Source: Pseudomonas silvicola (GTDB taxonomy: Bacteria; Pseudomonadota; Gammaproteobacteria; Pseudomonadales; Pseudomonadaceae). From it: a DNA stretch of 64,000 bases. The position numbers and the translations under genes were made by a program. The stretch lies in NCBI RefSeq assembly GCF_026651855.1, contig NZ_CP093280.1, forward strand, positions 350,001 to 414,000. Direction: 5' to 3'. Below the pieces are notes generated by a model. It made no database searches. It was given only the letters and a program-made list of their open reading frames with translations, and was not told the DNA's origin. The first letter of the stretch is position 1; each line of letters begins with the position of its first letter. Shown one piece after another: positions 1 to 64,000 of this stretch.

Positions 1-818
1 AACGCCTCGTCGGCGAACGACCAGCAGTGTTCCTTCTGCCCGGTTTGCAGGTCGCGGCGGCAGATCTGGAAAATGTTGCGCTCCAGGGTGTACAGCTTGC
101 CGTTGTACAGCGCCAGGTCCGAGAAGTCGCGAGCGGCGTCGTGGGCACCGGGTAACTGGGCCGGCTGCATTTCTTCACCACCTTCGTTGAGCAGGATACA
201 GCCGCCTCGGCAACCCCAGGTACCACCTGGCTGCCTGTAGAGGGAGAGCAGGCCACGGTTCTGACGTTCGGCGGCCAGCCACAGGTGATCGCCGGCGGCA
301 TTGATGGTCAAGCCTTCGAAAATGGCGTTGAAACGGCGCAGCATGCCCTTGTTATGGGCGTCACGGATAATCGCCGGGTCTATCTTCAACCAGAACGGCT
401 TGCCTTCCACGGGCACCTTCAGAACGGCGGCGAAACCTTCGCTGACCAGGTAGCGGTTACCCACGCCATCGCAGGTGATGCCTTCGAAATCAAGGATACC
501 GCCGCGGATCACCGATGCCGCATGGGCCGTGGCCCGCAGCATCAGCGGCAGGCCGGTGTCGGCAGGCGGTGGCGGCACATCGATCGCAACGTGCTCGGCT
601 TTCCACACGCGCTCGCGGATATCCAGGCGGTAGATCAGCCCGTCATCGCGGTCCGACTCTGTCCACAGGCGGTCCCCGCACAGGGCCAACCCCGAAAGGT
701 TGCCGCCCACCATACCGTCCACCGGGTGTTCGGCCAGCAGCTTCAGTTGCTCGACCGGCTCGGCCTGCGCCAGCAGCGGCAAAAAGGTCAGCAGCAGGGC
801 TGCCAACGCAGCCCGCAT
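1..818 (-). CDS. Esterase-like protein of the phytase-like family, exported (3' end outside window)
   Basis: The reading frame starts at an ATG that overlaps the parE stop (ATGA) and stays open to the window edge, so about 272 residues are visible and the C-terminus is missing. It begins with a clear signal peptide (MRAALAALLLTFLPLLAQA), so the protein is probably periplasmic. The mature part contains repeated short beta-type motifs (for example GNLSGLALCGDRLW, DFEGITCDG, FEGLTINAAGDHLWL) typical of the 'esterase-like activity of phytase' beta-propeller family found next to parE in Pseudomonas. The substrate is unknown. Translational coupling to parE suggests co-transcription. The family call rests on motif recognition only. 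Confidence 0.75.
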   Translation of the reverse strand, partial: MRAALAALLLTFLPLLAQAEPVEQLKLLAEHPVDGMVGGNLSGLALCGDRLWTESDRDDGLIYRLDIRERVWKAEHVAIDVPPPPADTGLPLMLRATAHAASVIRGGILDFEGITCDGVGNRYLVSEGFAAVLKVPVEGKPFWLKIDPAIIRDAHNKGMLRRFNAIFEGLTINAAGDHLWLAAERQNRGLLSLYRQPGGTWGCRGGCILLNEGGEEMQPAQLPGAHDAARDFSDLALYNGKLYTLERNIFQICRRDLQTGQKEHCWSFADEA

Positions 819-2722
819 CAGGTCAGCACCTCGGCCAGGTTGCCCTTGGACTCGAGCCAGGACTTACGGTCGCCCGCACGTTTCTTGGCCAGCAGCATGT
901 CCATGATTTCCGAGGTCTGGGCGAAGTCGTCCAGGGTCAGTTGCACCAGGCGGCGGGTGTTGGGGTCCATGGTGGTTTCGCGCAGCTGCGGCGGGTTCAT
1001 CTCGCCCAGGCCTTTGAAGCGGGTGACCTGCGGCTTGCCGCGTTTCTTCTCGGCCACCAGGCGGTCGAGGATGCCGTCGCGCTCGGCCTCGTCCAGGGCA
1101 TAGTAGATTTCCTTGCCCAGGTCGATACGGTACAGCGGCGGCATGGCCACGTAGACGTGACCGGCGTCCACCAACGGGCGGAAATGCTGGACGAACAGCG
1201 CGCACAGCAACGTGGCGATGTGCAGGCCGTCGGAGTCGGCGTCGGCAAGGATGCAGATCTTGCCGTAGCGCAGCTGGCTCATGTCCGCCGCGCCCGGGTC
1301 GACGCCAATCGCCACGGCGATGTTATGCACTTCCTGGCTGGCCAGCACTTCGCTGCCGTCCACTTCCCAGGTGTTGAGGATCTTGCCGCGCAGCGGCAGG
1401 ATGGCCTGGTATTCCTTGTCCCGCGCCTGCTTGGCGGAGCCACCGGCGGAGTCACCTTCCACCAGGAACAGCTCGGAACGCATCGGGTCCTGGCCGGCGC
1501 AGTCGGCCAGCTTGCCTGGCAACGCCGGGCCTTGGGTGATGCGTTTGCGCTCGACCTTCTTGCTGGCCTTCAAGCGCCGGCCAGCGTTGCTGATGGCCAG
1601 CTCGGCCAGTTGCATGCCCAGCTCGGGGTGGGCGTTGAGCCACAGGCTGAAGGCATCCTTGACGACCCCGGAAACGAAAGCGGCCGCTTCACGGGACGAC
1701 AGGCGTTCCTTGGTCTGGCCGGAAAACTGGGCGTCCTGCATCTTCATCGACAGGACGAAGGCGATGCGTTCCCAGATATCTTCCGGTGCCAGTTTCAGGC
1801 CACGCGGCAGCAGGTTGCGGAATTCGCAGAACTCGCGCATCGCATCCAGCAGCCCCTGGCGCAAGCCATTGACGTGGGTGCCGCCCTGGGCGGTGGGGAT
1901 CAGGTTGACGTAGCTTTCCTGCACACTGTCGCCGCCCTCGGGCAGCCACAGCAGGGCCCAGTCCACCGCCTCCTTGTTACCCGCCAGGCTGCCGCAGAAC
2001 GGCTCGTCAGGCAGGCGGCTGAATTCGGTGACGGCATCCACCAGGTACGAGCGCAGACCGTCTTCGTAATGCCACTCCACCTTCTCGCCAGTGCCTTTGT
2101 CTTCAAAGGTGACCGACAGGCCGGGGCACAGCACGGCCTTGGCCTTGAGCACGTGCTTGAGGCGGCTGACCGAGAACTTCGGCGAATCGAAATACTTGGG
2201 GTCCGGGGCGAAATATACGCTGGTACCGGTGTTGCGCTTGCCAACGGTACCAATCACCTCGAGGTCCGTGGCCTTGAAGCCATCGGCGAAAGTCATCTGG
2301 TACTCGTTGCCGTCGCGCTTGACCTTGACCCGCACCTGGTTGGACAGGGCGTTGACCACGGAAATACCCACGCCGTGCAGGCCGCCGGAGAACTGGTAGT
2401 TCTTGTTGGAGAACTTGCCGCCCGCGTGCAGCTTAGTGAGGATCAGCTCGACACCGCTGACGCCTTCTTCGGGGTGGATATCCACAGGCATGCCGCGGCC
2501 GTCGTCGCTCACTTCCAGCGAGTGGTCGGCGTGCAGGATGACCTGGATCGACTTGGCGTGGCCAGCCAGCGCTTCGTCGACACTGTTGTCGATGACTTCC
2601 TGGGCCAGGTGGTTAGGCCGCGTGGTGTCGGTGTACATGCCCGGGCGTTTGCGCACCGGGTCGAGGCCCGAGAGGACTTCGATGGCGTCTGCGTTATAAG
2701 AGCTAGCGCTGGGATTGGCCAT
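818..2722 (-). CDS. parE: DNA topoisomerase IV subunit B
   Basis: This 634-residue protein is the ATPase subunit of topoisomerase IV, which decatenates daughter chromosomes with ParC. The GHKL ATPase domain is at the N-terminus (EVIDNSVDEA at residues 42-51, DGRGMP near 74-79, GLHGVGISVVNALS). The TOPRIM metal-binding motifs EGDSAGGSA (near residue 422) and DADSDG (near 492) follow. Length and motifs match a full-length ParE rather than GyrB, which is about 800 residues long in this group. The gene lies 38 bp downstream of yqiA and its stop overlaps the start of the next gene, so it sits inside a minus-strand operon. Confidence 0.97.
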   Translation of the reverse strand: MANPSASSYNADAIEVLSGLDPVRKRPGMYTDTTRPNHLAQEVIDNSVDEALAGHAKSIQVILHADHSLEVSDDGRGMPVDIHPEEGVSGVELILTKLHAGGKFSNKNYQFSGGLHGVGISVVNALSNQVRVKVKRDGNEYQMTFADGFKATDLEVIGTVGKRNTGTSVYFAPDPKYFDSPKFSVSRLKHVLKAKAVLCPGLSVTFEDKGTGEKVEWHYEDGLRSYLVDAVTEFSRLPDEPFCGSLAGNKEAVDWALLWLPEGGDSVQESYVNLIPTAQGGTHVNGLRQGLLDAMREFCEFRNLLPRGLKLAPEDIWERIAFVLSMKMQDAQFSGQTKERLSSREAAAFVSGVVKDAFSLWLNAHPELGMQLAELAISNAGRRLKASKKVERKRITQGPALPGKLADCAGQDPMRSELFLVEGDSAGGSAKQARDKEYQAILPLRGKILNTWEVDGSEVLASQEVHNIAVAIGVDPGAADMSQLRYGKICILADADSDGLHIATLLCALFVQHFRPLVDAGHVYVAMPPLYRIDLGKEIYYALDEAERDGILDRLVAEKKRGKPQVTRFKGLGEMNPPQLRETTMDPNTRRLVQLTLDDFAQTSEIMDMLLAKKRAGDRKSWLESKGNLAEVLT

Positions 2723-2760
2723 GGGTTCTCGTCGTCAGTCGTTCATGAAAAATAAGCAGC

Positions 2761-3369
2761 TCAAAGCTGGGCAAAATCGATGCCGCGGTACAGCCCGGGT
2801 TCGATCCCGGCGAAATTCAGCAAGCTCGGCAGTTGCGCGCCAAAGCCTTGGTACCCATGGTCGCCACCGGCCTGGATGCGCAGCGCGCAGGCACGGTAGA
2901 AGCGCTCCGCCTGGCGGTAATCCAGGGTTTCATCGGCGGTTTGCAGCCACACTTGATAGCGCTGGGGGTCTTGCGGGGCCGCTACTTCCAGCTCGCCGAG
3001 GGCCTCCACGTGGTCCAGGGTCAATTCCCAGCGCTCACCGGTATACAGGTTTTGCTGGGTACCCAGGAATCCGTCGAACAGGCGGTGCGGGTTGACCACC
3101 GGGTTGATCAGCAGGGCCTTGAGCCCGTGGCGCTCGGCCAAGTGAGTGGCATAGTAGCCGCCCAGCGAGCTTCCCACCAGCAAGGGAGCGCCCAGCTCGG
3201 CGATCGCCGCCTCTAGCTGGCCAATGGCCTGGCGCGGGTGATGGTGCAGCGCCGGCACGCGCAACTGCCCTTCCAGGCCCATGCGCTGCATGACCTCGAC
3301 CAGGGTGCTGGCCTTCTTAGACGCCGGCGCGCTGTTCAACCCGTGTATATAGAGAATGGAACCCGTCAC
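2761..3369 (-). CDS. yqiA: YqiA/YcfP family alpha/beta-hydrolase (esterase)
   Basis: A 202-residue cytoplasmic esterase of the UPF0227/YqiA family. The N-terminal strand and oxyanion region read ILYIHGLNSAP, the nucleophile elbow is GSSLG with Ser68, and the catalytic His is in GGDHGYQGF near the C-terminus. I chose the GTG at 3369 because a GGGAGG ribosome-binding site sits 5 bases upstream and the protein then begins directly at the family's first strand; a longer frame to 3444 has no such support. It lies between a toxin-antitoxin pair and parE. In other pseudomonads it usually follows cpdA directly. The physiological substrate is not known. Confidence 0.9.
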   Translation of the reverse strand: MTGSILYIHGLNSAPASKKASTLVEVMQRMGLEGQLRVPALHHHPRQAIGQLEAAIAELGAPLLVGSSLGGYYATHLAERHGLKALLINPVVNPHRLFDGFLGTQQNLYTGERWELTLDHVEALGELEVAAPQDPQRYQVWLQTADETLDYRQAERFYRACALRIQAGGDHGYQGFGAQLPSLLNFAGIEPGLYRGIDFAQL

Positions 3370-3485
3370 GCCGACACCTCCCGAGCAAAAGAGCGCCAGT
3401 TTACCGTGGGATGGGGGGATTAGGCAGGTTGAGATGTTTGGCAACGATATTTGCGCGAGGGGACTGACAGTGGGAAGTCAGCAAG

Positions 3486-3779
3486 TCAGTAACCTGCTTC
3501 CTTCTGATGCCGGAACGCCAGGATGTAAACCGCATCGGCTTTCGGCTCGAACCTATACAGCGCGACATACCCCGAGTCGCCAAACTCAATGATCAGCTCG
3601 CGCAGCTCGGGATCCAACGAAAATGGGCGCCCCATGACAGGGGACATCTGCACCAGGGAAAACTGCCGTTCAATAGCCAGCGCCGCACGCCCCGCTGTTT
3701 GAATCCCCTTTTCCAGTAAAAATTTGCGGCATCGCTCCAACCCCTGAACGGCCCGTTGAGTAACAATCAGTCGTGGCAC
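3486..3779 (-). CDS. RelE/ParE superfamily toxin
   Basis: A 97-residue protein with the RelE/ParE fold pattern: an N-terminal strand (RLIVTQRAVQGLERC), two helices, then the beta-sheet block with RELIIEFGDSGYVALYRFEP and the typical C-terminal strand VYILAFRHQKEAGY. Family members either cleave mRNA at the ribosome (RelE) or poison gyrase (ParE); sequence alone does not decide which. It starts with GTG and overlaps the 3' end of the antitoxin gene by 13 bases, which is the usual antitoxin-first arrangement. The pair interrupts an otherwise conserved operon, which suggests acquisition by transfer. Confidence 0.85.
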   Translation of the reverse strand: MPRLIVTQRAVQGLERCRKFLLEKGIQTAGRAALAIERQFSLVQMSPVMGRPFSLDPELRELIIEFGDSGYVALYRFEPKADAVYILAFRHQKEAGY

Positions 3780-4039
3780 TCAGGCGCCTCCGCCTTCTCA
3801 TCTGCAGCCCAGGTTTTCAGCCATGCGCTGACCTGTTCGCCATCAAGGTGCAAACCGGTCTCCTGATAAGCTGCCCAAGACTCCTGGGCTTCCTGCTTGA
3901 AGCTCTCCCGAGCTTCTTCGCGCTGAACATATTCCGTAATTGCTTCACGCATCAGCCAATGGGCAGTGCGTTGACGCAATGCAGCCAGATGCTGAATACG
4001 GTCCTTTAAATCATCATCAATCTTGATTGAAGTGGCCAC
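3767..4039 (-). CDS. Ribbon-helix-helix (CopG/RHH-type) antitoxin
   Basis: A 90-residue partner of the downstream toxin. Residues 1-45 (ATSIKIDDDLKDRIQHLAALRQ then TAHWLMREAITEYV) fit a ribbon-helix-helix DNA-binding domain: a short basic strand followed by two helices. The acidic C-terminal part (ESWAAYQETGLHLDGEQVSAWLKTW) is the likely toxin-wrapping tail. The start is a GTG preceded by GGGGG about 7 bases upstream. A perfect TTATCA...TGATAA dyad lies just upstream, consistent with autoregulation by the antitoxin or the complex. Confidence 0.85.
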   Translation of the reverse strand: MATSIKIDDDLKDRIQHLAALRQRTAHWLMREAITEYVQREEARESFKQEAQESWAAYQETGLHLDGEQVSAWLKTWAADEKAEAPECHD

Positions 4040-4049
4040 CGATGCCCCC

Positions 4050-4076
4050 TTATCACGAGGTATTACCTTTTGATAA
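4050..4076. promoter_or_regulatory. Dyad operator of the toxin-antitoxin operon
   Basis: The arms TTATCA (4050-4055) and TGATAA (4071-4076) form a perfect 6-bp inverted repeat separated by 15 bases. The spacer itself is nearly palindromic (GGTATTACC against GGTAATACC). The dyad starts 10 bases upstream of the antitoxin GTG, where a ribbon-helix-helix autorepressor would be expected to bind. Binding is inferred. Confidence 0.5.
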
Positions 4077-4248
4077 AGCTAACAGGCATTGGTCTGCGAG
4101 TCCATGCCACTGAAATGTTCGGCGACAAAGGGCGGCTACCGTTGCGTCGGATTGCCATGGAGGAAGCAAATCAAGGAGCATCGATGCCACAAAACGTGAT
4201 GGCAAGCCGGCCCCAGCAGAAACTTGCGCAGACGACGCCGCTGTAGTC

Positions 4249-5064
4249 TCAATAACCATCCGCCCCCATATCCGGCGTGAACTCAAACCCCTCCACCCGC
4301 GAAACCTCAGTCTCGATCCTGCCGTCCGGCAGCAACCGCAGCCACCGATACCCCGGCGCTAGCTCATCCAGGGCGAAATCCTCGCTGCCCGGCTTGAACT
4401 GGATGCAGGTAGATGGCGAAGCGATCAGGCGGACGCCGTTGCGCTCGCGCTCGAAGTTCTGATGGATGTGACCCCACAACACCGCGCGGGCCTGGGGGAA
4501 GCGGTCGAGGACCTCGAACAGCGCATGGGGATTGCGCAGGCCGATGGGCTCCATCCATTTGCAGTCTATGGAGACCGGGTGGTGGTGGAAGCAGATCAGG
4601 TGATGGCGCTGCGGCGCCTCGCTGAGGGCCTGGGCCAGCAACTGCAATTGGTCGTCGGCGAGGTAGCCGGGGACCGAGCCGGGAACCGAAGAGTCCAGCA
4701 GGGTAATGCGCCAGTTGCCCAGGTCGACCACCGGGTTCAGGTAATCCTGGCCCTTGGCAGCCTGCTCCATAGGCAGCGGTTCGTCATGGTTACCGGCGAA
4801 CCAGCGCTTGGGTGCGTTGATTGGCGCGGTGAGCTGCTCGAAACGCCGGTACGACTCCACGCTACCGTCCTGGGAAAGGTCGCCGCTGGCCACTACGAGG
4901 TCTATGTGCGGCTGCTCGGCCAACACCTTTTCCACCACGCGCGCCAGGCTGTCAGCGGTGTTCAGGCCCAGCAGGGTGCCGTGCGCTTGGGCAAACAGGT
5001 GGCTGTCGGAAATCTGCACCAGCAGCACAGGTGTATCGGCGGTAGGTAGAGGTGCGCTCGGCAA
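4249..5064 (-). CDS. cpdA: 3',5'-cyclic-AMP phosphodiesterase
   Basis: A 271-residue metallophosphoesterase that hydrolyses cAMP to AMP and so tempers Vfr/Crp signalling. All class III phosphodiesterase metal-ligand motifs are present: D20-x-H22 (ISDSHLF), GD at 61-62, GNHD at 91-94, HHH at 160-162 and GHIH at 198-201. The start is taken as TTG at 5064 because AAGGAG lies six bases upstream and no better ATG exists before the first motif. The gene sits downstream of nudF and the DUF1249 gene in the order seen in other pseudomonads. Confidence 0.93.
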   Translation of the reverse strand: MPSAPLPTADTPVLLVQISDSHLFAQAHGTLLGLNTADSLARVVEKVLAEQPHIDLVVASGDLSQDGSVESYRRFEQLTAPINAPKRWFAGNHDEPLPMEQAAKGQDYLNPVVDLGNWRITLLDSSVPGSVPGYLADDQLQLLAQALSEAPQRHHLICFHHHPVSIDCKWMEPIGLRNPHALFEVLDRFPQARAVLWGHIHQNFERERNGVRLIASPSTCIQFKPGSEDFALDELAPGYRWLRLLPDGRIETEVSRVEGFEFTPDMGADGY

Positions 5065-5280
5065 GGCCGTCTCCTTGGGCGGGGATCAGCCTGGATTATG
5101 GTGGGGATGCGGGCGGGGGGCAAACCTGATGGGGGACTTGGCTCACATCTGGGGATGAAAATCTTCGCTGCGCGAGGTTGAGCTCTCGACCGCAGGCCGC
5201 CAGCTGATGTTCGCCGCGGCCGACCTCAAGGCCTTCAAAACGGCGCGGAAGGCAACCAGAGGCTGACGTGAGGGCATGGC

Positions 5281-5727
5281 TCAGCGCACATACTCATACT
5301 CATGCCCGCACGCCAGGCAATGGCTCAACCATTCCCCCAGGAACAGGTTCAACTGAGCCTTCTCGTCCGGCTGGTGCATGCTGGCATTGGGGTACGGGTA
5401 CACGCTGCGAAAACGCCGGGCATGCTCGGCGCTGACCACTTCGGCCATGCGCGCATCATGGTAGACCTGCACTTCCAGCTGCGGCACCGGCAGCCACGGC
5501 AGGCTATGTTCCTGACGCACGCGCAGGGTGGTGGTATAGGGGCAGGCCAGCACCACTTCCAGAGTGAGCACACCCAGCATCTGCTCGCCCTGGGTCATGG
5601 CCACTTTTCGCGAATGCTGCTCGTGGCGCATGTTCGGCAACAGGCGCATCAGCCGAGCATAATTGGCCTCGCAGGCTGCCTGCAGGCCGACCAGATCGAC
5701 GCGGTAGCGTTCGCGCAACAGGTTCAC
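5281..5727 (-). CDS. DUF1249 family protein
   Basis: A 148-residue cytoplasmic protein of unknown function (DUF1249), found between nudF and cpdA in many gammaproteobacteria. Visible features are a helical N-terminal part (LLRERYRVDLVGLQAACEANYARLMRLLPNM), a central beta-rich part (LEVVLACPYTTTLRVRQ, QLEVQVYHDARMAEVVSA) and a C-terminal stretch with two cysteines and two histidines (HCLACGHEYEY). The GTG at 5727 is preferred because it overlaps the nudF stop (GTGA) and has GGGG eight bases upstream. An alternative GTG at 5733 is too close to that site. Overlap implies translational coupling to nudF. Confidence 0.85.
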   Translation of the reverse strand: MNLLRERYRVDLVGLQAACEANYARLMRLLPNMRHEQHSRKVAMTQGEQMLGVLTLEVVLACPYTTTLRVRQEHSLPWLPVPQLEVQVYHDARMAEVVSAEHARRFRSVYPYPNASMHQPDEKAQLNLFLGEWLSHCLACGHEYEYVR

Positions 5728-6335
5728 TTCCACAGCCCCCTGACTTCCTCGCGGTTCAGCGCCAGCCATTGAATGGCGATGATCGTGGCCGCGTTGATGA
5801 TCTTGCCATCGCGCACGGCTTGCAGGGCGTCTTCGAATGCCCAGACCGTGACGCGGATGTCCTCGTTTTCCTCTTTCAGGCCGAACAGGCCGCCCACGCC
5901 TTCGCTGCTGCAATGCCCCAGGTACAGGTGCACGAATTCGTTGCTGCCACCCGGCGAAGGGAAGTATTTGGTGATTGGCCAGAGCGCCTGCAACGTCAGT
6001 CCAGCTTCCTCCTCGGCTTCGCGGTGCGCAACTTCTTCCGGTTGCTCGGCCTTGTCGATCAGACCGGCAACCATCTCCACCAGCCACGGGTTGGCGGTCT
6101 TGAGCATGGAGCCAACGCGAAACTGCTCCAGCAGCACCACTTCGTCACGCTTGGGGTCGTAGGGCAACACGCACACCGCGTCATGACGCACGAACACTTC
6201 GCGGGTCATCTCCTTGCTGGTACCGCCGTCGAACAGTTCGTGGCGCAGGTGCAGGCGGTCAAGCTGGTAGAAACCTTTGTAGCAGTTCTCGCGCTTGAGT
6301 ATCTCGACCTTGGTCGGCTGGGCCCTGTCTGTCAT
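5724..6335 (-). CDS. nudF: ADP-ribose / ADP-sugar pyrophosphatase (Nudix hydrolase)
   Basis: A 203-residue Nudix hydrolase. The complete Nudix box is at residues 91-113 (a Gly, then E97, then REAEEEAGL at 105-113), which binds Mg2+ and hydrolyses ADP-ribose and related sugar nucleotides. The N-terminal part with ELFDGGTSKEMTREVFVRHDAV is characteristic of the ADP-ribose pyrophosphatase group. I chose the ATG at 6335, which has GAGG six bases upstream; an ATG pair a few codons earlier is possible. It is the first gene of the minus-strand block ending in parE. Confidence 0.92.
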   Translation of the reverse strand: MTDRAQPTKVEILKRENCYKGFYQLDRLHLRHELFDGGTSKEMTREVFVRHDAVCVLPYDPKRDEVVLLEQFRVGSMLKTANPWLVEMVAGLIDKAEQPEEVAHREAEEEAGLTLQALWPITKYFPSPGGSNEFVHLYLGHCSSEGVGGLFGLKEENEDIRVTVWAFEDALQAVRDGKIINAATIIAIQWLALNREEVRGLWK

Positions 6336-6549
6336 GTAAAACCTCGTCATCATCCATGCAGCTTCGCGCCATCCTAACTGTGATGTCGCCCGTTTGCAGC
6401 CCCTTTCAAGACCGATCCGCGAGCGGCAAGATAGGCGGCAAGCCCCTGGCCCGATACTATTGAGCTTAGTGGCGAACTGAAGCCGGCGCCGAGAGTCGAA
6501 GCACGGCAGCATTTGCCCGCAACCCCCTTCCTGAACTTCAAGGAACACC

Positions 6550-7296
6550 ATGTCGCTTCTGAAATTCACGGCCATGGCCTGCGTGGCCCTGACACTGGGC
6601 GCCTGCCAGAGCCTGTTCCAGCCGAACATGCACACTGCGCTGCAAACCAAGCGTGATGCCTGGGAACACACCAAGCCCGGCTGCACCACGCCGGACTGCC
6701 CGCTGGTGAACCTGGACGTGATCCACTTTCCCGACGAGCCAGACCTGGACCCGATCATCGAGCGCCGCCTGCTGCAATTGACCCGCACCAGCAACGATGC
6801 ACCGCTGCCTGCCTCGCTGAAGGCCTACGAAAACACCTTCCTCGGCCAGGCGCCGACGGGCTATGGCAGCTACCTGCAATCGAAGGTACGCGAGCAGCAT
6901 GACGGCCTGGTGATCATCGAAGTGTCCAGCTACCTGGATACCGGCACGCCTCACGGCACGCCAGGACGTGGTTTCATCAACTGGTCGCGCCAGCAGCATA
7001 AGGTGCTGACATTGCAGGACATGCTGCTGCCAGGCCAGGAAGCGACTTTCTGGAAAGCCGCCGAAGAAGCACACCGCGGCTGGCTAACGACCCGCGGCCT
7101 GGCCAGCGACCCCAAGTTCGTCCACGACTGGCCTTTTAAGCAAACGCCGCACATCGCCCTGACCTACGGTGGCGTCATCCTCAAGTATGACGTGGACACC
7201 ATCGCGCCATACGCCCTGGGCCAGCCGGAGATCAAGGTCGACTACCTGCGCCTCAATGGCGTGATCAGGCCGGAACTGTTTCCCGGCCGCGGCTGA
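6550..7296 (+). CDS. Lipoprotein with DUF3298/RsiV-like domain
   Basis: A 248-residue predicted lipoprotein. The signal peptide ends in the lipobox LGAC with the lipidated cysteine at residue 19. The C-terminal half (VLTLQDMLLPGQEATFWKAAEE through IALTYGGVILKYDVDTIAPYALG) resembles the DUF3298 domain of RsiV-like proteins, with the usual PY followed by a Gly-rich turn. It is transcribed away from nudF, and its last 32 bases overlap the convergent end of the permease gene. The function is unknown; the domain call is by pattern and moderately certain. Confidence 0.75.
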   Translation: MSLLKFTAMACVALTLGACQSLFQPNMHTALQTKRDAWEHTKPGCTTPDCPLVNLDVIHFPDEPDLDPIIERRLLQLTRTSNDAPLPASLKAYENTFLGQAPTGYGSYLQSKVREQHDGLVIIEVSSYLDTGTPHGTPGRGFINWSRQQHKVLTLQDMLLPGQEATFWKAAEEAHRGWLTTRGLASDPKFVHDWPFKQTPHIALTYGGVILKYDVDTIAPYALGQPEIKVDYLRLNGVIRPELFPGRG

Positions 7297-8572
7297 TGAC
7301 TGCCAGCACCGCGTGCAGCACGCCGGCCAGCAGCAATGCCGGCAAGGTAGCGCCCACCTCGGGGTAGAGGTCGGCCAGCACGTGGTAGGTGGCGATGCCG
7401 CCCCCCCAGGCCACCAGCGCGGTCCAGCGCAGCGGCACGGCCTGGACCTGGCTGCTGCGCTTGCGCAGGATGAAGTGGTCGACCAGCACCACGCCGAACA
7501 GCGGCGCGAACACCGAGCCGATCAACAGCAGAAAGTTCTGGTACTGGGCCAGGGGCGCGAAGCAGGCGATCAGCGTGCAGATGACGCCGATGGCCAGGGC
7601 CAGGTGCTCGACTTTCAAGCGCACCAGCAAGCCGGTGGATACCGCCGCCGAGTGGATGTCGGCGAAGGCATTCTCGGACTCGTCCAGCAGAATCAGCAGC
7701 AACGGGATACCCAGCCCGGCGCCTGCCAGGGCCAGCAGCAGGGCATTGGTTTCGCCGCTGGGGGCAAACGCCAGGGTATAGGCCACGCCCAGGCTCATCA
7801 GCCAGAGGTTGCCCACGAAGAAACCCAGCACGGTGCCACCGAACACACCCTTGGCCGCACGGCCGAAGCGTGAGTAGTCGGCAATCAGCGGCAGCCACGA
7901 CAGCGGCATGGCAATGGCAATGTCAAAGCCCACGGCGAAGGTCATGCTGCCGTCCCCGGCCTTGGCCCACAAGGCGCCCAGGTCAGCCTTGGCCAACAGG
8001 TTCCAGGTCAGCCACAGGCAAGCCGCCAGCAGTAGCCAGATGCCCCATTTGCGCAAGACCTTGCGCACAAAGGTCAACGGCCCGCTGACCGCCAGCAGGG
8101 TCGCCAATGCACCGAACACCAGGGTCCAGAGCATGGGGTTCGCCAGCAGGCTGCCTTCGCTGAAGGCGCGGGCGCCCAGCAGGCTGGCGGCATCGCGCAT
8201 GACGATGATTTCAAAGGCACCCCAGCCCACCAATTGCAGCAGGTTGAGCAGCGCCGGCAGTGCTGCGCCGTACTGGCCCAGGCTGAGGCGCAAGGCAGCC
8301 ATGGACGACAGGCCGGTATCGCTGCCGATCACGCCGACAGCGGCCAGCAGCACCACGCCAACGGCGGTGCCCAGCCCAATCGCCAGCAGCGAACCGGACA
8401 GGCCCAGGCCCGGCGCCAGCAAGGCGCCGGTCTGCAGCACCATCAGGCCGATACCGAGGGAAAACCACAGGGAAAACAGGTCCCGGGCGCCGAATACGCG
8501 CTGGGAGGAAGGGACGGCGATGTCCGGGGAGTAATGGCTGGGTGTGTTCAATTTGGATCTCGAAAGAGACAT
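7265..8572 (-). CDS. cytX: Putative hydroxymethylpyrimidine permease CytX (NCS1 family)
   Basis: A 435-residue inner-membrane transporter of the nucleobase:cation symporter-1 (purine/cytosine permease) family. The first segments read FSLWFSLGIGLMVLQTGALLAPGLG, and roughly twelve hydrophobic segments can be counted. Members next to thiamine genes are assigned as CytX, taking up the HMP precursor of thiamine. It lies 64 bp downstream of thiC on the same strand, behind a hairpin, so it is probably controlled by the same TPP riboswitch. I took the ATG at 8572; a longer frame upstream runs into the hairpin. Substrate assignment rests on gene context. Confidence 0.75.
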   Translation of the reverse strand: MSLSRSKLNTPSHYSPDIAVPSSQRVFGARDLFSLWFSLGIGLMVLQTGALLAPGLGLSGSLLAIGLGTAVGVVLLAAVGVIGSDTGLSSMAALRLSLGQYGAALPALLNLLQLVGWGAFEIIVMRDAASLLGARAFSEGSLLANPMLWTLVFGALATLLAVSGPLTFVRKVLRKWGIWLLLAACLWLTWNLLAKADLGALWAKAGDGSMTFAVGFDIAIAMPLSWLPLIADYSRFGRAAKGVFGGTVLGFFVGNLWLMSLGVAYTLAFAPSGETNALLLALAGAGLGIPLLLILLDESENAFADIHSAAVSTGLLVRLKVEHLALAIGVICTLIACFAPLAQYQNFLLLIGSVFAPLFGVVLVDHFILRKRSSQVQAVPLRWTALVAWGGGIATYHVLADLYPEVGATLPALLLAGVLHAVLAVISRGRETVPA

Positions 8573-8590
8573 GGGTTGTCTGAAGAACCT

Positions 8591-8616
8591 GCAGGCGCTG
8601 GCGTGCCAGCGCCTGC
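8591..8616 (-). terminator. Perfect 12-bp hairpin between thiC and cytX
   Basis: The arms 8591-8602 and 8605-8616 (GCAGGCGCTGGC and its complement) are perfectly complementary with a 2-base loop. It follows the thiC stop by about 20 bases on the minus strand, and no long T-run follows. It may be a partial terminator, or an mRNA-stabilising stem lowering cytX expression relative to thiC. Confidence 0.5.
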
Positions 8617-8636
8617 AAGGGTTACACGCGTCTGAA

Positions 8637-10787
<2,151 letters not shown>

Positions 10788-10789
10788 TC

Positions 10790-10819
10790 AGTCTAGACGC
10801 CCCGCGCGCAAAACGCCAA
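10790..10819 (-). promoter_or_regulatory. Probable sigma-70 promoter of thiC
   Basis: On the minus strand TTGGCG (complement of 10814-10819) and TAGACT (complement of 10790-10795) are separated by 18 bases. The predicted transcription start, about 7 bases below the -10, coincides with the first base of the riboswitch P1 helix, which supports the assignment. Confidence 0.6.
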
Positions 10820-10861
10820 GCCTTGGAGGGAGGATGTGCGATAAATGGCGTAAATGCCTGA

Positions 10862-10890
10862 TTGTTGTGCCACCCGCAGGCATCTACACT
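10862..10890 (+). promoter_or_regulatory. Probable sigma-70 promoter of tolC
   Basis: TTGTTG (10862-10867) and TACACT (10885-10890) are spaced by 17 bases, about 30 bases before the tolC ATG. A ribosome-binding site AAGGA precedes the ATG by seven bases. With the thiC promoter and riboswitch this accounts for the 394-base thiC-tolC intergenic region. Confidence 0.6.
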
Positions 10891-10920
10891 CGCACTGCGA
10901 TTAATGACAAGGATTGAATC

Positions 10921-12357
10921 ATGCTGCGCAAAATTGCACTGGCCATTGCCGTGTCGAGTGGGTGCAACGCCGTGGCAGCGCAGATCGCCCCTCTGGCCAG
11001 CCGCACCGACCTGGTCAGCGTCTATCAGGAAGCGGTGAACAACAACGCCGACCTGGCCGCTGCCCGTGCCGACTACGCCGCCCAGAGTGAAGTGGTGCCC
11101 CAGGCACGCGCCGGATTGCTACCCAACCTGTCGGCCGGCAGCGACATCACCGATGTCCGCACCCAGCTCGATGAGCCGGCGCAAACCACCTCCCGTAGCG
11201 GCACTTCGTACCAGGCCACACTCGCGCAGCCGATCTTTCGCGCCGACCGCTGGTTCCAGCTGAAGGCCGCCAAAGCGGTAAACGAGCAGGCGGCCTTGCA
11301 GCTTTCGGCCACTGAGCAGAACCTGATCTTGCAGACCGCCGAGGACTACTTCAACGTACTGCGCGCCCAGGACAGCCTGGCGGCCACCAAGGCCGAAGAG
11401 AACGCCCTCAAGCGCCAGCTGGACCAGTCCAACGAACGTTTCAACGTAGGCCTGTCGGACAAGACCGACGTGTTGTCGTCCCAGGCCAGCTACGACACCG
11501 CGCGGGCGAACCGCATCCTCGCCCAGCGCCAGGTAGACGATGCCTTCGAGGCCCTCGTGACACTGACCAACCGTGACTACAACTCGGTGCAGGGCATCGT
11601 CCACACCCTGCCGGTGCTGCCGCCCAGCCCGAACGATGCCAAGACCTGGGTCGAAACGGCCTCGCAGCAGAACCTGAATCTGCAGGCCAGCGCCTACGCG
11701 GTGACCAGCGCCGAGGAAACCCTGCGTCAGCGCAAGGCCGGCCATGCGCCTACGGTGGATGCGGTGGCCAAGTATCAGAAAGGTGACAACGACCTGCTGG
11801 GCTTCAGCAACCCCAGCCCCTACCCGGGGGTGGAGTACCATGGCGATGTGGAACAGCGCACCATCGGCCTGCAGGTGAACATTCCGCTGTACAGCGGTGG
11901 CCTCACCAGTTCCCAGGTACGCGAGGCCTACCAGCGCCTGAGCCAGAGCGAGCAGCAACGCGAAGGCTTGCGCCGCCAGGTGGTGGAAAATACCCGCAAC
12001 CTGCACCGGGCGGTGAACACCGATGTAGAACAGGTGCAGGCCCGCAAGCAGTCGATCATTTCCAACCAGAGCGCCGTGGAGGCCACCGAGATTGGCTACC
12101 AGGTGGGCACCCGCAACATCGTTGACGTACTCGACGCCCAGCGCCAGCTGTATTCCTCGGTACGCGACTACAACAACAGCCGCTACGACTACATCCTCGA
12201 CAACCTGCGCCTCAAGCAGGCGGCAGGCACCCTCAGCCCGCAAGACCTGCAGGACTTGGCGCGCTGGCTGAAGCCCGACTACAACCCTGACAAGGACTTC
12301 CTGCCGCCAGACCTCGCGAAGGCTGCGCAGGACCTGCTCAAGCCCGCCAGGAAATAA
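10921..12357 (+). CDS. tolC: TolC-family outer membrane efflux / type I secretion channel
   Basis: A 478-residue outer-membrane trimeric channel protein that pairs with RND, MFS or ABC exporters and type I secretion systems. After a signal peptide ending near residue 20 (NAVAAQ), two internally related halves follow, each with long coiled-coil stretches (for example AALQLSATEQNLILQTAEDY and QVVENTRNLHRAVNTDVEQV) and the short strand regions typical of TolC (QPIFRADRW, NIPLYSGGL). The C-terminal segment YILDNLRLKQAAGTLSPQDL is the family's usual ending. It is a single gene between thiC and waaA, as in P. aeruginosa. Confidence 0.93.
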   Translation: MLRKIALAIAVSSGCNAVAAQIAPLASRTDLVSVYQEAVNNNADLAAARADYAAQSEVVPQARAGLLPNLSAGSDITDVRTQLDEPAQTTSRSGTSYQATLAQPIFRADRWFQLKAAKAVNEQAALQLSATEQNLILQTAEDYFNVLRAQDSLAATKAEENALKRQLDQSNERFNVGLSDKTDVLSSQASYDTARANRILAQRQVDDAFEALVTLTNRDYNSVQGIVHTLPVLPPSPNDAKTWVETASQQNLNLQASAYAVTSAEETLRQRKAGHAPTVDAVAKYQKGDNDLLGFSNPSPYPGVEYHGDVEQRTIGLQVNIPLYSGGLTSSQVREAYQRLSQSEQQREGLRRQVVENTRNLHRAVNTDVEQVQARKQSIISNQSAVEATEIGYQVGTRNIVDVLDAQRQLYSSVRDYNNSRYDYILDNLRLKQAAGTLSPQDLQDLARWLKPDYNPDKDFLPPDLAKAAQDLLKPARK

Positions 12358-12395
12358 GCCCTACCCACTGAGCGGTGGGAGCTCGCCGCAACGCT

Positions 12396-12411
12396 CGCTG
12401 GCAAGCCAGCG
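12396..12411 (+). terminator. Hairpin downstream of tolC
   Basis: CGCTGGC (12396-12402) and GCCAGCG (12405-12411) form a 7-bp stem with a 2-base loop followed by CTTTC. A second small stem, CCCAC...GTGGG, lies at about 12364-12380. The GTGGGAGC and GGCAAGCC words resemble Pseudomonas REP elements. It lies between convergent tolC and waaA and could serve both directions. Confidence 0.45.
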
Positions 12412-12427
12412 CTTTCACGGGGCCGTA

Positions 12428-13702
12428 TTACTTGAGCAACGTGCCCAATGCGGTGAGCAGGCGCTCCAGGGCACCCTGGTTGGCGTGCATCACCGCCAAG
12501 CCCGCAGCCCCCCTGCGTCGGGCGTCCTGTGGCAACTCGATCAGCTGCCGCACCGCTACCGCCAACGCCGCGGCGTCATCGACTTCGATCAGCGCATTGG
12601 CCTCACGCAGCATGGCGGCGATTTCCAGAAAGTTGAACAGGTGCGGGCCGCTGAGCACCGGCTTGGCCAGTGCCGCCGGCTCCAGCAGATTGTGCCCGCC
12701 ATTGGGCACCAGGCTGCCGCCGACGAAGGCACTGTCGGCCAAGGCGTAGAGGAACAGCAACTCGCCCATGGTATCGCCCACCAGCACCTGGTGTTGCGCG
12801 GTAATGGGCTGGCCGCTGGAGCGTCGCATGCTGGTGAAACCTTGCTGCACGCTCAACTCGAACACACTGTTGAAACGCTCGGGGTGGCGTGGTACCAGAA
12901 TCAGCAGGGCGTCAGCGTGGCTGCTCAGCACCTGGCGGTGGGCGTCCAGAATGACCGGGTCTTCGCCCTCGTGCGTACTGGCCGCGATCCACACCGGGCG
13001 GCCCGAGGCCTGCCACTCTTCACGCAGGCTGGCCGCGCGCGCCAGCAACTGACTGTCCACCTTGAGGTCAAACTTGATCGAACCGGTCACCTGCACGCAT
13101 TCGGGCCTGGCCCCCAGCTGCCGGAAGCGCCCGGCCTCGGTCTCGGTCTGCACGGCGACCAGGCTCATTTCCGCCAACATCGGCGCGGTGAGTCTGGCAA
13201 AACGCCCATAGCCGCGGGCCGACCGTTCGGACAGCCGCCCATTGGCCAAGGCCACCGGGATACCGCGCACGGCGCATTGGTGAATATGGTTGGGCCATAG
13301 TTCAGTCTCCATGATCACCGCCAGACGTGGCTGAACATGATCGAGGAACCGTGCCGACGCCCAAGGCAGGTCGTAGGGCAGATAACAGTGCTGCACTCGC
13401 GGCTCGTTGCCGAACAGGGCCTGGATTCGCTCTGAACCGGTAGGCGTCATGCATGTGATGGTGATGGGCAACCGAGGGTGGCGCAGCAGCAATTCGCGAA
13501 TCATCGGCGCGGCGGCGATACTTTCGCCCACCGATACCGCGTGCACCCAGATACCGCCGGTGCGCATGGGCGGCAGATTACGGGCAAAGCGCTCGCCGAT
13601 GCGCTTGGCGTAGGCAGGCGCCTTGCGCGCGCGCAGCCATAACCGCAACGCCACCAGCGGCAGCCCCAGGTGAAACAGCAAGGTATAGAGGGTTCTGTTC
13701 AT
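12428..13702 (-). CDS. waaA: 3-deoxy-D-manno-octulosonic acid (Kdo) transferase
   Basis: A 424-residue GT30 glycosyltransferase adding Kdo residues to the lipid A precursor at the cytoplasmic face of the inner membrane. The N-terminal hydrophobic anchor (TLYTLLFHLGLPLVALRLWL) and the conserved segments GGIWVHAVSVGE, MTPTGSERI, LPYDLPW, METELWPN and GGHNLLEPAALAKP are all present in order. I used the ATG at 13702, matching the usual N-terminus MNRTLYTLLF. It is transcribed convergently to tolC. Confidence 0.96.
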   Translation of the reverse strand: MNRTLYTLLFHLGLPLVALRLWLRARKAPAYAKRIGERFARNLPPMRTGGIWVHAVSVGESIAAAPMIRELLLRHPRLPITITCMTPTGSERIQALFGNEPRVQHCYLPYDLPWASARFLDHVQPRLAVIMETELWPNHIHQCAVRGIPVALANGRLSERSARGYGRFARLTAPMLAEMSLVAVQTETEAGRFRQLGARPECVQVTGSIKFDLKVDSQLLARAASLREEWQASGRPVWIAASTHEGEDPVILDAHRQVLSSHADALLILVPRHPERFNSVFELSVQQGFTSMRRSSGQPITAQHQVLVGDTMGELLFLYALADSAFVGGSLVPNGGHNLLEPAALAKPVLSGPHLFNFLEIAAMLREANALIEVDDAAALAVAVRQLIELPQDARRRGAAGLAVMHANQGALERLLTALGTLLK

Positions 13703-13743
13703 GGCTGCGGAGTTTACTAGGCTCTGCATGAAAAGTAAGGCGT

Positions 13744-13829
13744 GTAGCAGCGGACCCGGCCGCGTCGGCGTCGCACTCGGTAAGGCTGACGTTGCGCGGC
13801 GCCCCGGACGTGGCCAGGTCCACTGCTAC
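13744..13829. repeat. Long imperfect inverted repeat between waaA and a LysR gene
   Basis: An 18-base arm at 13744-13761 (GTAGCAG-c-GGACC-c-GGCC) is complementary to 13812-13829 (GGCC-a-GGTCC-a-CTGCTAC): sixteen pairs with two C/A mismatches, around a 50-base GC-rich loop. It fills the 146-base gap downstream of the LysR stop and upstream of waaA on the minus strand. It could be a terminator-like fold, a structured leader of waaA, or a remnant of a small repeat element. I recognise no family. Confidence 0.6.
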
Positions 13830-13848
13830 GGCACCGTCGAGCGACGGC

Positions 13849-14739
13849 TTAGCCGATGGCCCGCAGGTGTCGGGTGAAACACTCGGCCAGGTGCCGGGCC
13901 GCGGGGCCCAGCGGCTCGTCGCGGCGCCATACCAGTTCCACCACCAGCGCCGGGGGCACCCACTCGCTGGCCAGTTCCACCATCTGCTGCTGGTAGGCCG
14001 GGTACTGCACCACATGGCGCGGCAGCCAGGCCCAGCCCAGGCCACGCATCAGCAATTCGGCCATGGCGTAGAAACTGTCAGCCCGCCACACCTGCGGGCT
14101 GATGGGGTCACCCCCAGCGTACTGGCTGGTCTGCAGCGCGATCAGTAGTTGTCGGTGACGGGCCAGGTGCTGGCGGCTCACCCGCCGGGCGCTGGCCAGG
14201 GGGTGATTGACCGCGCACACGGTGACCATCTCGACGCTTCCCAACGCCCGGCGCTCCAATTGCGCGGGCATGTGTTCATGGTGAAACAGCAGCCCCAGGT
14301 CGGCACGACGCTCCACCAGTTTGCGCGCCACCTCGCCCTGCGCGCCGCTGGCCAACTGCACTTCCAATGCCGGGTAGGTGCCGGCCAGGTCCTCCAGGCT
14401 GTCGAGCACCGGCTGGTAAGGCATGGCCTCATCCTGGGCCACCCGCAATTGAGCTTCCTGGCCCCGGTTGAGGGCCAACGCGCGACCGTCCAAGCGCTCG
14501 CACTGGCGCAGCAGTTCCCGCCCCTCTTCCAGCAGCGCCCGCCCCGCTTCAGTCAACTGCGGCTGCCGCCCGCTGCTGCGGTTGAACAAGGTCACGCCCA
14601 GGTCTTCCTCCAACAACGCAATGGCACTGCTGACCGCCGATTGAGCGCGCCCTTGCTGGCGGGCCACCGCCGAAAACGAGCGCTGTTCGGCCACCTGCAC
14701 GAACAGCACGATCTGTTCCAGATTCCATCGAAGGGCCAT
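13849..14739 (-). CDS. LysR-family transcriptional regulator
   Basis: A 296-residue LTTR. The N-terminal winged helix-turn-helix spans about residues 3-62 (LEQIVLFVQVAEQRSFSAVA, QSAVSSAIALLEEDLGVTLF, then the usual LTEAGRALLEEG). A periplasmic-binding-protein-like effector domain follows. It is divergent from the SMR exporter with an 87-bp gap, so it probably regulates that gene and itself. I used the ATG at 14739; an in-frame GTG six bases upstream is an alternative. The effector is unknown. Confidence 0.9.
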   Translation of the reverse strand: MALRWNLEQIVLFVQVAEQRSFSAVARQQGRAQSAVSSAIALLEEDLGVTLFNRSSGRQPQLTEAGRALLEEGRELLRQCERLDGRALALNRGQEAQLRVAQDEAMPYQPVLDSLEDLAGTYPALEVQLASGAQGEVARKLVERRADLGLLFHHEHMPAQLERRALGSVEMVTVCAVNHPLASARRVSRQHLARHRQLLIALQTSQYAGGDPISPQVWRADSFYAMAELLMRGLGWAWLPRHVVQYPAYQQQMVELASEWVPPALVVELVWRRDEPLGPAARHLAECFTRHLRAIG

Positions 14740-14826
14740 GGCCACCTATCTCCACCAGCGATAGGTATTCACTTTACCCCATCTGCCCAGCCACTAGAAT
14801 GCGAGGCAACTTCAGAGGGTTCGCAC

Positions 14827-15159
14827 ATGATTGCCTACTACTATCTTGCACTCGCCATCTGCTGCGAAGTCATTGCCACCACCAGCATGAAAGCCGTGAA
14901 AGGCCTGAGCACCCCGCTGCCGCTGATCCTGGTGATATGCGGCTATGCCGTGGCGTTCTGGATGCTGATTCTGGTGGTACGGGTCATTCCCGTCGGCGTC
15001 ACGTACGCCATCTGGTCGGGCATGGGCATCGTGCTGGTGAGCATCGCCGCCCTGGTCGTCTACGGCCAGAAGCTGGACATGCCTGCCGTGGCGGGCATGG
15101 CCTTGATCCTGCTGGGCGTGGTAGTGATCCAGCTGTTCTCGAAAACCGCCGGGCACTGA
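14827..15159 (+). CDS. Small multidrug resistance (SMR, EmrE/Qac-type) transporter
   Basis: A 110-residue inner-membrane protein with four hydrophobic segments. The essential membrane-embedded glutamate is Glu14 (AICCEVIATTSMK), and the family's GMGIVLVS and LDMPAVAGMALILLGVVVIQLF segments are present. Such proteins export quaternary ammonium compounds or guanidinium by proton antiport as antiparallel dimers. The YAIWSG motif in helix 3 fits the Qac/EmrE branch. An AGGG ribosome-binding site precedes the ATG. Divergence from a LysR gene suggests inducible expression. Confidence 0.92.
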   Translation: MIAYYYLALAICCEVIATTSMKAVKGLSTPLPLILVICGYAVAFWMLILVVRVIPVGVTYAIWSGMGIVLVSIAALVVYGQKLDMPAVAGMALILLGVVVIQLFSKTAGH

Positions 15160-15201
15160 GTCTGTATACTGCGGGTCTGTTTTCGCCTGTGAGGTTGCTC
15201 G

Positions 15202-16377
15202 ATGTCATCCGCTATTTCCACTGACGTGCTGATTGTCGGCGCTGGCGTCGCCGGCCTGTGGCTCAACGCCCGCCTGCGGCGCCTGGGTTATTCGACCGTG
15301 CTGGTGGAAAATGCCAGCCTGGGGGGCGGGCAGAGCCTCAAGTCCCAGGGCATCATCCATGGCGGCGCCAAGTACGCCCTGCACGGTGCCCTGACCGGTG
15401 CCAGCGAGGCCATCGCCGACATGCCGCGGCGCTGGCGTGAAGCGCTGGCCGGCAGCGGCGAGCTGGACCTCAGTGGCGTGCAGGTGTTGTCCCAGGCCCA
15501 CTACCTGTGGTCCCCCGGCACCCTGGCGGGCAACCTCACCAGCTTCTTTGCCAGCAAAGCGGTGCGCGGGCGCGTCGACCAGGTCAAAGGCAGCGACCTG
15601 CCGCCTGCTCTGCAGGACAAGGCATTCAAGGGCAAGGTCTACCGCCTGGCCGAGCTGGTAGTCGACACCCCCAGTGTCATCCAGTGCCTGGCGCAACTGG
15701 GCGGCGATGGCCTGCTGGCCGGCGAAAGCGTAGAGCCCTTGCGGGAGAACGGTGAACTGGCCGGCCTGCGCGTCGACGGCCGCGAGATCCGCGCCCGCCG
15801 GGTGGTATTGAGCGCGGGCGCCGGTACTGCAGCGCTGCTGCAACAGCTGCGCGTGGACCAGCCGGCCATGCAACGCCGGCCGCTGCACATGGTCATCGCC
15901 AAGGGCGCCACGCTCAAGCCGCTGTACGCCCACTGCCTGGGCGGCGGCACCAAGCCACGCATCACGGTCACCACCCACCCGGCCCGCGACGGTCAGTGGG
16001 TGTGGTACCTGGGCGGCGACATTGCCGAGGCCGACGGCGTGGCCCGCACGCCCGAACAGCAGATCGCCACGGCCCGCAATGAGCTGGGGCAATTGCTGCC
16101 CTGGGTAGACCTGAGCCAGGTGCGGTGGGCTACCTTGCGTGTCGACCGGGCAGAACCGGCGCAGTCGGGGCTGGTTCGCCCCGATAACGCGTTCCTCGCC
16201 GAGCAGGGCGCGCTCCTGGTGGGCTGGCCGACCAAACTGGCACTGGCCCCGGATTTCTCCGACCGCGTGATCGCCAGCCTGGACCGCGACGGCATCAAGC
16301 CAGGCCAGCACCCGAGCCTGCCTCCATTGCCACGCCCCCCGCTGGGCCAGGCCCCCTGGGAGCAATTGCTGCCATGA
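15202..16377 (+). CDS. FAD-dependent oxidoreductase (DAO family)
   Basis: A 391-residue flavoprotein of the D-amino-acid oxidase / glycerol-3-phosphate dehydrogenase-like superfamily. The dinucleotide-binding GxGxxG is at residues 13-18 (IVGAGVAGL). A second conserved block GGGQSLKSQGIIHGGAKYALHG follows, and RRVVLSAGAGTAALLQQL closes the FAD domain. The substrate is not evident. Its stop overlaps the next gene (ATGA), so the oxidoreductase and the aldo/keto reductase are translationally coupled. The same pair occurs downstream of an SMR gene in other pseudomonads. Confidence 0.88.
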   Translation: MSSAISTDVLIVGAGVAGLWLNARLRRLGYSTVLVENASLGGGQSLKSQGIIHGGAKYALHGALTGASEAIADMPRRWREALAGSGELDLSGVQVLSQAHYLWSPGTLAGNLTSFFASKAVRGRVDQVKGSDLPPALQDKAFKGKVYRLAELVVDTPSVIQCLAQLGGDGLLAGESVEPLRENGELAGLRVDGREIRARRVVLSAGAGTAALLQQLRVDQPAMQRRPLHMVIAKGATLKPLYAHCLGGGTKPRITVTTHPARDGQWVWYLGGDIAEADGVARTPEQQIATARNELGQLLPWVDLSQVRWATLRVDRAEPAQSGLVRPDNAFLAEQGALLVGWPTKLALAPDFSDRVIASLDRDGIKPGQHPSLPPLPRPPLGQAPWEQLLP

Positions 16378-17186
16378 CCCTCGCCACCCTGCACGACCTG
16401 CATCGCCCACTGGGCAGCACCGGCCTGAGCGTTTCGCCACTGGGCCTGGGCACCGTCAAGCTGGGCCGCGACCAAGGGGTGAAGTACCCGAACGGCTTCA
16501 CCATCCCCGATGATGAGCAAGCCCGCCAGCTGCTGGGCCAGGCCCGTCAGCTGGGCATCAACCTGATCGACACGGCGCCCGCCTACGGCACTAGCGAAAC
16601 ACGCCTGGGCCCGCTGCTGCGCGGCCAGCGCCACGACTGGGTGATCGTCAGCAAGGTGGGCGAGGAGTTCGAAGCCGGCCAATCGCACTTTGACTTCAGT
16701 GCCACGCACACGCGCTTTTCCGTGGAGCGCAGCCTCCAGCGCCTGGAGACCGACTTCATCGACCTGGTGCTGGTGCATTCAGACGGCAACGACCTGCACA
16801 TCCTCGAACACACGGGGGTATACGAGGCGTTGGTACGTTTGAAGGAGCAAGGCAAGATCCGTGGCTTCGGTTTTTCTGGCAAGACCGTGGCGGGCGGCCT
16901 GAAGGCGCTGGAAAGCGGCGACTGCGCCATGGTCACCTACAATCTCAACGAACAGGGCGAACGCCCGGTGCTGGACTACGCTGCCACGCACGGCAAGGGC
17001 ATTCTGGTGAAGAAGGCGCTGGCCAGCGGCCACGCGTGCCTGAGCCCGGGCACCGACCCGGTGCGGGCCAGTTTTGAGCTGCTGTTTGCCCACCCAGGGG
17101 TGGCCAGTGCTATTGTCGGTACCATCAACCCGTTGCACCTGGCCCATAACGTGGCCACCGCAGCCGCTGTCATTCGCGGGAGCTGA
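16374..17186 (+). CDS. Aldo/keto reductase
   Basis: A 270-residue (alpha/beta)8 NADPH-dependent oxidoreductase. The catalytic tetrad is visible: D66 and Y71 (DTAPAYG), K94 (VSKVGEE) and H135 (LVHSDG). The C-terminal cofactor part, ending in VASAIVGTINPLHLAHN, is also typical. It overlaps the upstream FAD oxidoreductase by four bases. Family members reduce carbonyls or act on sugars; the substrate cannot be read from the sequence. Confidence 0.9.
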   Translation: MTLATLHDLHRPLGSTGLSVSPLGLGTVKLGRDQGVKYPNGFTIPDDEQARQLLGQARQLGINLIDTAPAYGTSETRLGPLLRGQRHDWVIVSKVGEEFEAGQSHFDFSATHTRFSVERSLQRLETDFIDLVLVHSDGNDLHILEHTGVYEALVRLKEQGKIRGFGFSGKTVAGGLKALESGDCAMVTYNLNEQGERPVLDYAATHGKGILVKKALASGHACLSPGTDPVRASFELLFAHPGVASAIVGTINPLHLAHNVATAAAVIRGS

Positions 17187-17236
17187 AACACACGGAGCCG
17201 CCCACGCGGCCGACCCCGACGCAAGAAGGAGCCGAC

Positions 17237-18202
17237 ATGCCGCGTACCCTGATAAGAAAGAACCCCAGCAACTTCAAGACCCTGCCACTGTTCGTCGAAG
17301 CCACGCCCGAAGGCTTGAGTTACCAGAGCGTCGGCATGCCGCTGAACTTCGCCCAAACCTTGCAACGCCGTCGCCAGGTGAGCGTGGACGACCCCCAGCG
17401 TTTCGCCCTGGAACTGGCAAACCTGGGGGTTTCGGTGCGCCTGACCCTGACCTGGCAAAACCGCGACTATTGGGTTCTGGTACGCCAGCGCCGCCAGGAC
17501 CGGGGCGACGTGGTGCTCAAGCTGATCTCCGGCTACGTGCCGGCCCACGAAATGAACCTGCCACTGCTGACTGCCATTCAGGAAGTGGCCGAGGAGTGCC
17601 TGCTGGAAACCCCTGAAGGCTGGCTGATTGGCCGCTTCAATGACACCTGGTTGCCCACGCCCTACAGCGGCGCGCTGCACTATCGGGAAAAATTGCCGTT
17701 CAGGTTGCGCCCGCTGTCCGGCGCGGCGCTGCCGGTGCGCACTGGCAGCCTGAACCTGATTGAACGCCCGCGCGCCTATGTGCACCTGCCCACGGCGTCG
17801 CTGCAACTGGTGTATGACCTGCGCCTGGAATTGCCCAAGGAAGCCCGTAACCTCAGCCTTTTCCATGTGGACGAGCGCCTGGAGAAAGAGCAACTGGTCG
17901 CCCGCCTGGACCGCAGCAGGCCGGACCTGTACCTGATGCCGCTGGACGAAGGCAAGCCCTGCGCCGAGCTTTACACCCTGAAAAAAGGCCAGCTGCACCC
18001 GGCCAGCACCCGCGGTCTCTGCCTGGCAGAGAGCTTCGCACCGCAGGAGGGCTGGGTGGTGCGTGAAGAAAGGATTCGCTGGAAGGACTGGCTGAACCAG
18101 CAGGGCCTGGCCGAAGTGCGCAAACCCCGCACCGGCCTGCGCAAACTCACCCACAAGGCCCGGGCACTGCTGCGCCTGGCCCGGGGCAATCTGCACAAAT
18201 AG
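17237..18202 (+). CDS. Conserved protein of unknown function with a Nudix-like segment
   Basis: A 321-residue soluble protein, conserved in Pseudomonas next to the aldo/keto reductase. It is sometimes labelled 'metal ABC transporter ATPase', which I cannot support: no Walker A, signature or Walker B motif is present. A segment near residues 110-125 (LLTAIQEVAEECLLETPEG) resembles the helix of a Nudix box, with EVAEE in place of REVxEE and flanking strands (WVLVRQRR, GDVVLKLISGYVP), so it may be a diverged Nudix-fold protein. The C-terminus is very basic. A ribosome-binding site AAGGAG lies upstream of the ATG. Confidence 0.8.
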   Translation: MPRTLIRKNPSNFKTLPLFVEATPEGLSYQSVGMPLNFAQTLQRRRQVSVDDPQRFALELANLGVSVRLTLTWQNRDYWVLVRQRRQDRGDVVLKLISGYVPAHEMNLPLLTAIQEVAEECLLETPEGWLIGRFNDTWLPTPYSGALHYREKLPFRLRPLSGAALPVRTGSLNLIERPRAYVHLPTASLQLVYDLRLELPKEARNLSLFHVDERLEKEQLVARLDRSRPDLYLMPLDEGKPCAELYTLKKGQLHPASTRGLCLAESFAPQEGWVVREERIRWKDWLNQQGLAEVRKPRTGLRKLTHKARALLRLARGNLHK

Positions 18203-18311
18203 CCTCCTCGCCGCCCTGCCGTTACCTGGGGGACCGGGCGAAGCTGGGGAACGCCGCACCGCGGTATGCCTGCAATACCGCGCCGTCTGCTTCCCGAGGT
18301 GGCGGCCGGTC

Positions 18312-18349
18312 CCACAGGGGTGGCCTCAATCGCTGGGAGCACCCTGTGG
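18312..18349. terminator. Hairpin between convergent genes 17237-18202 and hldE
   Basis: CCACAGGG (18312-18319) and CCCTGTGG (18342-18349) form a perfect 8-bp stem around a 22-base loop in the 171-base convergent intergenic region. No T-run follows. It could act as a weak bidirectional terminator. Confidence 0.35.
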
Positions 18350-18373
18350 CCGATCCCCATGCTTCGGGCAGGC

Positions 18374-19795
18374 TCAATTGCTGCGAATTTTCTCGACGAT
18401 GGCGGTGGTCGAGCTGTTTTCCACCAGCCCCAGCACCTTCACGGTACCGCCGTAGGCCTTGACGATATCAGCGCCCACCACCTGGTCCACCGAGTAGTCG
18501 CCGCCCTTGACCAGTACATCAGGCCGTACATGGGTCAGCAGGTTTTCCGGAGTGCCTTCGCCGAAGCTGATCACCCAGTCCACCGCGCCAAGGCCCGCCA
18601 GCACGGCCATGCGCCGGTCAACGCTGTTGATCGGGCGGCCAGGGCCTTTGAGGCGACTGACCGAGGCATCATCGTTGACCGCCACGATCAGGCGGTCGCC
18701 CTGCGCACGGGCTTGCTCCAGGTAGGTCACATGGCCCGCGTGGAGGATGTCGAAGCAACCGTTGGTGAACACGATCGTCTCGTTGTGGGCACGGGCATCC
18801 TCGATCGCCAGTTGCAGCTGGTCGAGGCCCAGCACGCCACGCTCCGAGCCTTCCTCGCGCTGGATGGCACGGCGCAGTTCCGGGGCGCTGATGGCCGCGG
18901 TACCCAGCTTGCCCACCACGATGCCAGCCGCCAGGTTGGCGAGAGCCACGGCGTGGGGCAGTTCCTCGCCAGCGGCGATGGCGGCGGCCAGGGTGGAGAT
19001 CACCGTGTCGCCGGCACCGGTCACGTCGAACACTTCCCGCGCCCGGGCCGGCAGGTGCAGCGCCGGGTGCTCGGGGCGCAGCAAGGTCATGCCGTGCTCG
19101 CCACGGGTTACCAGCAACGCCCCCAGCTCCAGGTCGCTCATGAGCTTGGCACCCTTGGCCACCAGTTCCGACTCATCGGCGCAACCGCCGACGATGGTCT
19201 CGAACTCGCTCAGGTTCGGGGTGATCAGGCTGGCGCCGCGGTAGATGGAAAAGTCCTTGCCCTTGGGGTCGGCCAATACCGGAATACCCTTGGCCCGGGC
19301 GGCCTGGATCAACGCCTGGTGGTTCTTCAACGCGCCTTTGCCGTAGTCGGACAGCACCAGCACCTTGATCCCCTCCAGCAACTCATCCACGTCGGCACCC
19401 AGCGCCAGCGGGTCGGTGGCGAAGGGCTCTTCGAAATCGATACGCAGCAATTGCTGGTGGCGGCTCATGACCCGCAGCTTGACGATGGTCGGCTGGTGGG
19501 CAATGCGCTGGAAATGGGCACGCACACCGGCGGCCTGCAGGCTGTTGGCGAGGCTTTCGGCCGCCTCGTCCTGGCCAGTGACACCCACCAGCGACGCCGG
19601 GGCGCCGAGCGCGGCGATGTTAAGGGCAACGTTGGCCGCGCCACCTGGGCGATCCTCGATCTGCTCGACCTTGACCACCGGCACAGGCGCCTCGGGAGAA
19701 ATCCGTGAGGTACCGCCATGCCAATAGCGGTCGAGCATGACATCGCCGACCACCAGAACAGGGGCTTGATCGAATCGCGGCATGGACAACTTCAT
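18374..19795 (-). CDS. hldE: Bifunctional heptose-7-phosphate kinase / heptose-1-phosphate adenylyltransferase
   Basis: A 473-residue two-domain cytoplasmic enzyme making ADP-glycero-manno-heptose for the LPS inner core. The N-terminal ribokinase-type domain ([20 protein letters not shown], then the GAGDT signature near residue 258) phosphorylates the heptose at O1. The C-terminal nucleotidyltransferase domain begins at [16 protein letters not shown] near residue 342, with the HxGH motif. I chose the ATG at 19795, the usual N-terminus. It is downstream of msbA, but here a cysC-sulfotransferase pair lies between the two. Confidence 0.97.
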
Positions 19796-19859
19796 GGGCA
19801 ACCCACATACAAATAGACAGGGGCGGGATATTAGCACAGCAGGGGCACCCGCTTCCCGC

Positions 19860-20471
19860 TCAGGCGACCTGCAGATGATCGAGCAATAACAGGGTGGCCT
19901 CTTCCACCGACAGGCTCGCGGTGTCGATCTCGCAATCGGCGTCCAACGGCGCCTCGTAGGGGCTGTCCAGCCCGGTGAAGTCCTTGAGCTGGCCGCTCAG
20001 GGCTTTGCGGTAAAGCCCTTTGGGGTCGCGGCGTGCACAGGCGGCGAAAGGCGTGCTCACGTAAACGCAAACGAACTCGCCCTTGGCGAACAATGCCCTG
20101 GCGGCTTCGCGCTCGGCGCGAAATGGCGAGATAGCCGCCACGATCACCACCAACCCGGCCTCGACCATCAACCGAGCCACCTCGGCCATGCGACGCATGT
20201 TTTCCTTGCGAGCCGCCGCGTCCATGCCCAGGTCCTTGCACAGCCCCCCACGAACGTTGTCGCCGTCCAGCAGGAACGTGTGCAACCCGCGCCGATGCAG
20301 GTGCATCTCCAGCGCATTGGCGAGCGTCGACTTGCCCGCGCCAGACAGTCCCGTCAACCAGATGCAGCGTGGCTGCTGGCCCTTGATCGCGGCGCGCGCG
20401 GCGGTCGGGACGCTGGGGGCGCAAGGCTGGATCTGTGGTGCCTCTCCCAGGCCGGGCAGGGTCTCATTCAT
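19860..20471 (-). CDS. cysC: Adenylyl-sulfate (APS) kinase
   Basis: A 203-residue kinase converting adenosine 5'-phosphosulfate to PAPS. The P-loop GLSGAGKS is at residues 41-48, the APS-binding DGDNVRGGL at 69-77, and the conserved [31 protein letters not shown] and FTGLDSPYE follow. The protein is stand-alone, unlike the CysNC fusion many pseudomonads use for assimilation. Its ATG overlaps the stop of the upstream sulfotransferase by 8 bases, which implies that its job is to supply PAPS to that enzyme rather than to sulfate assimilation. Start choice follows this overlap. Confidence 0.95.
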
Positions 20472-21168
20472 AACCGAGCAACTCATAATCACGTTGGTAG
20501 GCACGGCGAACCAACCGCCGCGTTCGAACCGAACAGAAGTCCCGGGCCTGCGCTTGCAGGCGCTGGCGCGACGGGTTGACCCGTGGCAAGTCGCGCTCAA
20601 CCCCGAAATGTTCGCACAACTGGCCAAAGTCATCGCCGATATTTTCCTGACGACCAATGAAGTCCATGGCCATATGGCCCAGTGAGTCGACGAGGAAATC
20701 GGTTTGCGGGGCGAAATGAATCTGCTTGTGCAGGTTGTCGGCATGCAGCCAGTGGCTGACGAACTGGTTGAAGTCCGTGTACCGGTTGACCATGGCGTGA
20801 GCTGTGTGGTCGCGGTCGTTGGGCGGGTTGCCCTTCAGGTAGGCGAACGCCGAATACGCCCGTTCCAGCGGGTCGCGCACGAAGGCGAACTTGAAGCTGG
20901 CGGCAAACTGGCGAGGGAATTGCTGTTCGTACCAGTACAACGGGATATGGCCCGGGTACCAACCGTCGAACAGGGCGGTGCACACGCTGCTTCCCGCGCA
21001 CTTGGGCACATGTATGAACAGGCAATCGCGCTGGGCGAAGGCCTCGGGAAAACGCAGGCTGGCCGACATGGACTTGTTGACAGCCTGGCGGTCAACCACC
21101 GAAAGGCGGCCCAGCAGAAAGGACCTCTGGGACTTGGGAAGTAACTTCCAGACGAAACGTTGCAGCAT
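20464..21168 (-). CDS. PAPS-dependent sulfotransferase (Sulfotransfer_2 type)
   Basis: A 234-residue cytoplasmic sulfotransferase. The 5'-phosphosulfate-binding loop is HVPKCAGSS at residues 53-61 and the 3'-phosphate-binding motif is [11 protein letters not shown] at 96-106 (Arg98 and Ser106), the standard pair for PAPS binding in carbohydrate sulfotransferases. It overlaps cysC, which makes the donor. Because it sits between msbA and hldE in the LPS locus, the acceptor is plausibly an LPS core or other surface sugar; that is inference from context. Other acceptors (lipid, small molecule) are not excluded. No signal peptide is seen. Confidence 0.88.
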
Positions 21169-21278
21169 TGCAGTACCCGTTTGAGTGCGGCGGCCCGTGT
21201 GGGCTACCCGCGACAGCGAGACTCGACAATAGCAACGCGAGGCTGAAGATATATTTACCTTTGGTCAACAACGTAAAG

Positions 21279-21302
21279 GGGGCGACACAAAGGCCGCCCC
21301 CA
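21279..21302 (-). terminator. Intrinsic terminator downstream of msbA
   Basis: On the minus strand a 7-bp GC stem (GGGGGCG / CGCCCCC; 21279-21285 with 21296-21302) is followed by TTTACGTT, 28 bases after the msbA stop. The 10-base word CAACGTAAAG occurs on both sides of the hairpin (about 21269-21278 and 21302-21311). It implies that the sulfotransferase-cysC-hldE genes need their own promoter or read-through. Confidence 0.65.
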
Positions 21303-21329
21303 ACGTAAAGACCTGACTACATGTGGCCG

Positions 21330-23918
21330 TCAGGTGATGTCGGCCGCCACCGGCTCATCCAGCCCCATGGCATGCAGCTTGGCATAGAAGCCGTTGCGCG
21401 CCAGCAACTGGTCGTGGGTGCCGCGCTCGACGATCTGGCCCTGGTCCATCACCAGAATAAGGTCGGCCTTCTCGATGGTCGACAGGCGGTGGGCGATAAC
21501 CAGGGTGGTACGGCCTTTCATGACCTGGTCCAATGCCGCCTGGATATGCCGCTCCGACTCAGTGTCCAGCGCCGAGGTGGCCTCGTCCAGAATCAGCAAG
21601 GGGGCGTTCTTGAGCAGCGCACGGGCAATGGCCAGGCGCTGGCGCTGGCCACCGGACAGCAGCACGCCGTTCTCGCCTACCTGGGTATCGAAACCATTGG
21701 GCAACTGCTGGACGAAGTCCATGGCATACGCATCGGCCGCGGCCTTCTCGATATCGGCCCGCGGCGCTCCAGCCAGGTCGCCGTAGGCGATGTTGTTGGC
21801 CACGGTGTCGCTGAACAGCGTCACGTGCTGGGTCACCTGGGCGATATGGCGGCGCAGGTTGATCAGTTTGAAGTCCTCGACCTCGACGCCATCGATCAGA
21901 ATCTCGCCATCAGTATGGTGGTAGAAGCGCGGGATCAGGCTGGCCAGGGTCGACTTGCCACTGCCCGAACGGCCCACCAGCGCCACCATCTGCCCCGGCT
22001 CGACGGTGAAACTGATGTTGTCCAGCACACGCCGCTCGGTGTCGGGATAGGTGAAGCTCAGGTTGCGCACTTCCAGGCGGCCACTGACGCGCTCGCGCTC
22101 GACGGTGCCGGTGTCCACTTCCGGCTCTTCATCCAACTGCTCGAAGATACTCTCGGCACCGGCGACACCTTTCTGGATGGTGGAACTGACTTCCGACAGC
22201 TGACGGATCGGCTTGGGCAACAGGCCGGCCAGGGTGATGTAGGCGATCATGTCACCGGGCGAAGCATCACCGCGCAGCAGCAGCACCAGGAACATCAGCA
22301 CGGCCATGGCGGTGTAGATCACCAGCTGCAGCATGGGCGTGTAGATGGAGCCGGTGCGGGTCATGCGCAGTTGCTTGTCGGTGTTGCTCTGGCTGGCCTT
22401 GAAGAACCGCTCGCGCTCGAACGTCTCGCCGCCGAAGCTGCGCACCACGCGGTAGCCCTGAATGGTTTCGGAAGCAACATGGGTCACATCGCCCATGGCT
22501 ACCTGGATTTTCTTGCTCTGCTTGCGGAATTTGCTGCTGGCGGTACGCACCATGACGGCGATCAGCGGCAGGATGGCGACCATCACCAGGGTAAGGCGCC
22601 AGTTCATCAGCAACAGCGAGCCGAACAGGAACACCACGGTCATGCCTTCGCGGATCACCACCTTGATGGCGTCGGTGGCCGCGCCCGTGACCATGGTCAC
22701 GTTGAAGGTGATGCGCGAGATCAGGCTGGCCAGGGTCGACTTGCCACTGCCCGAACGGCCCACCAGCGCCACCATCTGCCCCGGCTCGACGGTGAAACTG
22801 ATGTTGTCCAGCACACGCCGCTCGGTGTCGGGATAGGTGAAGCTCAGGTTGCGCACTTCCAGGCGGCCACTGACGCGCTCGCGCTCGACGGTGCCGGTGT
22901 CCACTTCCGGCTCTTCATCCAACTGCTCGAAGATACTCTCGGCACCGGCGACACCTTTCTGGATGGTGGAACTGACTTCCGACAGCTGACGGATCGGCTT
23001 GGGCAACAGGCCGGCCAGGGTGATGTAGGCGATCATGTCACCGGGCGAAGCATCACCGCGCAGCAGCAGCACCAGAAACATCAGCACGGCCATGGCGGTG
23101 TAGATCACCAGCTGCAGCATGGGCGTGTAGATGGAGCCGGTGCGGGTCATGCGCAGTTGCTTGTCGGTGTTGCTCTGGCTGGCCTTGAAGAACCGCTCGC
23201 GCTCGAACGTCTCGCCGCCGAAGCTGCGCACCACGCGGTAGCCCTGAATGGTTTCGGAAGCAACATGGGTCACATCGCCCATGGCCACCTGGATTTTCTT
23301 GCTCTGCTTGCGGAATTTGCTGCTGGCGGTACGCACCATGACGGCGATCAGCGGCAGGATGGCGACCATCACCAGGGTAAGGCGCCAGTTCATCAGCAAC
23401 AGCGAGCCGAACAGGAACACCACGGTCATGCCTTCGCGGATCACCACCTTGATGGCGTCGGTGGCCGCGCCCGTGACCATGGTCACGTTGAAGGTGATGC
23501 GCGAGATCAGGCGCCCGGAATTGTTCTGGTCGAAATAGCGGTTGGGCAGGGTGAGCAGGTTGTTGAACAACTGAAGGCGCAGGTCTTGCACCAGGCCCAG
23601 GGAAACCTTGGCCAGGAAGTAGTTGCCCAGGTACGACCCCAGCCCCTGCCAGGCCGCGATCAGAATGATCAGCAGCGGCACCGCCTGCAGCAGCCGCAGG
23701 TCGCGCAGGTAAGGCACGGTGGGGAACAGCGAGGCATTGGGGTTGGTCAGGCCGTCGACGAAATACTTGAGGATGTAGCCCAGCATCGGCTGCGTGGAGG
23801 CAAAGATGAGGAAGCCTACGATGCTCAAGGCAAAAATGCCCACGTACGGCCGCATGTAGGACAGCAGGCGGAAGTAGACCTTGAGGCTGGACGGTTCGGC
23901 TTTTTCTGAATGACTCAT
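21330..23918 (-). CDS. msbA: Lipid A export ATP-binding/permease protein MsbA carrying an in-frame internal duplication
   Basis: MsbA flips lipid A-core across the inner membrane. Here the open frame is 862 residues instead of about 600, because residues about 139-400 and 401-662 are the same 262-residue block twice. The order is TM1-TM2, then [TM3-TM6, linker, start of the ATPase domain to Walker A GRSGSGKST], the same block again, and finally the rest of one ATPase domain: LSGGQRQRLA near 753, Walker B LLILDEATSALD near 773, and IAHRLST near 810. Only the last ATPase domain is complete. Removing one copy leaves an ordinary 600-residue MsbA. I chose the ATG at 23918 (MSHSEKAEPSSLKVYF); a TTG lies 18 bases upstream. 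Whether the long form works, or the array collapses at some frequency, is unknown. Confidence 0.93.
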   Translation of the reverse strand: MSHSEKAEPSSLKVYFRLLSYMRPYVGIFALSIVGFLIFASTQPMLGYILKYFVDGLTNPNASLFPTVPYLRDLRLLQAVPLLIILIAAWQGLGSYLGNYFLAKVSLGLVQDLRLQLFNNLLTLPNRYFDQNNSGRLISRITFNVTMVTGAATDAIKVVIREGMTVVFLFGSLLLMNWRLTLVMVAILPLIAVMVRTASSKFRKQSKKIQVAMGDVTHVASETIQGYRVVRSFGGETFERERFFKASQSNTDKQLRMTRTGSIYTPMLQLVIYTAMAVLMFLVLLLRGDASPGDMIAYITLAGLLPKPIRQLSEVSSTIQKGVAGAESIFEQLDEEPEVDTGTVERERVSGRLEVRNLSFTYPDTERRVLDNISFTVEPGQMVALVGRSGSGKSTLASLISRITFNVTMVTGAATDAIKVVIREGMTVVFLFGSLLLMNWRLTLVMVAILPLIAVMVRTASSKFRKQSKKIQVAMGDVTHVASETIQGYRVVRSFGGETFERERFFKASQSNTDKQLRMTRTGSIYTPMLQLVIYTAMAVLMFLVLLLRGDASPGDMIAYITLAGLLPKPIRQLSEVSSTIQKGVAGAESIFEQLDEEPEVDTGTVERERVSGRLEVRNLSFTYPDTERRVLDNISFTVEPGQMVALVGRSGSGKSTLASLIPRFYHHTDGEILIDGVEVEDFKLINLRRHIAQVTQHVTLFSDTVANNIAYGDLAGAPRADIEKAAADAYAMDFVQQLPNGFDTQVGENGVLLSGGQRQRLAIARALLKNAPLLILDEATSALDTESERHIQAALDQVMKGRTTLVIAHRLSTIEKADLILVMDQGQIVERGTHDQLLARNGFYAKLHAMGLDEPVAADIT
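21933..22718. repeat. 786-bp tandem duplication in msbA, copy nearer the 3' end of the gene
   Basis: This is the second (C-terminal side) copy of the block. The 8-base word GATCAGGC occurs at 21933, 22719 and 23505, exactly 786 bp apart, marking the duplication junctions. The surrounding original contexts differ (GGGATCAGGCTGG against GAGATCAGGCGCC), so the event probably arose by short-homology recombination. I found two differences from the other copy, both third-position silent changes: GTA/GTG in QVAMGDV and TTC/TTT in LMFLV. Confidence 0.95.
22719..23504. repeat. 786-bp tandem duplication in msbA, copy nearer the 5' end of the gene
   Basis: This is the first (N-terminal side) copy of the block described at 21933-22718. 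The unit is a multiple of three, so the reading frame is kept across both junctions and no stop codon is created. Confidence 0.95.
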
Positions 23919-24024
23919 AAAAATCTGCACGTACAAGAGAACGGAAATACTACCACAGGGGCGGCCGGTTAAGCGTATGGGGGCCAGCTAGGGTATGATA
24001 GCCGGCTATTTTCAGGGGGCCGGC

Positions 24025-24669
24025 ATGCAAAAACTCGACTACGCGGACTATCAGGTCCTTCGCCAGGGTGCCCGGGTCATCGAGGCCGACGGCCACGGCG
24101 AGAAAGTCTTGCTGCTGCCCAACGGCAACTTCATCAAGCTGTTTCGCCGCAAGCGCGTGATCACTTCGGCAGCGCTGTTCCCCTACGCTCGACGGTTCGC
24201 CAGCAACACCCAGGCGCTGAGCAAGCGCGGCATCCCTTGCCCGCGCATCTTGGGCATTTACCGGGTTGCGGAGATAGAACGGGACGTGGTGCATTATGCC
24301 CCCCTGCCCGGCCAGACCCTGCGCCAACTGATCACCGCCGACGTGCCGCCACCCCGCGCCCTGTTGACCCAGTTCGCCCGTTTCGTGGCGCAGTTGCATG
24401 AGCGAGGCGTGTACTTCCGCTCCCTGCACCTGGGCAACGTGGTGATGACCCCGCAGAACGACCTGGGCCTGATCGACATCGCGGACCTGCGCACCTACCC
24501 CTGGGCACTGCGCAAGAGCCTGTGCCTGCGCAACTTCCAGCACATGCTGCGCTATGACGAAGACCGCCAGTGGCTGTTGCAGGAAGGCGGGGTGCCGTTC
24601 CTCGAAGCCTACGCCCGTCATGCCCCGCGAAAATGGAACAGTGAACAACTGGCCCAGCGCCTGGTCTGA
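24025..24669 (+). CDS. Small kinase-fold protein of the LPS core locus (PA4998-like)
   Basis: A 214-residue protein of the lipopolysaccharide kinase / 'toluene tolerance' group found beside msbA in pseudomonads. It keeps the outline of a Kdo/heptose kinase: a lysine-containing strand (FIKLFRRKRV), the inter-lobe region, a catalytic-loop-like segment GVYFRSLHLGN and a DFG-like LGLIDIADLR. The position of the catalytic Asp in related kinases (HxD) appears to be Ser here, so activity is uncertain. The ATG at 24025 has GGGGG upstream, and a -10-like TATGAT lies at 23994-23999. The gene is divergent from msbA. Confidence 0.78.
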   Translation: MQKLDYADYQVLRQGARVIEADGHGEKVLLLPNGNFIKLFRRKRVITSAALFPYARRFASNTQALSKRGIPCPRILGIYRVAEIERDVVHYAPLPGQTLRQLITADVPPPRALLTQFARFVAQLHERGVYFRSLHLGNVVMTPQNDLGLIDIADLRTYPWALRKSLCLRNFQHMLRYDEDRQWLLQEGGVPFLEAYARHAPRKWNSEQLAQRLV

Positions 24670-24843
24670 CCTGCCAGGCGGGGGTGCATTCGCCTTCATC
24701 CCATGGCAAGATCATTGCAGTGGTGGGCTCGGCCTGTGAACGCCCCTTTTCAATCGACGACAGCCACCCAGGTTGATGTCAGCGACACTCGTTCAACTGA
24801 CTCTGTCGCCCGTTTGCGCGAGAATTCTGCTCAAGGCCACTCT

Positions 24844-25740
24844 ATGACTGCACGCACCAATGACCAGCCGCTAGTGACAGTCCTTATCGCGTGCTACAAC
24901 CACGCGGCCTACGTGGAGGCCAGTATCGCGAGCGTGCTGAACCAGACCTATCCCCACATAGAGCTGCTGGTCATCGACGATGGCTCCAGGGACGACAGTG
25001 TCGCCCTGCTTCGCCAATTGCAGGCCCGCCATGGCTTCGACCTTCAGGTCCAGGAAAACCAGGGGTTGTCGCGCACCCTCAATGCTGGCATAGCCCGCGC
25101 CCGCGGCTCGCTGATCGTGCCGTTCGGCTCCGATGACATCATGCTGCCCCACCGCATCGCCACCCAGGTCAGCTACATGGCCGACAAGCCGGAAGTAGGT
25201 GCCTGTTCAGCCAATGTCGAAACCATCGACCACTTCGGCCAGGTGATGGGCGCCCGCGAACAGCGCCACCGCAACCTGCCATTCCGGCGCCTGGAATTCG
25301 ATGACCTGTTCCTGGGCCGCAAGCCGGGCCCCAGCGCGGCCACCCTGATGTTCCGCCGCGAGGCGCTGCAACAGGTAGGCGGCTTCAACCCCGACATTCG
25401 GCTGGAAGACATCTACATCACCCTGGCCATTCTGCGTGCCGGCTATTACATCGACGTGTTGGGCGAAGTCCTGGCACAGTATCGCGACCACCCCACCAAC
25501 ACCTTCAAGAATGGCCGGTTCATGATCGACAATGTACTGCGCACCTATGCGCAGTTCAGCGACCACCCGGACTATGAACAGGTGTGCATGCGTTTTCGCA
25601 ACTCGATGTTCCTCAAGTTCGCCAAGAACAACAAGCCGCTGGCGCGCGAAACCCTCAAGCAGATTCCGCTTCGCCACTGGAACCGCAAGACCGTGCGCGG
25701 TCTGTTCAGGCTACTGTCACCACGCCCCCAGCACCATTGA
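24844..25740 (+). CDS. Glycosyltransferase family 2, LPS core (WapR-like position)
   Basis: A 298-residue GT-A glycosyltransferase. The nucleotide-binding VTVLIACYNHAAYVEASIASV and LLVIDDGSRDDS (Asp45/Asp46), the metal-binding SDD (Asp97-Asp98) and the acceptor-side RLEDIYITLAIL are all present. No transmembrane segment is seen. It lies opposite waaL, where P. aeruginosa carries the rhamnosyltransferase wapR, so it probably adds an outer-core sugar; the donor sugar cannot be read from sequence. The ATG at 24844 has AAGG upstream. Confidence 0.88.
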   Translation: MTARTNDQPLVTVLIACYNHAAYVEASIASVLNQTYPHIELLVIDDGSRDDSVALLRQLQARHGFDLQVQENQGLSRTLNAGIARARGSLIVPFGSDDIMLPHRIATQVSYMADKPEVGACSANVETIDHFGQVMGAREQRHRNLPFRRLEFDDLFLGRKPGPSAATLMFRREALQQVGGFNPDIRLEDIYITLAILRAGYYIDVLGEVLAQYRDHPTNTFKNGRFMIDNVLRTYAQFSDHPDYEQVCMRFRNSMFLKFAKNNKPLARETLKQIPLRHWNRKTVRGLFRLLSPRPQHH

Positions 25741-25752
25741 TGGCCTGCGCGG

Positions 25753-26943
25753 CTAACGCGCCTGCAGGCGCAATGCCAGTGCACGGCCATATACCATGGC
25801 CATTGGAATCCAGATCAGGAACCAGTGTTCCTTGGGCCGCGAGAAGAACGCATTGCCTTCGGTAAGGCCGGCGGCGAACCCGTAGATCAGCCAGGTGCTG
25901 GCGATGATCATCAGCGGGTCACGACGCAGTTGCCAGCACCAGCGCGCCGCGGTCGCATAAAGCCCCAGCCATAGCACCAGGCCGACAATACCGGCTGAAT
26001 ACAGCACGCCCAACTCGATATTATGCGGGTCGGAGAAGGTGACGCCTGGCAACTCCGGGATGCTCACCGTCATGGAGGTCCCATACCCGTAGCCCAGAAG
26101 GGGCTTGAGGCTGATCTGGTGCAGGGAGTCAATCCAGATGGATGGGCGGTAGGACACCCCACGCTGGGTAATCTGCGCGGGGTCAACCAGCAGCAGCACT
26201 ACCACCAGTGCCGCCACCAGGCCGACCAGCAATAGCGCACGGCGGCGGTTACCGACGACCAGCAGCCACAGCACGGCCGCGCCCAGCCCGACCATGGGCG
26301 TGCGCGAACCGGTGGCCAGGATAGCCACGCCCAGCGCGGCCAGGCATAGCAATGACAGCGCATCGAGCATGCGCGGCGCCAGTATCCAGCTCGCGAGCCA
26401 GTAAGCGGCGAATGCGCCCAGCACATGGGCGGTCAACAACGGGTTTTCCAGCGCCCCATAGCCGGTCAGGCGGCCATCGATGGGCCGCGGCGTGACCAGA
26501 AACCACACCACCGAACCCGCCGCGAACACCGCCGCCAGCACTGCTGCGGCGCGGGTGCAGAGGATAAAGCGGGGAGCATCGACATGGTTCATCAACCCGG
26601 CCGAGAACAGCAGCAGGCCAAGATAAAAGGGACGCTTGTAGCCATCGTCGAAACCGTCGATGCCCGTTGCCCAGAACTGGCTGATGAAAATGTAGACGCT
26701 GAAAAGCAGGAAGGCGATGAACAGGCTGTTGCTCACCAGCGGCTTGAGCAAGCGGGGGCGCAGTACCAGGGCGACCAGGGTAGGCAATGCCAGCAGTACA
26801 TAGAACAGGGTATGCACCGCGGAGCGGTTGCCCACCCAGAACAGGCCAGTCAGCAGCACGACCCAGCCCAGGGGTAGCACGTACTGAATCAGAAACTCAC
26901 TGACACGCCGGTTGACCGGCAGCGAAGGTACAAGGGTAGACAT
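25753..26943 (-). CDS. waaL: O-antigen ligase (WaaL family)
   Basis: A 396-residue polytopic inner-membrane protein with about eleven or twelve hydrophobic segments and one large periplasmic loop, the WaaL/Wzy_C architecture. The loop contains the conserved SDPHNIELGVLYSAGIVG with a histidine near residue 307 and an arginine-rich stretch upstream (GSRTPMVGLG). It ligates polymer from undecaprenyl diphosphate to the lipid A-core on the periplasmic face. It is convergent with the GT2 gene with a 12-bp gap. A polymerase role cannot be fully excluded, but the locus position favours the ligase. Confidence 0.85.
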   Translation of the reverse strand: MSTLVPSLPVNRRVSEFLIQYVLPLGWVVLLTGLFWVGNRSAVHTLFYVLLALPTLVALVLRPRLLKPLVSNSLFIAFLLFSVYIFISQFWATGIDGFDDGYKRPFYLGLLLFSAGLMNHVDAPRFILCTRAAAVLAAVFAAGSVVWFLVTPRPIDGRLTGYGALENPLLTAHVLGAFAAYWLASWILAPRMLDALSLLCLAALGVAILATGSRTPMVGLGAAVLWLLVVGNRRRALLLVGLVAALVVVLLLVDPAQITQRGVSYRPSIWIDSLHQISLKPLLGYGYGTSMTVSIPELPGVTFSDPHNIELGVLYSAGIVGLVLWLGLYATAARWCWQLRRDPLMIIASTWLIYGFAAGLTEGNAFFSRPKEHWFLIWIPMAMVYGRALALRLQAR

Positions 26944-27036
26944 CCGTATTCTCGAATCCTTTAGCCATACAGGCTGGGGCGGGAAAAAGGCGGGACGCGT
27001 AAATCTGCACGGCCAGGCCCGTTTGTTCAAATGAAA

Positions 27037-28005
27037 CTAGCCAGCCAAGGCTCGACGCAGCCGCAACCACCACTCGCCCAGGCCGCCCTTGAGCGCCGCC
27101 GGGCGCAGCGCGGGGCGCATGGCCTCGACGATCTGTTCACCGATTCGCGCGAAGCTGTACTGGCTTTGCACAAGCTGCTGGCCGTTACGGGCGATGCGCT
27201 GCGCAAGCTCGGGGTCGGCGCGCAGTACGGCGAGCTTTTCCTGCAACTGCTCCACGCTGCGGTAGAGCACCAGGTTGTGCATGTCCACGAAGCCCAGCGC
27301 CCGGTTCTCCACGTCGCCCTGATCCCACGCCAGCAACACGCACCCGCAGGCCATGGCCTCGAAGTTCTTGATCATGTACTCGCCCATGCCGACATCGGCA
27401 CCGACGAAGAAGCGTATGCGGTTGAGGGTATTGAGGTAGTCCTCACCGGACTTGGTACGCGTGACCAGCAGGTTTTCACGTGCCCCCAATTCGTCCAGCA
27501 GCACCTTGCGGCCACTGTAGGCGACACTGTTGGTGCTGCCGACGAAGGCCAGCTCGATGTCCCGCTCCACTCCCAGGTCCCGCAGCAGGGTCTGGTCGTA
27601 CCCCTTGGCGACGAATACCGCATCCACGTCTTCCTGACGCAACCGCTCGGTCACCTGGAAACCGGAGCTGATCACCCGCACCCAAGGAATACTGCGGTAA
27701 TGACGGCTGAATTTGCCGGTGTATTTGCAGTCGATGTAATTCTGGTAGGCGTCGTGCTCCAGGATCACCAGGTTCGGCACGCTGCGAATGAAGGCCACCT
27801 GGCGGATTTCCTGCTTGAAACGCAGGAAGAACAGAATGCGGTCGTATTGGCTGGCATCCACTTCGCGACGGAAATAGCCACGCAGGTCGCGCTGGTCGGC
27901 GCTGTCCAGCCAGCGCAGGTCGCACTCGCAGTGCTCGGCCACGGCCTGATAAAGGCGATCAAGAATCACCCGCTGCTCTTTTTGTACCAGGAACAGCACC
28001 TTCAT
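27037..28005 (-). CDS. ssg: LPS-locus glycosyltransferase, Ssg-like
   Basis: A 322-residue GT-B type glycosyltransferase. The N-terminal domain starts MKVLFLVQKEQRVILDRLYQ. The C-terminal nucleotide-sugar domain contains ELAFVGSTNS and the acceptor/donor motif FEAMACGCVLLAWDQGD, characteristic of GT4/CgeB-like enzymes. By position it matches Ssg of P. aeruginosa and P. fluorescens, needed for normal LPS, motility and surface colonisation. It overlaps the upstream deacetylase gene by 4 bases (ATGA). The sugar is unknown. Confidence 0.85.
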   Translation of the reverse strand: MKVLFLVQKEQRVILDRLYQAVAEHCECDLRWLDSADQRDLRGYFRREVDASQYDRILFFLRFKQEIRQVAFIRSVPNLVILEHDAYQNYIDCKYTGKFSRHYRSIPWVRVISSGFQVTERLRQEDVDAVFVAKGYDQTLLRDLGVERDIELAFVGSTNSVAYSGRKVLLDELGARENLLVTRTKSGEDYLNTLNRIRFFVGADVGMGEYMIKNFEAMACGCVLLAWDQGDVENRALGFVDMHNLVLYRSVEQLQEKLAVLRADPELAQRIARNGQQLVQSQYSFARIGEQIVEAMRPALRPAALKGGLGEWWLRLRRALAG

Positions 28006-29423
28006 TCTTTACTCCGCGACGGCGAACCGATCCAAAACAGCTCATGGCGGCGCACAGCCTTGCGCATGAATTCATTCTCGCCATAGGGCGGCCAGCGTCT
28101 TGCCGCCAGGCACTGCTGAAACCAGCGGCGCAGGCGGCGCTTGAACGGCGGGCGGGGCTGCAGGTCATGCATCATGCCCAACGCCATGGCCTTATCGACC
28201 TGGGTGGCGGGTGCCAGTTCCAGGCAGCACGGCACCATGACCTGCGAGGCATCAAAAAACGGCGGCAGGCTGACGCCCGCGTGGGCATCGCCCATAGGCC
28301 AGCGATCGTTGTCGTGCAAGTGGTTGGCGTAGCCCAGTATCACTTCCGGCTGCCAGGACAACCCTTCCAGGGCTTCCACCACCGCCGCCTGTGAACAGAT
28401 GTGGTCGGGGTGTGGGTCGATGGCTGGGTGCGGCATCACCAGCACCTCGGGGCGCGCCAGTTCCAGCACGGCCCGCAGGTCAGCCAGCAGGTTGTTCCAG
28501 CTCGGCACACCATCGGCGTCGCCAGGCAGCGTGACGCTGTTGTACTGGCGAAACAGGCGGGTATCGGCCAGGTCGGCTTCACGCGAGCCAATGGCCTGGT
28601 CCGGCGCCGCTTGCATGGCGGGTAACTGCAGGCAGAAATAGCCCAGTTGCACGCACCGTTCCTGTGGCACGCCGGCCCACGCGGGCACGGCAATGCTGTC
28701 CCACGCACGCAGGCGGCCTTTCAACCGCGAGGCCTCGGCCGGAGGCAGGCCCATGGCCTGGTAATGTTCGGCTTCGATCTCGCCGGCGGTCAAGGTGACG
28801 ATCCAGCTATCGGCCTGGCTGTACAGCCCGAAGGCGGCGAGTTCGGCGTCGTCGGCATGGGGGGCGATGACCATCACCCGGCGGTTGCGCAGCTCGGGGT
28901 GGCGCCATAGCCACAGCCGCGGTTCGCCCGCCAGTCGGCAGTGGCGCCCACGCAATTGCAGGTCGCCCGCCGCCAGGGCGGCGCTGAAACTGCTCAGGTT
29001 CAGATAACGCACCCCGCCCACGCCGCGCTCGAACGCCTGGTAATCCACTTGGCCAGCACCGCTTATCTGCACTTGGGGGTCGATGAAACGCCCCAGCCAG
29101 CCCGCTTTGACGTGCACCGCAAGCACCAGTGTCTCGCCGCCGGTCAGCACCAGCTCATCAGCCAAGCGCAAGCGACCGTCGGCCAGGGTCACGCCGGGCT
29201 GTAGAGCATCGGTACCGAAGTTGTACTGGTAATCGTCGCCTGGCGCGTAGAACAGGTGGTCGGCGAACCAGGCCTCGTGGGCCACCCAGGCCAGCACAGC
29301 CAGCAGCGGCGCCAGCCACCACTTCACCAGTACGCCCAGAAGTACCAATACCACCAGCCCGGCCAACAGGGCCAGGCGCTTGTTACGGCGATGACGTTTG
29401 AGAAGCTGCTGTTTTCGGCTCAA
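28002..29423 (-). CDS. dnpA: PIG-L family de-N-acetylase, membrane-anchored (DnpA-like)
   Basis: A 473-residue protein with an N-terminal membrane region (two hydrophobic stretches, LALLAGLVVLVLLGVLV and LAPLLAVLAWVAHEAWF), a beta-rich middle domain, and a PIG-L deacetylase domain. Zinc-ligand motifs are APHADDAEL near residue 182 and DPHPDH near 334. PIG-L enzymes deacetylate N-acetyl sugars; the P. aeruginosa homologue DnpA is linked to LPS modification and drug persistence. The start is TTG at 29423, overlapping the upstream stop (TTGA), because no suitable ATG precedes the hydrophobic segment. Confidence 0.85.
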   Translation of the reverse strand: MSRKQQLLKRHRRNKRLALLAGLVVLVLLGVLVKWWLAPLLAVLAWVAHEAWFADHLFYAPGDDYQYNFGTDALQPGVTLADGRLRLADELVLTGGETLVLAVHVKAGWLGRFIDPQVQISGAGQVDYQAFERGVGGVRYLNLSSFSAALAAGDLQLRGRHCRLAGEPRLWLWRHPELRNRRVMVIAPHADDAELAAFGLYSQADSWIVTLTAGEIEAEHYQAMGLPPAEASRLKGRLRAWDSIAVPAWAGVPQERCVQLGYFCLQLPAMQAAPDQAIGSREADLADTRLFRQYNSVTLPGDADGVPSWNNLLADLRAVLELARPEVLVMPHPAIDPHPDHICSQAAVVEALEGLSWQPEVILGYANHLHDNDRWPMGDAHAGVSLPPFFDASQVMVPCCLELAPATQVDKAMALGMMHDLQPRPPFKRRLRRWFQQCLAARRWPPYGENEFMRKAVRRHELFWIGSPSRSKE

Positions 29424-30316
29424 ATCTGGAATACCGGCACGGGGTTGCACCAGCGGTCCTTGTACTCTCGGTCGGCGCGACCGAAGGAAAACCGTAGTGC
29501 CTTGCCAAGGGAGCGGGCATCTTCCCACGCTGCCTGGGTATTGAGGAAGCTGAGCACGCTGCCGGGGCTGAACGCTCGCGTCTGCGGGTCGACGCCGCCA
29601 TTGATGTACTCGACGCTGACCCATTGCGGGGCCTCGACGCGGTACACCAACTGGATGGCGATGGGGGCATCGTTGAGAAACAGCACCGAACCGATCAGCA
29701 GCTCACGAAGCAGTTCGACCACTTCAGCCATGCGCTCGGCACCGGTAGCAGGAAACTCCCAGCGGCGTTGGAACAGGTCGCAGTAGATTGCCGCCAGTTC
29801 GCTGCTGCTGAAATCGCTGACCGGGCGCACTGCCCCGCCCGCCTCTTCCAATAGCCGCAATTCGCGACGCTGGTTGTAGCGGAATTTCTTCGACAGGTCT
29901 TCCGGGGTGCGTGCCATGGCGAGCGCTTCGGCCTGGGGCTTGAGGTTGGCGAAACGCCCCTGGTTCAGTTCCGACAGGTAACGCACGGCATGGCGCAAAG
30001 GCGCCTGAGCATCCGCGGCGGCGGGAAGAATCAGCTCGGCATTGCCCAGGTCGAACAGGCCTTTCTTGCCGGCACGCTTGAGCACGTCCTTGGACAGGGC
30101 CACGCAGCGACCCCAGGTGGGAATGGCAGCCGTGAGCTGGCCATCTTGCTCCCAACCAAGGTAGCGCACGGGAATACCCGCCAGGTCGGCCAGGCGCTCC
30201 ACTACCAGCGGGTGGGTAGCCACGCTACCGCCAAAACGCTGCCAGGCCTGTGCATAGGTGGCAGCATCGATGAGTGACCAGCCGCGTTCGCGCCAGCCCT
30301 GAAAACGGTTGAGCAT
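29420..30316 (-). CDS. mig-14: Mig-14-like protein (GNAT-type, antimicrobial peptide resistance)
   Basis: A 298-residue protein matching the Mig-14 family, which contributes to resistance to cationic antimicrobial peptides in Salmonella and P. aeruginosa. The C-terminal half resembles a BioF2-like acetyltransferase fold: LSKKFRYNQRRELRLLEEAG, AIYCDLFQRRWEF, FLNDAPIAIQLVY and the ending FSFGRADREYKDRW. It has no signal peptide. Its ATG overlaps the wapH stop (TGATG), and its stop overlaps the TTG of the deacetylase gene, so it is part of a coupled operon. Its chemical activity is unknown. Confidence 0.87.
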   Translation of the reverse strand: MLNRFQGWRERGWSLIDAATYAQAWQRFGGSVATHPLVVERLADLAGIPVRYLGWEQDGQLTAAIPTWGRCVALSKDVLKRAGKKGLFDLGNAELILPAAADAQAPLRHAVRYLSELNQGRFANLKPQAEALAMARTPEDLSKKFRYNQRRELRLLEEAGGAVRPVSDFSSSELAAIYCDLFQRRWEFPATGAERMAEVVELLRELLIGSVLFLNDAPIAIQLVYRVEAPQWVSVEYINGGVDPQTRAFSPGSVLSFLNTQAAWEDARSLGKALRFSFGRADREYKDRWCNPVPVFQI

Positions 30317-31446
30317 CAAGCCTCCGCGGTAATATCGGTGACTTGCGGCAGGCGCCAGAAAGTCTCGCTGACGGCCCGATCCGAAAACCGCTCGCCCAGG
30401 CGCTGCGCCATCAGTTCGGCACAGGCCTGGCGCTGCTCGGCATCCAGCGTGGACACGTGCACCAGGGCCTGGGCCAGGTGCTCGGCATCGCCGAAGGGGA
30501 ACAGGATGCCCACGCCCTCCACCACCTCCTTGGCCCCCCCACAAGCCGTGGCCAGCAAGGGCACACCAGCGGCCATGGCCTCCAGCAGCACCATGCCGAA
30601 CGGCTCGTTGTCGGAGCTCAGGGCAAATACATCGAAGGCGCGAAAGTAGCGCCGTGCCTCGGCCACCTGGCCCAGGAAGCGTACCCGCTCGCTGATGCCC
30701 AGTTCTGTGGCCAGTTCCTTGAGGTCTTGTTCCAGCCGGCCCGACCCCATGATCGCCAGCAGCGCATTGGCTGGCAATGCCGGCAGCGCCTGGGCGAAAC
30801 CACGCAGCAGGGTTGCCTGGTCCTTGTCGGGGTGCAGGCGGCCGACGTTGCCGACCACCCAGGCATCGGCCTCGAGCTTGAGCGCCTGGCGCGCTGGCTC
30901 GGCGGGCAACTGGCTGGCCTGCAGGGCCGCCACGTCGATGCGGTTATACAGGGTACGGATACGCCCCGTCGGCCACTTGGGCAGGCAACGGCGCATGTCG
31001 TCGCGCACCGCGTCCGACACCCCCAGCAGGCTCAGGCGCTTGCGGAACAGGTGGGCGAACAGCTTGCGAGAGCGGCGCTCGTAGTCTCCGAAGGCGTGGT
31101 GCACGCCGATCACCGGCAGGTCGGTAGCCAGCAAGCTGATGTAGATGGGTTTGAAACGGTGGGCGATGCAGAAACTGAAATCGCGGCTGGCGGCGATCTT
31201 GCGCAGGTCACGGATGGCACCCAGCTTCAGGCCACGAATGGCCTTGGAGCCGTACTCCATGAACAGCACTTCATCGGACGCACAGCCGGCCGCCACCTGC
31301 GGGTCGGCGACCCCGGTCAGGAAGACCGTGGTCACACGATAGCCGGTACCGGCGAAGAGGCTGGCGTATTGCCGCGCGCAGTCCAGGAACGGCCCGTCAT
31401 AGCCGTGGCAGAACTGCAGCACATGGCGCTCAGCCGAGCGTGTCAT
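30316..31446 (-). CDS. wapH: Glycosyltransferase family 4, LPS core (WapH-like)
   Basis: A 376-residue GT-B glycosyltransferase. The N-terminal domain begins HVLQFCHGYDGPFLDCARQY. The C-terminal donor-binding domain has VVGNVGRLHPDKDQATLLRG and the E-x7-E motif region EPFGMVLLEAMAAGVPLLAT. It corresponds by position to wapH, a glucosyltransferase candidate for the outer core of P. aeruginosa LPS. The gene overlaps the upstream carbamoyltransferase by 17 bases. Confidence 0.85.
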   Translation of the reverse strand: MTRSAERHVLQFCHGYDGPFLDCARQYASLFAGTGYRVTTVFLTGVADPQVAAGCASDEVLFMEYGSKAIRGLKLGAIRDLRKIAASRDFSFCIAHRFKPIYISLLATDLPVIGVHHAFGDYERRSRKLFAHLFRKRLSLLGVSDAVRDDMRRCLPKWPTGRIRTLYNRIDVAALQASQLPAEPARQALKLEADAWVVGNVGRLHPDKDQATLLRGFAQALPALPANALLAIMGSGRLEQDLKELATELGISERVRFLGQVAEARRYFRAFDVFALSSDNEPFGMVLLEAMAAGVPLLATACGGAKEVVEGVGILFPFGDAEHLAQALVHVSTLDAEQRQACAELMAQRLGERFSDRAVSETFWRLPQVTDITAEA

Positions 31447-33187
31447 AAGCGTTCGCGCCGTCTTTGACCACCAGGATGTCTTCCATGATCAGGTATTGCA
31501 GATCGGAACCGAAGAACATGTTCAGGGCGTCGGTAGGCGAGCAGATCATCGGCTCGCCACGGCGGTTGAGCGAGGTGTTCAGCGACACGCCATTGCCGGT
31601 CAGGTCCTCGAGCGCCTTCATCATGTCGTAGTAGCGCGGGTTGTATTCGCGCTTGAGCACCTGGGCGCGAGACGTACCGTCCTCGTGCACCACTTCCGGC
31701 ACGCGGGTCTTCCACTCTTCGGACACTTCGAAGGTGAAGGTCATGAAGGGGGCCGGGTGATCGATCTTGATCATCTGCGGGGCCACGGTGTCGAGCATCG
31801 ACGGGCAGAAAGGCCTCCAGCGCTCGCGGAACTTGATCTGGTGGTTGATTCGGTCAGCCACGCCTTCGACGCTCGGGCAGCCAATGATCGAACGACCACC
31901 CAGCGCGCGCGGGCCGAACTCCATGCGGCCCTGGAACCAGGCCACCGGGTTGCCGTCGACCATGATCCTGGCGATGCTCTGGGGCATGTTTTCCAGCTTG
32001 CGGAACACCGGCTTGCTCGGGTGGCGCGCACAGGCGGCGATCACGTCTTCGTTGCTGTACGAGGGGCCGAGGTAGACGTGCTCCATCTTCTCGACCGGCA
32101 CGCCACGGGCGTGAGATACATACGCCGCGGCACCGACCGCGGTACCGGCATCGCCCGACGCAGGCTGCACGAACAGTTCCTTCACGTCGTTGCGCGCGAT
32201 GATCTTCTGGTTCAGCTTGACGTTCAGGGCACAGCCACCGGCGAACGCCAGCTTGCCGCTTTCCTTGAGCACGTCGCCCAGGTAGTAGTCGATCATCTGC
32301 AGCGCCAGCTTCTCGAACAGCGCCTGCATGCTGGCCGCGTAGTGAATGTACGGCTCGTCGGCGATGTCGCCTTCACGTTTCGGGCCCAGCCATTCGATCA
32401 GCTTGGGCGAGAAGTAGAAACCTTTGCCTTTCTCTTTATAACGGCGCAGGCCAATGACGTTGGCGTAGTCGGTGTTGATCACCAGCTCGCCGTTCTCGAA
32501 GCTGGCCAGGCGCGAGAAGTCATACTTGCTGGCGTCGCCATACGGTGCCATGCCCATGACCTTGAACTCGCCGTCGAGCATCTCGAAGCCCAGAAACTCG
32601 GTGATCGCGCCGTACAGGCCGCCCAGCGAATCCGGGTCGAAGAACTCCTTGATCTTGTGGATCTTGCCGTTTTCGCCGTAGCCGAAGAACGTGGTGGCGT
32701 ACTCGCCCTTGCCGTCGATACCCAGGATCGCGGTTTTTTCCTTGAAGCCCGAGCAGTGGTAGGCACTGGAAGCGTGAGCCAGGTGGTGTTCCACCGGCTC
32801 GATCTTGATCTTTTTCGGGTCGAAGCCCAGTTGCTCCAGGCACCAGACGATCTTGTTGCGGTAGCGCTTGTAGCGGCGGTTACCCATCAACAGCGCATCG
32901 AGGGCGCGATCCGGGGCGTACCAATAGCGCTTGGCATAGTGCCAGCGGGCCTTGCCGAACAGGCTGATGGGGGCGAAGGGAATCGCCACCACGTCAACGT
33001 CCGAAGGCTTGATGCCGGCCTGTTCCAGGCAGAACTTCGCCGATTCGTAGGGCATGCGGTTCTTTGCATGTTTATCGCGAACGAAGCGCTCTTCTTCGGC
33101 GGCCGCGATCAGCTTGCCGTCGATGTACAGGGCCGCGGAAGGATCATGGCTAAGGGCGCCGGACAGGCCAAGAATCGTCAATGCCAA
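31430..33187 (-). CDS. NodU/CmcH-type O-carbamoyltransferase, LPS core heptose
   Basis: A 585-residue enzyme of the NodU/TobZ family. The N-terminal Kae1-like domain (LGLSGALSHDPSAALYIDGKL; metal-binding PVEHHLAHASSAYHCSG near residue 132) makes carbamoyl-adenylate. The C-terminal domain has GRMEFGPRALGGRSI near 422 and ends with NRRGEPMICSPTDAL. In Pseudomonas LPS the second heptose carries a 7-O-carbamoyl group, and this locus encodes the enzyme expected to add it. It is the first gene of the coupled operon running to ssg. A perfect -10 TATAAT lies about 70 bases upstream. Confidence 0.92.
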   Translation of the reverse strand: MALTILGLSGALSHDPSAALYIDGKLIAAAEEERFVRDKHAKNRMPYESAKFCLEQAGIKPSDVDVVAIPFAPISLFGKARWHYAKRYWYAPDRALDALLMGNRRYKRYRNKIVWCLEQLGFDPKKIKIEPVEHHLAHASSAYHCSGFKEKTAILGIDGKGEYATTFFGYGENGKIHKIKEFFDPDSLGGLYGAITEFLGFEMLDGEFKVMGMAPYGDASKYDFSRLASFENGELVINTDYANVIGLRRYKEKGKGFYFSPKLIEWLGPKREGDIADEPYIHYAASMQALFEKLALQMIDYYLGDVLKESGKLAFAGGCALNVKLNQKIIARNDVKELFVQPASGDAGTAVGAAAYVSHARGVPVEKMEHVYLGPSYSNEDVIAACARHPSKPVFRKLENMPQSIARIMVDGNPVAWFQGRMEFGPRALGGRSIIGCPSVEGVADRINHQIKFRERWRPFCPSMLDTVAPQMIKIDHPAPFMTFTFEVSEEWKTRVPEVVHEDGTSRAQVLKREYNPRYYDMMKALEDLTGNGVSLNTSLNRRGEPMICSPTDALNMFFGSDLQYLIMEDILVVKDGANAYDTLG

Positions 33188-33255
33188 GGGTCTAGCCTCT
33201 TTAAACGGAATATGTGCGCCGGGGCCTCGGGGGCGGTGGGCAGCTAAAGCGCGGG

Positions 33256-33261
33256 ATTATA
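33256..33261 (-). promoter_or_regulatory. -10 element upstream of the carbamoyltransferase operon
   Basis: On the minus strand a perfect TATAAT (complement of 33256-33261) lies about 70 bases upstream of the ATG. The expected -35 position reads only weakly, so activator help may be needed. Confidence 0.45.
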
Positions 33262-33353
33262 GCGCATTCGGGCGGGGGGCTGCATATGGGGGCGAGGTGA
33301 CGCAGGACGCAGGCCGGGCGAAGCTCGGGAAAGAGGCGACGCGCACTCAACCC

Positions 33354-33381
33354 TTGATAGACTTGCCCGCTTTCATATCTC
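33354..33381 (+). promoter_or_regulatory. Possible promoter of the TonB-dependent receptor gene
   Basis: TTGATA (33354-33359) is followed after 16 bases by TATCTC (33376-33381), about 20 bases before the ATG. No Fur-box-like sequence is visible between the two divergent genes. Confidence 0.35.
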
Positions 33382-33401
33382 TACCACCCCGGATCACTGC
33401 C

Positions 33402-35513
33402 ATGCCCTCTACCCCGCCCTTCCTGCACCGTCGCAGCCTGCTCACCGGCCTGCTGCTGGCCAGCCCCATGGCCCAGGCGGACACGCCCGAGGTCGTGCTG
33501 GATTCGGTCGTGGTCAGCGGTGCCCGTAGCGAAAGCAGCAGCTTTGACCTGCCGTACTCGGTGAGCAGTGTCAGCCAGGAGCAGATTCACGACGGGCAAT
33601 TGGGCATCAACGCCTCCGAAGTGCTGCAACGGGTGCCTGGCCTGGTAGTCCAGAACCGCCAGAACTATGCTCAGGACCTGCAGATTTCCTCCCGCGGCTT
33701 CGGCGCGCGCTCGGCCTTCGGGGTGCGCGGGCTGAAGCTGATCGCCGACGGTATCCCGGCCAGCACGCCGGATGGCCAGGGCCAGGCCGCCACGTTCAAC
33801 CTCGACACCGCCGAGCGCATCGAGGTGCTGCGGGGACCGGCGGCAACCATGTACGGTAGCAACGCCGGCGGCGTTATCCAGATGTTTTCCCGCGACGGCC
33901 AGGGCGCGCCGAAAGTGGGCGCGGAGACAGTCATGGGCAGCGACGGCATGAGCAAGAACCACGTCTACGCTGAGGGCGGCATCGATCAAGACACCGGCTT
34001 CGTGCTGGACGCCTCGCGCATGGACACCGACGGCTACCGCGACCACAGTGCCGCGCGCCGTGACACCACCTTCGCCAAGCTGAACCTCAAGCCCGATGAA
34101 GACAGCAAGCTGGCGCTGATCTACAGCAGCCTGGAACAGAATGGCACCCAGGATCCGCTGGGCCAGACCTGGGATGCCTACAAGGCCGACCCCCGCTCGG
34201 TGGCCACCAGTGCACTGACCTACAACACGCGCAAGAGCATCGACCACCAGCAGGCAGGGGTGAACTACGAACGCTATTTCGGCGATGCGACGCTGCAGGC
34301 CACCACGTACTACGGGACGCGCAGCGTGATTCAGTATTTGTCGATTCCCAAAGGGTCGGCCGCCGATACCCGCGGCGGCGGCGTGGTCAACTTCGACCGT
34401 ACCTTCTACGGCGGCAGTCTGCACTGGGTACAGCCGATCCTCAGTGCACCCGGGGACTTGAAGGTGATTGCTGGCCTCGACTACGACCGCAGCCAGGATG
34501 ACCGCCAGGGCTATCAGAACTACGTCGGCAGTAACCTTGGCGTGAAAGGCGCCCTGGGCCGCGATGAAACAGACACTGCCACCAGCCTCGACCCCTTCAT
34601 CCAGGCCAACTGGGCGCTAGGCGACTGGACCCTGCAAGCCGGCCTGCGCCACAGCACCATGCGCATGGAGGTGCATGACCAGTTCCTGAGCAACGGCGAC
34701 GCCAGCGGCAGCAAGGACTACCAGCAGAACACCCCGTCGCTCAGCGTGATGTATGCCTTCAACGACAACCTGCACGGGTATGTCAGCGTCGGCAAAGGCT
34801 TCGAAACCCCCACACAGGCGGAAATGGCCTACGCCCCGGGCGCAGCCGAAGGCTTCAACTTCGGCCTCAAGCCGTCCGAGAGCAAACAGTATGAGATAGG
34901 CCTGAAAGCCAGAGTGGGCGAGGGTACCCGTATCAACGCGGCACTGTTCCAGATCACCACCGACGATGAGCTGGTGGTCGTCGACTCCACCGATGGCCGC
35001 ACCAGCTACCAGAACGCCGGCCGCACCCTGCGCCGCGGCCTGGAAATCTCGCTGGACAGCCAACTGAGCGAAACCTGGAGCACTCAGATCGCCTACACGC
35101 ACCTGAAAGCCACCTACGACAGCGACTTCGTCAGCGGCAACGGCGCCACGGCCAAGCAAGTGGACAAGGGCAACTACCTGCCCGGCGTGCCGAAGGACAC
35201 TCTGTTTGGCGAGCTGAAATGGCAGCCGCGCAGCTGGGCGAGCACTGCCCTGGAAGGCATGTACCGCAGCAAGGTCTATGTGGAAGACACCAACCAGGAC
35301 AAGGCCGCTCCCGCCTACGCCGTGTTCAACTGGCGCACGCGCTTCGAGCAGCAGGTAGACCACTGGACCTTCCATGAAACCCTGCGGCTGGACAACCTGC
35401 TGGACCGGCGATACGTGGGTTCGGTGATCGTGGGCGACAGCAACAAGCGCTACTACGAAGCGGCGCCGGGCCTTTCCTGGTACGCGGGTGTGGGGTTGGA
35501 ATACGGGTTCTGA
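33402..35513 (+). CDS. TonB-dependent outer membrane receptor
   Basis: A 703-residue outer-membrane receptor. A signal peptide (HRRSLLTGLLLASPMAQA) is followed by a TonB-box-like DTPEVVLDSVVVSGAR. The plug domain has ASEVLQRVPGLVV, SSRGFGARSAFGVRG and the signature RIEVLRGPAATMYGSNAGGVIQ. A 22-strand barrel ends in the family-typical aromatic tail (GLSWYAGVGLEYGF). The ligand, siderophore or other, is not evident. It is the first gene of the accessory block inside the LPS locus. I used the ATG at 33402 because the signal peptide begins there. Confidence 0.92.
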   Translation: MPSTPPFLHRRSLLTGLLLASPMAQADTPEVVLDSVVVSGARSESSSFDLPYSVSSVSQEQIHDGQLGINASEVLQRVPGLVVQNRQNYAQDLQISSRGFGARSAFGVRGLKLIADGIPASTPDGQGQAATFNLDTAERIEVLRGPAATMYGSNAGGVIQMFSRDGQGAPKVGAETVMGSDGMSKNHVYAEGGIDQDTGFVLDASRMDTDGYRDHSAARRDTTFAKLNLKPDEDSKLALIYSSLEQNGTQDPLGQTWDAYKADPRSVATSALTYNTRKSIDHQQAGVNYERYFGDATLQATTYYGTRSVIQYLSIPKGSAADTRGGGVVNFDRTFYGGSLHWVQPILSAPGDLKVIAGLDYDRSQDDRQGYQNYVGSNLGVKGALGRDETDTATSLDPFIQANWALGDWTLQAGLRHSTMRMEVHDQFLSNGDASGSKDYQQNTPSLSVMYAFNDNLHGYVSVGKGFETPTQAEMAYAPGAAEGFNFGLKPSESKQYEIGLKARVGEGTRINAALFQITTDDELVVVDSTDGRTSYQNAGRTLRRGLEISLDSQLSETWSTQIAYTHLKATYDSDFVSGNGATAKQVDKGNYLPGVPKDTLFGELKWQPRSWASTALEGMYRSKVYVEDTNQDKAAPAYAVFNWRTRFEQQVDHWTFHETLRLDNLLDRRYVGSVIVGDSNKRYYEAAPGLSWYAGVGLEYGF

Positions 35514-35593
35514 CAGGTGCGGCCCTCAGGCTACCCTCGGCCGAGCAGCGAGGTGGGCGGCGGCATATGCATGGTCGATCCGGGCAGAAAAAA

Positions 35594-35620
35594 GGGCGGA
35601 TGCAGCTCGTGCATCCGCCC
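35594..35620 (-). terminator. Strong (bidirectional) intrinsic terminator
   Basis: An 11-bp perfect stem (GGGCGGATGCA at 35594-35604 with its complement at 35610-35620) has a 5-base loop. On the minus strand it is followed by TTTTTTCT, an excellent terminator for the Ig-like gene ending at 35646. On the plus strand it can also serve the TonB receptor (followed by GTTTC). Confidence 0.85.
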
Positions 35621-35645
35621 GTTTCACCCTATTGCGCGTACGTCC

Positions 35646-37829
35646 TTATTCACCATTCTCCAGTTGCGTGGTGAACGCGGCGAGTATCGCCGCGTTACGG
35701 TCGGGCACTGATGCAGTCAGCGAACGGTACGGCGACCTTGCGCTCTGCCCGGTTGCGCTGCCAACCGTCGACGAACTGCCAGTGGACGAGGCATCGGGGG
35801 TCTGCGCCAAGCTACCGCGCAAGTCGATCAGCGTCAGGCTGGTAGCCGAGTTTTCCATACCTGCACGGTTTGTGGCGTCGTATTTCACCTGTACGTTATT
35901 GACCGCCCCCGGGAAGTTCACAGTGGTGAACATGGACTCGGGCACAAGGAAGTCGTACCAGGTGTTGCCCATGTCACTCTGCCCCACTGTATGATTGGCT
36001 TCATAATAGGTGTTGGGAAGCGTGATCGTGGAACTGGTACGTTGGTAACCCTGGAAGTAAAGGTTCAACACGTCCCCTGCCGCCGCGTTGATGTAGGTCA
36101 GGCTGATGCGATAACGCGCACCATTGCGGGTGTTTTCAAAGTTCAGTGCGCCGTTGTTGTTAAGTCGGACCCAGTTCCCGGGAGGCAGTTCCGCCCCCCC
36201 ACCCGGCAGTTCGTCCGTGCCGACCACTATCACATCCTGCACATCGGAGTACGCCGTATTGATGTGCTCAGGATTTCCCCCGGCAGCCGGAAAACGCCGG
36301 GCAACCTCATAAGTCAAGGGGATGGTACCCGCCCCTTCCTGAATCATCTGCGCCCCAGTCAGGGTGAAGTTCAGCGGCAAGCGGGCGGTAACGTCCGCAT
36401 TACTGATGCTGTACGCCGGGGATGGCAGGGCAATGCTGCCCCATCGCACCGTGACACGGTCACCGACCGCGAAGTTGACAGCCGGGTCACTGGTGGCAGC
36501 AGACCACGGCACGGTAATTTGTGCATCCTTACCATACTGGCTCGCGGTGATCACGTTCAGGTCACCGCTACCTTCACCTCTGGCACTTGGAAGGGCCAGG
36601 TTGCCGTGCTCCGGGGTGGTCGGGTCAGGGTCGGGCCCACCCGGCAACTCCGTATTGACTAACACCTCCAAAGGAGGAGAAGTCCCAAGCGAAGCCCCTG
36701 ACCGGATAACCTGATACGTAACGGCGACCCGATAGGGGTTAACCGCGTAATCGCGCACGGTCACATACGAAACGCTGAACGTTTTGATCGGGTCCTCGGT
36801 GATACCCCCAATGGTTCCGCCACCAACAGACGTGTTTCCCCAAAAGAGCTGGATGTAGTCGTTCAGAGCGGCATGGGGATAAGACGGGATCAACACCTCG
36901 AGATTGCGCGCATCCGCCTCATTGATGATGCCATCGTCGCTGAACAAGGGTACCAACGGGGCGGAGAGCTCACCCGGCTGGGGCACATCGGCCAGCAACA
37001 GGACGACGCCGGTGCCTTCGGAATAAACCGACACATTACCCGCCAGGTCTTTCACCTTGTAACCCAGTAGAGCAACACCATCCCCTGCGGCAATCAATGC
37101 CGCCTCCGGGTAGTAGAGATTGACGACCGAAGGCACCGCGCCCGGGGGCAACTGAACAGAGGACTCCGTCAAGTCGGTATAAAGACCACCCTTGTAAATG
37201 TAAGGCGTGATGGTGTCCCCCTGCCACTCACCCGTGTAACTGGGTACACGTCCCACCAGCCGCCGCTGGCTGTCCAACTGGCCGGCAGACACCACCCGAT
37301 CTTCGCCCACGGACGGCAGTACAATCTGGCCATTCAGTTCACCGCCTGGGGCGACACGGTCGATGTAGATAGACGAGGTCTCACTGACCCCGTCGGCCTC
37401 CCCCACAGACCAATAGACTTGATATTGCAGTCGGTAGGCTTGGTTATCCTGATCAAATTCATCACCAGGCGAAAGGGGCAGCATGAGCGTGAACGGGGCT
37501 GCGAGGTCAGCCTCTTCCTGGGTAATGGTGTGCACTTCGCCAGTTTCCCTGCCATCCAACATCAACTGGACGGTATCGCCGGGAAAGGTGCCAAAGGCGG
37601 GCAGAAAGTCTTCGTTCCAGGGAATCTCGATGGGCAACGGCGCAGACGCCTGGCCTTTGGAGTTATCCACGATGTAACGCGGATAACCGGGCGCCTCCAC
37701 GGCATCGGGCACGCTGGGGGCGAGCAAGGGGGGCGCATTGGGTGCCACTGGCGCGCCAAACAGCGATAGCCCCTTGCCTTTATAGGGGCGAAGCGGACGA
37801 GCAAGCGGAATACTTCTGAAGTGTCCCAT
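35646..37829 (-). CDS. Large Ig-like repeat protein without signal peptide
   Basis: A 727-residue beta-rich protein built of several Ig-like modules of about 100 residues, each with a strand pattern such as GDTVQLMLDGRETGEVHTITQ or GDRVTVRWGSIALPSPAYSI and ending in Y-x-V-x-R/D segments. No signal peptide, cysteines or membrane segment is evident. It is related to the plus-strand gene at 43402 and shares an upstream dyad with it. The C-terminal 60 residues are Ser/Thr-rich and probably disordered. I chose the ATG at 37829 (MGHFRSIPLARPLRP) with GGAG eight bases upstream. The function is unknown; adhesin or secreted-protein roles are possible. Confidence 0.8.
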   Translation of the reverse strand: MGHFRSIPLARPLRPYKGKGLSLFGAPVAPNAPPLLAPSVPDAVEAPGYPRYIVDNSKGQASAPLPIEIPWNEDFLPAFGTFPGDTVQLMLDGRETGEVHTITQEEADLAAPFTLMLPLSPGDEFDQDNQAYRLQYQVYWSVGEADGVSETSSIYIDRVAPGGELNGQIVLPSVGEDRVVSAGQLDSQRRLVGRVPSYTGEWQGDTITPYIYKGGLYTDLTESSVQLPPGAVPSVVNLYYPEAALIAAGDGVALLGYKVKDLAGNVSVYSEGTGVVLLLADVPQPGELSAPLVPLFSDDGIINEADARNLEVLIPSYPHAALNDYIQLFWGNTSVGGGTIGGITEDPIKTFSVSYVTVRDYAVNPYRVAVTYQVIRSGASLGTSPPLEVLVNTELPGGPDPDPTTPEHGNLALPSARGEGSGDLNVITASQYGKDAQITVPWSAATSDPAVNFAVGDRVTVRWGSIALPSPAYSISNADVTARLPLNFTLTGAQMIQEGAGTIPLTYEVARRFPAAGGNPEHINTAYSDVQDVIVVGTDELPGGGAELPPGNWVRLNNNGALNFENTRNGARYRISLTYINAAAGDVLNLYFQGYQRTSSTITLPNTYYEANHTVGQSDMGNTWYDFLVPESMFTTVNFPGAVNNVQVKYDATNRAGMENSATSLTLIDLRGSLAQTPDASSTGSSSTVGSATGQSARSPYRSLTASVPDRNAAILAAFTTQLENGE

Positions 37830-38138
37830 GGGTAGATCTCCAGCGTTAAGGAACATTAAAGCTGCCGTACAAGAATTTATTTTCGATGGGCAGCAGGCGC
37901 ACAGAGCATTTGACGGTTAGTTCAAGCGACCAACGTTCAAATCCTCGACCTCAAATACGCTAACAAACATCCCCCCGCACCGACACCTGTCAAATCTAAC
38001 AGTTACCCGATTCAAAAACCGCGTGATAATTAATATTCAAACCAAGGCAAAATACAAATAACACTACACGCAAAACCTGAACTATATGTTATCGGCAGTG
38101 CAACCCCACAACCCAACTTCCGGACGAGGGCCGCCGGT
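37830..38138. other. AT-rich divergent intergenic region
   Basis: These 309 bases between the divergent Ig-like gene and the first autotransporter are clearly more AT-rich than the flanks. They hold the dyad at 37985-38004, an AT-rich block (GATAATTAATATTC near 38035) and probably both promoters, but I see no convincing -35/-10 pair and no open frame. A GAGGG-like ribosome-binding site precedes the autotransporter ATG. Confidence 0.5.
37985..38004 (-). promoter_or_regulatory. Dyad shared with the second Ig-like gene (copy A)
   Basis: On the minus strand the sequence reads CTGTTAGATTTGACAGGT, matching copy B (43329-43346) at 15 of 18 bases in the same orientation relative to its Ig-like gene. 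The arms are ACAG/CTGT with an 8-base centre. It lies about 155 bases upstream of the ATG at 37829. Confidence 0.5.
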
Positions 38139-40952
38139 ATGAAAAAAACAATTCAACGCCGTCGCCGCACTGCATTGATGATCCTTGCTTACTCCATGGC
38201 GGTGAGCTCCGGGTACAGTACCGCCGGTACGTTAGCCGGCCCCGCCAGCGCTACCGTCAACCCCGGCGATGCCCCCGATTTCTGGACCTTGACCAATGCC
38301 GCGAGCCTGGTCGTCAACCCAGGCGGGCAGACCCTGCAGATCAGCGCCAACGCTTCGACGGTGAGCCTCGATGGCGCCACCGTAACCGCGGCACCAGGAG
38401 CCGCGGCCGCCCTGGTGGCTACAGGCGCCGGCGCCACGGCAGCGGTCGCCAATAGCACCCTCACCAGCACCACCAGCGTTGGGGTCACCGTAGGTACGCA
38501 AGCCACCGGTACCCTGATCGACAGCACCGTCAATGCCAGCAGCCGCGGCCTGAACCTTAACTTCGGTGGGCAGGTGACCGTGATCAACAGCCAGGTCAAC
38601 GCCAGCGGCAATAGCACCTCGGCGATCTTCAGCAACGGTGTCGGGGTGGCCCTGGTATCCGGCACGGCCACCTTGAGCCAGGGCAGCAGGGTGGTAGGGG
38701 CGACCAACGGCGCCGTGTTCACGGCAGACGTCCCCAGTACCGGCACGCCTGGCTTGCTGGGCACCTTGATCGTCGACAACTCGACGCTGCAAGGCACCAG
38801 CGGCAGCGGGCTGCTGCTGGTGCAAACACGAGCTAACCGCATTCCCGTCGCCGATATCACCCTACGCAATGGCGCTGAGGTGATCGGTGGCAACGGCATA
38901 GCCCTGGAAACCTCGGCCAACTCCAGCGCGACGCTGAATGCCGATGCCAGTACCTTGACCGGGGGTATCACCAACGCCACAGGGGCCACGGTGAATGCGA
39001 CACTGGCCAACGGCAGCGCCATGACCGGCGCCCTGAATGCCGCAGCTTCGTCCACCACCACCCTGGCCCTGGACCATAGCACCCTGACCGGTGATACCAA
39101 CGCCACCGGCGCCACGGTCAGCACCACCGCGCAGAACGGCAGCAGCATCATCGGCGCGGTCAATGCCGACGCCGATACGACCGCCAGCCTGCTGCTGGAC
39201 AGCAGCACCATGATCGGCGCCATCACCGCCACCGGCGCCACCGTCACCACGACGCTGCAAGACGCCAGCAGCCTCGTGGGCTCGGTGAATGCCACCGACA
39301 GTGCGACCGCCACGCTTCTGCTGGACAACAGCAGCATGACGGGCGACATCAACGCCAGCGGGGCGACCATCAACACAACGCTGCGTGACGGTAGCCAACT
39401 GAACGGCTCACTGAATGCTTCCAGCGGCGCTACAACCAGCCTGCTGCTGGACAACAGCACCATGACCGGCAACGTCACGGCCACCGGCGCCACGGCCGAT
39501 GTCACCCTGCAAAACGCGTCAACCCTGACAGGCCAACTGACTGATGTCAGCGAATTGAGCCTGGCCGGCAACTCGGTCTGGAACCTGACCCAGAGCGCCA
39601 ACCTCAACAGCCTGACCATCGACAACAGCCGGGTGAACCTGAACGGGCAGGTAGGCGCGTTCAACACCCTGACGCTGGGCAGCCTGTCCGGCTCCGGTAC
39701 CTTTGCACTCAATACCGATATTGCCCAGTTGCAGGGCGACAAGCTGGTGATCACCGGCGAAGCGAGCGGCAGCCACACCTTGGCGGTCGCCAACACCGGT
39801 GCCGAACCGAAGGCCGGCGACTCGGGCCTGGTGCTGGTCAACAGCCCCACCGGTTCTGCTCAATTCGCCGTGCTGGGTGGTCAGGTCGACGCGGGCACCT
39901 ACACCTACGACCTGGCCCATGAAGGTGCGAACTGGGTGTTGGTGCAACGCACCACCGGGGGAGAAAACGGTGGTGGCGAGGAAGGTGGCGGTGGCGAGGA
40001 AGGTGGCGGTGGCGAGGAAGGCGGTGGAACCCCCATCGTCAGCCCCAGCGCACGGGCGGTGCTGGGGCTGTTCAACGCCGCGCCAACCGTGTGGTACGGC
40101 GAAACCACGACGCTGCGCAGCCGCATGGGCGAACTGCGGCTGGGCAATGGCACCAGCGGCCCGTGGGTGCGCGCCTACAGCAACAAATATGACCTTTCCG
40201 CAGGCGGTGGGGTGGCCTACCAGCAGCAACAGAATGGCGTCAGCTTCGGGATAGACACCCCCTTGCCGGCCGCCGACGGTCGTTGGCTGGTAGGCGTGGT
40301 GGCCGGCTATAGCCACTCCAGCCTGGACCTGGCCGCCGGCCCCGACAGCAGCGTGAACAGCTACTACATGGGGCTGTACAGCACGTGGCTGAGCGACAGC
40401 GGTTATTACGTAGATGCCCTGGTGAAGGCCAACCGTTTTGAAAACCGCGCCAACGTCGTGATGAGCGACGGCGTGCACGCCAATGGCAACTACACCAGCC
40501 ACGGGGTGGGGGGGTCAGTGGAGGTAGGCAAGCACATAAGCCTGCCCGCCAAGTGGTTCATCGAACCCTACGCTCAGTTTTCGGCCCTGTGGGTACCGGG
40601 CAAGAGCCTGGACCTGGACAACGGCATGGACGCCGACAGCAACCATGCCAACTCATTGCTGGGCAAGGTGGGCACCCACGTGGGCCGCACGTTCAACCTG
40701 GACGGCGGCGGCACCCTGCAGCCTTACTTCAAAGTGGCGGCCGCTCAGGAATTCGCCAGGACCAACCGCGTCACCATCAACAATACCAATGCGTTCAATA
40801 ATGATCTTTCCGGGGGAAGAGTGGAACTGGGTAGCGGCATCATTGCCCAGGTCTCTTCAGCCTTACAAGTTCATGCAGACTTCGACTACAGCGACGGGCG
40901 CAATATCCGAGAGCCCTGGGGCGTTAGTGTAGGCGTTCGATATGCCTGGTAA
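38139..40952 (+). CDS. Autotransporter (type Va), pertactin-like passenger with internal repeats
   Basis: A 937-residue surface protein. It has a basic extended N-terminus and hydrophobic segment (MKKTIQRRRRTALMILAYSM) as signal peptide, then a long Thr/Ser/Ala/Asn/Gly-rich passenger predicted to form a beta-helix. Five tandem units of 42-43 residues follow at residues about 271-481, then a pertactin-like junction (LTIDNSRVNLNGQVGAFNTLTLGSLSG), a GGEEGG hinge, and a C-terminal 12-strand barrel from about 640 ending in ...GVSVGVRYAW. The barrel is closely related to that of the neighbouring gene at 41078. It is likely an adhesin or another contact protein; no protease triad is evident. Confidence 0.9.
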   Translation: MKKTIQRRRRTALMILAYSMAVSSGYSTAGTLAGPASATVNPGDAPDFWTLTNAASLVVNPGGQTLQISANASTVSLDGATVTAAPGAAAALVATGAGATAAVANSTLTSTTSVGVTVGTQATGTLIDSTVNASSRGLNLNFGGQVTVINSQVNASGNSTSAIFSNGVGVALVSGTATLSQGSRVVGATNGAVFTADVPSTGTPGLLGTLIVDNSTLQGTSGSGLLLVQTRANRIPVADITLRNGAEVIGGNGIALETSANSSATLNADASTLTGGITNATGATVNATLANGSAMTGALNAAASSTTTLALDHSTLTGDTNATGATVSTTAQNGSSIIGAVNADADTTASLLLDSSTMIGAITATGATVTTTLQDASSLVGSVNATDSATATLLLDNSSMTGDINASGATINTTLRDGSQLNGSLNASSGATTSLLLDNSTMTGNVTATGATADVTLQNASTLTGQLTDVSELSLAGNSVWNLTQSANLNSLTIDNSRVNLNGQVGAFNTLTLGSLSGSGTFALNTDIAQLQGDKLVITGEASGSHTLAVANTGAEPKAGDSGLVLVNSPTGSAQFAVLGGQVDAGTYTYDLAHEGANWVLVQRTTGGENGGGEEGGGGEEGGGGEEGGGTPIVSPSARAVLGLFNAAPTVWYGETTTLRSRMGELRLGNGTSGPWVRAYSNKYDLSAGGGVAYQQQQNGVSFGIDTPLPAADGRWLVGVVAGYSHSSLDLAAGPDSSVNSYYMGLYSTWLSDSGYYVDALVKANRFENRANVVMSDGVHANGNYTSHGVGGSVEVGKHISLPAKWFIEPYAQFSALWVPGKSLDLDNGMDADSNHANSLLGKVGTHVGRTFNLDGGGTLQPYFKVAAAQEFARTNRVTINNTNAFNNDLSGGRVELGSGIIAQVSSALQVHADFDYSDGRNIREPWGVSVGVRYAW
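38949..39581 (+). repeat. Tandem 126-bp repeats in autotransporter passenger
   Basis: The serine codon of the recurring S-T/S-M/L-T-G motif falls at 38949, 39078, 39204, 39330 and 39456, giving one 129-bp spacing and three of 126 bp. Each unit encodes a strand-turn pattern of the type LLLDNSTMTG..ATGATV.TTL..GS. Copies have diverged at many positions, so the array is old rather than freshly amplified. Confidence 0.85.
39972..40025 (+). repeat. Three 18-bp units encoding a GGEEGG hinge
   Basis: Three consecutive 18-bp units (GGTGGCGAGGAAGGTGGC and two near-identical copies) encode Gly-Gly-Glu-Glu-Gly-Gly between passenger and barrel. Slippage would change hinge length without changing frame. 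The paralogue at 41078 lacks this hinge. Confidence 0.9.
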
Positions 40953-41077
40953 CGCAAAGTGGGTCATTGATCCCGTAAAGACGTTTCCTTCAAATGGATA
41001 GGATTTTTCCTACAACCGTGAGACTGAAACACTCTTAAGCTGCGCGACTTCAACCAGGGCTGCCAGAAGCCCTTCAT

Positions 41078-43318
41078 ATGGTTCGCACAGCGAAAGAGAT
41101 AATAACCTTGATTAATATATTGAGTAGAAAGCCAGTACCACTGGCCATGCTTTCGGTATTCATGTGGCAAGGTGTCGAACAGGTCAGCGCACGGTCACTG
41201 GAGGGCCCTGATGCGTCCGCGACCGTCACCGGCACGGCCCCCATCGAATCCTGGTCACTTGCCGACGGGGCTAGCCTGAACGTCGTAGGGGGCTCCACGG
41301 ACGATATCCGCAGCATGGGTTCCACCGTGAACCTGAACAATGCCACGGTCAGCGGCGTAGCCAACCCAGGGCTGTACCTGGGCAACTCGACGGCTACCGT
41401 GCGTGGCAGCACGCTCAGCAGTGGCGGCACGGGCTTGAATGTGAACCAGGGCAGCACTGCCCAGGTGTTCGACAGTACCATCACCGGCGTGGGCAGGGGC
41501 GTGAACGTGGCAGGCGGCGGGCATGTATTGCTGTCCAACACCTCCGTGGTCGGCAACGACGACGGCCAGGGCGGGTTTCTGGGCGGCGGCGCGGGGCTGA
41601 TCATGGTAAATGGCAATGCCACCGTGACAGATGGCAGCCGCCTGGTGGGTGACCGCCACGGGGTTACGATCAGTCCGGACAGGTTCAATGGCGATGACGG
41701 CCGCAAATCATCGCTGGTGCTGGACGGCTCCCACGTGGAGGGCAAGACCGGCAGCGCCATCAAGGTGTCCTCCTATATCGACAATCGGCCCGCGGACGTG
41801 AAGATCAGCGTCAACAACCAGTCGACACTGGTGGGTGGCAACGGTGTCATTCTGGAAGTGGAGCTGGGGGGCACGGTCGACTTCAACGTCGCCAACAGCG
41901 CGCTGGCAGGTGATATCCAGGTGGCCGAGGGTGCCCACACCGCCGTCACCCTGCGTGACAATGCCAGCCTTTACGGCGCGATCAACGGCGTCGAACGGTT
42001 GAACATCGATAGCGGTGCGGCCTGGACCCTGGACAAGGACTCCAGTGTGCAAGCCCTGACCCTGAACAACGGCCGCGTGAACCTGGGCGGCGGTGACGGC
42101 ATCTTTCACCAACTATCGCTGGAAAGCCTGTCGGGCAATGGCATCTTCGGCCTGGGTACGGACCTGGCCGCTGGCCAAGGTGACAAACTGGTGATCGGTG
42201 GTGAAGCCACCGGTAGCCACTTGCTCGCTATCCAGAACACGGGGGCCGATGTCGCCAAGGGCAAAGACCCACTCGCCGTGGTCCATACCGGTGGCGGCGA
42301 TGCACAATTCGGGGCGGTGGGCGGCCAGGTCGACCTGGGCACGTTCGTCTACGACCTGCAAAAGCAAGGCGATGACTGGTTCCTGGTACAACGCCCGGGC
42401 GAAGTGGTCACGCCAGGCACGCGCTCGGTACTGGCCCTGTTCAATGCCGCGCCCACCGTCTGGTACGGCGAAAGCACCACATTGCGCAGCCGCATGGGAG
42501 AGTTACGCATGGGTACCGCCACCACCGGGTTGTGGTCGCGAGCCTACGGCAGCCGCCAGGACATCTCCAGTAGCGCCGGCGTGGGCTACCAGCAACAGCA
42601 GCGCGGCCTGACATTGGGCGCCGACGCCCCCGTCGCCATCGCCAACGGCCAGGCCGCGTTCGGGGTGATGGCCGGCTACAGCAACTCGGACCTGGACATG
42701 CAGGGTGGCACCAAAGGCACCATCGACAGCTATCACGCCGGGCTGTACGGGACCTGGCTGGGCGATGACGGCTACTACATGGACGCTATGCTCAAGGCCA
42801 ACCGCTTCGAAAACAAGGCCAACGTGCGCATGAGCGATGGTAGCCAGGCCAAAGGTGACTATTCGAACCTCGGCCTGGGCGCCACCTTTGAAGCAGGCCG
42901 GCGCCTGGACCTGGGCACAGGGCTGTTCGCCACCCCCTTCGCCCAAGGCTCGGTCCTGCGGGTTCAAGGCAAGAACTACTCCCTGGACAACGGCATGAGG
43001 GCCCAGGGGAGCAATACCGACTCATTGCTCGGCAAGGTCGGCAGCCAATTCGGCCGCACCTACACCCTGGGCAATGGCAGCACCTTTGAACCCACCCTGA
43101 AGGCCGCGGTGGCCCATGAGTTCGCCAGTGGCAACCAGGCACGGGTCAACGCCAACCGGTTCAGCAACAACCTGTCAGGCACACGGGGTGAGCTGGGGGT
43201 GGGGGTAGCGGCGCAGGTGTCGAAAAATACCCAGTTGTACGGGGACTTCGACTACATCAAAGGCCGCAATATCGAACAGCCCTGGGGCCTCAGCCTGGGC
43301 GCGCGCGTCAACTTCTGA
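41078..43318 (+). CDS. Autotransporter (type Va), paralogue of the upstream gene
   Basis: A 746-residue surface protein related to the preceding gene in its passenger end and barrel (AVRSVLALFNAAPTVWYGE-type linker, GYYMDAMLKANRFENKANV, QPWGLSLGARVNF ending). The passenger is shorter, with pectate-lyase/pertactin-like strands (STATVRGSTLSSGGTGLNV, NTSVVGNDDG) and without the 42-residue repeat array. The ATG at 41078 is the longest start but has a weak ribosome-binding site. A TTG at 41108, preceded by AAAGAGA, would start LINILSRKPVPLAMLSVFMWQ, which makes a better signal peptide. The gene is 125 bp after its paralogue, consistent with tandem duplication. Confidence 0.88.
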   Translation: MVRTAKEIITLINILSRKPVPLAMLSVFMWQGVEQVSARSLEGPDASATVTGTAPIESWSLADGASLNVVGGSTDDIRSMGSTVNLNNATVSGVANPGLYLGNSTATVRGSTLSSGGTGLNVNQGSTAQVFDSTITGVGRGVNVAGGGHVLLSNTSVVGNDDGQGGFLGGGAGLIMVNGNATVTDGSRLVGDRHGVTISPDRFNGDDGRKSSLVLDGSHVEGKTGSAIKVSSYIDNRPADVKISVNNQSTLVGGNGVILEVELGGTVDFNVANSALAGDIQVAEGAHTAVTLRDNASLYGAINGVERLNIDSGAAWTLDKDSSVQALTLNNGRVNLGGGDGIFHQLSLESLSGNGIFGLGTDLAAGQGDKLVIGGEATGSHLLAIQNTGADVAKGKDPLAVVHTGGGDAQFGAVGGQVDLGTFVYDLQKQGDDWFLVQRPGEVVTPGTRSVLALFNAAPTVWYGESTTLRSRMGELRMGTATTGLWSRAYGSRQDISSSAGVGYQQQQRGLTLGADAPVAIANGQAAFGVMAGYSNSDLDMQGGTKGTIDSYHAGLYGTWLGDDGYYMDAMLKANRFENKANVRMSDGSQAKGDYSNLGLGATFEAGRRLDLGTGLFATPFAQGSVLRVQGKNYSLDNGMRAQGSNTDSLLGKVGSQFGRTYTLGNGSTFEPTLKAAVAHEFASGNQARVNANRFSNNLSGTRGELGVGVAAQVSKNTQLYGDFDYIKGRNIEQPWGLSLGARVNF

Positions 43319-43326
43319 GCGCAAGC

Positions 43327-43346
43327 ACCTGTAAGTTCTGACAGGT
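43327..43346 (+). promoter_or_regulatory. Dyad shared with the first Ig-like gene (copy B)
   Basis: ACCTGT (43327-43332) and ACAGGT (43341-43346) form a perfect inverted repeat around 8 bases. It lies about 55 bases upstream of the ATG at 43402, with a -10-like TAGAGT near 43369. It matches copy A in orientation and sequence (15 of 18 bases). Confidence 0.55.
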
Positions 43347-43401
43347 TACGCCCTCAGCGACTGGGCATAGAGTCAAGCCTCCCTTCCGGAGGCCTGACCC
43401 C

Positions 43402-46400
43402 ATGACCACCCTGAGCCAAGCAGTTCGCCGCACGATACTCACCGAGCAACTGCGGGCTGACCATGCCCGCCACGACGGCTTCCCGCCCACCCTGCCCCCG
43501 CCCATCATTCCCGATGTGCTGGTGCACAACGGCCTGAACAAGCATGACCTGCACGACCCCACGGTACCCGTGCTGGTGCAGGTCATCGTGCAACTGGACT
43601 GGGGCGTCGGCGACCGCCTGGACCTGTACTGGAATGACGTTGCGGTGGGCACCCAGGTCATCAGTGCCGATGATCACGAACTGACCCAGACCAACTTCCG
43701 CGTCCTGCCCGCCGACATTCCCGAAGGCGTCACCCGCGTGCACTACCACCACATCGGCCTGGTGGGCAGCGGTGAGCGGGCCTCCATCGAGCACGCACCC
43801 TTCCTGGTCAAACGCACTGTGCCCGGCAACCCCGACCCGAACCCGAACACGCCGTACATCAACGAAAACCTCAGCCCCCTCACGGGCATCCCCGAGTCGC
43901 TCCCCGCCACCGGCGGGCCCCTGACCGTGGGTATTGCGCGTTACGAGAACATTGCCGCCGACGACGTGATCACCGTCTACTGGAGCGGTGTACCGGTGAC
44001 CCGGACCGTCAGCCAGGAAGAAGCCACTGGCAGCGGCGCCCTGAGCGTGGTGATCAGTGCCGAAATCATCAGGAACAACCCAGGCCTGAACCTGGCGATC
44101 ACCTACGACATTCGCGACACCGTGAAGAACTGGTCGCTGTTCAGCGAAACCCAGCGCACCGACGTCGAATCGGCCGGGGCGCTGCATGTGCCCACGGTGC
44201 GTGACGCCGATGACTTCGACGTGCTGGACGTGGACGAACTGGCCGGTGGCGACGTCGCCATCCAGATCCCGGTCAACGGCAACATGGACGTTCCCTCCAC
44301 CGGCACCCTGACCTGGACCGGCCAGCCGGTGCTGGGGCCACGGCTGACCTACACCCTGCCCTTTTCAATCACCCAGGCCAGCACCCGGCTGACCCTGTGG
44401 GTACCCCATATTCAGGCCGCCGCCCTGGTGGGCAGCACCGCCACCGTCTATTACGACGGTGTGCGCAACGGCACCCCCGGGCGCTCGGCACGCGCCAGCG
44501 TCAGCCTGGTCGGCCAACCCGTGGAACTGGCCAAACCGACCCTGGCCGGCGTCAGCGGTGACACCTACAACCCGGACTTGATCACTGGCACCCACCAGGA
44601 AGTGCTGGTGCCCGCCTACAGCTTCATGGCCGTGGGCCAGAGCGTGACCCTGATCTGGGAAGGCACCACGGCCAGTGGCGGCAGCGTCTATCAGACCCAG
44701 ACCGTGCCGATCCAGCAACCCGCCCAGGTCGGCCGCCCGGTCAGCTTCCTGATCGAGAAAATCTACGCCACCACCCTGGCCGGTGGTTCACTGCGGGTCA
44801 GCTACACGGTGGTTGCCCAAGACCAGGAATACCGCTCGCAAGTCCTCGAATTAAACGTCAGTGGCCAGGTCAACACCCTGCCCGCGCCCGAGACCATTCC
44901 CGTGTTTGCCGATGGCAATGTCGACCCGGGCCAGGTGGGCACCACCCTGCAAGTGGTGGTAAAGGCCAATGGTGTACTGCTGCCCGGCGACCAGGTCACC
45001 GTGCACTGGCACGGCAACCCTGATGCCAGCACCAACCCGAGCAGCAGCTTCCCGGCCACGGGCGACTTGTCGGTGATCATCGCCAAGGACCCGTTCGTGC
45101 TGGGCAATGCCGGCGGCCTGGTAGAGGTGTGGTACGACGTGCGCCGCAACGGCGTGCCCTTCGGCAGCTCGCGGGTATTGAACTTGAATATCGGCGACGC
45201 GGGCGCACAACCCTGGCCAGTGCCTGTGGTGACGGATGCCACGGGCAGCGTGGCCAACCCCTTGAGCCCTATCCGGCCCGGCACCAGCAACACCGAAAAT
45301 ACCGCGACGGTGGTCTTGAGCGACTCGCGGCTGGCGTTGGGGGATGTGGTCGCCGCAGTATGGCGCTACCCGGACGGCACCAACCCGAGCATCCCCTACG
45401 GGCTGGTGACCACTGCAGGCCAGGTGCAGATGGCCGTGCCGCGGGAGGTGCTCGCGGCCAGCGTGGGCAAGACGATTGAAGTGGTGTGCGTGGTGTTCCG
45501 TGCCAATGTGCCGGTCGGTACGTCACAAACGTTGAACCTGGGAGTGTCGTCGATACCGCAGAACGCCCTGCCCACCCCGGCGATCACCCAGGCACAAGGC
45601 ACCGAGCTGGATGTGTCGAGGCTGACGGCCGATGCAACCGCGACGGTCGCGGCATGGCCGCTGATCGCCACGACGCAGTTTTACTGGCTGGAGGCCCGGG
45701 GCACCCTGGCCAACAACAGCCCCACGGTGATCCCCGTGGCCAGCAATGTGCAGGTAAGCAACCTGAACGGTGTCAGCCAGCCGATCACCCTGGCCCGGTT
45801 GCAGGCCTTGAAGGATGGCAGCACGCTGACGCTGGAAATGAAGGTGGCGTTCGGGGGCAATGCCAATGAGACGGTGACGTTTGCGGCGAGCACTTATACC
45901 GTGCATACCGTAGCGGACACCCGCCCGGTGATCACGAATGTGCGGGACTCGAAAGGCAACGTCGCCGACGGTGGTACCACGGCTGACACGACTGTGACGT
46001 TGAGCGGTACCGCCACTGCGAACCAACAGATCGATATCTATGACGGATCGATACGTAGAACAACCGCTACCGTCAATGCCAGCGGTGCCTGGAGCGTCGG
46101 GGTGACAGGACTTGCCTCCGGTTCTCATGTATTTACCGCTAGAGCGCTATATGGCGGTGGACTGGAGTCGTCCTCGTGGGTGGTCATAGTGGCTTTGGCA
46201 TTGACGATTGATACCAGCACCATGGTACTGAACGGACTTTCAATAAAAACCGCCGGCCAACCAACAGGACGAGACTCTATTGGCAATACCGCTGTTCGGA
46301 CCCCACAAGGGGGTACGCCCCCCTATTCTTATCAGTCTGTCCACCCAACGATAGCGACGGTCGACAACACTGGAAAAGTTGTAGGCATGGACAATGGTTC

Positions 46401-46815
46401 CGCGGTCATCAGGGTGACCGACAGCCGGTCGGCTAGCGTATCGTATTCGGTAATCGTCTCGAACATTTACACAATGCGCAGGTATTTCAAGGATGCGAAA
46501 GATGCCACCAATCAGATAATGCGCGATTTCGTTCTCCGAAACGGTGGTGATTTCCTGACACCGGAAGCTGTTGCGGATTTCAATCGGACCACCTATTTCA
46601 TAACTCATCGCCCCGTGTATTACTGGACAGGTACTTTCACAGGGGCCGCCGGGCTGGCGATTCCGCCAGGAACTGGGATTTCCTTAACGCCTCTACTGGC
46701 CAGCACGCTCTTGGGCGACGGTTATTTCCTCAGGTATGGCAACATAGTAACTGCCACAGCGTCGCCGCCAACTACGAGCACAGGCGAACAAGAGGGTGAA
46801 ACGACCGCCTACTAG
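43402..46815 (+). CDS. Large Ig-like repeat protein with variable C-terminal module
   Basis: A 1137-residue protein with about eight Ig-like modules of roughly 105-110 residues (recurring elements GDxVTVxW.G, LSVVI..., YDVRRNG.PFGSSR.L.L). An Ig-like bacterial module follows (DSKGNVADGGTTADTTVTLSG, near residue 850), then a Big_2-like module (IATVDNTGKVVGMDNGSAVI, near 985), and a unique 120-residue tail with YYWTGTFTGAAGLAI. No signal peptide is found. It is related to the minus-strand gene ending at 35646. GGAGG precedes the ATG by 9 bases. Base composition drops in GC after about 46,000, so the tail may have been exchanged. The function is unknown. Confidence 0.82.
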   Translation: MTTLSQAVRRTILTEQLRADHARHDGFPPTLPPPIIPDVLVHNGLNKHDLHDPTVPVLVQVIVQLDWGVGDRLDLYWNDVAVGTQVISADDHELTQTNFRVLPADIPEGVTRVHYHHIGLVGSGERASIEHAPFLVKRTVPGNPDPNPNTPYINENLSPLTGIPESLPATGGPLTVGIARYENIAADDVITVYWSGVPVTRTVSQEEATGSGALSVVISAEIIRNNPGLNLAITYDIRDTVKNWSLFSETQRTDVESAGALHVPTVRDADDFDVLDVDELAGGDVAIQIPVNGNMDVPSTGTLTWTGQPVLGPRLTYTLPFSITQASTRLTLWVPHIQAAALVGSTATVYYDGVRNGTPGRSARASVSLVGQPVELAKPTLAGVSGDTYNPDLITGTHQEVLVPAYSFMAVGQSVTLIWEGTTASGGSVYQTQTVPIQQPAQVGRPVSFLIEKIYATTLAGGSLRVSYTVVAQDQEYRSQVLELNVSGQVNTLPAPETIPVFADGNVDPGQVGTTLQVVVKANGVLLPGDQVTVHWHGNPDASTNPSSSFPATGDLSVIIAKDPFVLGNAGGLVEVWYDVRRNGVPFGSSRVLNLNIGDAGAQPWPVPVVTDATGSVANPLSPIRPGTSNTENTATVVLSDSRLALGDVVAAVWRYPDGTNPSIPYGLVTTAGQVQMAVPREVLAASVGKTIEVVCVVFRANVPVGTSQTLNLGVSSIPQNALPTPAITQAQGTELDVSRLTADATATVAAWPLIATTQFYWLEARGTLANNSPTVIPVASNVQVSNLNGVSQPITLARLQALKDGSTLTLEMKVAFGGNANETVTFAASTYTVHTVADTRPVITNVRDSKGNVADGGTTADTTVTLSGTATANQQIDIYDGSIRRTTATVNASGAWSVGVTGLASGSHVFTARALYGGGLESSSWVVIVALALTIDTSTMVLNGLSIKTAGQPTGRDSIGNTAVRTPQGGTPPYSYQSVHPTIATVDNTGKVVGMDNGSAVIRVTDSRSASVSYSVIVSNIYTMRRYFKDAKDATNQIMRDFVLRNGGDFLTPEAVADFNRTTYFITHRPVYYWTGTFTGAAGLAIPPGTGISLTPLLASTLLGDGYFLRYGNIVTATASPPTTSTGEQEGETTAY

Positions 46816-46857
46816 CAATCATAGACCTTACAAGATACCCGCATTCAGATGATGTCC

Positions 46858-46894
46858 TCAGCCCCCCCTCCGGCGTATACCGGATGGGGGCTGA
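46858..46894 (+). terminator. Hairpin after the second Ig-like gene
   Basis: TCAGCCCCC (46858-46866) pairs with GGGGGCTGA (46886-46894), and an inner CCGG/CCGG pair tightens the loop. The T-run is poor. It lies 43 bases after the stop codon, in the 226-base gap before the DUF6543 gene. Confidence 0.6.
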
Positions 46895-47041
46895 TGTCTC
46901 AACCTATCGTATTCGGTTAATTGAATCTTTGATCTCGCCCTCACACCCCGCAAGACAAGCGACGCCCATGAACATATAACACCCCACCCCCGCACCGTTT
47001 TTTAAGGTAACGCCCCTACCCCATGGCCAGGAGCGACCACC

Positions 47042-50000
47042 ATGAAAGAACAGGGCCCTATCGAACAACTTGAAGCACTGGACGCCGCCGTCCAGGCGGC
47101 GAATGTGGCGCCTCCTTCCGTAAGCGCCATTCTTGCCAGACGCCTGCATGACCTGATTCCCCAGCTTCCTGCCGAACTGCCCGCTGCGGCAGTGATGATC
47201 GGCGGCCAATCGCTGGTACAGCGCCTCGAACAGCGCCTCACCAGCGGCAAGGCGCTTGCGCTGGCCGGTGACGCGGCGCTCGGGTATTGGCATGAGCAGC
47301 GCCACCACGGGATAGAACAACGGCACCTGCCAGGCCTTGAGCGGCTGATCGAGCAACTCGGGGCAAGGCCGATGGCCTGGTTCGGTGACTACCTCAGGCG
47401 CCACTGGCGCTTGCAGCGTATCGATGGGCAGCCCATGAGTCAGTGGTTTCGCGCCCGCATGGTCGAGCGGCTGCAGGCGCAGCAGCGCTTGCGCGAGCAG
47501 GATGGAACCCTGGGGGCCGCCCACTCGGCGATGCTTGAACAATTGATCAGCACCCCCGATGCCCTCAGCCGTCTGGTGCTACCGGCCTTCCGCCGGCCGG
47601 GCGTCTACGCTGTGCGCCTGTCGGCCCCCGCGCAGCGCTGGAGCATCGAGCTGCCCGGCGCCTTTGTGGTCACCCAGCGTGATGCCCGAGGTTTCCACGA
47701 TACCGCGGGGGCATTCACTGTGCCGCCGCCGGGCAACCTGGACAGCGCATCGCCTGAGGCGGATGCCGGCCCGGTAACGCTCAATACCCCGGCATTCGGC
47801 ATCGAGTGCTTTACTTCATTGGCCGAGCTGCACGAGGAACTGAGCGCCCGTTTCGATGATGAGCGCCAGGCCGAGGCCTTGCTGGCAGTGCTTGGCCATG
47901 ATGATCGGCAACGCGTGCTGCAGGCCGAACATCTGGAACTGCCCGCCCTGCACGAAGATGTCTTCAGCCGCTCGGCCGGTCAGTTGAATCAATGGCAGTA
48001 CCGCCAGTTGGAAAAACTGCCCCCCTCCAGCACCCACGGCCCCTCCCTGGAAGCCCTCGACAAGTCCCTGTTGGACGCCGTGGATGTAACCCAGGTGTTC
48101 AACCGCCAGGCCATCCTGCGCAACCGCTACAGCGCCTTGCTGGAGAAACACCTCCCGGGGTGGATGAAAAAAGCCTCCGCCCAGCAGAAAATCGAGATCA
48201 TGCAATCCTTGCAGGAGCTGGCCTCGGAACTGGCCCTGTCCTTGAGCCCCGGCATGCCGAGCATGCAGCAGTTCGGTGAGCGCACGTACATGCTCAACTA
48301 CGCCCGCCAACAGTTGCGCCAGCGCTTGCGCGCCGACCTGGACCTGGACATCGACCCCGACCTGATCACCCTCAGCGTCACACGGGCTGAACAGACAGGG
48401 CCGATCCCGCCACCGACCAACCCGCTCAGTTCCATTCCCGGGCGCTCGCGCGAACAGGCGGGCCACCCCGTGACACTGAGCACCCAGCGGTACAAGCTCA
48501 GCGAACTGGCCCTGGAGAACGTTGCCCTGATCGACACCGACTACACCTTGACCGCTCGGGTACAAGGCCCGCCGGGCCTGCCCTTGCCTGGGCTGACGAC
48601 GCAATACGTGCGCAGCGCCATTCGCCACCTCAATGTCGGCGACCGGTATAGCCGCTTCGTCGAAAAACGGTTGCTGCAAGGCCCCGATGCGCAATGGCGC
48701 CAAGAGCGCTACCGGCGTATCACGCTGGCACGGATGCGCGCCGAAGCCATCAAGGCCCGGTACGCCGGTCACTTTCTGGCCGATCGCGTTGAACGCGGCT
48801 ATCGATGGGCCGCCGCCCTGCTCGACCACCCCAACCGCGATGCAGGCCGCAAAACCGTGGAGGGCCACACGCTGGAAATCCACCAGTTGCTGATCAATGG
48901 GGCCACGGTACGCGGGGTATGCGTGATTGCCTCAACGTCGCCGCAAAGCCTGCCCAACCAGGTGTATTACACCCCGGACGCGCCAGACCGGCGGGCGTGG
49001 CGCGAATACCGTGACGGGCACGGGTGGCTGGCGGCGATCAGGGCCAACACCGCGCTGCGCGACTATATCGTGGGCAGGGTAGCGCTCACTGATCGCCAGC
49101 GGGTGCTGTCGCACCTGAACGGCGACGGTGCGGCACGGTACTTCACGACTCACATCATCACTGGCGACTTCATCGATCAGTGCTACCACGCCGATGTCAG
49201 GCAAGTGCTCAGCGACATCGACGGGCAATCGACCTCGACCGCCGAGATGAACCTGGGCAATTTCTGGCAATTCACGGTCCTCATGGCCGAAGTTGCCTCA
49301 CTGGCGCTGCCCGGCAAGGTGCTGCTGCCCCTCGCGCTGGCGCGGGCCTTCTGGTCGCTATGGGAAGGCGTGGACGGCATTGCCCAAGGGCAACGCGACG
49401 AGGGCCTGAGGCTGATGATGGAGAGCATCAGCCACTTGACCGACGCCGCGTCCATCGCCTTGGGCTCCACCTACCTGGCGCGCACCATGCGCAAGCTGCC
49501 CCTCAAGCGCCCCATGTCCCTCAACACCAACCTGGCCATCACCCCGGAGCCTGCCAACCTGCGTTTTCGTATCGACAGCCACTACCGTGAAGGCGTGTAT
49601 GAAAAGGTCTCGGACACCGGTGGCCCTTCGGAGTACTACATGAAGGACAAGGACGGCCGCACCTATCAGGTGTTGTTCGATGGCGAAAAATGGCACGTGG
49701 TGGACGCTCGCAACCCCGACGCCATCTTCCATCCCTTGGTGCAGCGCAATGCGCAGGGCGAACTTGAAGTCGTGCGCTCGGTGCACTGGCTCGGCAAGGC
49801 GCCGAACCTGCCAAGGCTGTTCAATGACTATCAGCGCGGCGACGTGCCCTTGCCGCGATTGGTCCTGGACGCCAGGGGGCTGGCCTGGTGGCAGGGGGAT
49901 CGCTACCTGGTCATCGACACCTTCGTGCTGGCGGTGCGCAAAAGCCTGCGCGGCGACCGCTTTACCCTGCTGCCCCCGAGCCCTCCAGCCGGCCAGAGCG

Positions 50001-50110
50001 CGACGGTGTTCCTACGCTACGACGCCGGCTGGGAGATAAAAGTGAAGCAGGCCGGGGTCATCAGCGCGTGGCTGCCGGTGCCTCGTTCCAGCCCGCCGGC
50101 TGACGTCTGA
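47042..50110 (+). CDS. Dermonecrotic toxin domain (DUF6543-like) protein, putative secreted toxin
   Basis: A 1022-residue protein of a family common in Pseudomonas and annotated 'dermonecrotic toxin domain-containing' (DUF6543). Recognisable elements are a helical N-terminal half, the block YVRSAIRHLNVGDRYSRFVEKRL, then ERYRRITLARMRAEAIKARYAG, and the segment VRGVCVIASTSP with VYYTPDAPDRRAWREY. A hydrophobic stretch at about 740-815 (FTVLMAEVASLALPGKVLLPLALARAFW) could insert into membranes. No signal peptide is present. AGGAG precedes the ATG. The family call is from memory and the toxic activity is unproven. Confidence 0.72.
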   Translation: MKEQGPIEQLEALDAAVQAANVAPPSVSAILARRLHDLIPQLPAELPAAAVMIGGQSLVQRLEQRLTSGKALALAGDAALGYWHEQRHHGIEQRHLPGLERLIEQLGARPMAWFGDYLRRHWRLQRIDGQPMSQWFRARMVERLQAQQRLREQDGTLGAAHSAMLEQLISTPDALSRLVLPAFRRPGVYAVRLSAPAQRWSIELPGAFVVTQRDARGFHDTAGAFTVPPPGNLDSASPEADAGPVTLNTPAFGIECFTSLAELHEELSARFDDERQAEALLAVLGHDDRQRVLQAEHLELPALHEDVFSRSAGQLNQWQYRQLEKLPPSSTHGPSLEALDKSLLDAVDVTQVFNRQAILRNRYSALLEKHLPGWMKKASAQQKIEIMQSLQELASELALSLSPGMPSMQQFGERTYMLNYARQQLRQRLRADLDLDIDPDLITLSVTRAEQTGPIPPPTNPLSSIPGRSREQAGHPVTLSTQRYKLSELALENVALIDTDYTLTARVQGPPGLPLPGLTTQYVRSAIRHLNVGDRYSRFVEKRLLQGPDAQWRQERYRRITLARMRAEAIKARYAGHFLADRVERGYRWAAALLDHPNRDAGRKTVEGHTLEIHQLLINGATVRGVCVIASTSPQSLPNQVYYTPDAPDRRAWREYRDGHGWLAAIRANTALRDYIVGRVALTDRQRVLSHLNGDGAARYFTTHIITGDFIDQCYHADVRQVLSDIDGQSTSTAEMNLGNFWQFTVLMAEVASLALPGKVLLPLALARAFWSLWEGVDGIAQGQRDEGLRLMMESISHLTDAASIALGSTYLARTMRKLPLKRPMSLNTNLAITPEPANLRFRIDSHYREGVYEKVSDTGGPSEYYMKDKDGRTYQVLFDGEKWHVVDARNPDAIFHPLVQRNAQGELEVVRSVHWLGKAPNLPRLFNDYQRGDVPLPRLVLDARGLAWWQGDRYLVIDTFVLAVRKSLRGDRFTLLPPSPPAGQSATVFLRYDAGWEIKVKQAGVISAWLPVPRSSPPADV

Positions 50111-50111
50111 A

Positions 50112-50145
50112 CCAGCCCGCCGCTACAGGCCAGCGGCAGGGCTGG
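50112..50145. terminator. Bidirectional hairpin between convergent toxin-domain and kinase genes
   Basis: CCAGCCC-GCCGCT (50112-50124) pairs with AGCGGC-a-GGGCTGG (50132-50145): 13 pairs with one bulge and a 7-base loop. It overlaps the last codons of the minus-strand kinase gene. No T-run follows. Confidence 0.55.
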
Positions 50146-51571
50146 GAAGGCGTTGGTCCAGCAGTCGATGCAGGGCACTGTCAGCCGGCCAATTGCGCAG
50201 AAAGCGTGCGCGGTCGCGGGCGTAGGCCGGAGCGAAGCTGGCATCGCTGCTGTGCTGGCACATGGCGTCTAGGTCGATCATCGCCCAGCGGCCATTGTCC
50301 CAGAAAAGGTTGTGGCCCTTGAGGTCTCCGTGGCTGATGCGCTCGCGAGTCAGGTCGGCGAACAACTGGTCCAGCGCCAGCAGTTCCGGCTCGGGCACTT
50401 CGGCCGTTTCGATGTATGGCGCAAAGCGCTCGATCAGGTCCGGGCCCGCCAGGTGGTCGGTGACCAGGTAGGCGCTGCGGCGCAGCCACAGGAAGCGCTT
50501 CTCCAAGACGGCCAACGGTGTAGGCGTGGCGATGCCCAGAAACATCAGGCGGTTGCCCTGCACCCAGGAATGCCAGGCGCGGCTGGGGCGCCAGAAGCGC
50601 TTGAGCCAATGGGCGAAGTGCTTGATGTTGTAGCGCTTGATCACCAGCGCGCGTCCCTGAACCGTGATCTGGCCAACACTGGCGGCCCCGCCGGTCTTGT
50701 ACAGGTGGCCTTGGTCCAACAAGGTATCGGCCTGGTCCAGCACGGGAAGCATGGCCGCTTCTTCCTCGCGGCGAATGGCGCGCAACATGAAGGCCCCGTT
50801 TCTGACGGCGAACAGGCTGCACTCCCGGCCGACCTTGCCCAGGTAGTCCTTGAGACGCCAGGCGCGTACCTTGTCCACCTGTTTCTGCAGTGCTTCAAGC
50901 GGCAGCGCATGCTCGCCGTTGGCCAGCAGGTAGTACACCAGCAGTTCTTCGGTAAAGGGCTCGAAGGTCTTGGGCAATTGGGCAAAGAACACGCCCAGGT
51001 TTTGCAGCACCCGCTGACGAGACAGCGGTTTGCCAGCCTCTTCCACGCAGACGCCGGCACCGTCGATCAGGTACAGCTGGCCGTTGTGACGCAGCAGGTT
51101 GTCCAGGTGCAGGTCTTCCTGCCATACGCCCTTGGCGTGCATGCCGGCCACGGCGGCCAGGGCCTCGCCTAGCACCGCGGTCTGCTCGTCGGCCAGCACC
51201 GGTAACTGCTCCACAGCCGCCCAGGCCTGGGCCAGGCTCTGGGCGCCTTCCAGGTATTCGAACAACAGCCAGCCGCCCTCGCCTTCCTGGAGGCCTTCGA
51301 CCAGCAACTGCGGGGTGGTCAGGCTCTGTTCGGCCAGGCGCTTGACGCCGTCGCGCTCGCGCTGAAAATGCCGCGCGGCCTTGGGCCCCACCAGCAACTT
51401 GGCCAGGACCGTGCGCCCCCGCCACACCCCGGCGCCCACGTAGCGCTGGCCCGGCAACACCCGCAGCAGGCTGAGCAGTTGCAGCTCGGCGCTGCCCGCG
51501 GCATCGGCCAGGGTGACAGTGAGGGGCAACGCCGGGGTACGCCCGGCATCCTTGAGTTCGGCCAGGCGCAT
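50123..51571 (-). CDS. LPS core kinase with two kinase-fold domains (InaA-like)
   Basis: A 482-residue cytoplasmic protein of the lipopolysaccharide kinase superfamily. It appears to hold two kinase-like units. The first has GVWQEDLHLDNLLRHNGQ and LYLIDGAG near residues 155-175. The second has the canonical catalytic loop HGDLKGHNLFW with DFG-equivalent MIDLDA near 415-440. The first may be a degenerate or regulatory unit. It corresponds by position to PA5006. It overlaps the upstream kinase gene by one base (TGATG) and is the last gene of the waaF-waaP operon. The phosphorylation site is unknown. Confidence 0.85.
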   Translation of the reverse strand: MRLAELKDAGRTPALPLTVTLADAAGSAELQLLSLLRVLPGQRYVGAGVWRGRTVLAKLLVGPKAARHFQRERDGVKRLAEQSLTTPQLLVEGLQEGEGGWLLFEYLEGAQSLAQAWAAVEQLPVLADEQTAVLGEALAAVAGMHAKGVWQEDLHLDNLLRHNGQLYLIDGAGVCVEEAGKPLSRQRVLQNLGVFFAQLPKTFEPFTEELLVYYLLANGEHALPLEALQKQVDKVRAWRLKDYLGKVGRECSLFAVRNGAFMLRAIRREEEAAMLPVLDQADTLLDQGHLYKTGGAASVGQITVQGRALVIKRYNIKHFAHWLKRFWRPSRAWHSWVQGNRLMFLGIATPTPLAVLEKRFLWLRRSAYLVTDHLAGPDLIERFAPYIETAEVPEPELLALDQLFADLTRERISHGDLKGHNLFWDNGRWAMIDLDAMCQHSSDASFAPAYARDRARFLRNWPADSALHRLLDQRLPSPAAGL

Positions 51572-52323
51572 CAGCGGCCCTCCTTGTGGCTGCGGCGGCG
51601 GGTCAGGCGTTGCAGCCAGTCCTGCACCAGCGGGCTGGCGGCATCCTGGTTCAAGTACGCGGCCAGGAACGCACGAATATCACCCTCACCCCACATGGGC
51701 GCACGCCGCAGCAAGGGCTCCAGGTCACGCACCCGGTCGCGACGGCCGAACAGCGCCGGGCGGGTTTTTTCCAGGTCGATCAACTGCGCCTGGTAACCGT
51801 GGGCACCCTGGCGCAGGAAAATATGCTTGGGGTAGAAACAGCCATGCACCTGGCCTGCGCCGTGCAGCGTGCGCGCCAGGGTACCGCAAGCCGTCAGGAT
51901 GGCCTGGCGGCGCGACGCGGTGGAGGCGCCCCATTCGGCCAGCAAGGCGTCCAGGTCGGTCCAGCCGTCCAGCGCGCGGGTCATGAGGATGGCGCACAGG
52001 TCGCCTTCCAGCTTGCGCTGGCCGTAGTAGGCTGCCTGCAAGGCGGGAATCGCCAACTGCTGATAGCGGCGGATATTGCGAAACTCGCGGGAAAACGTCG
52101 GCTCGCCCAGCGGGTGATGCAAGGTGCGGGTCAGGTAACCGCGCTGACGCTTGAGGTAATAGCCCTTGCCCTCCAGCTCCAGGCGGAACACCTGGCTGTA
52201 GCCGCCACGGGCGGTATTGGGATCGTCTACCGGGTCCAGTTGCAGGGTCCACAAGGCTTCGAAACTGTCCAGGCCATGACGCTGCAGCAAGCCCTGCTCG
52301 GCATCGGCGATGAAGTCGCTCAT
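51571..52323 (-). CDS. Heptose/LPS kinase-fold protein with altered catalytic loop
   Basis: A 250-residue protein of the InaA/WaaP superfamily (position of PA5007). It has the N-lobe lysine strand (GKGYYLKRQRGYLTRT) and the DFG-equivalent QLIDLEKTRPA. The catalytic loop reads QVHGCFYPKHIFL, where WaaP has NHRDCYICHFL, so the usual catalytic Asp aligns with Cys. Either another residue serves as base or the protein is a pseudokinase. It overlaps both neighbours (ATGA and TGATG). Confidence 0.85.
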   Translation of the reverse strand: MSDFIADAEQGLLQRHGLDSFEALWTLQLDPVDDPNTARGGYSQVFRLELEGKGYYLKRQRGYLTRTLHHPLGEPTFSREFRNIRRYQQLAIPALQAAYYGQRKLEGDLCAILMTRALDGWTDLDALLAEWGASTASRRQAILTACGTLARTLHGAGQVHGCFYPKHIFLRQGAHGYQAQLIDLEKTRPALFGRRDRVRDLEPLLRRAPMWGEGDIRAFLAAYLNQDAASPLVQDWLQRLTRRRSHKEGR

Positions 52324-53054
52324 TCGCGGCCCTCGAAAAACGTGATGATGTGGCGAATGCGGCGCTTGTCCGACGCATTCAGGCGCTGACGCCGGCGGTA
52401 TTGCAGGTAGAAGCGCAGCCGCTGGGTGTTGGACAACTGGTACTTGGCCACCTTGTCCAGGCAGGCCAGGTCCTTGGTGATGCGGTAACGCAGCCAGAAG
52501 CTGATCCAGAACGCGCCGTTGGGGCAGTCGATGAAGAACAGGGTGCTGTGGTCGTCCACCAGCAGGTTGCGCCACTTCAAATCGTTATGGGTGAAGTGTT
52601 CGTCATGCATGGAACGGGTGGCACGGGCCAACTGCTGGCTGATGTTGTCCACCCAGGCGCGGTCCTTGAGACGTGCATCGTGGCGGTCAGCCAGTGCCGA
52701 CAGGTCTTCGGTGTTGGGCAGTTCGCGGGTGATCAGCGCGCCCCGGTGGAAGGCCGCACCCTTGCGCTCCAGGCCCCAGGCGGCGATTTCGGCGGTAGGA
52801 ATGCCCCACTTGGCGAAGCGCTTGAGGTTCTGCCATTCGGACTTCACCCGCGGGCGCCCCAGGTAGCGGCGCAAACCCTTGCCCGCGCCGGTGTAGCGCT
52901 TGACGTAGTAGTTCACACCGTCCCGGTTGACGCGGATCACTTCCGACAGCGGGTCGCGGGTCAGGTGCTCGCCCTGCAGCGCGAACACTGCGTCCAGCGT
53001 GCCAAAGTCGGCGTGCAGGTGCGCGTAGCCAGGTTCAAGGTTCCAACCAGCCAT
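52320..53054 (-). CDS. LPS core kinase (InaA/Kdo kinase family)
   Basis: A 244-residue kinase of the LPS core operon (position of PA5008). The ATP-binding lysine strand (VNYYVKRYTGAGKG), the catalytic loop FTHNDLKWRNLLVDD and the metal-binding FFIDCPNGAFW are intact, so it should be active. It probably phosphorylates an inner-core heptose or Kdo. It starts in the TGATG overlap with waaP and ends in the ATGA overlap with the next gene. Confidence 0.88.
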   Translation of the reverse strand: MAGWNLEPGYAHLHADFGTLDAVFALQGEHLTRDPLSEVIRVNRDGVNYYVKRYTGAGKGLRRYLGRPRVKSEWQNLKRFAKWGIPTAEIAAWGLERKGAAFHRGALITRELPNTEDLSALADRHDARLKDRAWVDNISQQLARATRSMHDEHFTHNDLKWRNLLVDDHSTLFFIDCPNGAFWISFWLRYRITKDLACLDKVAKYQLSNTQRLRFYLQYRRRQRLNASDKRRIRHIITFFEGRE

Positions 53055-53860
53055 CAGAGCGCATCCCCGTACCGCAGTTTGCGGGCATAGAGTTTCTCCG
53101 CCTTGGCCTCCAGCCAGGCCAGCAGGCGCGCTTCCTCCTTGAGTACCTGGCGCAGCGGTTGCTGGAAGTACCCGCGCAGGAAGCGCAGCTTGTCGCGGCG
53201 GGTCAGGCCGATGTCCAGGGCCGAGAAATACAGGGCGGCCAGGTCCTTGTTGCGCCAGCGGCGGGTGATGGCCGGGCGCGTCTGGGCGCGGTGCAGGTCG
53301 ATGACCGAGAGTTTGAAGCCCTGGGCGGTCACCGGTTTGTCGGTGTGCAGCAGAAAGTGGCAAATGTAGCAGTCACGGTGGTTCACCCCGGCACGGTGCA
53401 TCATGCCGGTCATGCGCGCTACTTCGGCGATCAGCGCGCGTTTGAGCGCAGGCTGCGGCGGCTCGCTGCGCCAGTTGATGCTGAAGTCTTCGAGGCTGAC
53501 GGTGGGCGCCAGCTCCTGGGTGATGATGAACGAGTGCTGGTCGGCCGGGTTGCTGTTGCGCTCGCCGTAAGCCACCGCCGTCATGGTCGGCACGCCCACT
53601 GCCTGCAGGCGCTGGATGGCCTGCCACTCCTGGCCTGCGCCCAGCACCGGCAGCTTGGCGGTGACCAGGTTCTTGACGATCTCGCCCCAGCCGATACCGC
53701 GGTGAATCTTGACGAAGTAGCCACGGCCATCGACCTCGGTACGCAAGGTGCGCCGGGCCTCCAGTTCGCGGTACACCTCGCCTTGCAACGCTTCCACTTC
53801 CACGAAGGGATCGCGCCCGGCCCACAGGCTTTTGAACGGCTCGGCAAGGATCAACTTCAT
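53054..53860 (-). CDS. waaP: Lipopolysaccharide core heptose(I) kinase
   Basis: A 268-residue kinase that phosphorylates O4 of the first heptose of the LPS inner core, a modification essential for outer-membrane stability in P. aeruginosa. The lysine strand is GYFVKIHRG (Lys51), the catalytic loop NHRDCYICHFLL with Asp163, and the metal site VIDLHRAQTR. Residue numbering of the catalytic Asp agrees with the P. aeruginosa enzyme as I remember it. Its ATG overlaps the waaG stop. Confidence 0.95.
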   Translation of the reverse strand: MKLILAEPFKSLWAGRDPFVEVEALQGEVYRELEARRTLRTEVDGRGYFVKIHRGIGWGEIVKNLVTAKLPVLGAGQEWQAIQRLQAVGVPTMTAVAYGERNSNPADQHSFIITQELAPTVSLEDFSINWRSEPPQPALKRALIAEVARMTGMMHRAGVNHRDCYICHFLLHTDKPVTAQGFKLSVIDLHRAQTRPAITRRWRNKDLAALYFSALDIGLTRRDKLRFLRGYFQQPLRQVLKEEARLLAWLEAKAEKLYARKLRYGDAL

Positions 53861-54981
53861 GAGGCGGCTCCGGCCAGGATCAGGTCGGCGGCGTGCTGGG
53901 GCATGCTGTACAGGTCCGCTGTGTCGGCGAATACCAGGCCATTGCGCCCCCAGTCAGCGCGCGCGGCGTTATCGGCCAGCATGCGCGACAGGTACTGGTT
54001 CAACTGGCCCTGGTCGAAAGGTTCGTCCAGCACCAGGCCGCAATCGGCCTCGGCGATGTAGTGGGCGTAACCGCATACGGCCGAGACAAGCACGGGCAGT
54101 CCAGCCACCAGGGCTTCGAGCAGCACGGTTCCAGTGTTCTCGTTGTAGGCCGGGTGTATCAGCAGGTCGGCGCCCAGCAGGAAGCGCGGAATGTCACTGC
54201 GGCCCTTCATGATCTCCACCTGGTCGCCAAGGCCCAGGGCCGCGGCTTGCAGCTGGAAGAACTTGGGCTCGTCCTGGCCGATGACGAACAGGCGCGTGCG
54301 TTTTTTCAACTCCGCCGGCAGCGCCGCCAGGGCCTTGAGGCTGCGGTCCACGCCCTTGGTCTTGAAGCCGGAGCCAATCTGCACCAGCAACAGGTCATCG
54401 TCGCCCAGTTTGAACTCGGCGCGGAATTGAGCGCGTACCTGCGCGGCGTTGGCCGGCGCACGACGGTCCAGGGAGATGCCTGGCGGTAGCAGGTGAAAAC
54501 GCTCGATGGGCGTGTGGTAATGCTTGATGAACAGCGGTTGCTGCACTTCGGAAATCATCAGGATTTCGGTCTTGGCCTCGGGCGCGAACACGGCCCGTTC
54601 GAACTCGGCGAAATGCTGGTAGCGGCCCCAGAAACGGTACATGGGGTTGCGCAGGGTCTGGGCCTTGTCTTCGTAACAGCCATCGGCGGCGTAGTAAACA
54701 TCCAGGCCTGGCAGCTTGTTGAAGCCGATGACGCGGTCCACCGGGCGCTTGGCCAGGTCAGCGCCCATCCAGGCGCTGAACTTGAGGTTGCGACGGTGGT
54801 TGGACAGCGCCTTGACCGGGCCGACCAGCACTTCGAAACCAGGGGGCACGTCGCCTTCCCAGATCAGCGTGTAGACGCGAATCTGGTGCCCGCGCTTCTG
54901 GCACTCCAGGGCAATGCGCATGAAGTCGCGTTGCAGCCCGCCAAACGGGAAATACTTGTATAGAACAAACGCCAATTGCAT
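53857..54981 (-). CDS. waaG: LPS core glucosyltransferase WaaG
   Basis: A 374-residue GT4 enzyme that adds the first hexose to the second heptose of the core. The N-terminus LAFVLYKYFPFGGLQRDFMRIALECQKRGH and the donor-site motif NTGTVLLEALVAGLPVLVSAVCGYAHYI are diagnostic. The ATG at 54981 overlaps the waaC stop by one base; a TTG just upstream is the only other start. It lies inside the waaF-waaC-waaG-waaP operon. Confidence 0.95.
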   Translation of the reverse strand: MQLAFVLYKYFPFGGLQRDFMRIALECQKRGHQIRVYTLIWEGDVPPGFEVLVGPVKALSNHRRNLKFSAWMGADLAKRPVDRVIGFNKLPGLDVYYAADGCYEDKAQTLRNPMYRFWGRYQHFAEFERAVFAPEAKTEILMISEVQQPLFIKHYHTPIERFHLLPPGISLDRRAPANAAQVRAQFRAEFKLGDDDLLLVQIGSGFKTKGVDRSLKALAALPAELKKRTRLFVIGQDEPKFFQLQAAALGLGDQVEIMKGRSDIPRFLLGADLLIHPAYNENTGTVLLEALVAGLPVLVSAVCGYAHYIAEADCGLVLDEPFDQGQLNQYLSRMLADNAARADWGRNGLVFADTADLYSMPQHAADLILAGAAS

Positions 54982-56042
54982 CAACGAAGATCCTCAGCCA
55001 GTAACAATGCGCTTAGTCGGCTCGCCACACGCTCGGGATTCAGACGAGTGAAGCACAGGGGCCACTCGCGTTTAAGATCGAACCGCCGCTGGTCTTCCGG
55101 CGTCGGTTGATAGGTACAGGTCCTGGACAGACAGGGTGCGCAGGCAAAGTCACTGGCCAGATGCACCTGGCCCTGCCCGTAGGCACCGGTCAGCCCCGGG
55201 TTGGTGGGGCCGAACAGGGAAATGGTGGGCACGTCCAGGGCGGCGGCCAAATGGCCCAGCCCGGTATCGACGGCCACGCACGCCTTGGCGGCGACCAACA
55301 CCTTGGCCACCCCTGCCAGGTTCAATTTGGGCAGTACCACGGCGTTTTTCAAGCCCGCGGCAATGCGCTGGGCACGCTCGTGTTCGGCCGAATTGCCCCA
55401 CGGCAGGCGGACTTCGATACCCGCCTGTCCCAGGCGCTCGGCCATTTCACGCCAGTACACCTCGGGCCAGTGCTTGGTGTCCCAGGTAGTGCCGTGCAGG
55501 AACAGCACGAAGGGCACCTTGGCCTTGCCGTCGCCCAGCCGCGCACGGTCCAGGCCGTATTCGCCCAAGGTGGCCGGCAGGTCGTAACCCAGGGCCACGG
55601 CAAACAGCTGGCGCAAGCGTTCGACCGCATGCTGGCCACGGCCAACGGCCAAGCGCCGGTCGTAGAACCGGCTGGCCAGCGACTCGCGTGCCGACTGCCG
55701 GTCAAGGCCGGCGACAGGTGCCTTCACGTAACGGGTCAGCAAGGCGCTTTTCAGCAGGCCCTGGGCATCGATCACCAGGTCGTACTTGCGCTCGCGCAAG
55801 CTCTGCTTGAAGCGTCGCCACTGGCCGCTCTTGATGGTTTCCCAGAGGTTCTTGCGCCAGCGGCGAATGGCCACGGGAATAACTTTATCCACAGCCGGGT
55901 GCCAGGTGGGGATCTCGGCGAAGCCTTCTTCCACCACCCAGTCGAAACGGATGCCCGGAATGGCTCGGGCAGCATCGGTCAGTGCCGGCAGCGCGTGAAT
56001 GACGTCGCCCAGGGACGAGGTCTTGATCAACAGTACCCGCAA
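54981..56042 (-). CDS. waaC: ADP-heptose:LPS heptosyltransferase I
   Basis: A 353-residue GT9 enzyme transferring the first heptose to Kdo. The N-terminus RVLLIKTSSLGDVIHALPALTDA and the C-terminal donor-site segment CVAVDTGLGHLAAALDVPTISLFGPTNPGLTGAYG are typical. The start codon is TTG at 56042; no ATG or GTG lies between it and the waaF stop, and the resulting N-terminus is exactly the conserved one. The gap to waaF is a single base. Confidence 0.95.
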   Translation of the reverse strand: MRVLLIKTSSLGDVIHALPALTDAARAIPGIRFDWVVEEGFAEIPTWHPAVDKVIPVAIRRWRKNLWETIKSGQWRRFKQSLRERKYDLVIDAQGLLKSALLTRYVKAPVAGLDRQSARESLASRFYDRRLAVGRGQHAVERLRQLFAVALGYDLPATLGEYGLDRARLGDGKAKVPFVLFLHGTTWDTKHWPEVYWREMAERLGQAGIEVRLPWGNSAEHERAQRIAAGLKNAVVLPKLNLAGVAKVLVAAKACVAVDTGLGHLAAALDVPTISLFGPTNPGLTGAYGQGQVHLASDFACAPCLSRTCTYQPTPEDQRRFDLKREWPLCFTRLNPERVASRLSALLLAEDLR

Positions 56043-56043
56043 C

Positions 56044-57093
56044 TTAATCGACCCCGACCGTCAGTTCGACCGTGGCCGGCCCGTCAAGCTTGTTCAGCGC
56101 ATCGGACACCCGCTGCGGATCCAGCAGGCGCAGGCAGTTGTAATGGCCGAAGCGGCAGGTGCGGTCAAAGCATGGGCTGCAATCCAGGCCCAGCCGTACC
56201 ACTTCCACCTGGTCGGCCAATGGCGGCGTGAAGCCTGGCGAAGTGGAGCCATACACAGCCACCAGTGGGCGGTTCAGGGCCGCGGCCACGTGCATGAGCC
56301 CGGAGTCGTTGGACACCACCGCGTCAGCGCAGGACATCAGGTCGATGGCCTCGGCCAGCGAGGTATCGCCGCTGAGGTTCACCGACTCCTCGCGCAGGCC
56401 AGGGATGAGCCGGCCGCGAATGGCCTCACCCACCGGGTGGTCCTTTTTCGAACCGAACAGCCATACCTGCCAGCCTTCGCGGATTTTCATCTCGGCGACC
56501 TTGGCGTAGTGCTCCGACGGCCAGCGCTTGGCCTCGCCGAACTCGGCCCCCGGGCAGAGCACCAGCACAGGGCGGTCCAGGGCCAGGCCGAACTTGGCCA
56601 GGGCCGCCTCGCGGCTGGCCGGGTCAATGCGCAGTTCCGGCCGCGGGTAAGGCTGGGGCAACGCGGCACCGGGCTCGAAAGCCAAGGCCATGAAGCGCTC
56701 GATCATCAGCGGGTACCGGGCCTTGTCCAGGCGCCGCACGTCATTGAGCAGGCCATAGCGAAACTCGCCACGCCAACCGGTGCGCTTGGGGATATCAGCG
56801 AAGAACGGCACCAGGGCCGACTTCAGCGAATTGGGCAGCAGGATCGCCTGATCGTACTGGCCCTTCAGGGACTTGCCGATCGTGCGCCGGGTGGCCAGCT
56901 CCAGCGCGCCATGGCCGAGCGGGAAGCTCAAGGCCTGGCGTACTTCGGGCATGCGCTCCAGGATCGGCCGGCTCCACTCGGGGGCCAGGACATCGATCAA
57001 GCAGTCGGGGTGGCGCACCTTGAGGCACTGGAACAGTGTCTGCGCCATCACCATGTCGCCAACCCAACTGGGTCCAATGATCAGAATTTTCAT
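56044..57093 (-). CDS. waaF: ADP-heptose:LPS heptosyltransferase II
   Basis: A 349-residue GT9 enzyme adding the second heptose. The N-terminus KILIIGPSWVGDMVMAQTLFQCLK and the C-terminal ADAVVSNDSGLMHVAAALNRPLVAVYGSTSPGFTPP are diagnostic. It is the first gene of the core operon. In P. aeruginosa ilvE lies between waaF and glnE, as I recall; here only 146 bases separate the two genes and hold no evident gene. Confidence 0.95.
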   Translation of the reverse strand: MKILIIGPSWVGDMVMAQTLFQCLKVRHPDCLIDVLAPEWSRPILERMPEVRQALSFPLGHGALELATRRTIGKSLKGQYDQAILLPNSLKSALVPFFADIPKRTGWRGEFRYGLLNDVRRLDKARYPLMIERFMALAFEPGAALPQPYPRPELRIDPASREAALAKFGLALDRPVLVLCPGAEFGEAKRWPSEHYAKVAEMKIREGWQVWLFGSKKDHPVGEAIRGRLIPGLREESVNLSGDTSLAEAIDLMSCADAVVSNDSGLMHVAAALNRPLVAVYGSTSPGFTPPLADQVEVVRLGLDCSPCFDRTCRFGHYNCLRLLDPQRVSDALNKLDGPATVELTVGVD

Positions 57094-57239
57094 GCTTTTT
57101 CCAGAAACGACCGAGGAGGCAGCAGGCCGTTGGTGTACAGCCTGGCCTCCCCGTCTTGTCTTTTGGTCAGGCGCGGTTTGACCGTACGCGCCCCTTGTCC
57201 GGCCGTTCGGGCTTCCCGCCCGCGATCAGCCCAGCTCCA

Positions 57240-60179
57240 TCAGCTCAAGCCCAACCAGGCCCAAATACGCAGCACTTCCCTGCGCTGGGCGACAAACTGA
57301 TCACCGGCGATCACCCCGGCCTGCTTCTGCAGGGCCTGGCGGTGAGCGGCCGAGCGGTAGGCCTTGTAGGCCTCGCGCAACAGGCTCGCATCATTGGCGG
57401 GCAGCAGCCCGGCCTGTTCGAGCCGTTCCAGAATGCGAATATTATCGGTGTATTCCAGTAACCCCGGATAATCCCTGGACCACGCCAGGGCCGCGTATTG
57501 CACCATAAATTCAATATCGACGATACCACCGGCGTCCTGCTTGATATCGAACGGCGCCCCGGCGTCGAAGGCATTGGGGCCCGTACCGGCCAACGTGGCC
57601 CGGGTCCCCAGGTTGTCACGCATCTTGGCGCGCATGTCGCTGACCTCGGCGCGCAGGGTGCCCAGGTCACGCTCGCAACCCAGCACCTGGGCGCGCACGC
57701 CCTCGAACGCACGGCCCAACGCCTTGCAGCCCACCAGCACGCGGGCACGCACCAGGGCCTGGTGTTCCCAGGTCCAGGCTTCGGTTTCCTGGTAGCGCCC
57801 GAAGGCATTCAGCGAACTGACCAGCAGGCCCGCCGCGCCCGAGGGCCGCAGGCGCATATCCACTTCATAGAGCTGGCCGGAGTTGGTCTGGGTGGTCAAC
57901 AAGTGAATGATGCGCTGACCCAGGCGGGTGAAAAACTGCGCGCCATCGATGGGCTTGGCGCCGTCAGTCTCGGCGCTGGGGTCGCCGTCATGGATGAACA
58001 CCAGGTCCAGGTCCGAGCCGTGGCCCAGTTCGATCCCGCCGACCTTGCCGTAACCGACGATGATGAAGCCTGGATCGCAGGGGCTGCCATCGGCGCGCTG
58101 GGGCATGCCATGGCGCGCCACGGTCTGGCGCCAGGCCAACATGAAGACTTCTTCAAGAATGGCTTCAGCCAGCCAGGTCAGGTAGTCGCTGACTTTCATC
58201 AACGGCAGGCTGCCGACGATTTCCGAGGCGGCTACCCGCAGGCTGTGAGCCAGCTTGAAATGGCGCAAGGCCTCCATCTGCTGTTCCAGGTCGTCCTCGG
58301 GGATGCGGGTCAGGCGCTCGCGCAGTTCTGCCACCAGTTCCGGGGCCAGAGGCGGGTTGAACAGCCGACCCTCGTTGAGCAGTTCGTCCAGCAACAGCGG
58401 GTAGCGTGCGATCTGCTCGGCGATCCAAGGGCTGGCGGCGCACAGGGTCAGCAGCCGGCGCAGGGCCCCCGGATTTTCGGTCAGCAGCACCAGGTACGCG
58501 GAGCGGCGGGCGACGGCCTCCACCAACGGCAGCACCCGTTCCAGCACCAGGTCGGGGTTGTCGTGCTCCACGGCCTGGGCCAGCAGGCGCGGAATGAAGG
58601 CATCCAGGCGCTCGCGCCCCAGGCGTTGCATGGCGCGCAACTGCGGGCTGGCGCGCAGGCCGGCCAGTTGCCGCAGGGCCTTGGCGGCGTCGCTGAAACC
58701 GGCGTCCTGCAGTTGCCGACACGCGGCGTCCTCATCCTGCGCGTCTTCCCACAGCGGCAGCCACTCACCGCCGACCACCACTTCACCTTCCTCGCCTTCT
58801 TCCTCGTCAGGGTCGGCGATGACCTGGCGGAAGTGCCAGTCCACCCGGCCGCGCCAATGCATCAGGCGCTCGTGGAAGGCGGCCCAATCCGCAAAGCCGA
58901 GCATGTAGGCGATGCGCGCCTGATCCAGCTCGCCGTCCGGCAGCATCTGGGTCTGACGGTCGGCGATGGCCTGAATGGCGTGCTCGGTGTAGCGCAGGAA
59001 TTCATAGCCGTCGCGCAGTTCAGCCACCACGGCGGGCGGCAGGTAGCCCTGGCCTTCCAGGGTGGCCAGCACTTTGAGCAATGGCCGTTGTTGCAGGCTC
59101 AGGTCGCGGCCACCGTGAATCAACTGGAAAGCCTGGGCGATGAACTCCACTTCGCGAATGCCACCTGCGCCCAGCTTGATGTTCTCGGCCATGCCCTTTC
59201 GCCGCACTTCCTGCTGGATCAACTGCTTCATGGTGCGCAGGGCTTCGATGGCGGAGAAGTCCAGGTAGCGCCGGTAAACGAAGGGCCGCAGCATGTCCAG
59301 CAGCTGCGCGCCGGCCTGCTGGTCGCCGGCCACCACCCGCGCCTTGATCATGGCGTAGCGCTCCCAGTCCCGCCCCTGGTCCTGGTAATACTGTTCCAGA
59401 GCATTGAAGCTCAGCACCAGGGCACCGGACGAACCGTAGGGCCGCAGGCGCATGTCGACGCGAAACACGAAGCCGTCGACGGTCACCGGGTCCAGCGCCT
59501 TGATCAGCCGCTGCCCCAGGCGGATGAAGAACTCCTGGTTATCCAGCGGGCGCTTGACGCCCTCGGTCTCGCCGCCTTCGGGGTAGGCGAAGATCAGGTC
59601 GATGTCCGAGGACAGGTTCAGTTCCACGGCGCCCAGCTTGCCCATGCCGAGGATGACCATCTGCTGCGCCTGGCCACTGCGACGGCCCACGGGGGTGCCG
59701 AACTGGTCGCAGTGACGTCTATACAACCATTTATATGCTTCATCTATTGAGGCGTCGGCCATGTCCGACAAATCCCGGCACGTTTGCACCAGATCGGCCT
59801 GGCGGGTCAGGTCGCGCCAGATGATGCGCACCTGCTGGCGTGCGCGTTGGCGGCGCAACTGGCGGCCCAGTTCGTCATCGCTGGTGGCGGCCTGCACGGC
59901 CGTGGCGATCTGCGCGCGAAGCTCGCCGGCGGCGAAGGGGCGGTCCAGTTCGCCGCTGGCCACCAGGTCCAGCAACAGGGCGGGCGCGGCGCTGGCCTGC
60001 TGGATGACGAAGTCACTGGCGGCGCACACGCGGTCGAACGCTTCCCAGGTGGTAGCGCTCCAGGTGGCCAGTTGATCTGCGCGGGAAAGTGTGGCGACCG
60101 CTGCCTCGAATGTCTGGCGATTGCGCGACGGCAGAGGGGCGAGAATGGCCGGCAATTGGCCCAGCGTTGGCAGGCTCAT
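57240..60179 (-). CDS. glnE: Bifunctional glutamine synthetase adenylyltransferase/deadenylylase
   Basis: A 979-residue enzyme that adds AMP to, or removes it from, glutamine synthetase in response to PII and glutamine. Two nucleotidyltransferase domains are visible: the N-terminal deadenylylase with LSSDIDLIFAY near residue 193, and the C-terminal adenylylase with HGSDLDLVFIHD near 723. A helical regulatory region lies between them. Length is normal. A short AT-rich patch at 59,715-59,755 encodes the conserved IDEAYKWLYRRHCDQ and is not an insertion. Confidence 0.96.
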   Translation of the reverse strand: MSLPTLGQLPAILAPLPSRNRQTFEAAVATLSRADQLATWSATTWEAFDRVCAASDFVIQQASAAPALLLDLVASGELDRPFAAGELRAQIATAVQAATSDDELGRQLRRQRARQQVRIIWRDLTRQADLVQTCRDLSDMADASIDEAYKWLYRRHCDQFGTPVGRRSGQAQQMVILGMGKLGAVELNLSSDIDLIFAYPEGGETEGVKRPLDNQEFFIRLGQRLIKALDPVTVDGFVFRVDMRLRPYGSSGALVLSFNALEQYYQDQGRDWERYAMIKARVVAGDQQAGAQLLDMLRPFVYRRYLDFSAIEALRTMKQLIQQEVRRKGMAENIKLGAGGIREVEFIAQAFQLIHGGRDLSLQQRPLLKVLATLEGQGYLPPAVVAELRDGYEFLRYTEHAIQAIADRQTQMLPDGELDQARIAYMLGFADWAAFHERLMHWRGRVDWHFRQVIADPDEEEGEEGEVVVGGEWLPLWEDAQDEDAACRQLQDAGFSDAAKALRQLAGLRASPQLRAMQRLGRERLDAFIPRLLAQAVEHDNPDLVLERVLPLVEAVARRSAYLVLLTENPGALRRLLTLCAASPWIAEQIARYPLLLDELLNEGRLFNPPLAPELVAELRERLTRIPEDDLEQQMEALRHFKLAHSLRVAASEIVGSLPLMKVSDYLTWLAEAILEEVFMLAWRQTVARHGMPQRADGSPCDPGFIIVGYGKVGGIELGHGSDLDLVFIHDGDPSAETDGAKPIDGAQFFTRLGQRIIHLLTTQTNSGQLYEVDMRLRPSGAAGLLVSSLNAFGRYQETEAWTWEHQALVRARVLVGCKALGRAFEGVRAQVLGCERDLGTLRAEVSDMRAKMRDNLGTRATLAGTGPNAFDAGAPFDIKQDAGGIVDIEFMVQYAALAWSRDYPGLLEYTDNIRILERLEQAGLLPANDASLLREAYKAYRSAAHRQALQKQAGVIAGDQFVAQRREVLRIWAWLGLS

Positions 60180-60333
60180 GGTCTATCCTTGATCGGCGTG
60201 CGAAGGGAGGTGTACGACCCCGGGCGAACGATTCGCGCCGGTTGGACTGTCATACAAAAGTTATAAATAGCTGAAAACAAACATTTCTTGGCAGAAAACA
60301 TCGCACGCAACCTGTCTAGGAATTATTTTTAAC

Positions 60334-60362
60334 CCACGTTAACGATTTTTCTCACAACGTGG
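60334..60362. repeat. Inverted repeat CCACGTT / AACGTGG upstream of aceE
   Basis: A perfect 7-bp inverted repeat (60334-60340 with 60356-60362) has 15 bases between the arms. It lies between the divergent glnE and aceE genes in an AT-rich stretch. It may be an operator or a chance dyad. Confidence 0.4.
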
Positions 60363-60385
60363 CAGGTGGCCAAGAGCCCTCTGCC

Positions 60386-60400
60386 TGTAGTTTTACTACG
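60386..60400. promoter_or_regulatory. Palindromic operator site 1 upstream of aceE
   Basis: TGTAGT-ttt-ACTACG is a near-perfect palindrome (one mismatch at the end). The core TAGTNNNACTA fits TNGTNNNACNA, the consensus I recall for FadR-subfamily GntR regulators, the group that includes PdhR. The regulator is inferred, not identified. With site 2, the dyad at 60334 and AT-rich promoter-like sequence, it accounts for the 382-base glnE-aceE intergenic region. Confidence 0.55.
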
Positions 60401-60437
60401 ATGGTCGTAATGTCAACGCATGAAATGACAAACGATT

Positions 60438-60452
60438 TGTAGTAAAACTACA
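60438..60452. promoter_or_regulatory. Palindromic operator site 2 upstream of aceE
   Basis: TGTAGT-aaa-ACTACA is a perfect 15-base palindrome. Its centre is 52 bases from that of site 1, about five helical turns, so two dimers could bind on the same face of the DNA. It lies about 110 bases before the aceE ATG. Confidence 0.6.
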
Positions 60453-60561
60453 CGACGCCGGCACAACCCCTCCGGTAATCCAAGAATTCATATCGTCTGC
60501 CCACAAGGCCGTCGCAAACTCAGGCTTCGATTCTGGAAGCCTTTCCGCCCTGGAGCAAGCC

Positions 60562-63207
60562 ATGCAAGACCTCGATCCCGTCGAAACCCAGGAATGGCTG
60601 GACGCCCTGGAGTCGGTTCTCGACAAAGAAGGCGAAGACCGCGCTCACTACCTGATGACTCGCATGGGCGAGTTGGCCACCCGCAGTGGTTCGCAACTCC
60701 CCTACGCAATCACCACGCCATACCGCAATACCATCCCCGTCACCCACGAAGCACGCATGCCTGGCGACCTGTTCATGGAACGCCGCATTCGCTCGCTGGT
60801 GCGCTGGAACGCCATGGCGATGGTAATGCGCACGAACCTGAAGGACTCGGACCTGGGCGGTCACATCTCCAGCTTCGCCTCCAGTGCCACCCTGTATGAC
60901 ATCGGCTTCAACTACTTCTTCCAGGCCCCGACCGACGAACACGGCGGCGACCTGATCTACTTCCAGGGCCACACCTCGCCAGGCGTCTACGCCCGCGCCT
61001 TCATGGAAGGCCGCATCAGCGAAGAGCAGATGAACAACTTCCGCCAGGAAGTCGACGGCCAGGGCCTGTCGTCCTACCCGCACCCTTGGCTGATGCCTGA
61101 CTTCTGGCAGTTCCCGACCGTATCCATGGGTCTGGGCCCGATCCAGGCCATCTACCAGGCACGCTTCATGAAGTACCTGGAAGCCCGTGGTTTCATCCCG
61201 GAAGGCAAGCAGAAAGTCTGGTGCTTCCTGGGCGACGGCGAGTGCGACGAACCCGAATCCCTGGGCGCCATCTCCCTGGCCGGCCGCGAGAAGCTGGACA
61301 ACCTGATCTTCGTCATCAACTGCAACCTGCAGCGCCTCGACGGCCCGGTTCGCGGCAATGGCAAGATCATCCAGGAACTGGAAGGCGTATTCCGCGGCGC
61401 CCAGTGGAACGTCACCAAAGTCATCTGGGGCCGTTTCTGGGACCCACTGCTGGCCAAGGACGTCGACGGTATCCTGCAACGTCGCATGGACGAAGTCATC
61501 GACGGCGAGTACCAGAACTACAAGGCCAAAGACGGCGCGTTCGTGCGCGAGCACTTCTTCAACACGCCTGAACTCAAGGCGATGGTCGCCGACCTGTCCG
61601 ACGACGAGATCTGGAAACTCAACCGTGGCGGCCACGACCCGTACAAGGTCTACGCGGCGTACCACGACGCGGTCAACCACAAAGAACAGCCAACCGTCAT
61701 CCTGGCCAAGACCATCAAGGGTTATGGCACCGGTGCTGGCGAGGCCAAGAACACCGCGCACAACACCAAGAAAGTCGACGTCGACAGCCTGAAGCTGTTC
61801 CGCGACCGCTTCGATATCCCGGTCAAGGACGAAGAGCTGGAGAACCTGCCGTTCTTCAAGCCAGAGCCAAACAGCGCCGAAGCCCGCTACCTGAGCGAGC
61901 GCCGTGCCGCACTGGGCGGTTTCGTGCCACAGCGCCGCGCCCAGAGCTTCAGCGTGCCTACCCCGTCGCTCGATACCCTGAAGGCTATCCTGGACGGTTC
62001 GGGCGACCGCGAAATCTCCACCACCATGGCTTTCGTGCGCATCCTGGCGCAATTGGTCAAGGACAAGGAAATCGGCCCGCGCATCGTTCCGATCATTCCG
62101 GACGAAGCCCGTACCTTCGGTATGGAAGGCATGTTCCGTCAGTTGGGCATCTACTCCTCCGTTGGCCAGCTCTACGAGCCAGTCGATAAAGACCAGGTGA
62201 TGTTCTACAAGGAAGACAAGAAGGGCCAGATCCTCGAAGAAGGCATCAACGAAGCGGGCGCCATGAGCTCGTTCATCGCTGCCGGTACTTCGTACTCCAG
62301 CCACAACCAGCCGATGCTGCCGTTCTACATCTTCTACTCGATGTTCGGCTTCCAGCGTATCGGCGACCTGGCCTGGGCCGCTGGCGACAGCCGTACCCGT
62401 GGCTTCCTGATCGGCGGCACCGCCGGCCGCACCACCCTGAACGGTGAAGGCCTGCAGCACGAAGACGGTCACAGCCACATCCTGGCTGCCACCATCCCGA
62501 ACTGCCGCACCTTTGATCCGACCTACGGCTACGAGCTGGCGGTGATCATTCAGGACGGCATGAAGAAGATGACCGAAGAGCAGCAGGACGTCTTCTACTA
62601 CATCACCGTGATGAACGAGTCCTACCAGCAGCCCGCCATGCCAGCCGGTGTCGAGGAAGGCATCGTCAAGGGCATGTACCTGCTTGAAGAAGACAAGAAG
62701 GAAGCGGCCCACCACGTGCAACTGCTGGGTTCGGGCACCATCCTGCGCGAAGTCCGCGAAGCGGCGAAGATCCTGCGCGAGCAGTTCAACGTCGGCGCCG
62801 ACGTATGGAGCGTCACCAGCTTCAACGAACTGCGTCGCGACGGCCTGGCCGCCGAGCGCTTCAACCGCCTGCACCCAGGCCAGAAGCCACGCGCCACTTA
62901 CGTTGAAGAGTGCCTGACTGGCCGTAAAGGCCCGGTCATTGCCTCCACCGACTACATGAAGCTGTTCGCCGAGCAGATCCGTCAGTGGGTTCCTTCCAAG
63001 GAATTCAAAGTCCTGGGCACCGATGGCTTCGGTCGCAGCGACAGCCGCAAGAAGCTGCGTCACTTCTTCGAAGTCGACCGCCACTTCGTCGTGCTGGCTG
63101 CCCTGGAAGCCTTGGCTGATCGTGGCGACATCGAACCTAAAGTGGTGGCTGAGGCCATCGTCAAGTTCGGTATCGACCCCGACAAACGCAACCCACTGGA
63201 CTGCTGA
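60562..63207 (+). CDS. aceE: Pyruvate dehydrogenase E1 component, homodimeric type
   Basis: An 881-residue thiamine-diphosphate enzyme that decarboxylates pyruvate and transfers the acetyl group to the lipoyl domains of AceF. The ThDP motif begins [10 protein letters not shown] (residues about 228-237) and runs through the Asn-containing [15 protein letters not shown]. Conserved segments [22 protein letters not shown] and [14 protein letters not shown] follow. Length fits the homodimeric AceE type. GGAG precedes the ATG. AceF starts 11 bases after its stop, so they form an operon. Confidence 0.98.
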
Positions 63208-63218
63208 GGAGAATTTTT

Positions 63219-64000
63219 GTGAGCGAACTCATTCGCGTACCTGACATCGGCAGCGGTGAAGGTGAAGTAATCGAACTGCTGGTCAAGGTTGGCGACCGCA
63301 TCGAAGCCGACCAGAGCTTGCTGACCCTGGAGTCGGACAAGGCGAGCATGGAAATTCCTGCTCCCAAGGCTGGCGTGGTCAAGGCCATCAAGGTCAAGCT
63401 GGGCGACCGCCTGAAAGAAGGTGACGAAGTCCTGGAGCTGGAAGTCGAGGGCGCAGCCGCTGCGCCCGCGGCGGCCGCACCGGCTGCCGCCGCACCGAAG
63501 GCCGAAGAAAAGCCTGCACCTGCCGCTGCCCCGGCCGCCGCGCCTGCCGCTGCCGCTGCCAGCCAGAACGTCAACGTTCCGGACATCGGCTCGTCGGGCA
63601 AGGCGCAGATCATCGAGCTGTCGGTCAAGGTCGGCGACACCGTCGAAGTCGATCAGTCGCTGATCACCCTGGAATCGGACAAGGCCAGCATGGAGATTCC
63701 CTCTCCTGCCGCTGGCGTGGTCGAGAGCATCAGCGTCAAGTTGAACGATGAAGTGGGTACCGGCGACCTGATCCTGGTGCTGAAAGTCGCGGGCGCCGCC
63801 CCGGCTGCTGCACCGGCCCAGGCTGCTGCACCTGCTGCTGCCGCGCCGGCACCTGCCGCTGCCCCGGCCCCCGCCGCCGCACCTGCCGCGCCAAGCGTGC
63901 AGGACATCCACGTGCCGGACATCGGTTCGTCGGGCAAGGCCAAGATCATCGAGCTGTCGGTCAAGGTCGGCGATAGCGTCGACGTCGATCAATCGCTGAT
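63219..64000 (+). CDS. aceF: Dihydrolipoamide acetyltransferase, E2 of pyruvate dehydrogenase (3' end outside window)
   Basis: The visible 260 residues hold two complete lipoyl domains and the start of a third, linked by long Ala/Pro-rich hinges. Lipoylation lysines are Lys41 and Lys155, each in [10 protein letters not shown]. The peripheral-subunit-binding and catalytic domains are beyond the window. The start is GTG at 63219 with GAGGAGAA upstream. The three near-identical lipoyl modules and hinges are also similar at DNA level and could recombine. Confidence 0.97.

Follow-up and report, generated by a model that had tools for sequence, protein, structure and literature searches.

Results

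An internal repeat in the reading frame of msbA

The stretch of DNA that we analysed, referred to below as the window, is 64,000 nucleotides long and corresponds to C1:350001-414000 in a Pseudomonas assembly of 8,650,947 bases. The assembly has three contigs, of 7,613,303 (C1), 952,764 (C2) and 84,880 (C3) bases. On the minus strand of the window lies an open msbA frame that had been described, from the letters alone, as carrying an in-frame duplication with both junctions in frame, such that the product would have 862 residues instead of 600; the open minus-strand frame confirms this description. The features of the locus are as follows, with strand given where it applies.

21330..23918, minus strand: msbA reading frame with internal duplication, 862 codons plus stop; matches TIGR02203 in two stretches
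23505..23512: GATCAGGC at the outer end of copy 1 (original upstream site); exact word match
22719..23504, minus strand: copy 1 of the 786-bp unit, approximately residues 140-401, covering TM3-TM6 and the ATPase start to just past Walker A; from sequence and motifs, with the helices named after MsbA topology
22719..22726: GATCAGGC at the novel copy-copy junction; exact word match
21933..22718, minus strand: copy 2 of the 786-bp unit, approximately residues 402-663, running into the only complete ATPase domain; from sequence and motifs
21933..21940: GATCAGGC at the outer end of copy 2 (original downstream site); exact word match
22290, minus strand: silent difference, Phe543 TTC (ancestral) in copy 2 versus Phe281 TTT (derived) in copy 1 at 23076; polarity from relatives' codons
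22500, minus strand: silent difference, Val473 GTA (derived) in copy 2 versus Val211 GTG (ancestral) in copy 1 at 23286; polarity from relatives' codons
22734..22760, minus strand: first Walker A (residues 387-395), whose ATPase fragment lacks the Q loop, signature, Walker B and H loop; motif search
21948..21974, minus strand: second Walker A, residues 649-657, within the complete ATPase domain; motif search
21645..21659, minus strand: LSGGQ signature, residues 754-758, present once; motif search

A word search and an offset match reproduced the repeat as it had first been reported: GATCAGGC lies on the plus strand at 21933, 22719 and 23505, 786 bp apart, with the stretch between repeated and no further occurrence of the word in 21301-24000. 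The offset-786 match extends from 21933 to 22726 (794 bp) and contains two mismatches, both at silent third positions (TTC/TTT and GTA/GTG), which are the only two copy differences that had been noticed; with 792 of 794 bases matching, chance is excluded as the source of the repeat. Counting neighbouring bases, the homology at the ends is 13/14 bp, beyond the exact 8-bp word. The locus thus has the anatomy of a short-homology tandem duplication, with adjacent direct copies, a novel junction, and short repeats at both ends and at the junction.

The 862-residue product is laid out as residues 1-139, copy 1, copy 2 and then the rest of the ATPase domain (664-862). A profile search gave TIGR02203 (MsbA) 1143 bits, summed over the two stretches, against a cut-off of 602; Pfam reported two ABC_membrane and two ABC_tran stretches. 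This is the same gene as that for the known MsbA lipid A-core flippase (best structure match PDB 9bd6), with the complete ATPase motifs present once, and each segment is 98% identical to the 600-residue MsbA of the nearest relative in our comparison, genome G286. Relative to MsbA, the product has 262 extra residues, in which TM3-6 and a truncated ATPase start are repeated, so that the canonical plan of one six-helix domain and one ATPase domain in ~600 residues is not matched. Using motif strings of our own choice, we found the Q loop, LSGGQ, Walker B and H loop once each, all C-terminal of the second Walker A, and the complete motif set (Walker A, Q loop, LSGGQ, Walker B, H loop) spans residues 649 to 813. 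Hydropathy analysis with a 19-residue window placed helix starts at 24 and 76, then at 158, 180 and 268, and again at 420, 442 and 530; the sixth helix of each bundle fell below our threshold. The predicted order of TM1-2, then TM3-6 plus the ATPase start twice, then one complete ATPase domain is accordingly supported by the repeat and the motifs, whereas the count of ten helices, and the TM names, are presumed from the known topology of MsbA.

Relatives carry a single copy

Alignment of msbA with the genes of relatives found the 786-bp unit single in 112 of 112 loci (80 named records, L038-L117, a further 29, L009-L037, and L118, L119 and L120), G286 included, with the N- and C-terminal parts of the protein overlapping by the same 260 residues. 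Some of these loci are near-duplicates; 96 distinct sequences were present among the 108 cores compared. A search of 298 genomes of the genus, its own included, gave 1862.4 bits for its own genome and a top score of 870.6 bits elsewhere, with matches in 294 of the 298 at a limit of 1e-180 and none at that limit in G010, G079, G209 and G222. These sequence comparisons show the duplication to be the derived state.

The DNA of G286 is ~90% identical across ~18.5 kb around msbA, with the same gene order, and its single-copy msbA already has both of the short repeats (GCCTGATCTCGCGC and GCCTGATCCCGCGC). At the upstream repeat site, 111 of the 112 loci encode His, the exception being G286, which encodes Arg, as does the genome studied here. 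The two sites match exactly over 8 bp in only three of the 112 loci, and the word itself is shared with G286 only, the other two loci having another word; the word proposed for the exchange is therefore a lineage-specific coincidence.

At the two positions where the copies differ, G286 has GTG and TTC, as do most of the 93 relatives' loci with an ungapped N-terminal match (GTG in 74, TTC in 84). These codons indicate that TTT is derived in copy 1 and GTA in copy 2, one private silent change each. Compared with G286, the copies show 55 and 54 base differences over the 786 positions; 6 and 5 codons encode another residue, 49 are silently changed, and replacements are few in every part of the gene. 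msbA thus shows ordinary constraint since the split from G286.

A second msbA was sought in the genome, since its presence would bear on whether this one is needed. None was found by DNA search, in which the hits apart from this locus were three short ones of 52-88 bases, or among the best matches listed in a protein search. Among plasmid records, 44 had a match, none covering 80% of the query, and the best 20 of the 44 covered 7% each. The closest paralogue among the protein matches listed is a 600-residue ABC transporter (L121), 39% identical over 459 positions. We rejected it as a second MsbA: it scores 486 with TIGR02203, below the cut-off of 602, and 895 with TIGR02204 (MsbA-related).

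Two-copy tandem duplications at other loci

We scanned 20-kb stretches across the genome for head-to-tail copies. The sample came to 1,524,000 bases, with the window included, ~11 kb counted twice, 200 kb from C2 and 40 kb from C3; two stretches that repeat earlier ones (L241, L242) were excluded from the base count. It contained eight two-copy duplications of at least 300 bp, msbA included, all on C1; the 240 kb from C2 and C3 contained no such duplication. A tRNA scan of the C2 and C3 samples found no tRNA genes. Seven of the eight lie outside the window, in ~1.46 Mb sampled, and these are 597-1452 bp long with exact end overlaps of 3-14 bp.

msbA: 786 bp, inside the gene; overlap 8 bp; 2 differences
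L146: 751 bp, at the end of a penicillin-amidase family gene; overlap 10 bp; 4 differences
L148: 597 bp, inside an amidase gene; overlap 6 bp; 0 differences
L164: 1034 bp, over an alanine-transaminase gene; overlap 3 bp; 8 differences
L250: 951 bp, by a solute-binding-protein frame; overlap 13 bp; 24 differences
L251: 1193 bp, between mfd-like and SNF2-type helicase genes; overlap 13 bp; 0 differences
L256: 1452 bp, at the end of a Dyp-peroxidase gene; overlap 14 bp; 2 differences
L258: 762 bp, inside an alpha/beta-hydrolase gene; overlap 9 bp; 1 difference

This set of duplications is a new finding of the present analysis, short-homology tandem duplication itself being a known kind of event. 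An interpretation of the internal repeat as a trait special to msbA is not supported, seven other loci having the same anatomy. In 200,000 random placements, end overlaps of at least 3 bp arose in 6%, of at least 6 bp in 0.26% and of at least 8 bp in 0.03%. Divergence between copies ranges from 0 to 2.5% across the eight duplications, two of which show zero differences, over 603 and 1206 bp. The sampled density is about one short-overlap duplication per 0.2 Mb. Tandem repeats are normally lost quickly, and the ~40 per genome obtained by extrapolation from the samples would be surprising for that reason.

A control sample of 1,200,000 bases from five relatives (400 kb from G286; 200 kb each from G098, G170, G263 and G099) contained no two-copy duplication of at least 300 bp. 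It held one two-copy repeat of 244 bp (L191, G286) and, also in G286, two multi-copy arrays, one with about three copies of 747 bp at 96.6% (L197). No adjacent pair was present in a further 1,073,900 bases around msbA from 111 relatives' loci, regions that are conserved. Leaving the window out, all seven duplications fall in the genome studied here rather than in the control (p = 0.015 at equal rates with the 300-bp limit; p = 0.0014 once the relatives' msbA loci are added). With a 200-bp limit the comparison is seven versus one (p ~0.06, calculated by hand). The 300-bp limit was set after the data were seen, so the excess is suggestive rather than proven, and the genome possibly carries an unusual load of short-overlap tandem duplications. 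Excluded from the survey were multi-copy arrays in the genome itself, G000 (L145, 117 bp; L164, 126-252 bp; L244, 126-210 bp; L256, 174 bp) and in G286 (L190, 157 bp; L197, 747 bp), separated repeats in G000 (L138, L143, L146 at 337 bp, L147, L151, L152, L158, L163 and part of L164), periods below 300 bp (L191, above), and a 644-bp case cut by the end of its locus (L125).

All three wholly intragenic duplications have lengths that are multiples of three (msbA, amidase and hydrolase; chance 1/27), as do two of the five that cross gene ends or lie outside clear genes (951 and 1452 bp). The amidase frame has 682 codons here versus 482 in G286, and the hydrolase frame 597 versus 335; both are single in G286, so that these duplications, too, are derived. 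That the intragenic cases are all in frame suggests that selection removed out-of-frame ones in needed genes, a pattern that fits real, selected DNA better than it fits random joins. Near-full-length matches to RecA, MutS, RecB, RecC and RecJ are present in open frames of the genome; loss of any one of these five therefore does not explain the duplications.

Differences between copies

At the alanine-transaminase locus (L164), all eight differences between the copies are silent in the frame of the gene. With G286 as the reference, the derived base lies in the complete gene at three of them and in the copy without the gene end at five. Five silent changes out of five in a truncated copy make an origin after the duplication unlikely, unless the fragment is itself constrained; the two transaminase copies resemble two lineages' alleles of a single functional gene, and exchange with a sister strain is the favoured source at this locus. 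The reading of copies as alleles rests mainly on this one locus. At the acylase locus (L146), the complete gene has the derived base at three of the four differences, and the remaining one could not be polarised; one of the four alters the protein, as does the sole difference in the hydrolase (L258). In all, 13 of 15 differences that could be placed in genes are silent, a count that leaves aside 26 at L250 (24) and L256 (2); the 24 at L250 show no third-position pattern.

The two silent differences between the msbA copies had been taken as a sign of long persistence under protein-level constraint. We do not follow this interpretation, because two differences are too few to tell constraint after the duplication, and the transaminase copies, with eight of eight silent, five of them in the truncated copy, point instead to alleles that had diverged before being placed side by side.

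Discussion

Origin of the duplication

On balance, we lean towards the view that the msbA repeat is a real, derived short-homology tandem duplication and one of several similar events in this genome. Short direct repeats flanking the copies are characteristic of illegitimate exchange. We propose that an 8-bp word (13/14 bp with its neighbours) came by chance to stand twice in msbA, 786 bp apart, in this lineage, and that an illegitimate exchange at this word would have set the stretch in tandem. The frame survived, 786 being divisible by three. Such an exchange could be a template switch at a replication fork, or else the joining of incoming homologous DNA at a short overlap, which would place a foreign allele beside the resident one; homology-facilitated illegitimate recombination of this kind occurs in Acinetobacter and Pseudomonas stutzeri. 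We favour the incoming-DNA route for loci with allele-like differences, with sister-strain DNA perhaps the partner in forming the duplication, and for msbA either route may apply.

These duplications resemble RecA-independent short-homology duplications of bacteria, as such events are generally understood, in having head-to-tail copies, a junction at a short repeat and a one-copy ancestor. They are unlike the usual cases in that several occur in one natural genome and the copies of at least one differ as alleles do, and in that the msbA case is intragenic, in frame and in a gene thought to be essential. In work on tandem-duplication constructs in Escherichia coli and Bacillus subtilis, the join was defined by a designed 9-bp overlap and the copies were relatively stable; the authors' earlier work is there said not to have needed such overlaps (PMC11111574). 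A pneumococcal study describes tandem duplications made by transformation, among them duplication of an essential gene, and notes a duplication of 3,276 bp that lacked flanking repeats (PMC3784515). Duplication by natural transformation, as in those Streptococcus pneumoniae merodiploids, would set a foreign allele beside the resident one with a short overlap at one end; in that study, the duplications are reported to be ~100-900 kb and to lie between repeats, as compared with 0.6-1.5 kb and 3-14 bp overlaps here (PMC3784515).

The duplications could also be real yet have arisen purely within the genome, by RecA-independent slippage followed by neutral drift of the copies, an account that competes only with the sister-strain source and to which we give a substantial minority share of our confidence. 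The short direct repeats at the ends would be expected of slippage, the two loci with zero differences fit recent events, and the hydrolase difference and one of the acylase differences alter the protein, as drift would. RecA-free template switching between tandem repeats, there leading to deletion, is described for E. coli (PMC8378479). Drift in a dead fragment is nonetheless hard to reconcile with five derived changes in the truncated transaminase copy that are all silent, and two silent changes in msbA would need far longer than a 786-bp tandem repeat usually lasts.

It is unlikely, though by no means negligibly so, that the duplications are assembly artefacts, in which overlapping ends of contigs or graph edges, or two close strains sharing a culture, became linked head to tail through short chance overlaps, giving false duplications at several places with msbA among them. 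The original prediction had cited the differing copies as an argument against an assembly copy. Allele-like copies would fit two strains; the assembly is flagged as 8.04% contaminated and is 8.65 Mb in size versus up to 7.5 Mb in the other genomes listed, several loci of like anatomy lie within this one assembly, overlaps of ~10 bp are what joining with free trimming could find, and a loss-prone structure is odd in a gene thought to be essential. On the other hand, the zero-difference duplications, over 603 and 1206 bp, should presumably have been merged as true overlaps, the intragenic cases are in frame in three of three, the silent bias holds for 13 of the 15 gene-placed differences (L250 and L256 again outside the count), and the ungapped match over the whole unit indicates no net insertion or deletion. 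The absence of N bases in 1.52 Mb of the genome's own sample also counts against an artefact. Amplification chimeras might give near-identical inverted pairs, and none of at least 150 bp and 97% identity was found in its own sample or the control.

Consequences for MsbA

MsbA is known as a lipid A flippase needed for growth, and its gene is regarded as essential in Pseudomonas. If the duplication is real, the 862-residue protein, with four extra helices and a dead ATPase stub, may be active enough for growth; alternatively, cells that have recombined back to a single copy could keep the culture supplied. An even number of extra helices preserves topology, such that a chain made up of TM1-2, four helices with an ATPase stub, four further helices and a complete ATPase domain could insert as one complete half-transporter, the additional part being looped out. 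The suggestion that the array acts as a reversible switch finds no evidence beyond the general instability of tandem repeats, and a dedicated switch is unsupported. Our search for descriptions of an MsbA duplication, which covered an open library only, found none; an excerpt of PMC11659217 reports a 6-residue duplication in LptD, with msbA only named there among genes with reported mutations.

A broader picture, which we regard as doubtful, is that the strain gains, or fails to lose, short-overlap duplications unusually often, many consisting of a resident and an incoming allele, such that it would hold ~40 partly duplicated genes, the in-frame ones kept by selection, with a ten-helix MsbA bearing an extra Walker A stub as one functional product. 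Less probable still is that the msbA duplication was itself selected because an extended MsbA, or a population containing both one-copy and two-copy cells, is advantageous, for example through altered lipid A transport. It is in frame and in the assembly consensus, with one derived silent change per copy and few replacements versus G286 in every part of msbA; against this, seven unrelated loci of like anatomy mean that msbA is not singled out, and none of the 112 relatives' loci shares the duplication. That a second lipid A flippase makes msbA dispensable, the duplication then being merely a broken gene, is very improbable, given that the closest paralogue, although a 600-residue ABC transporter, belongs to TIGR02204, and that neither the DNA search nor the best protein matches listed revealed a second msbA.

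Significance

The interest of these observations lies chiefly in the gene affected and in the presence of several such duplications within one genome. Should they prove to be assembly errors, the eight loci would warn of false in-gene duplications in a genome of only three contigs. If they are real, most of the membrane domain can be doubled in frame in a gene thought to be essential, which directly tests the extent to which an ABC exporter can be stretched. If many allele-bearing short duplications are real, this would be a natural genome in which to ask how they arise, what keeps them from being lost, and whether sister-strain exchange regularly yields partial gene duplication.

O-antigen ligase domain upstream of msbA in two relatives

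Two relatives, G022 and G234, have about 400 extra open codons 5' of msbA and in the msbA frame, and these codons encode an O-antigen ligase domain (Wzy_C, PF04932). The long frames are apparent O-antigen ligase-MsbA fusions:

L119:2473-5484, minus strand, ligase-MsbA frame at the msbA locus of G022, 1004 codons
L120:2512-5517, minus strand, ligase-MsbA frame at the msbA locus of G234, 1002 codons

The usual MsbA start position is still a methionine in both long frames, so that the MsbA part may be initiated separately from the ligase part.

Other features of the window

38139-40952, gene with pertactin and autotransporter domains, containing 126-bp (39054-39493) and 18-bp (39972-40027) tandem repeats
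47042-50110, large ORF encoding a protein with a match to Pfam ToxA_N (dermonecrotic toxin N-terminal domain)

Other repeats in the P. silvicola genome

The P. silvicola assembly (G000) is 8.65 Mb, larger than all 297 other genus genomes listed (maximum 7.5 Mb, rounded), and has a contamination estimate of 8.04%. Further repeats lie in its stretches L125, L143/L241, L148, L164 and L258:

L125 1846-3054 (near G000:C1:5455000), direct repeat of period 644, 99.8%, running into the locus end
L143/L241 (G000:C1, about 2.10-2.11 Mb), identical 2242-bp direct copies, 3400 bp apart
L148 7632-8825, internal in-frame duplication of 199 codons, amidase gene
L258 15398-16921, internal in-frame duplication of 254 codons, alpha/beta hydrolase gene
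L164 (G000:C1:7310001-7330000) 15586-17653, alanine-transaminase locus with a 1034-bp tandem duplication over the gene

The 2242-bp copies contain a Kdo/WaaP-type kinase gene that lies next to histidine-kinase genes. In the nearest relative, G286, the amidase and alpha/beta hydrolase genes are each single, without the duplication. The alanine-transaminase copies differ at eight sites; because all eight differences are silent and five are derived in the truncated copy, the two look like a pair of alleles placed side by side.
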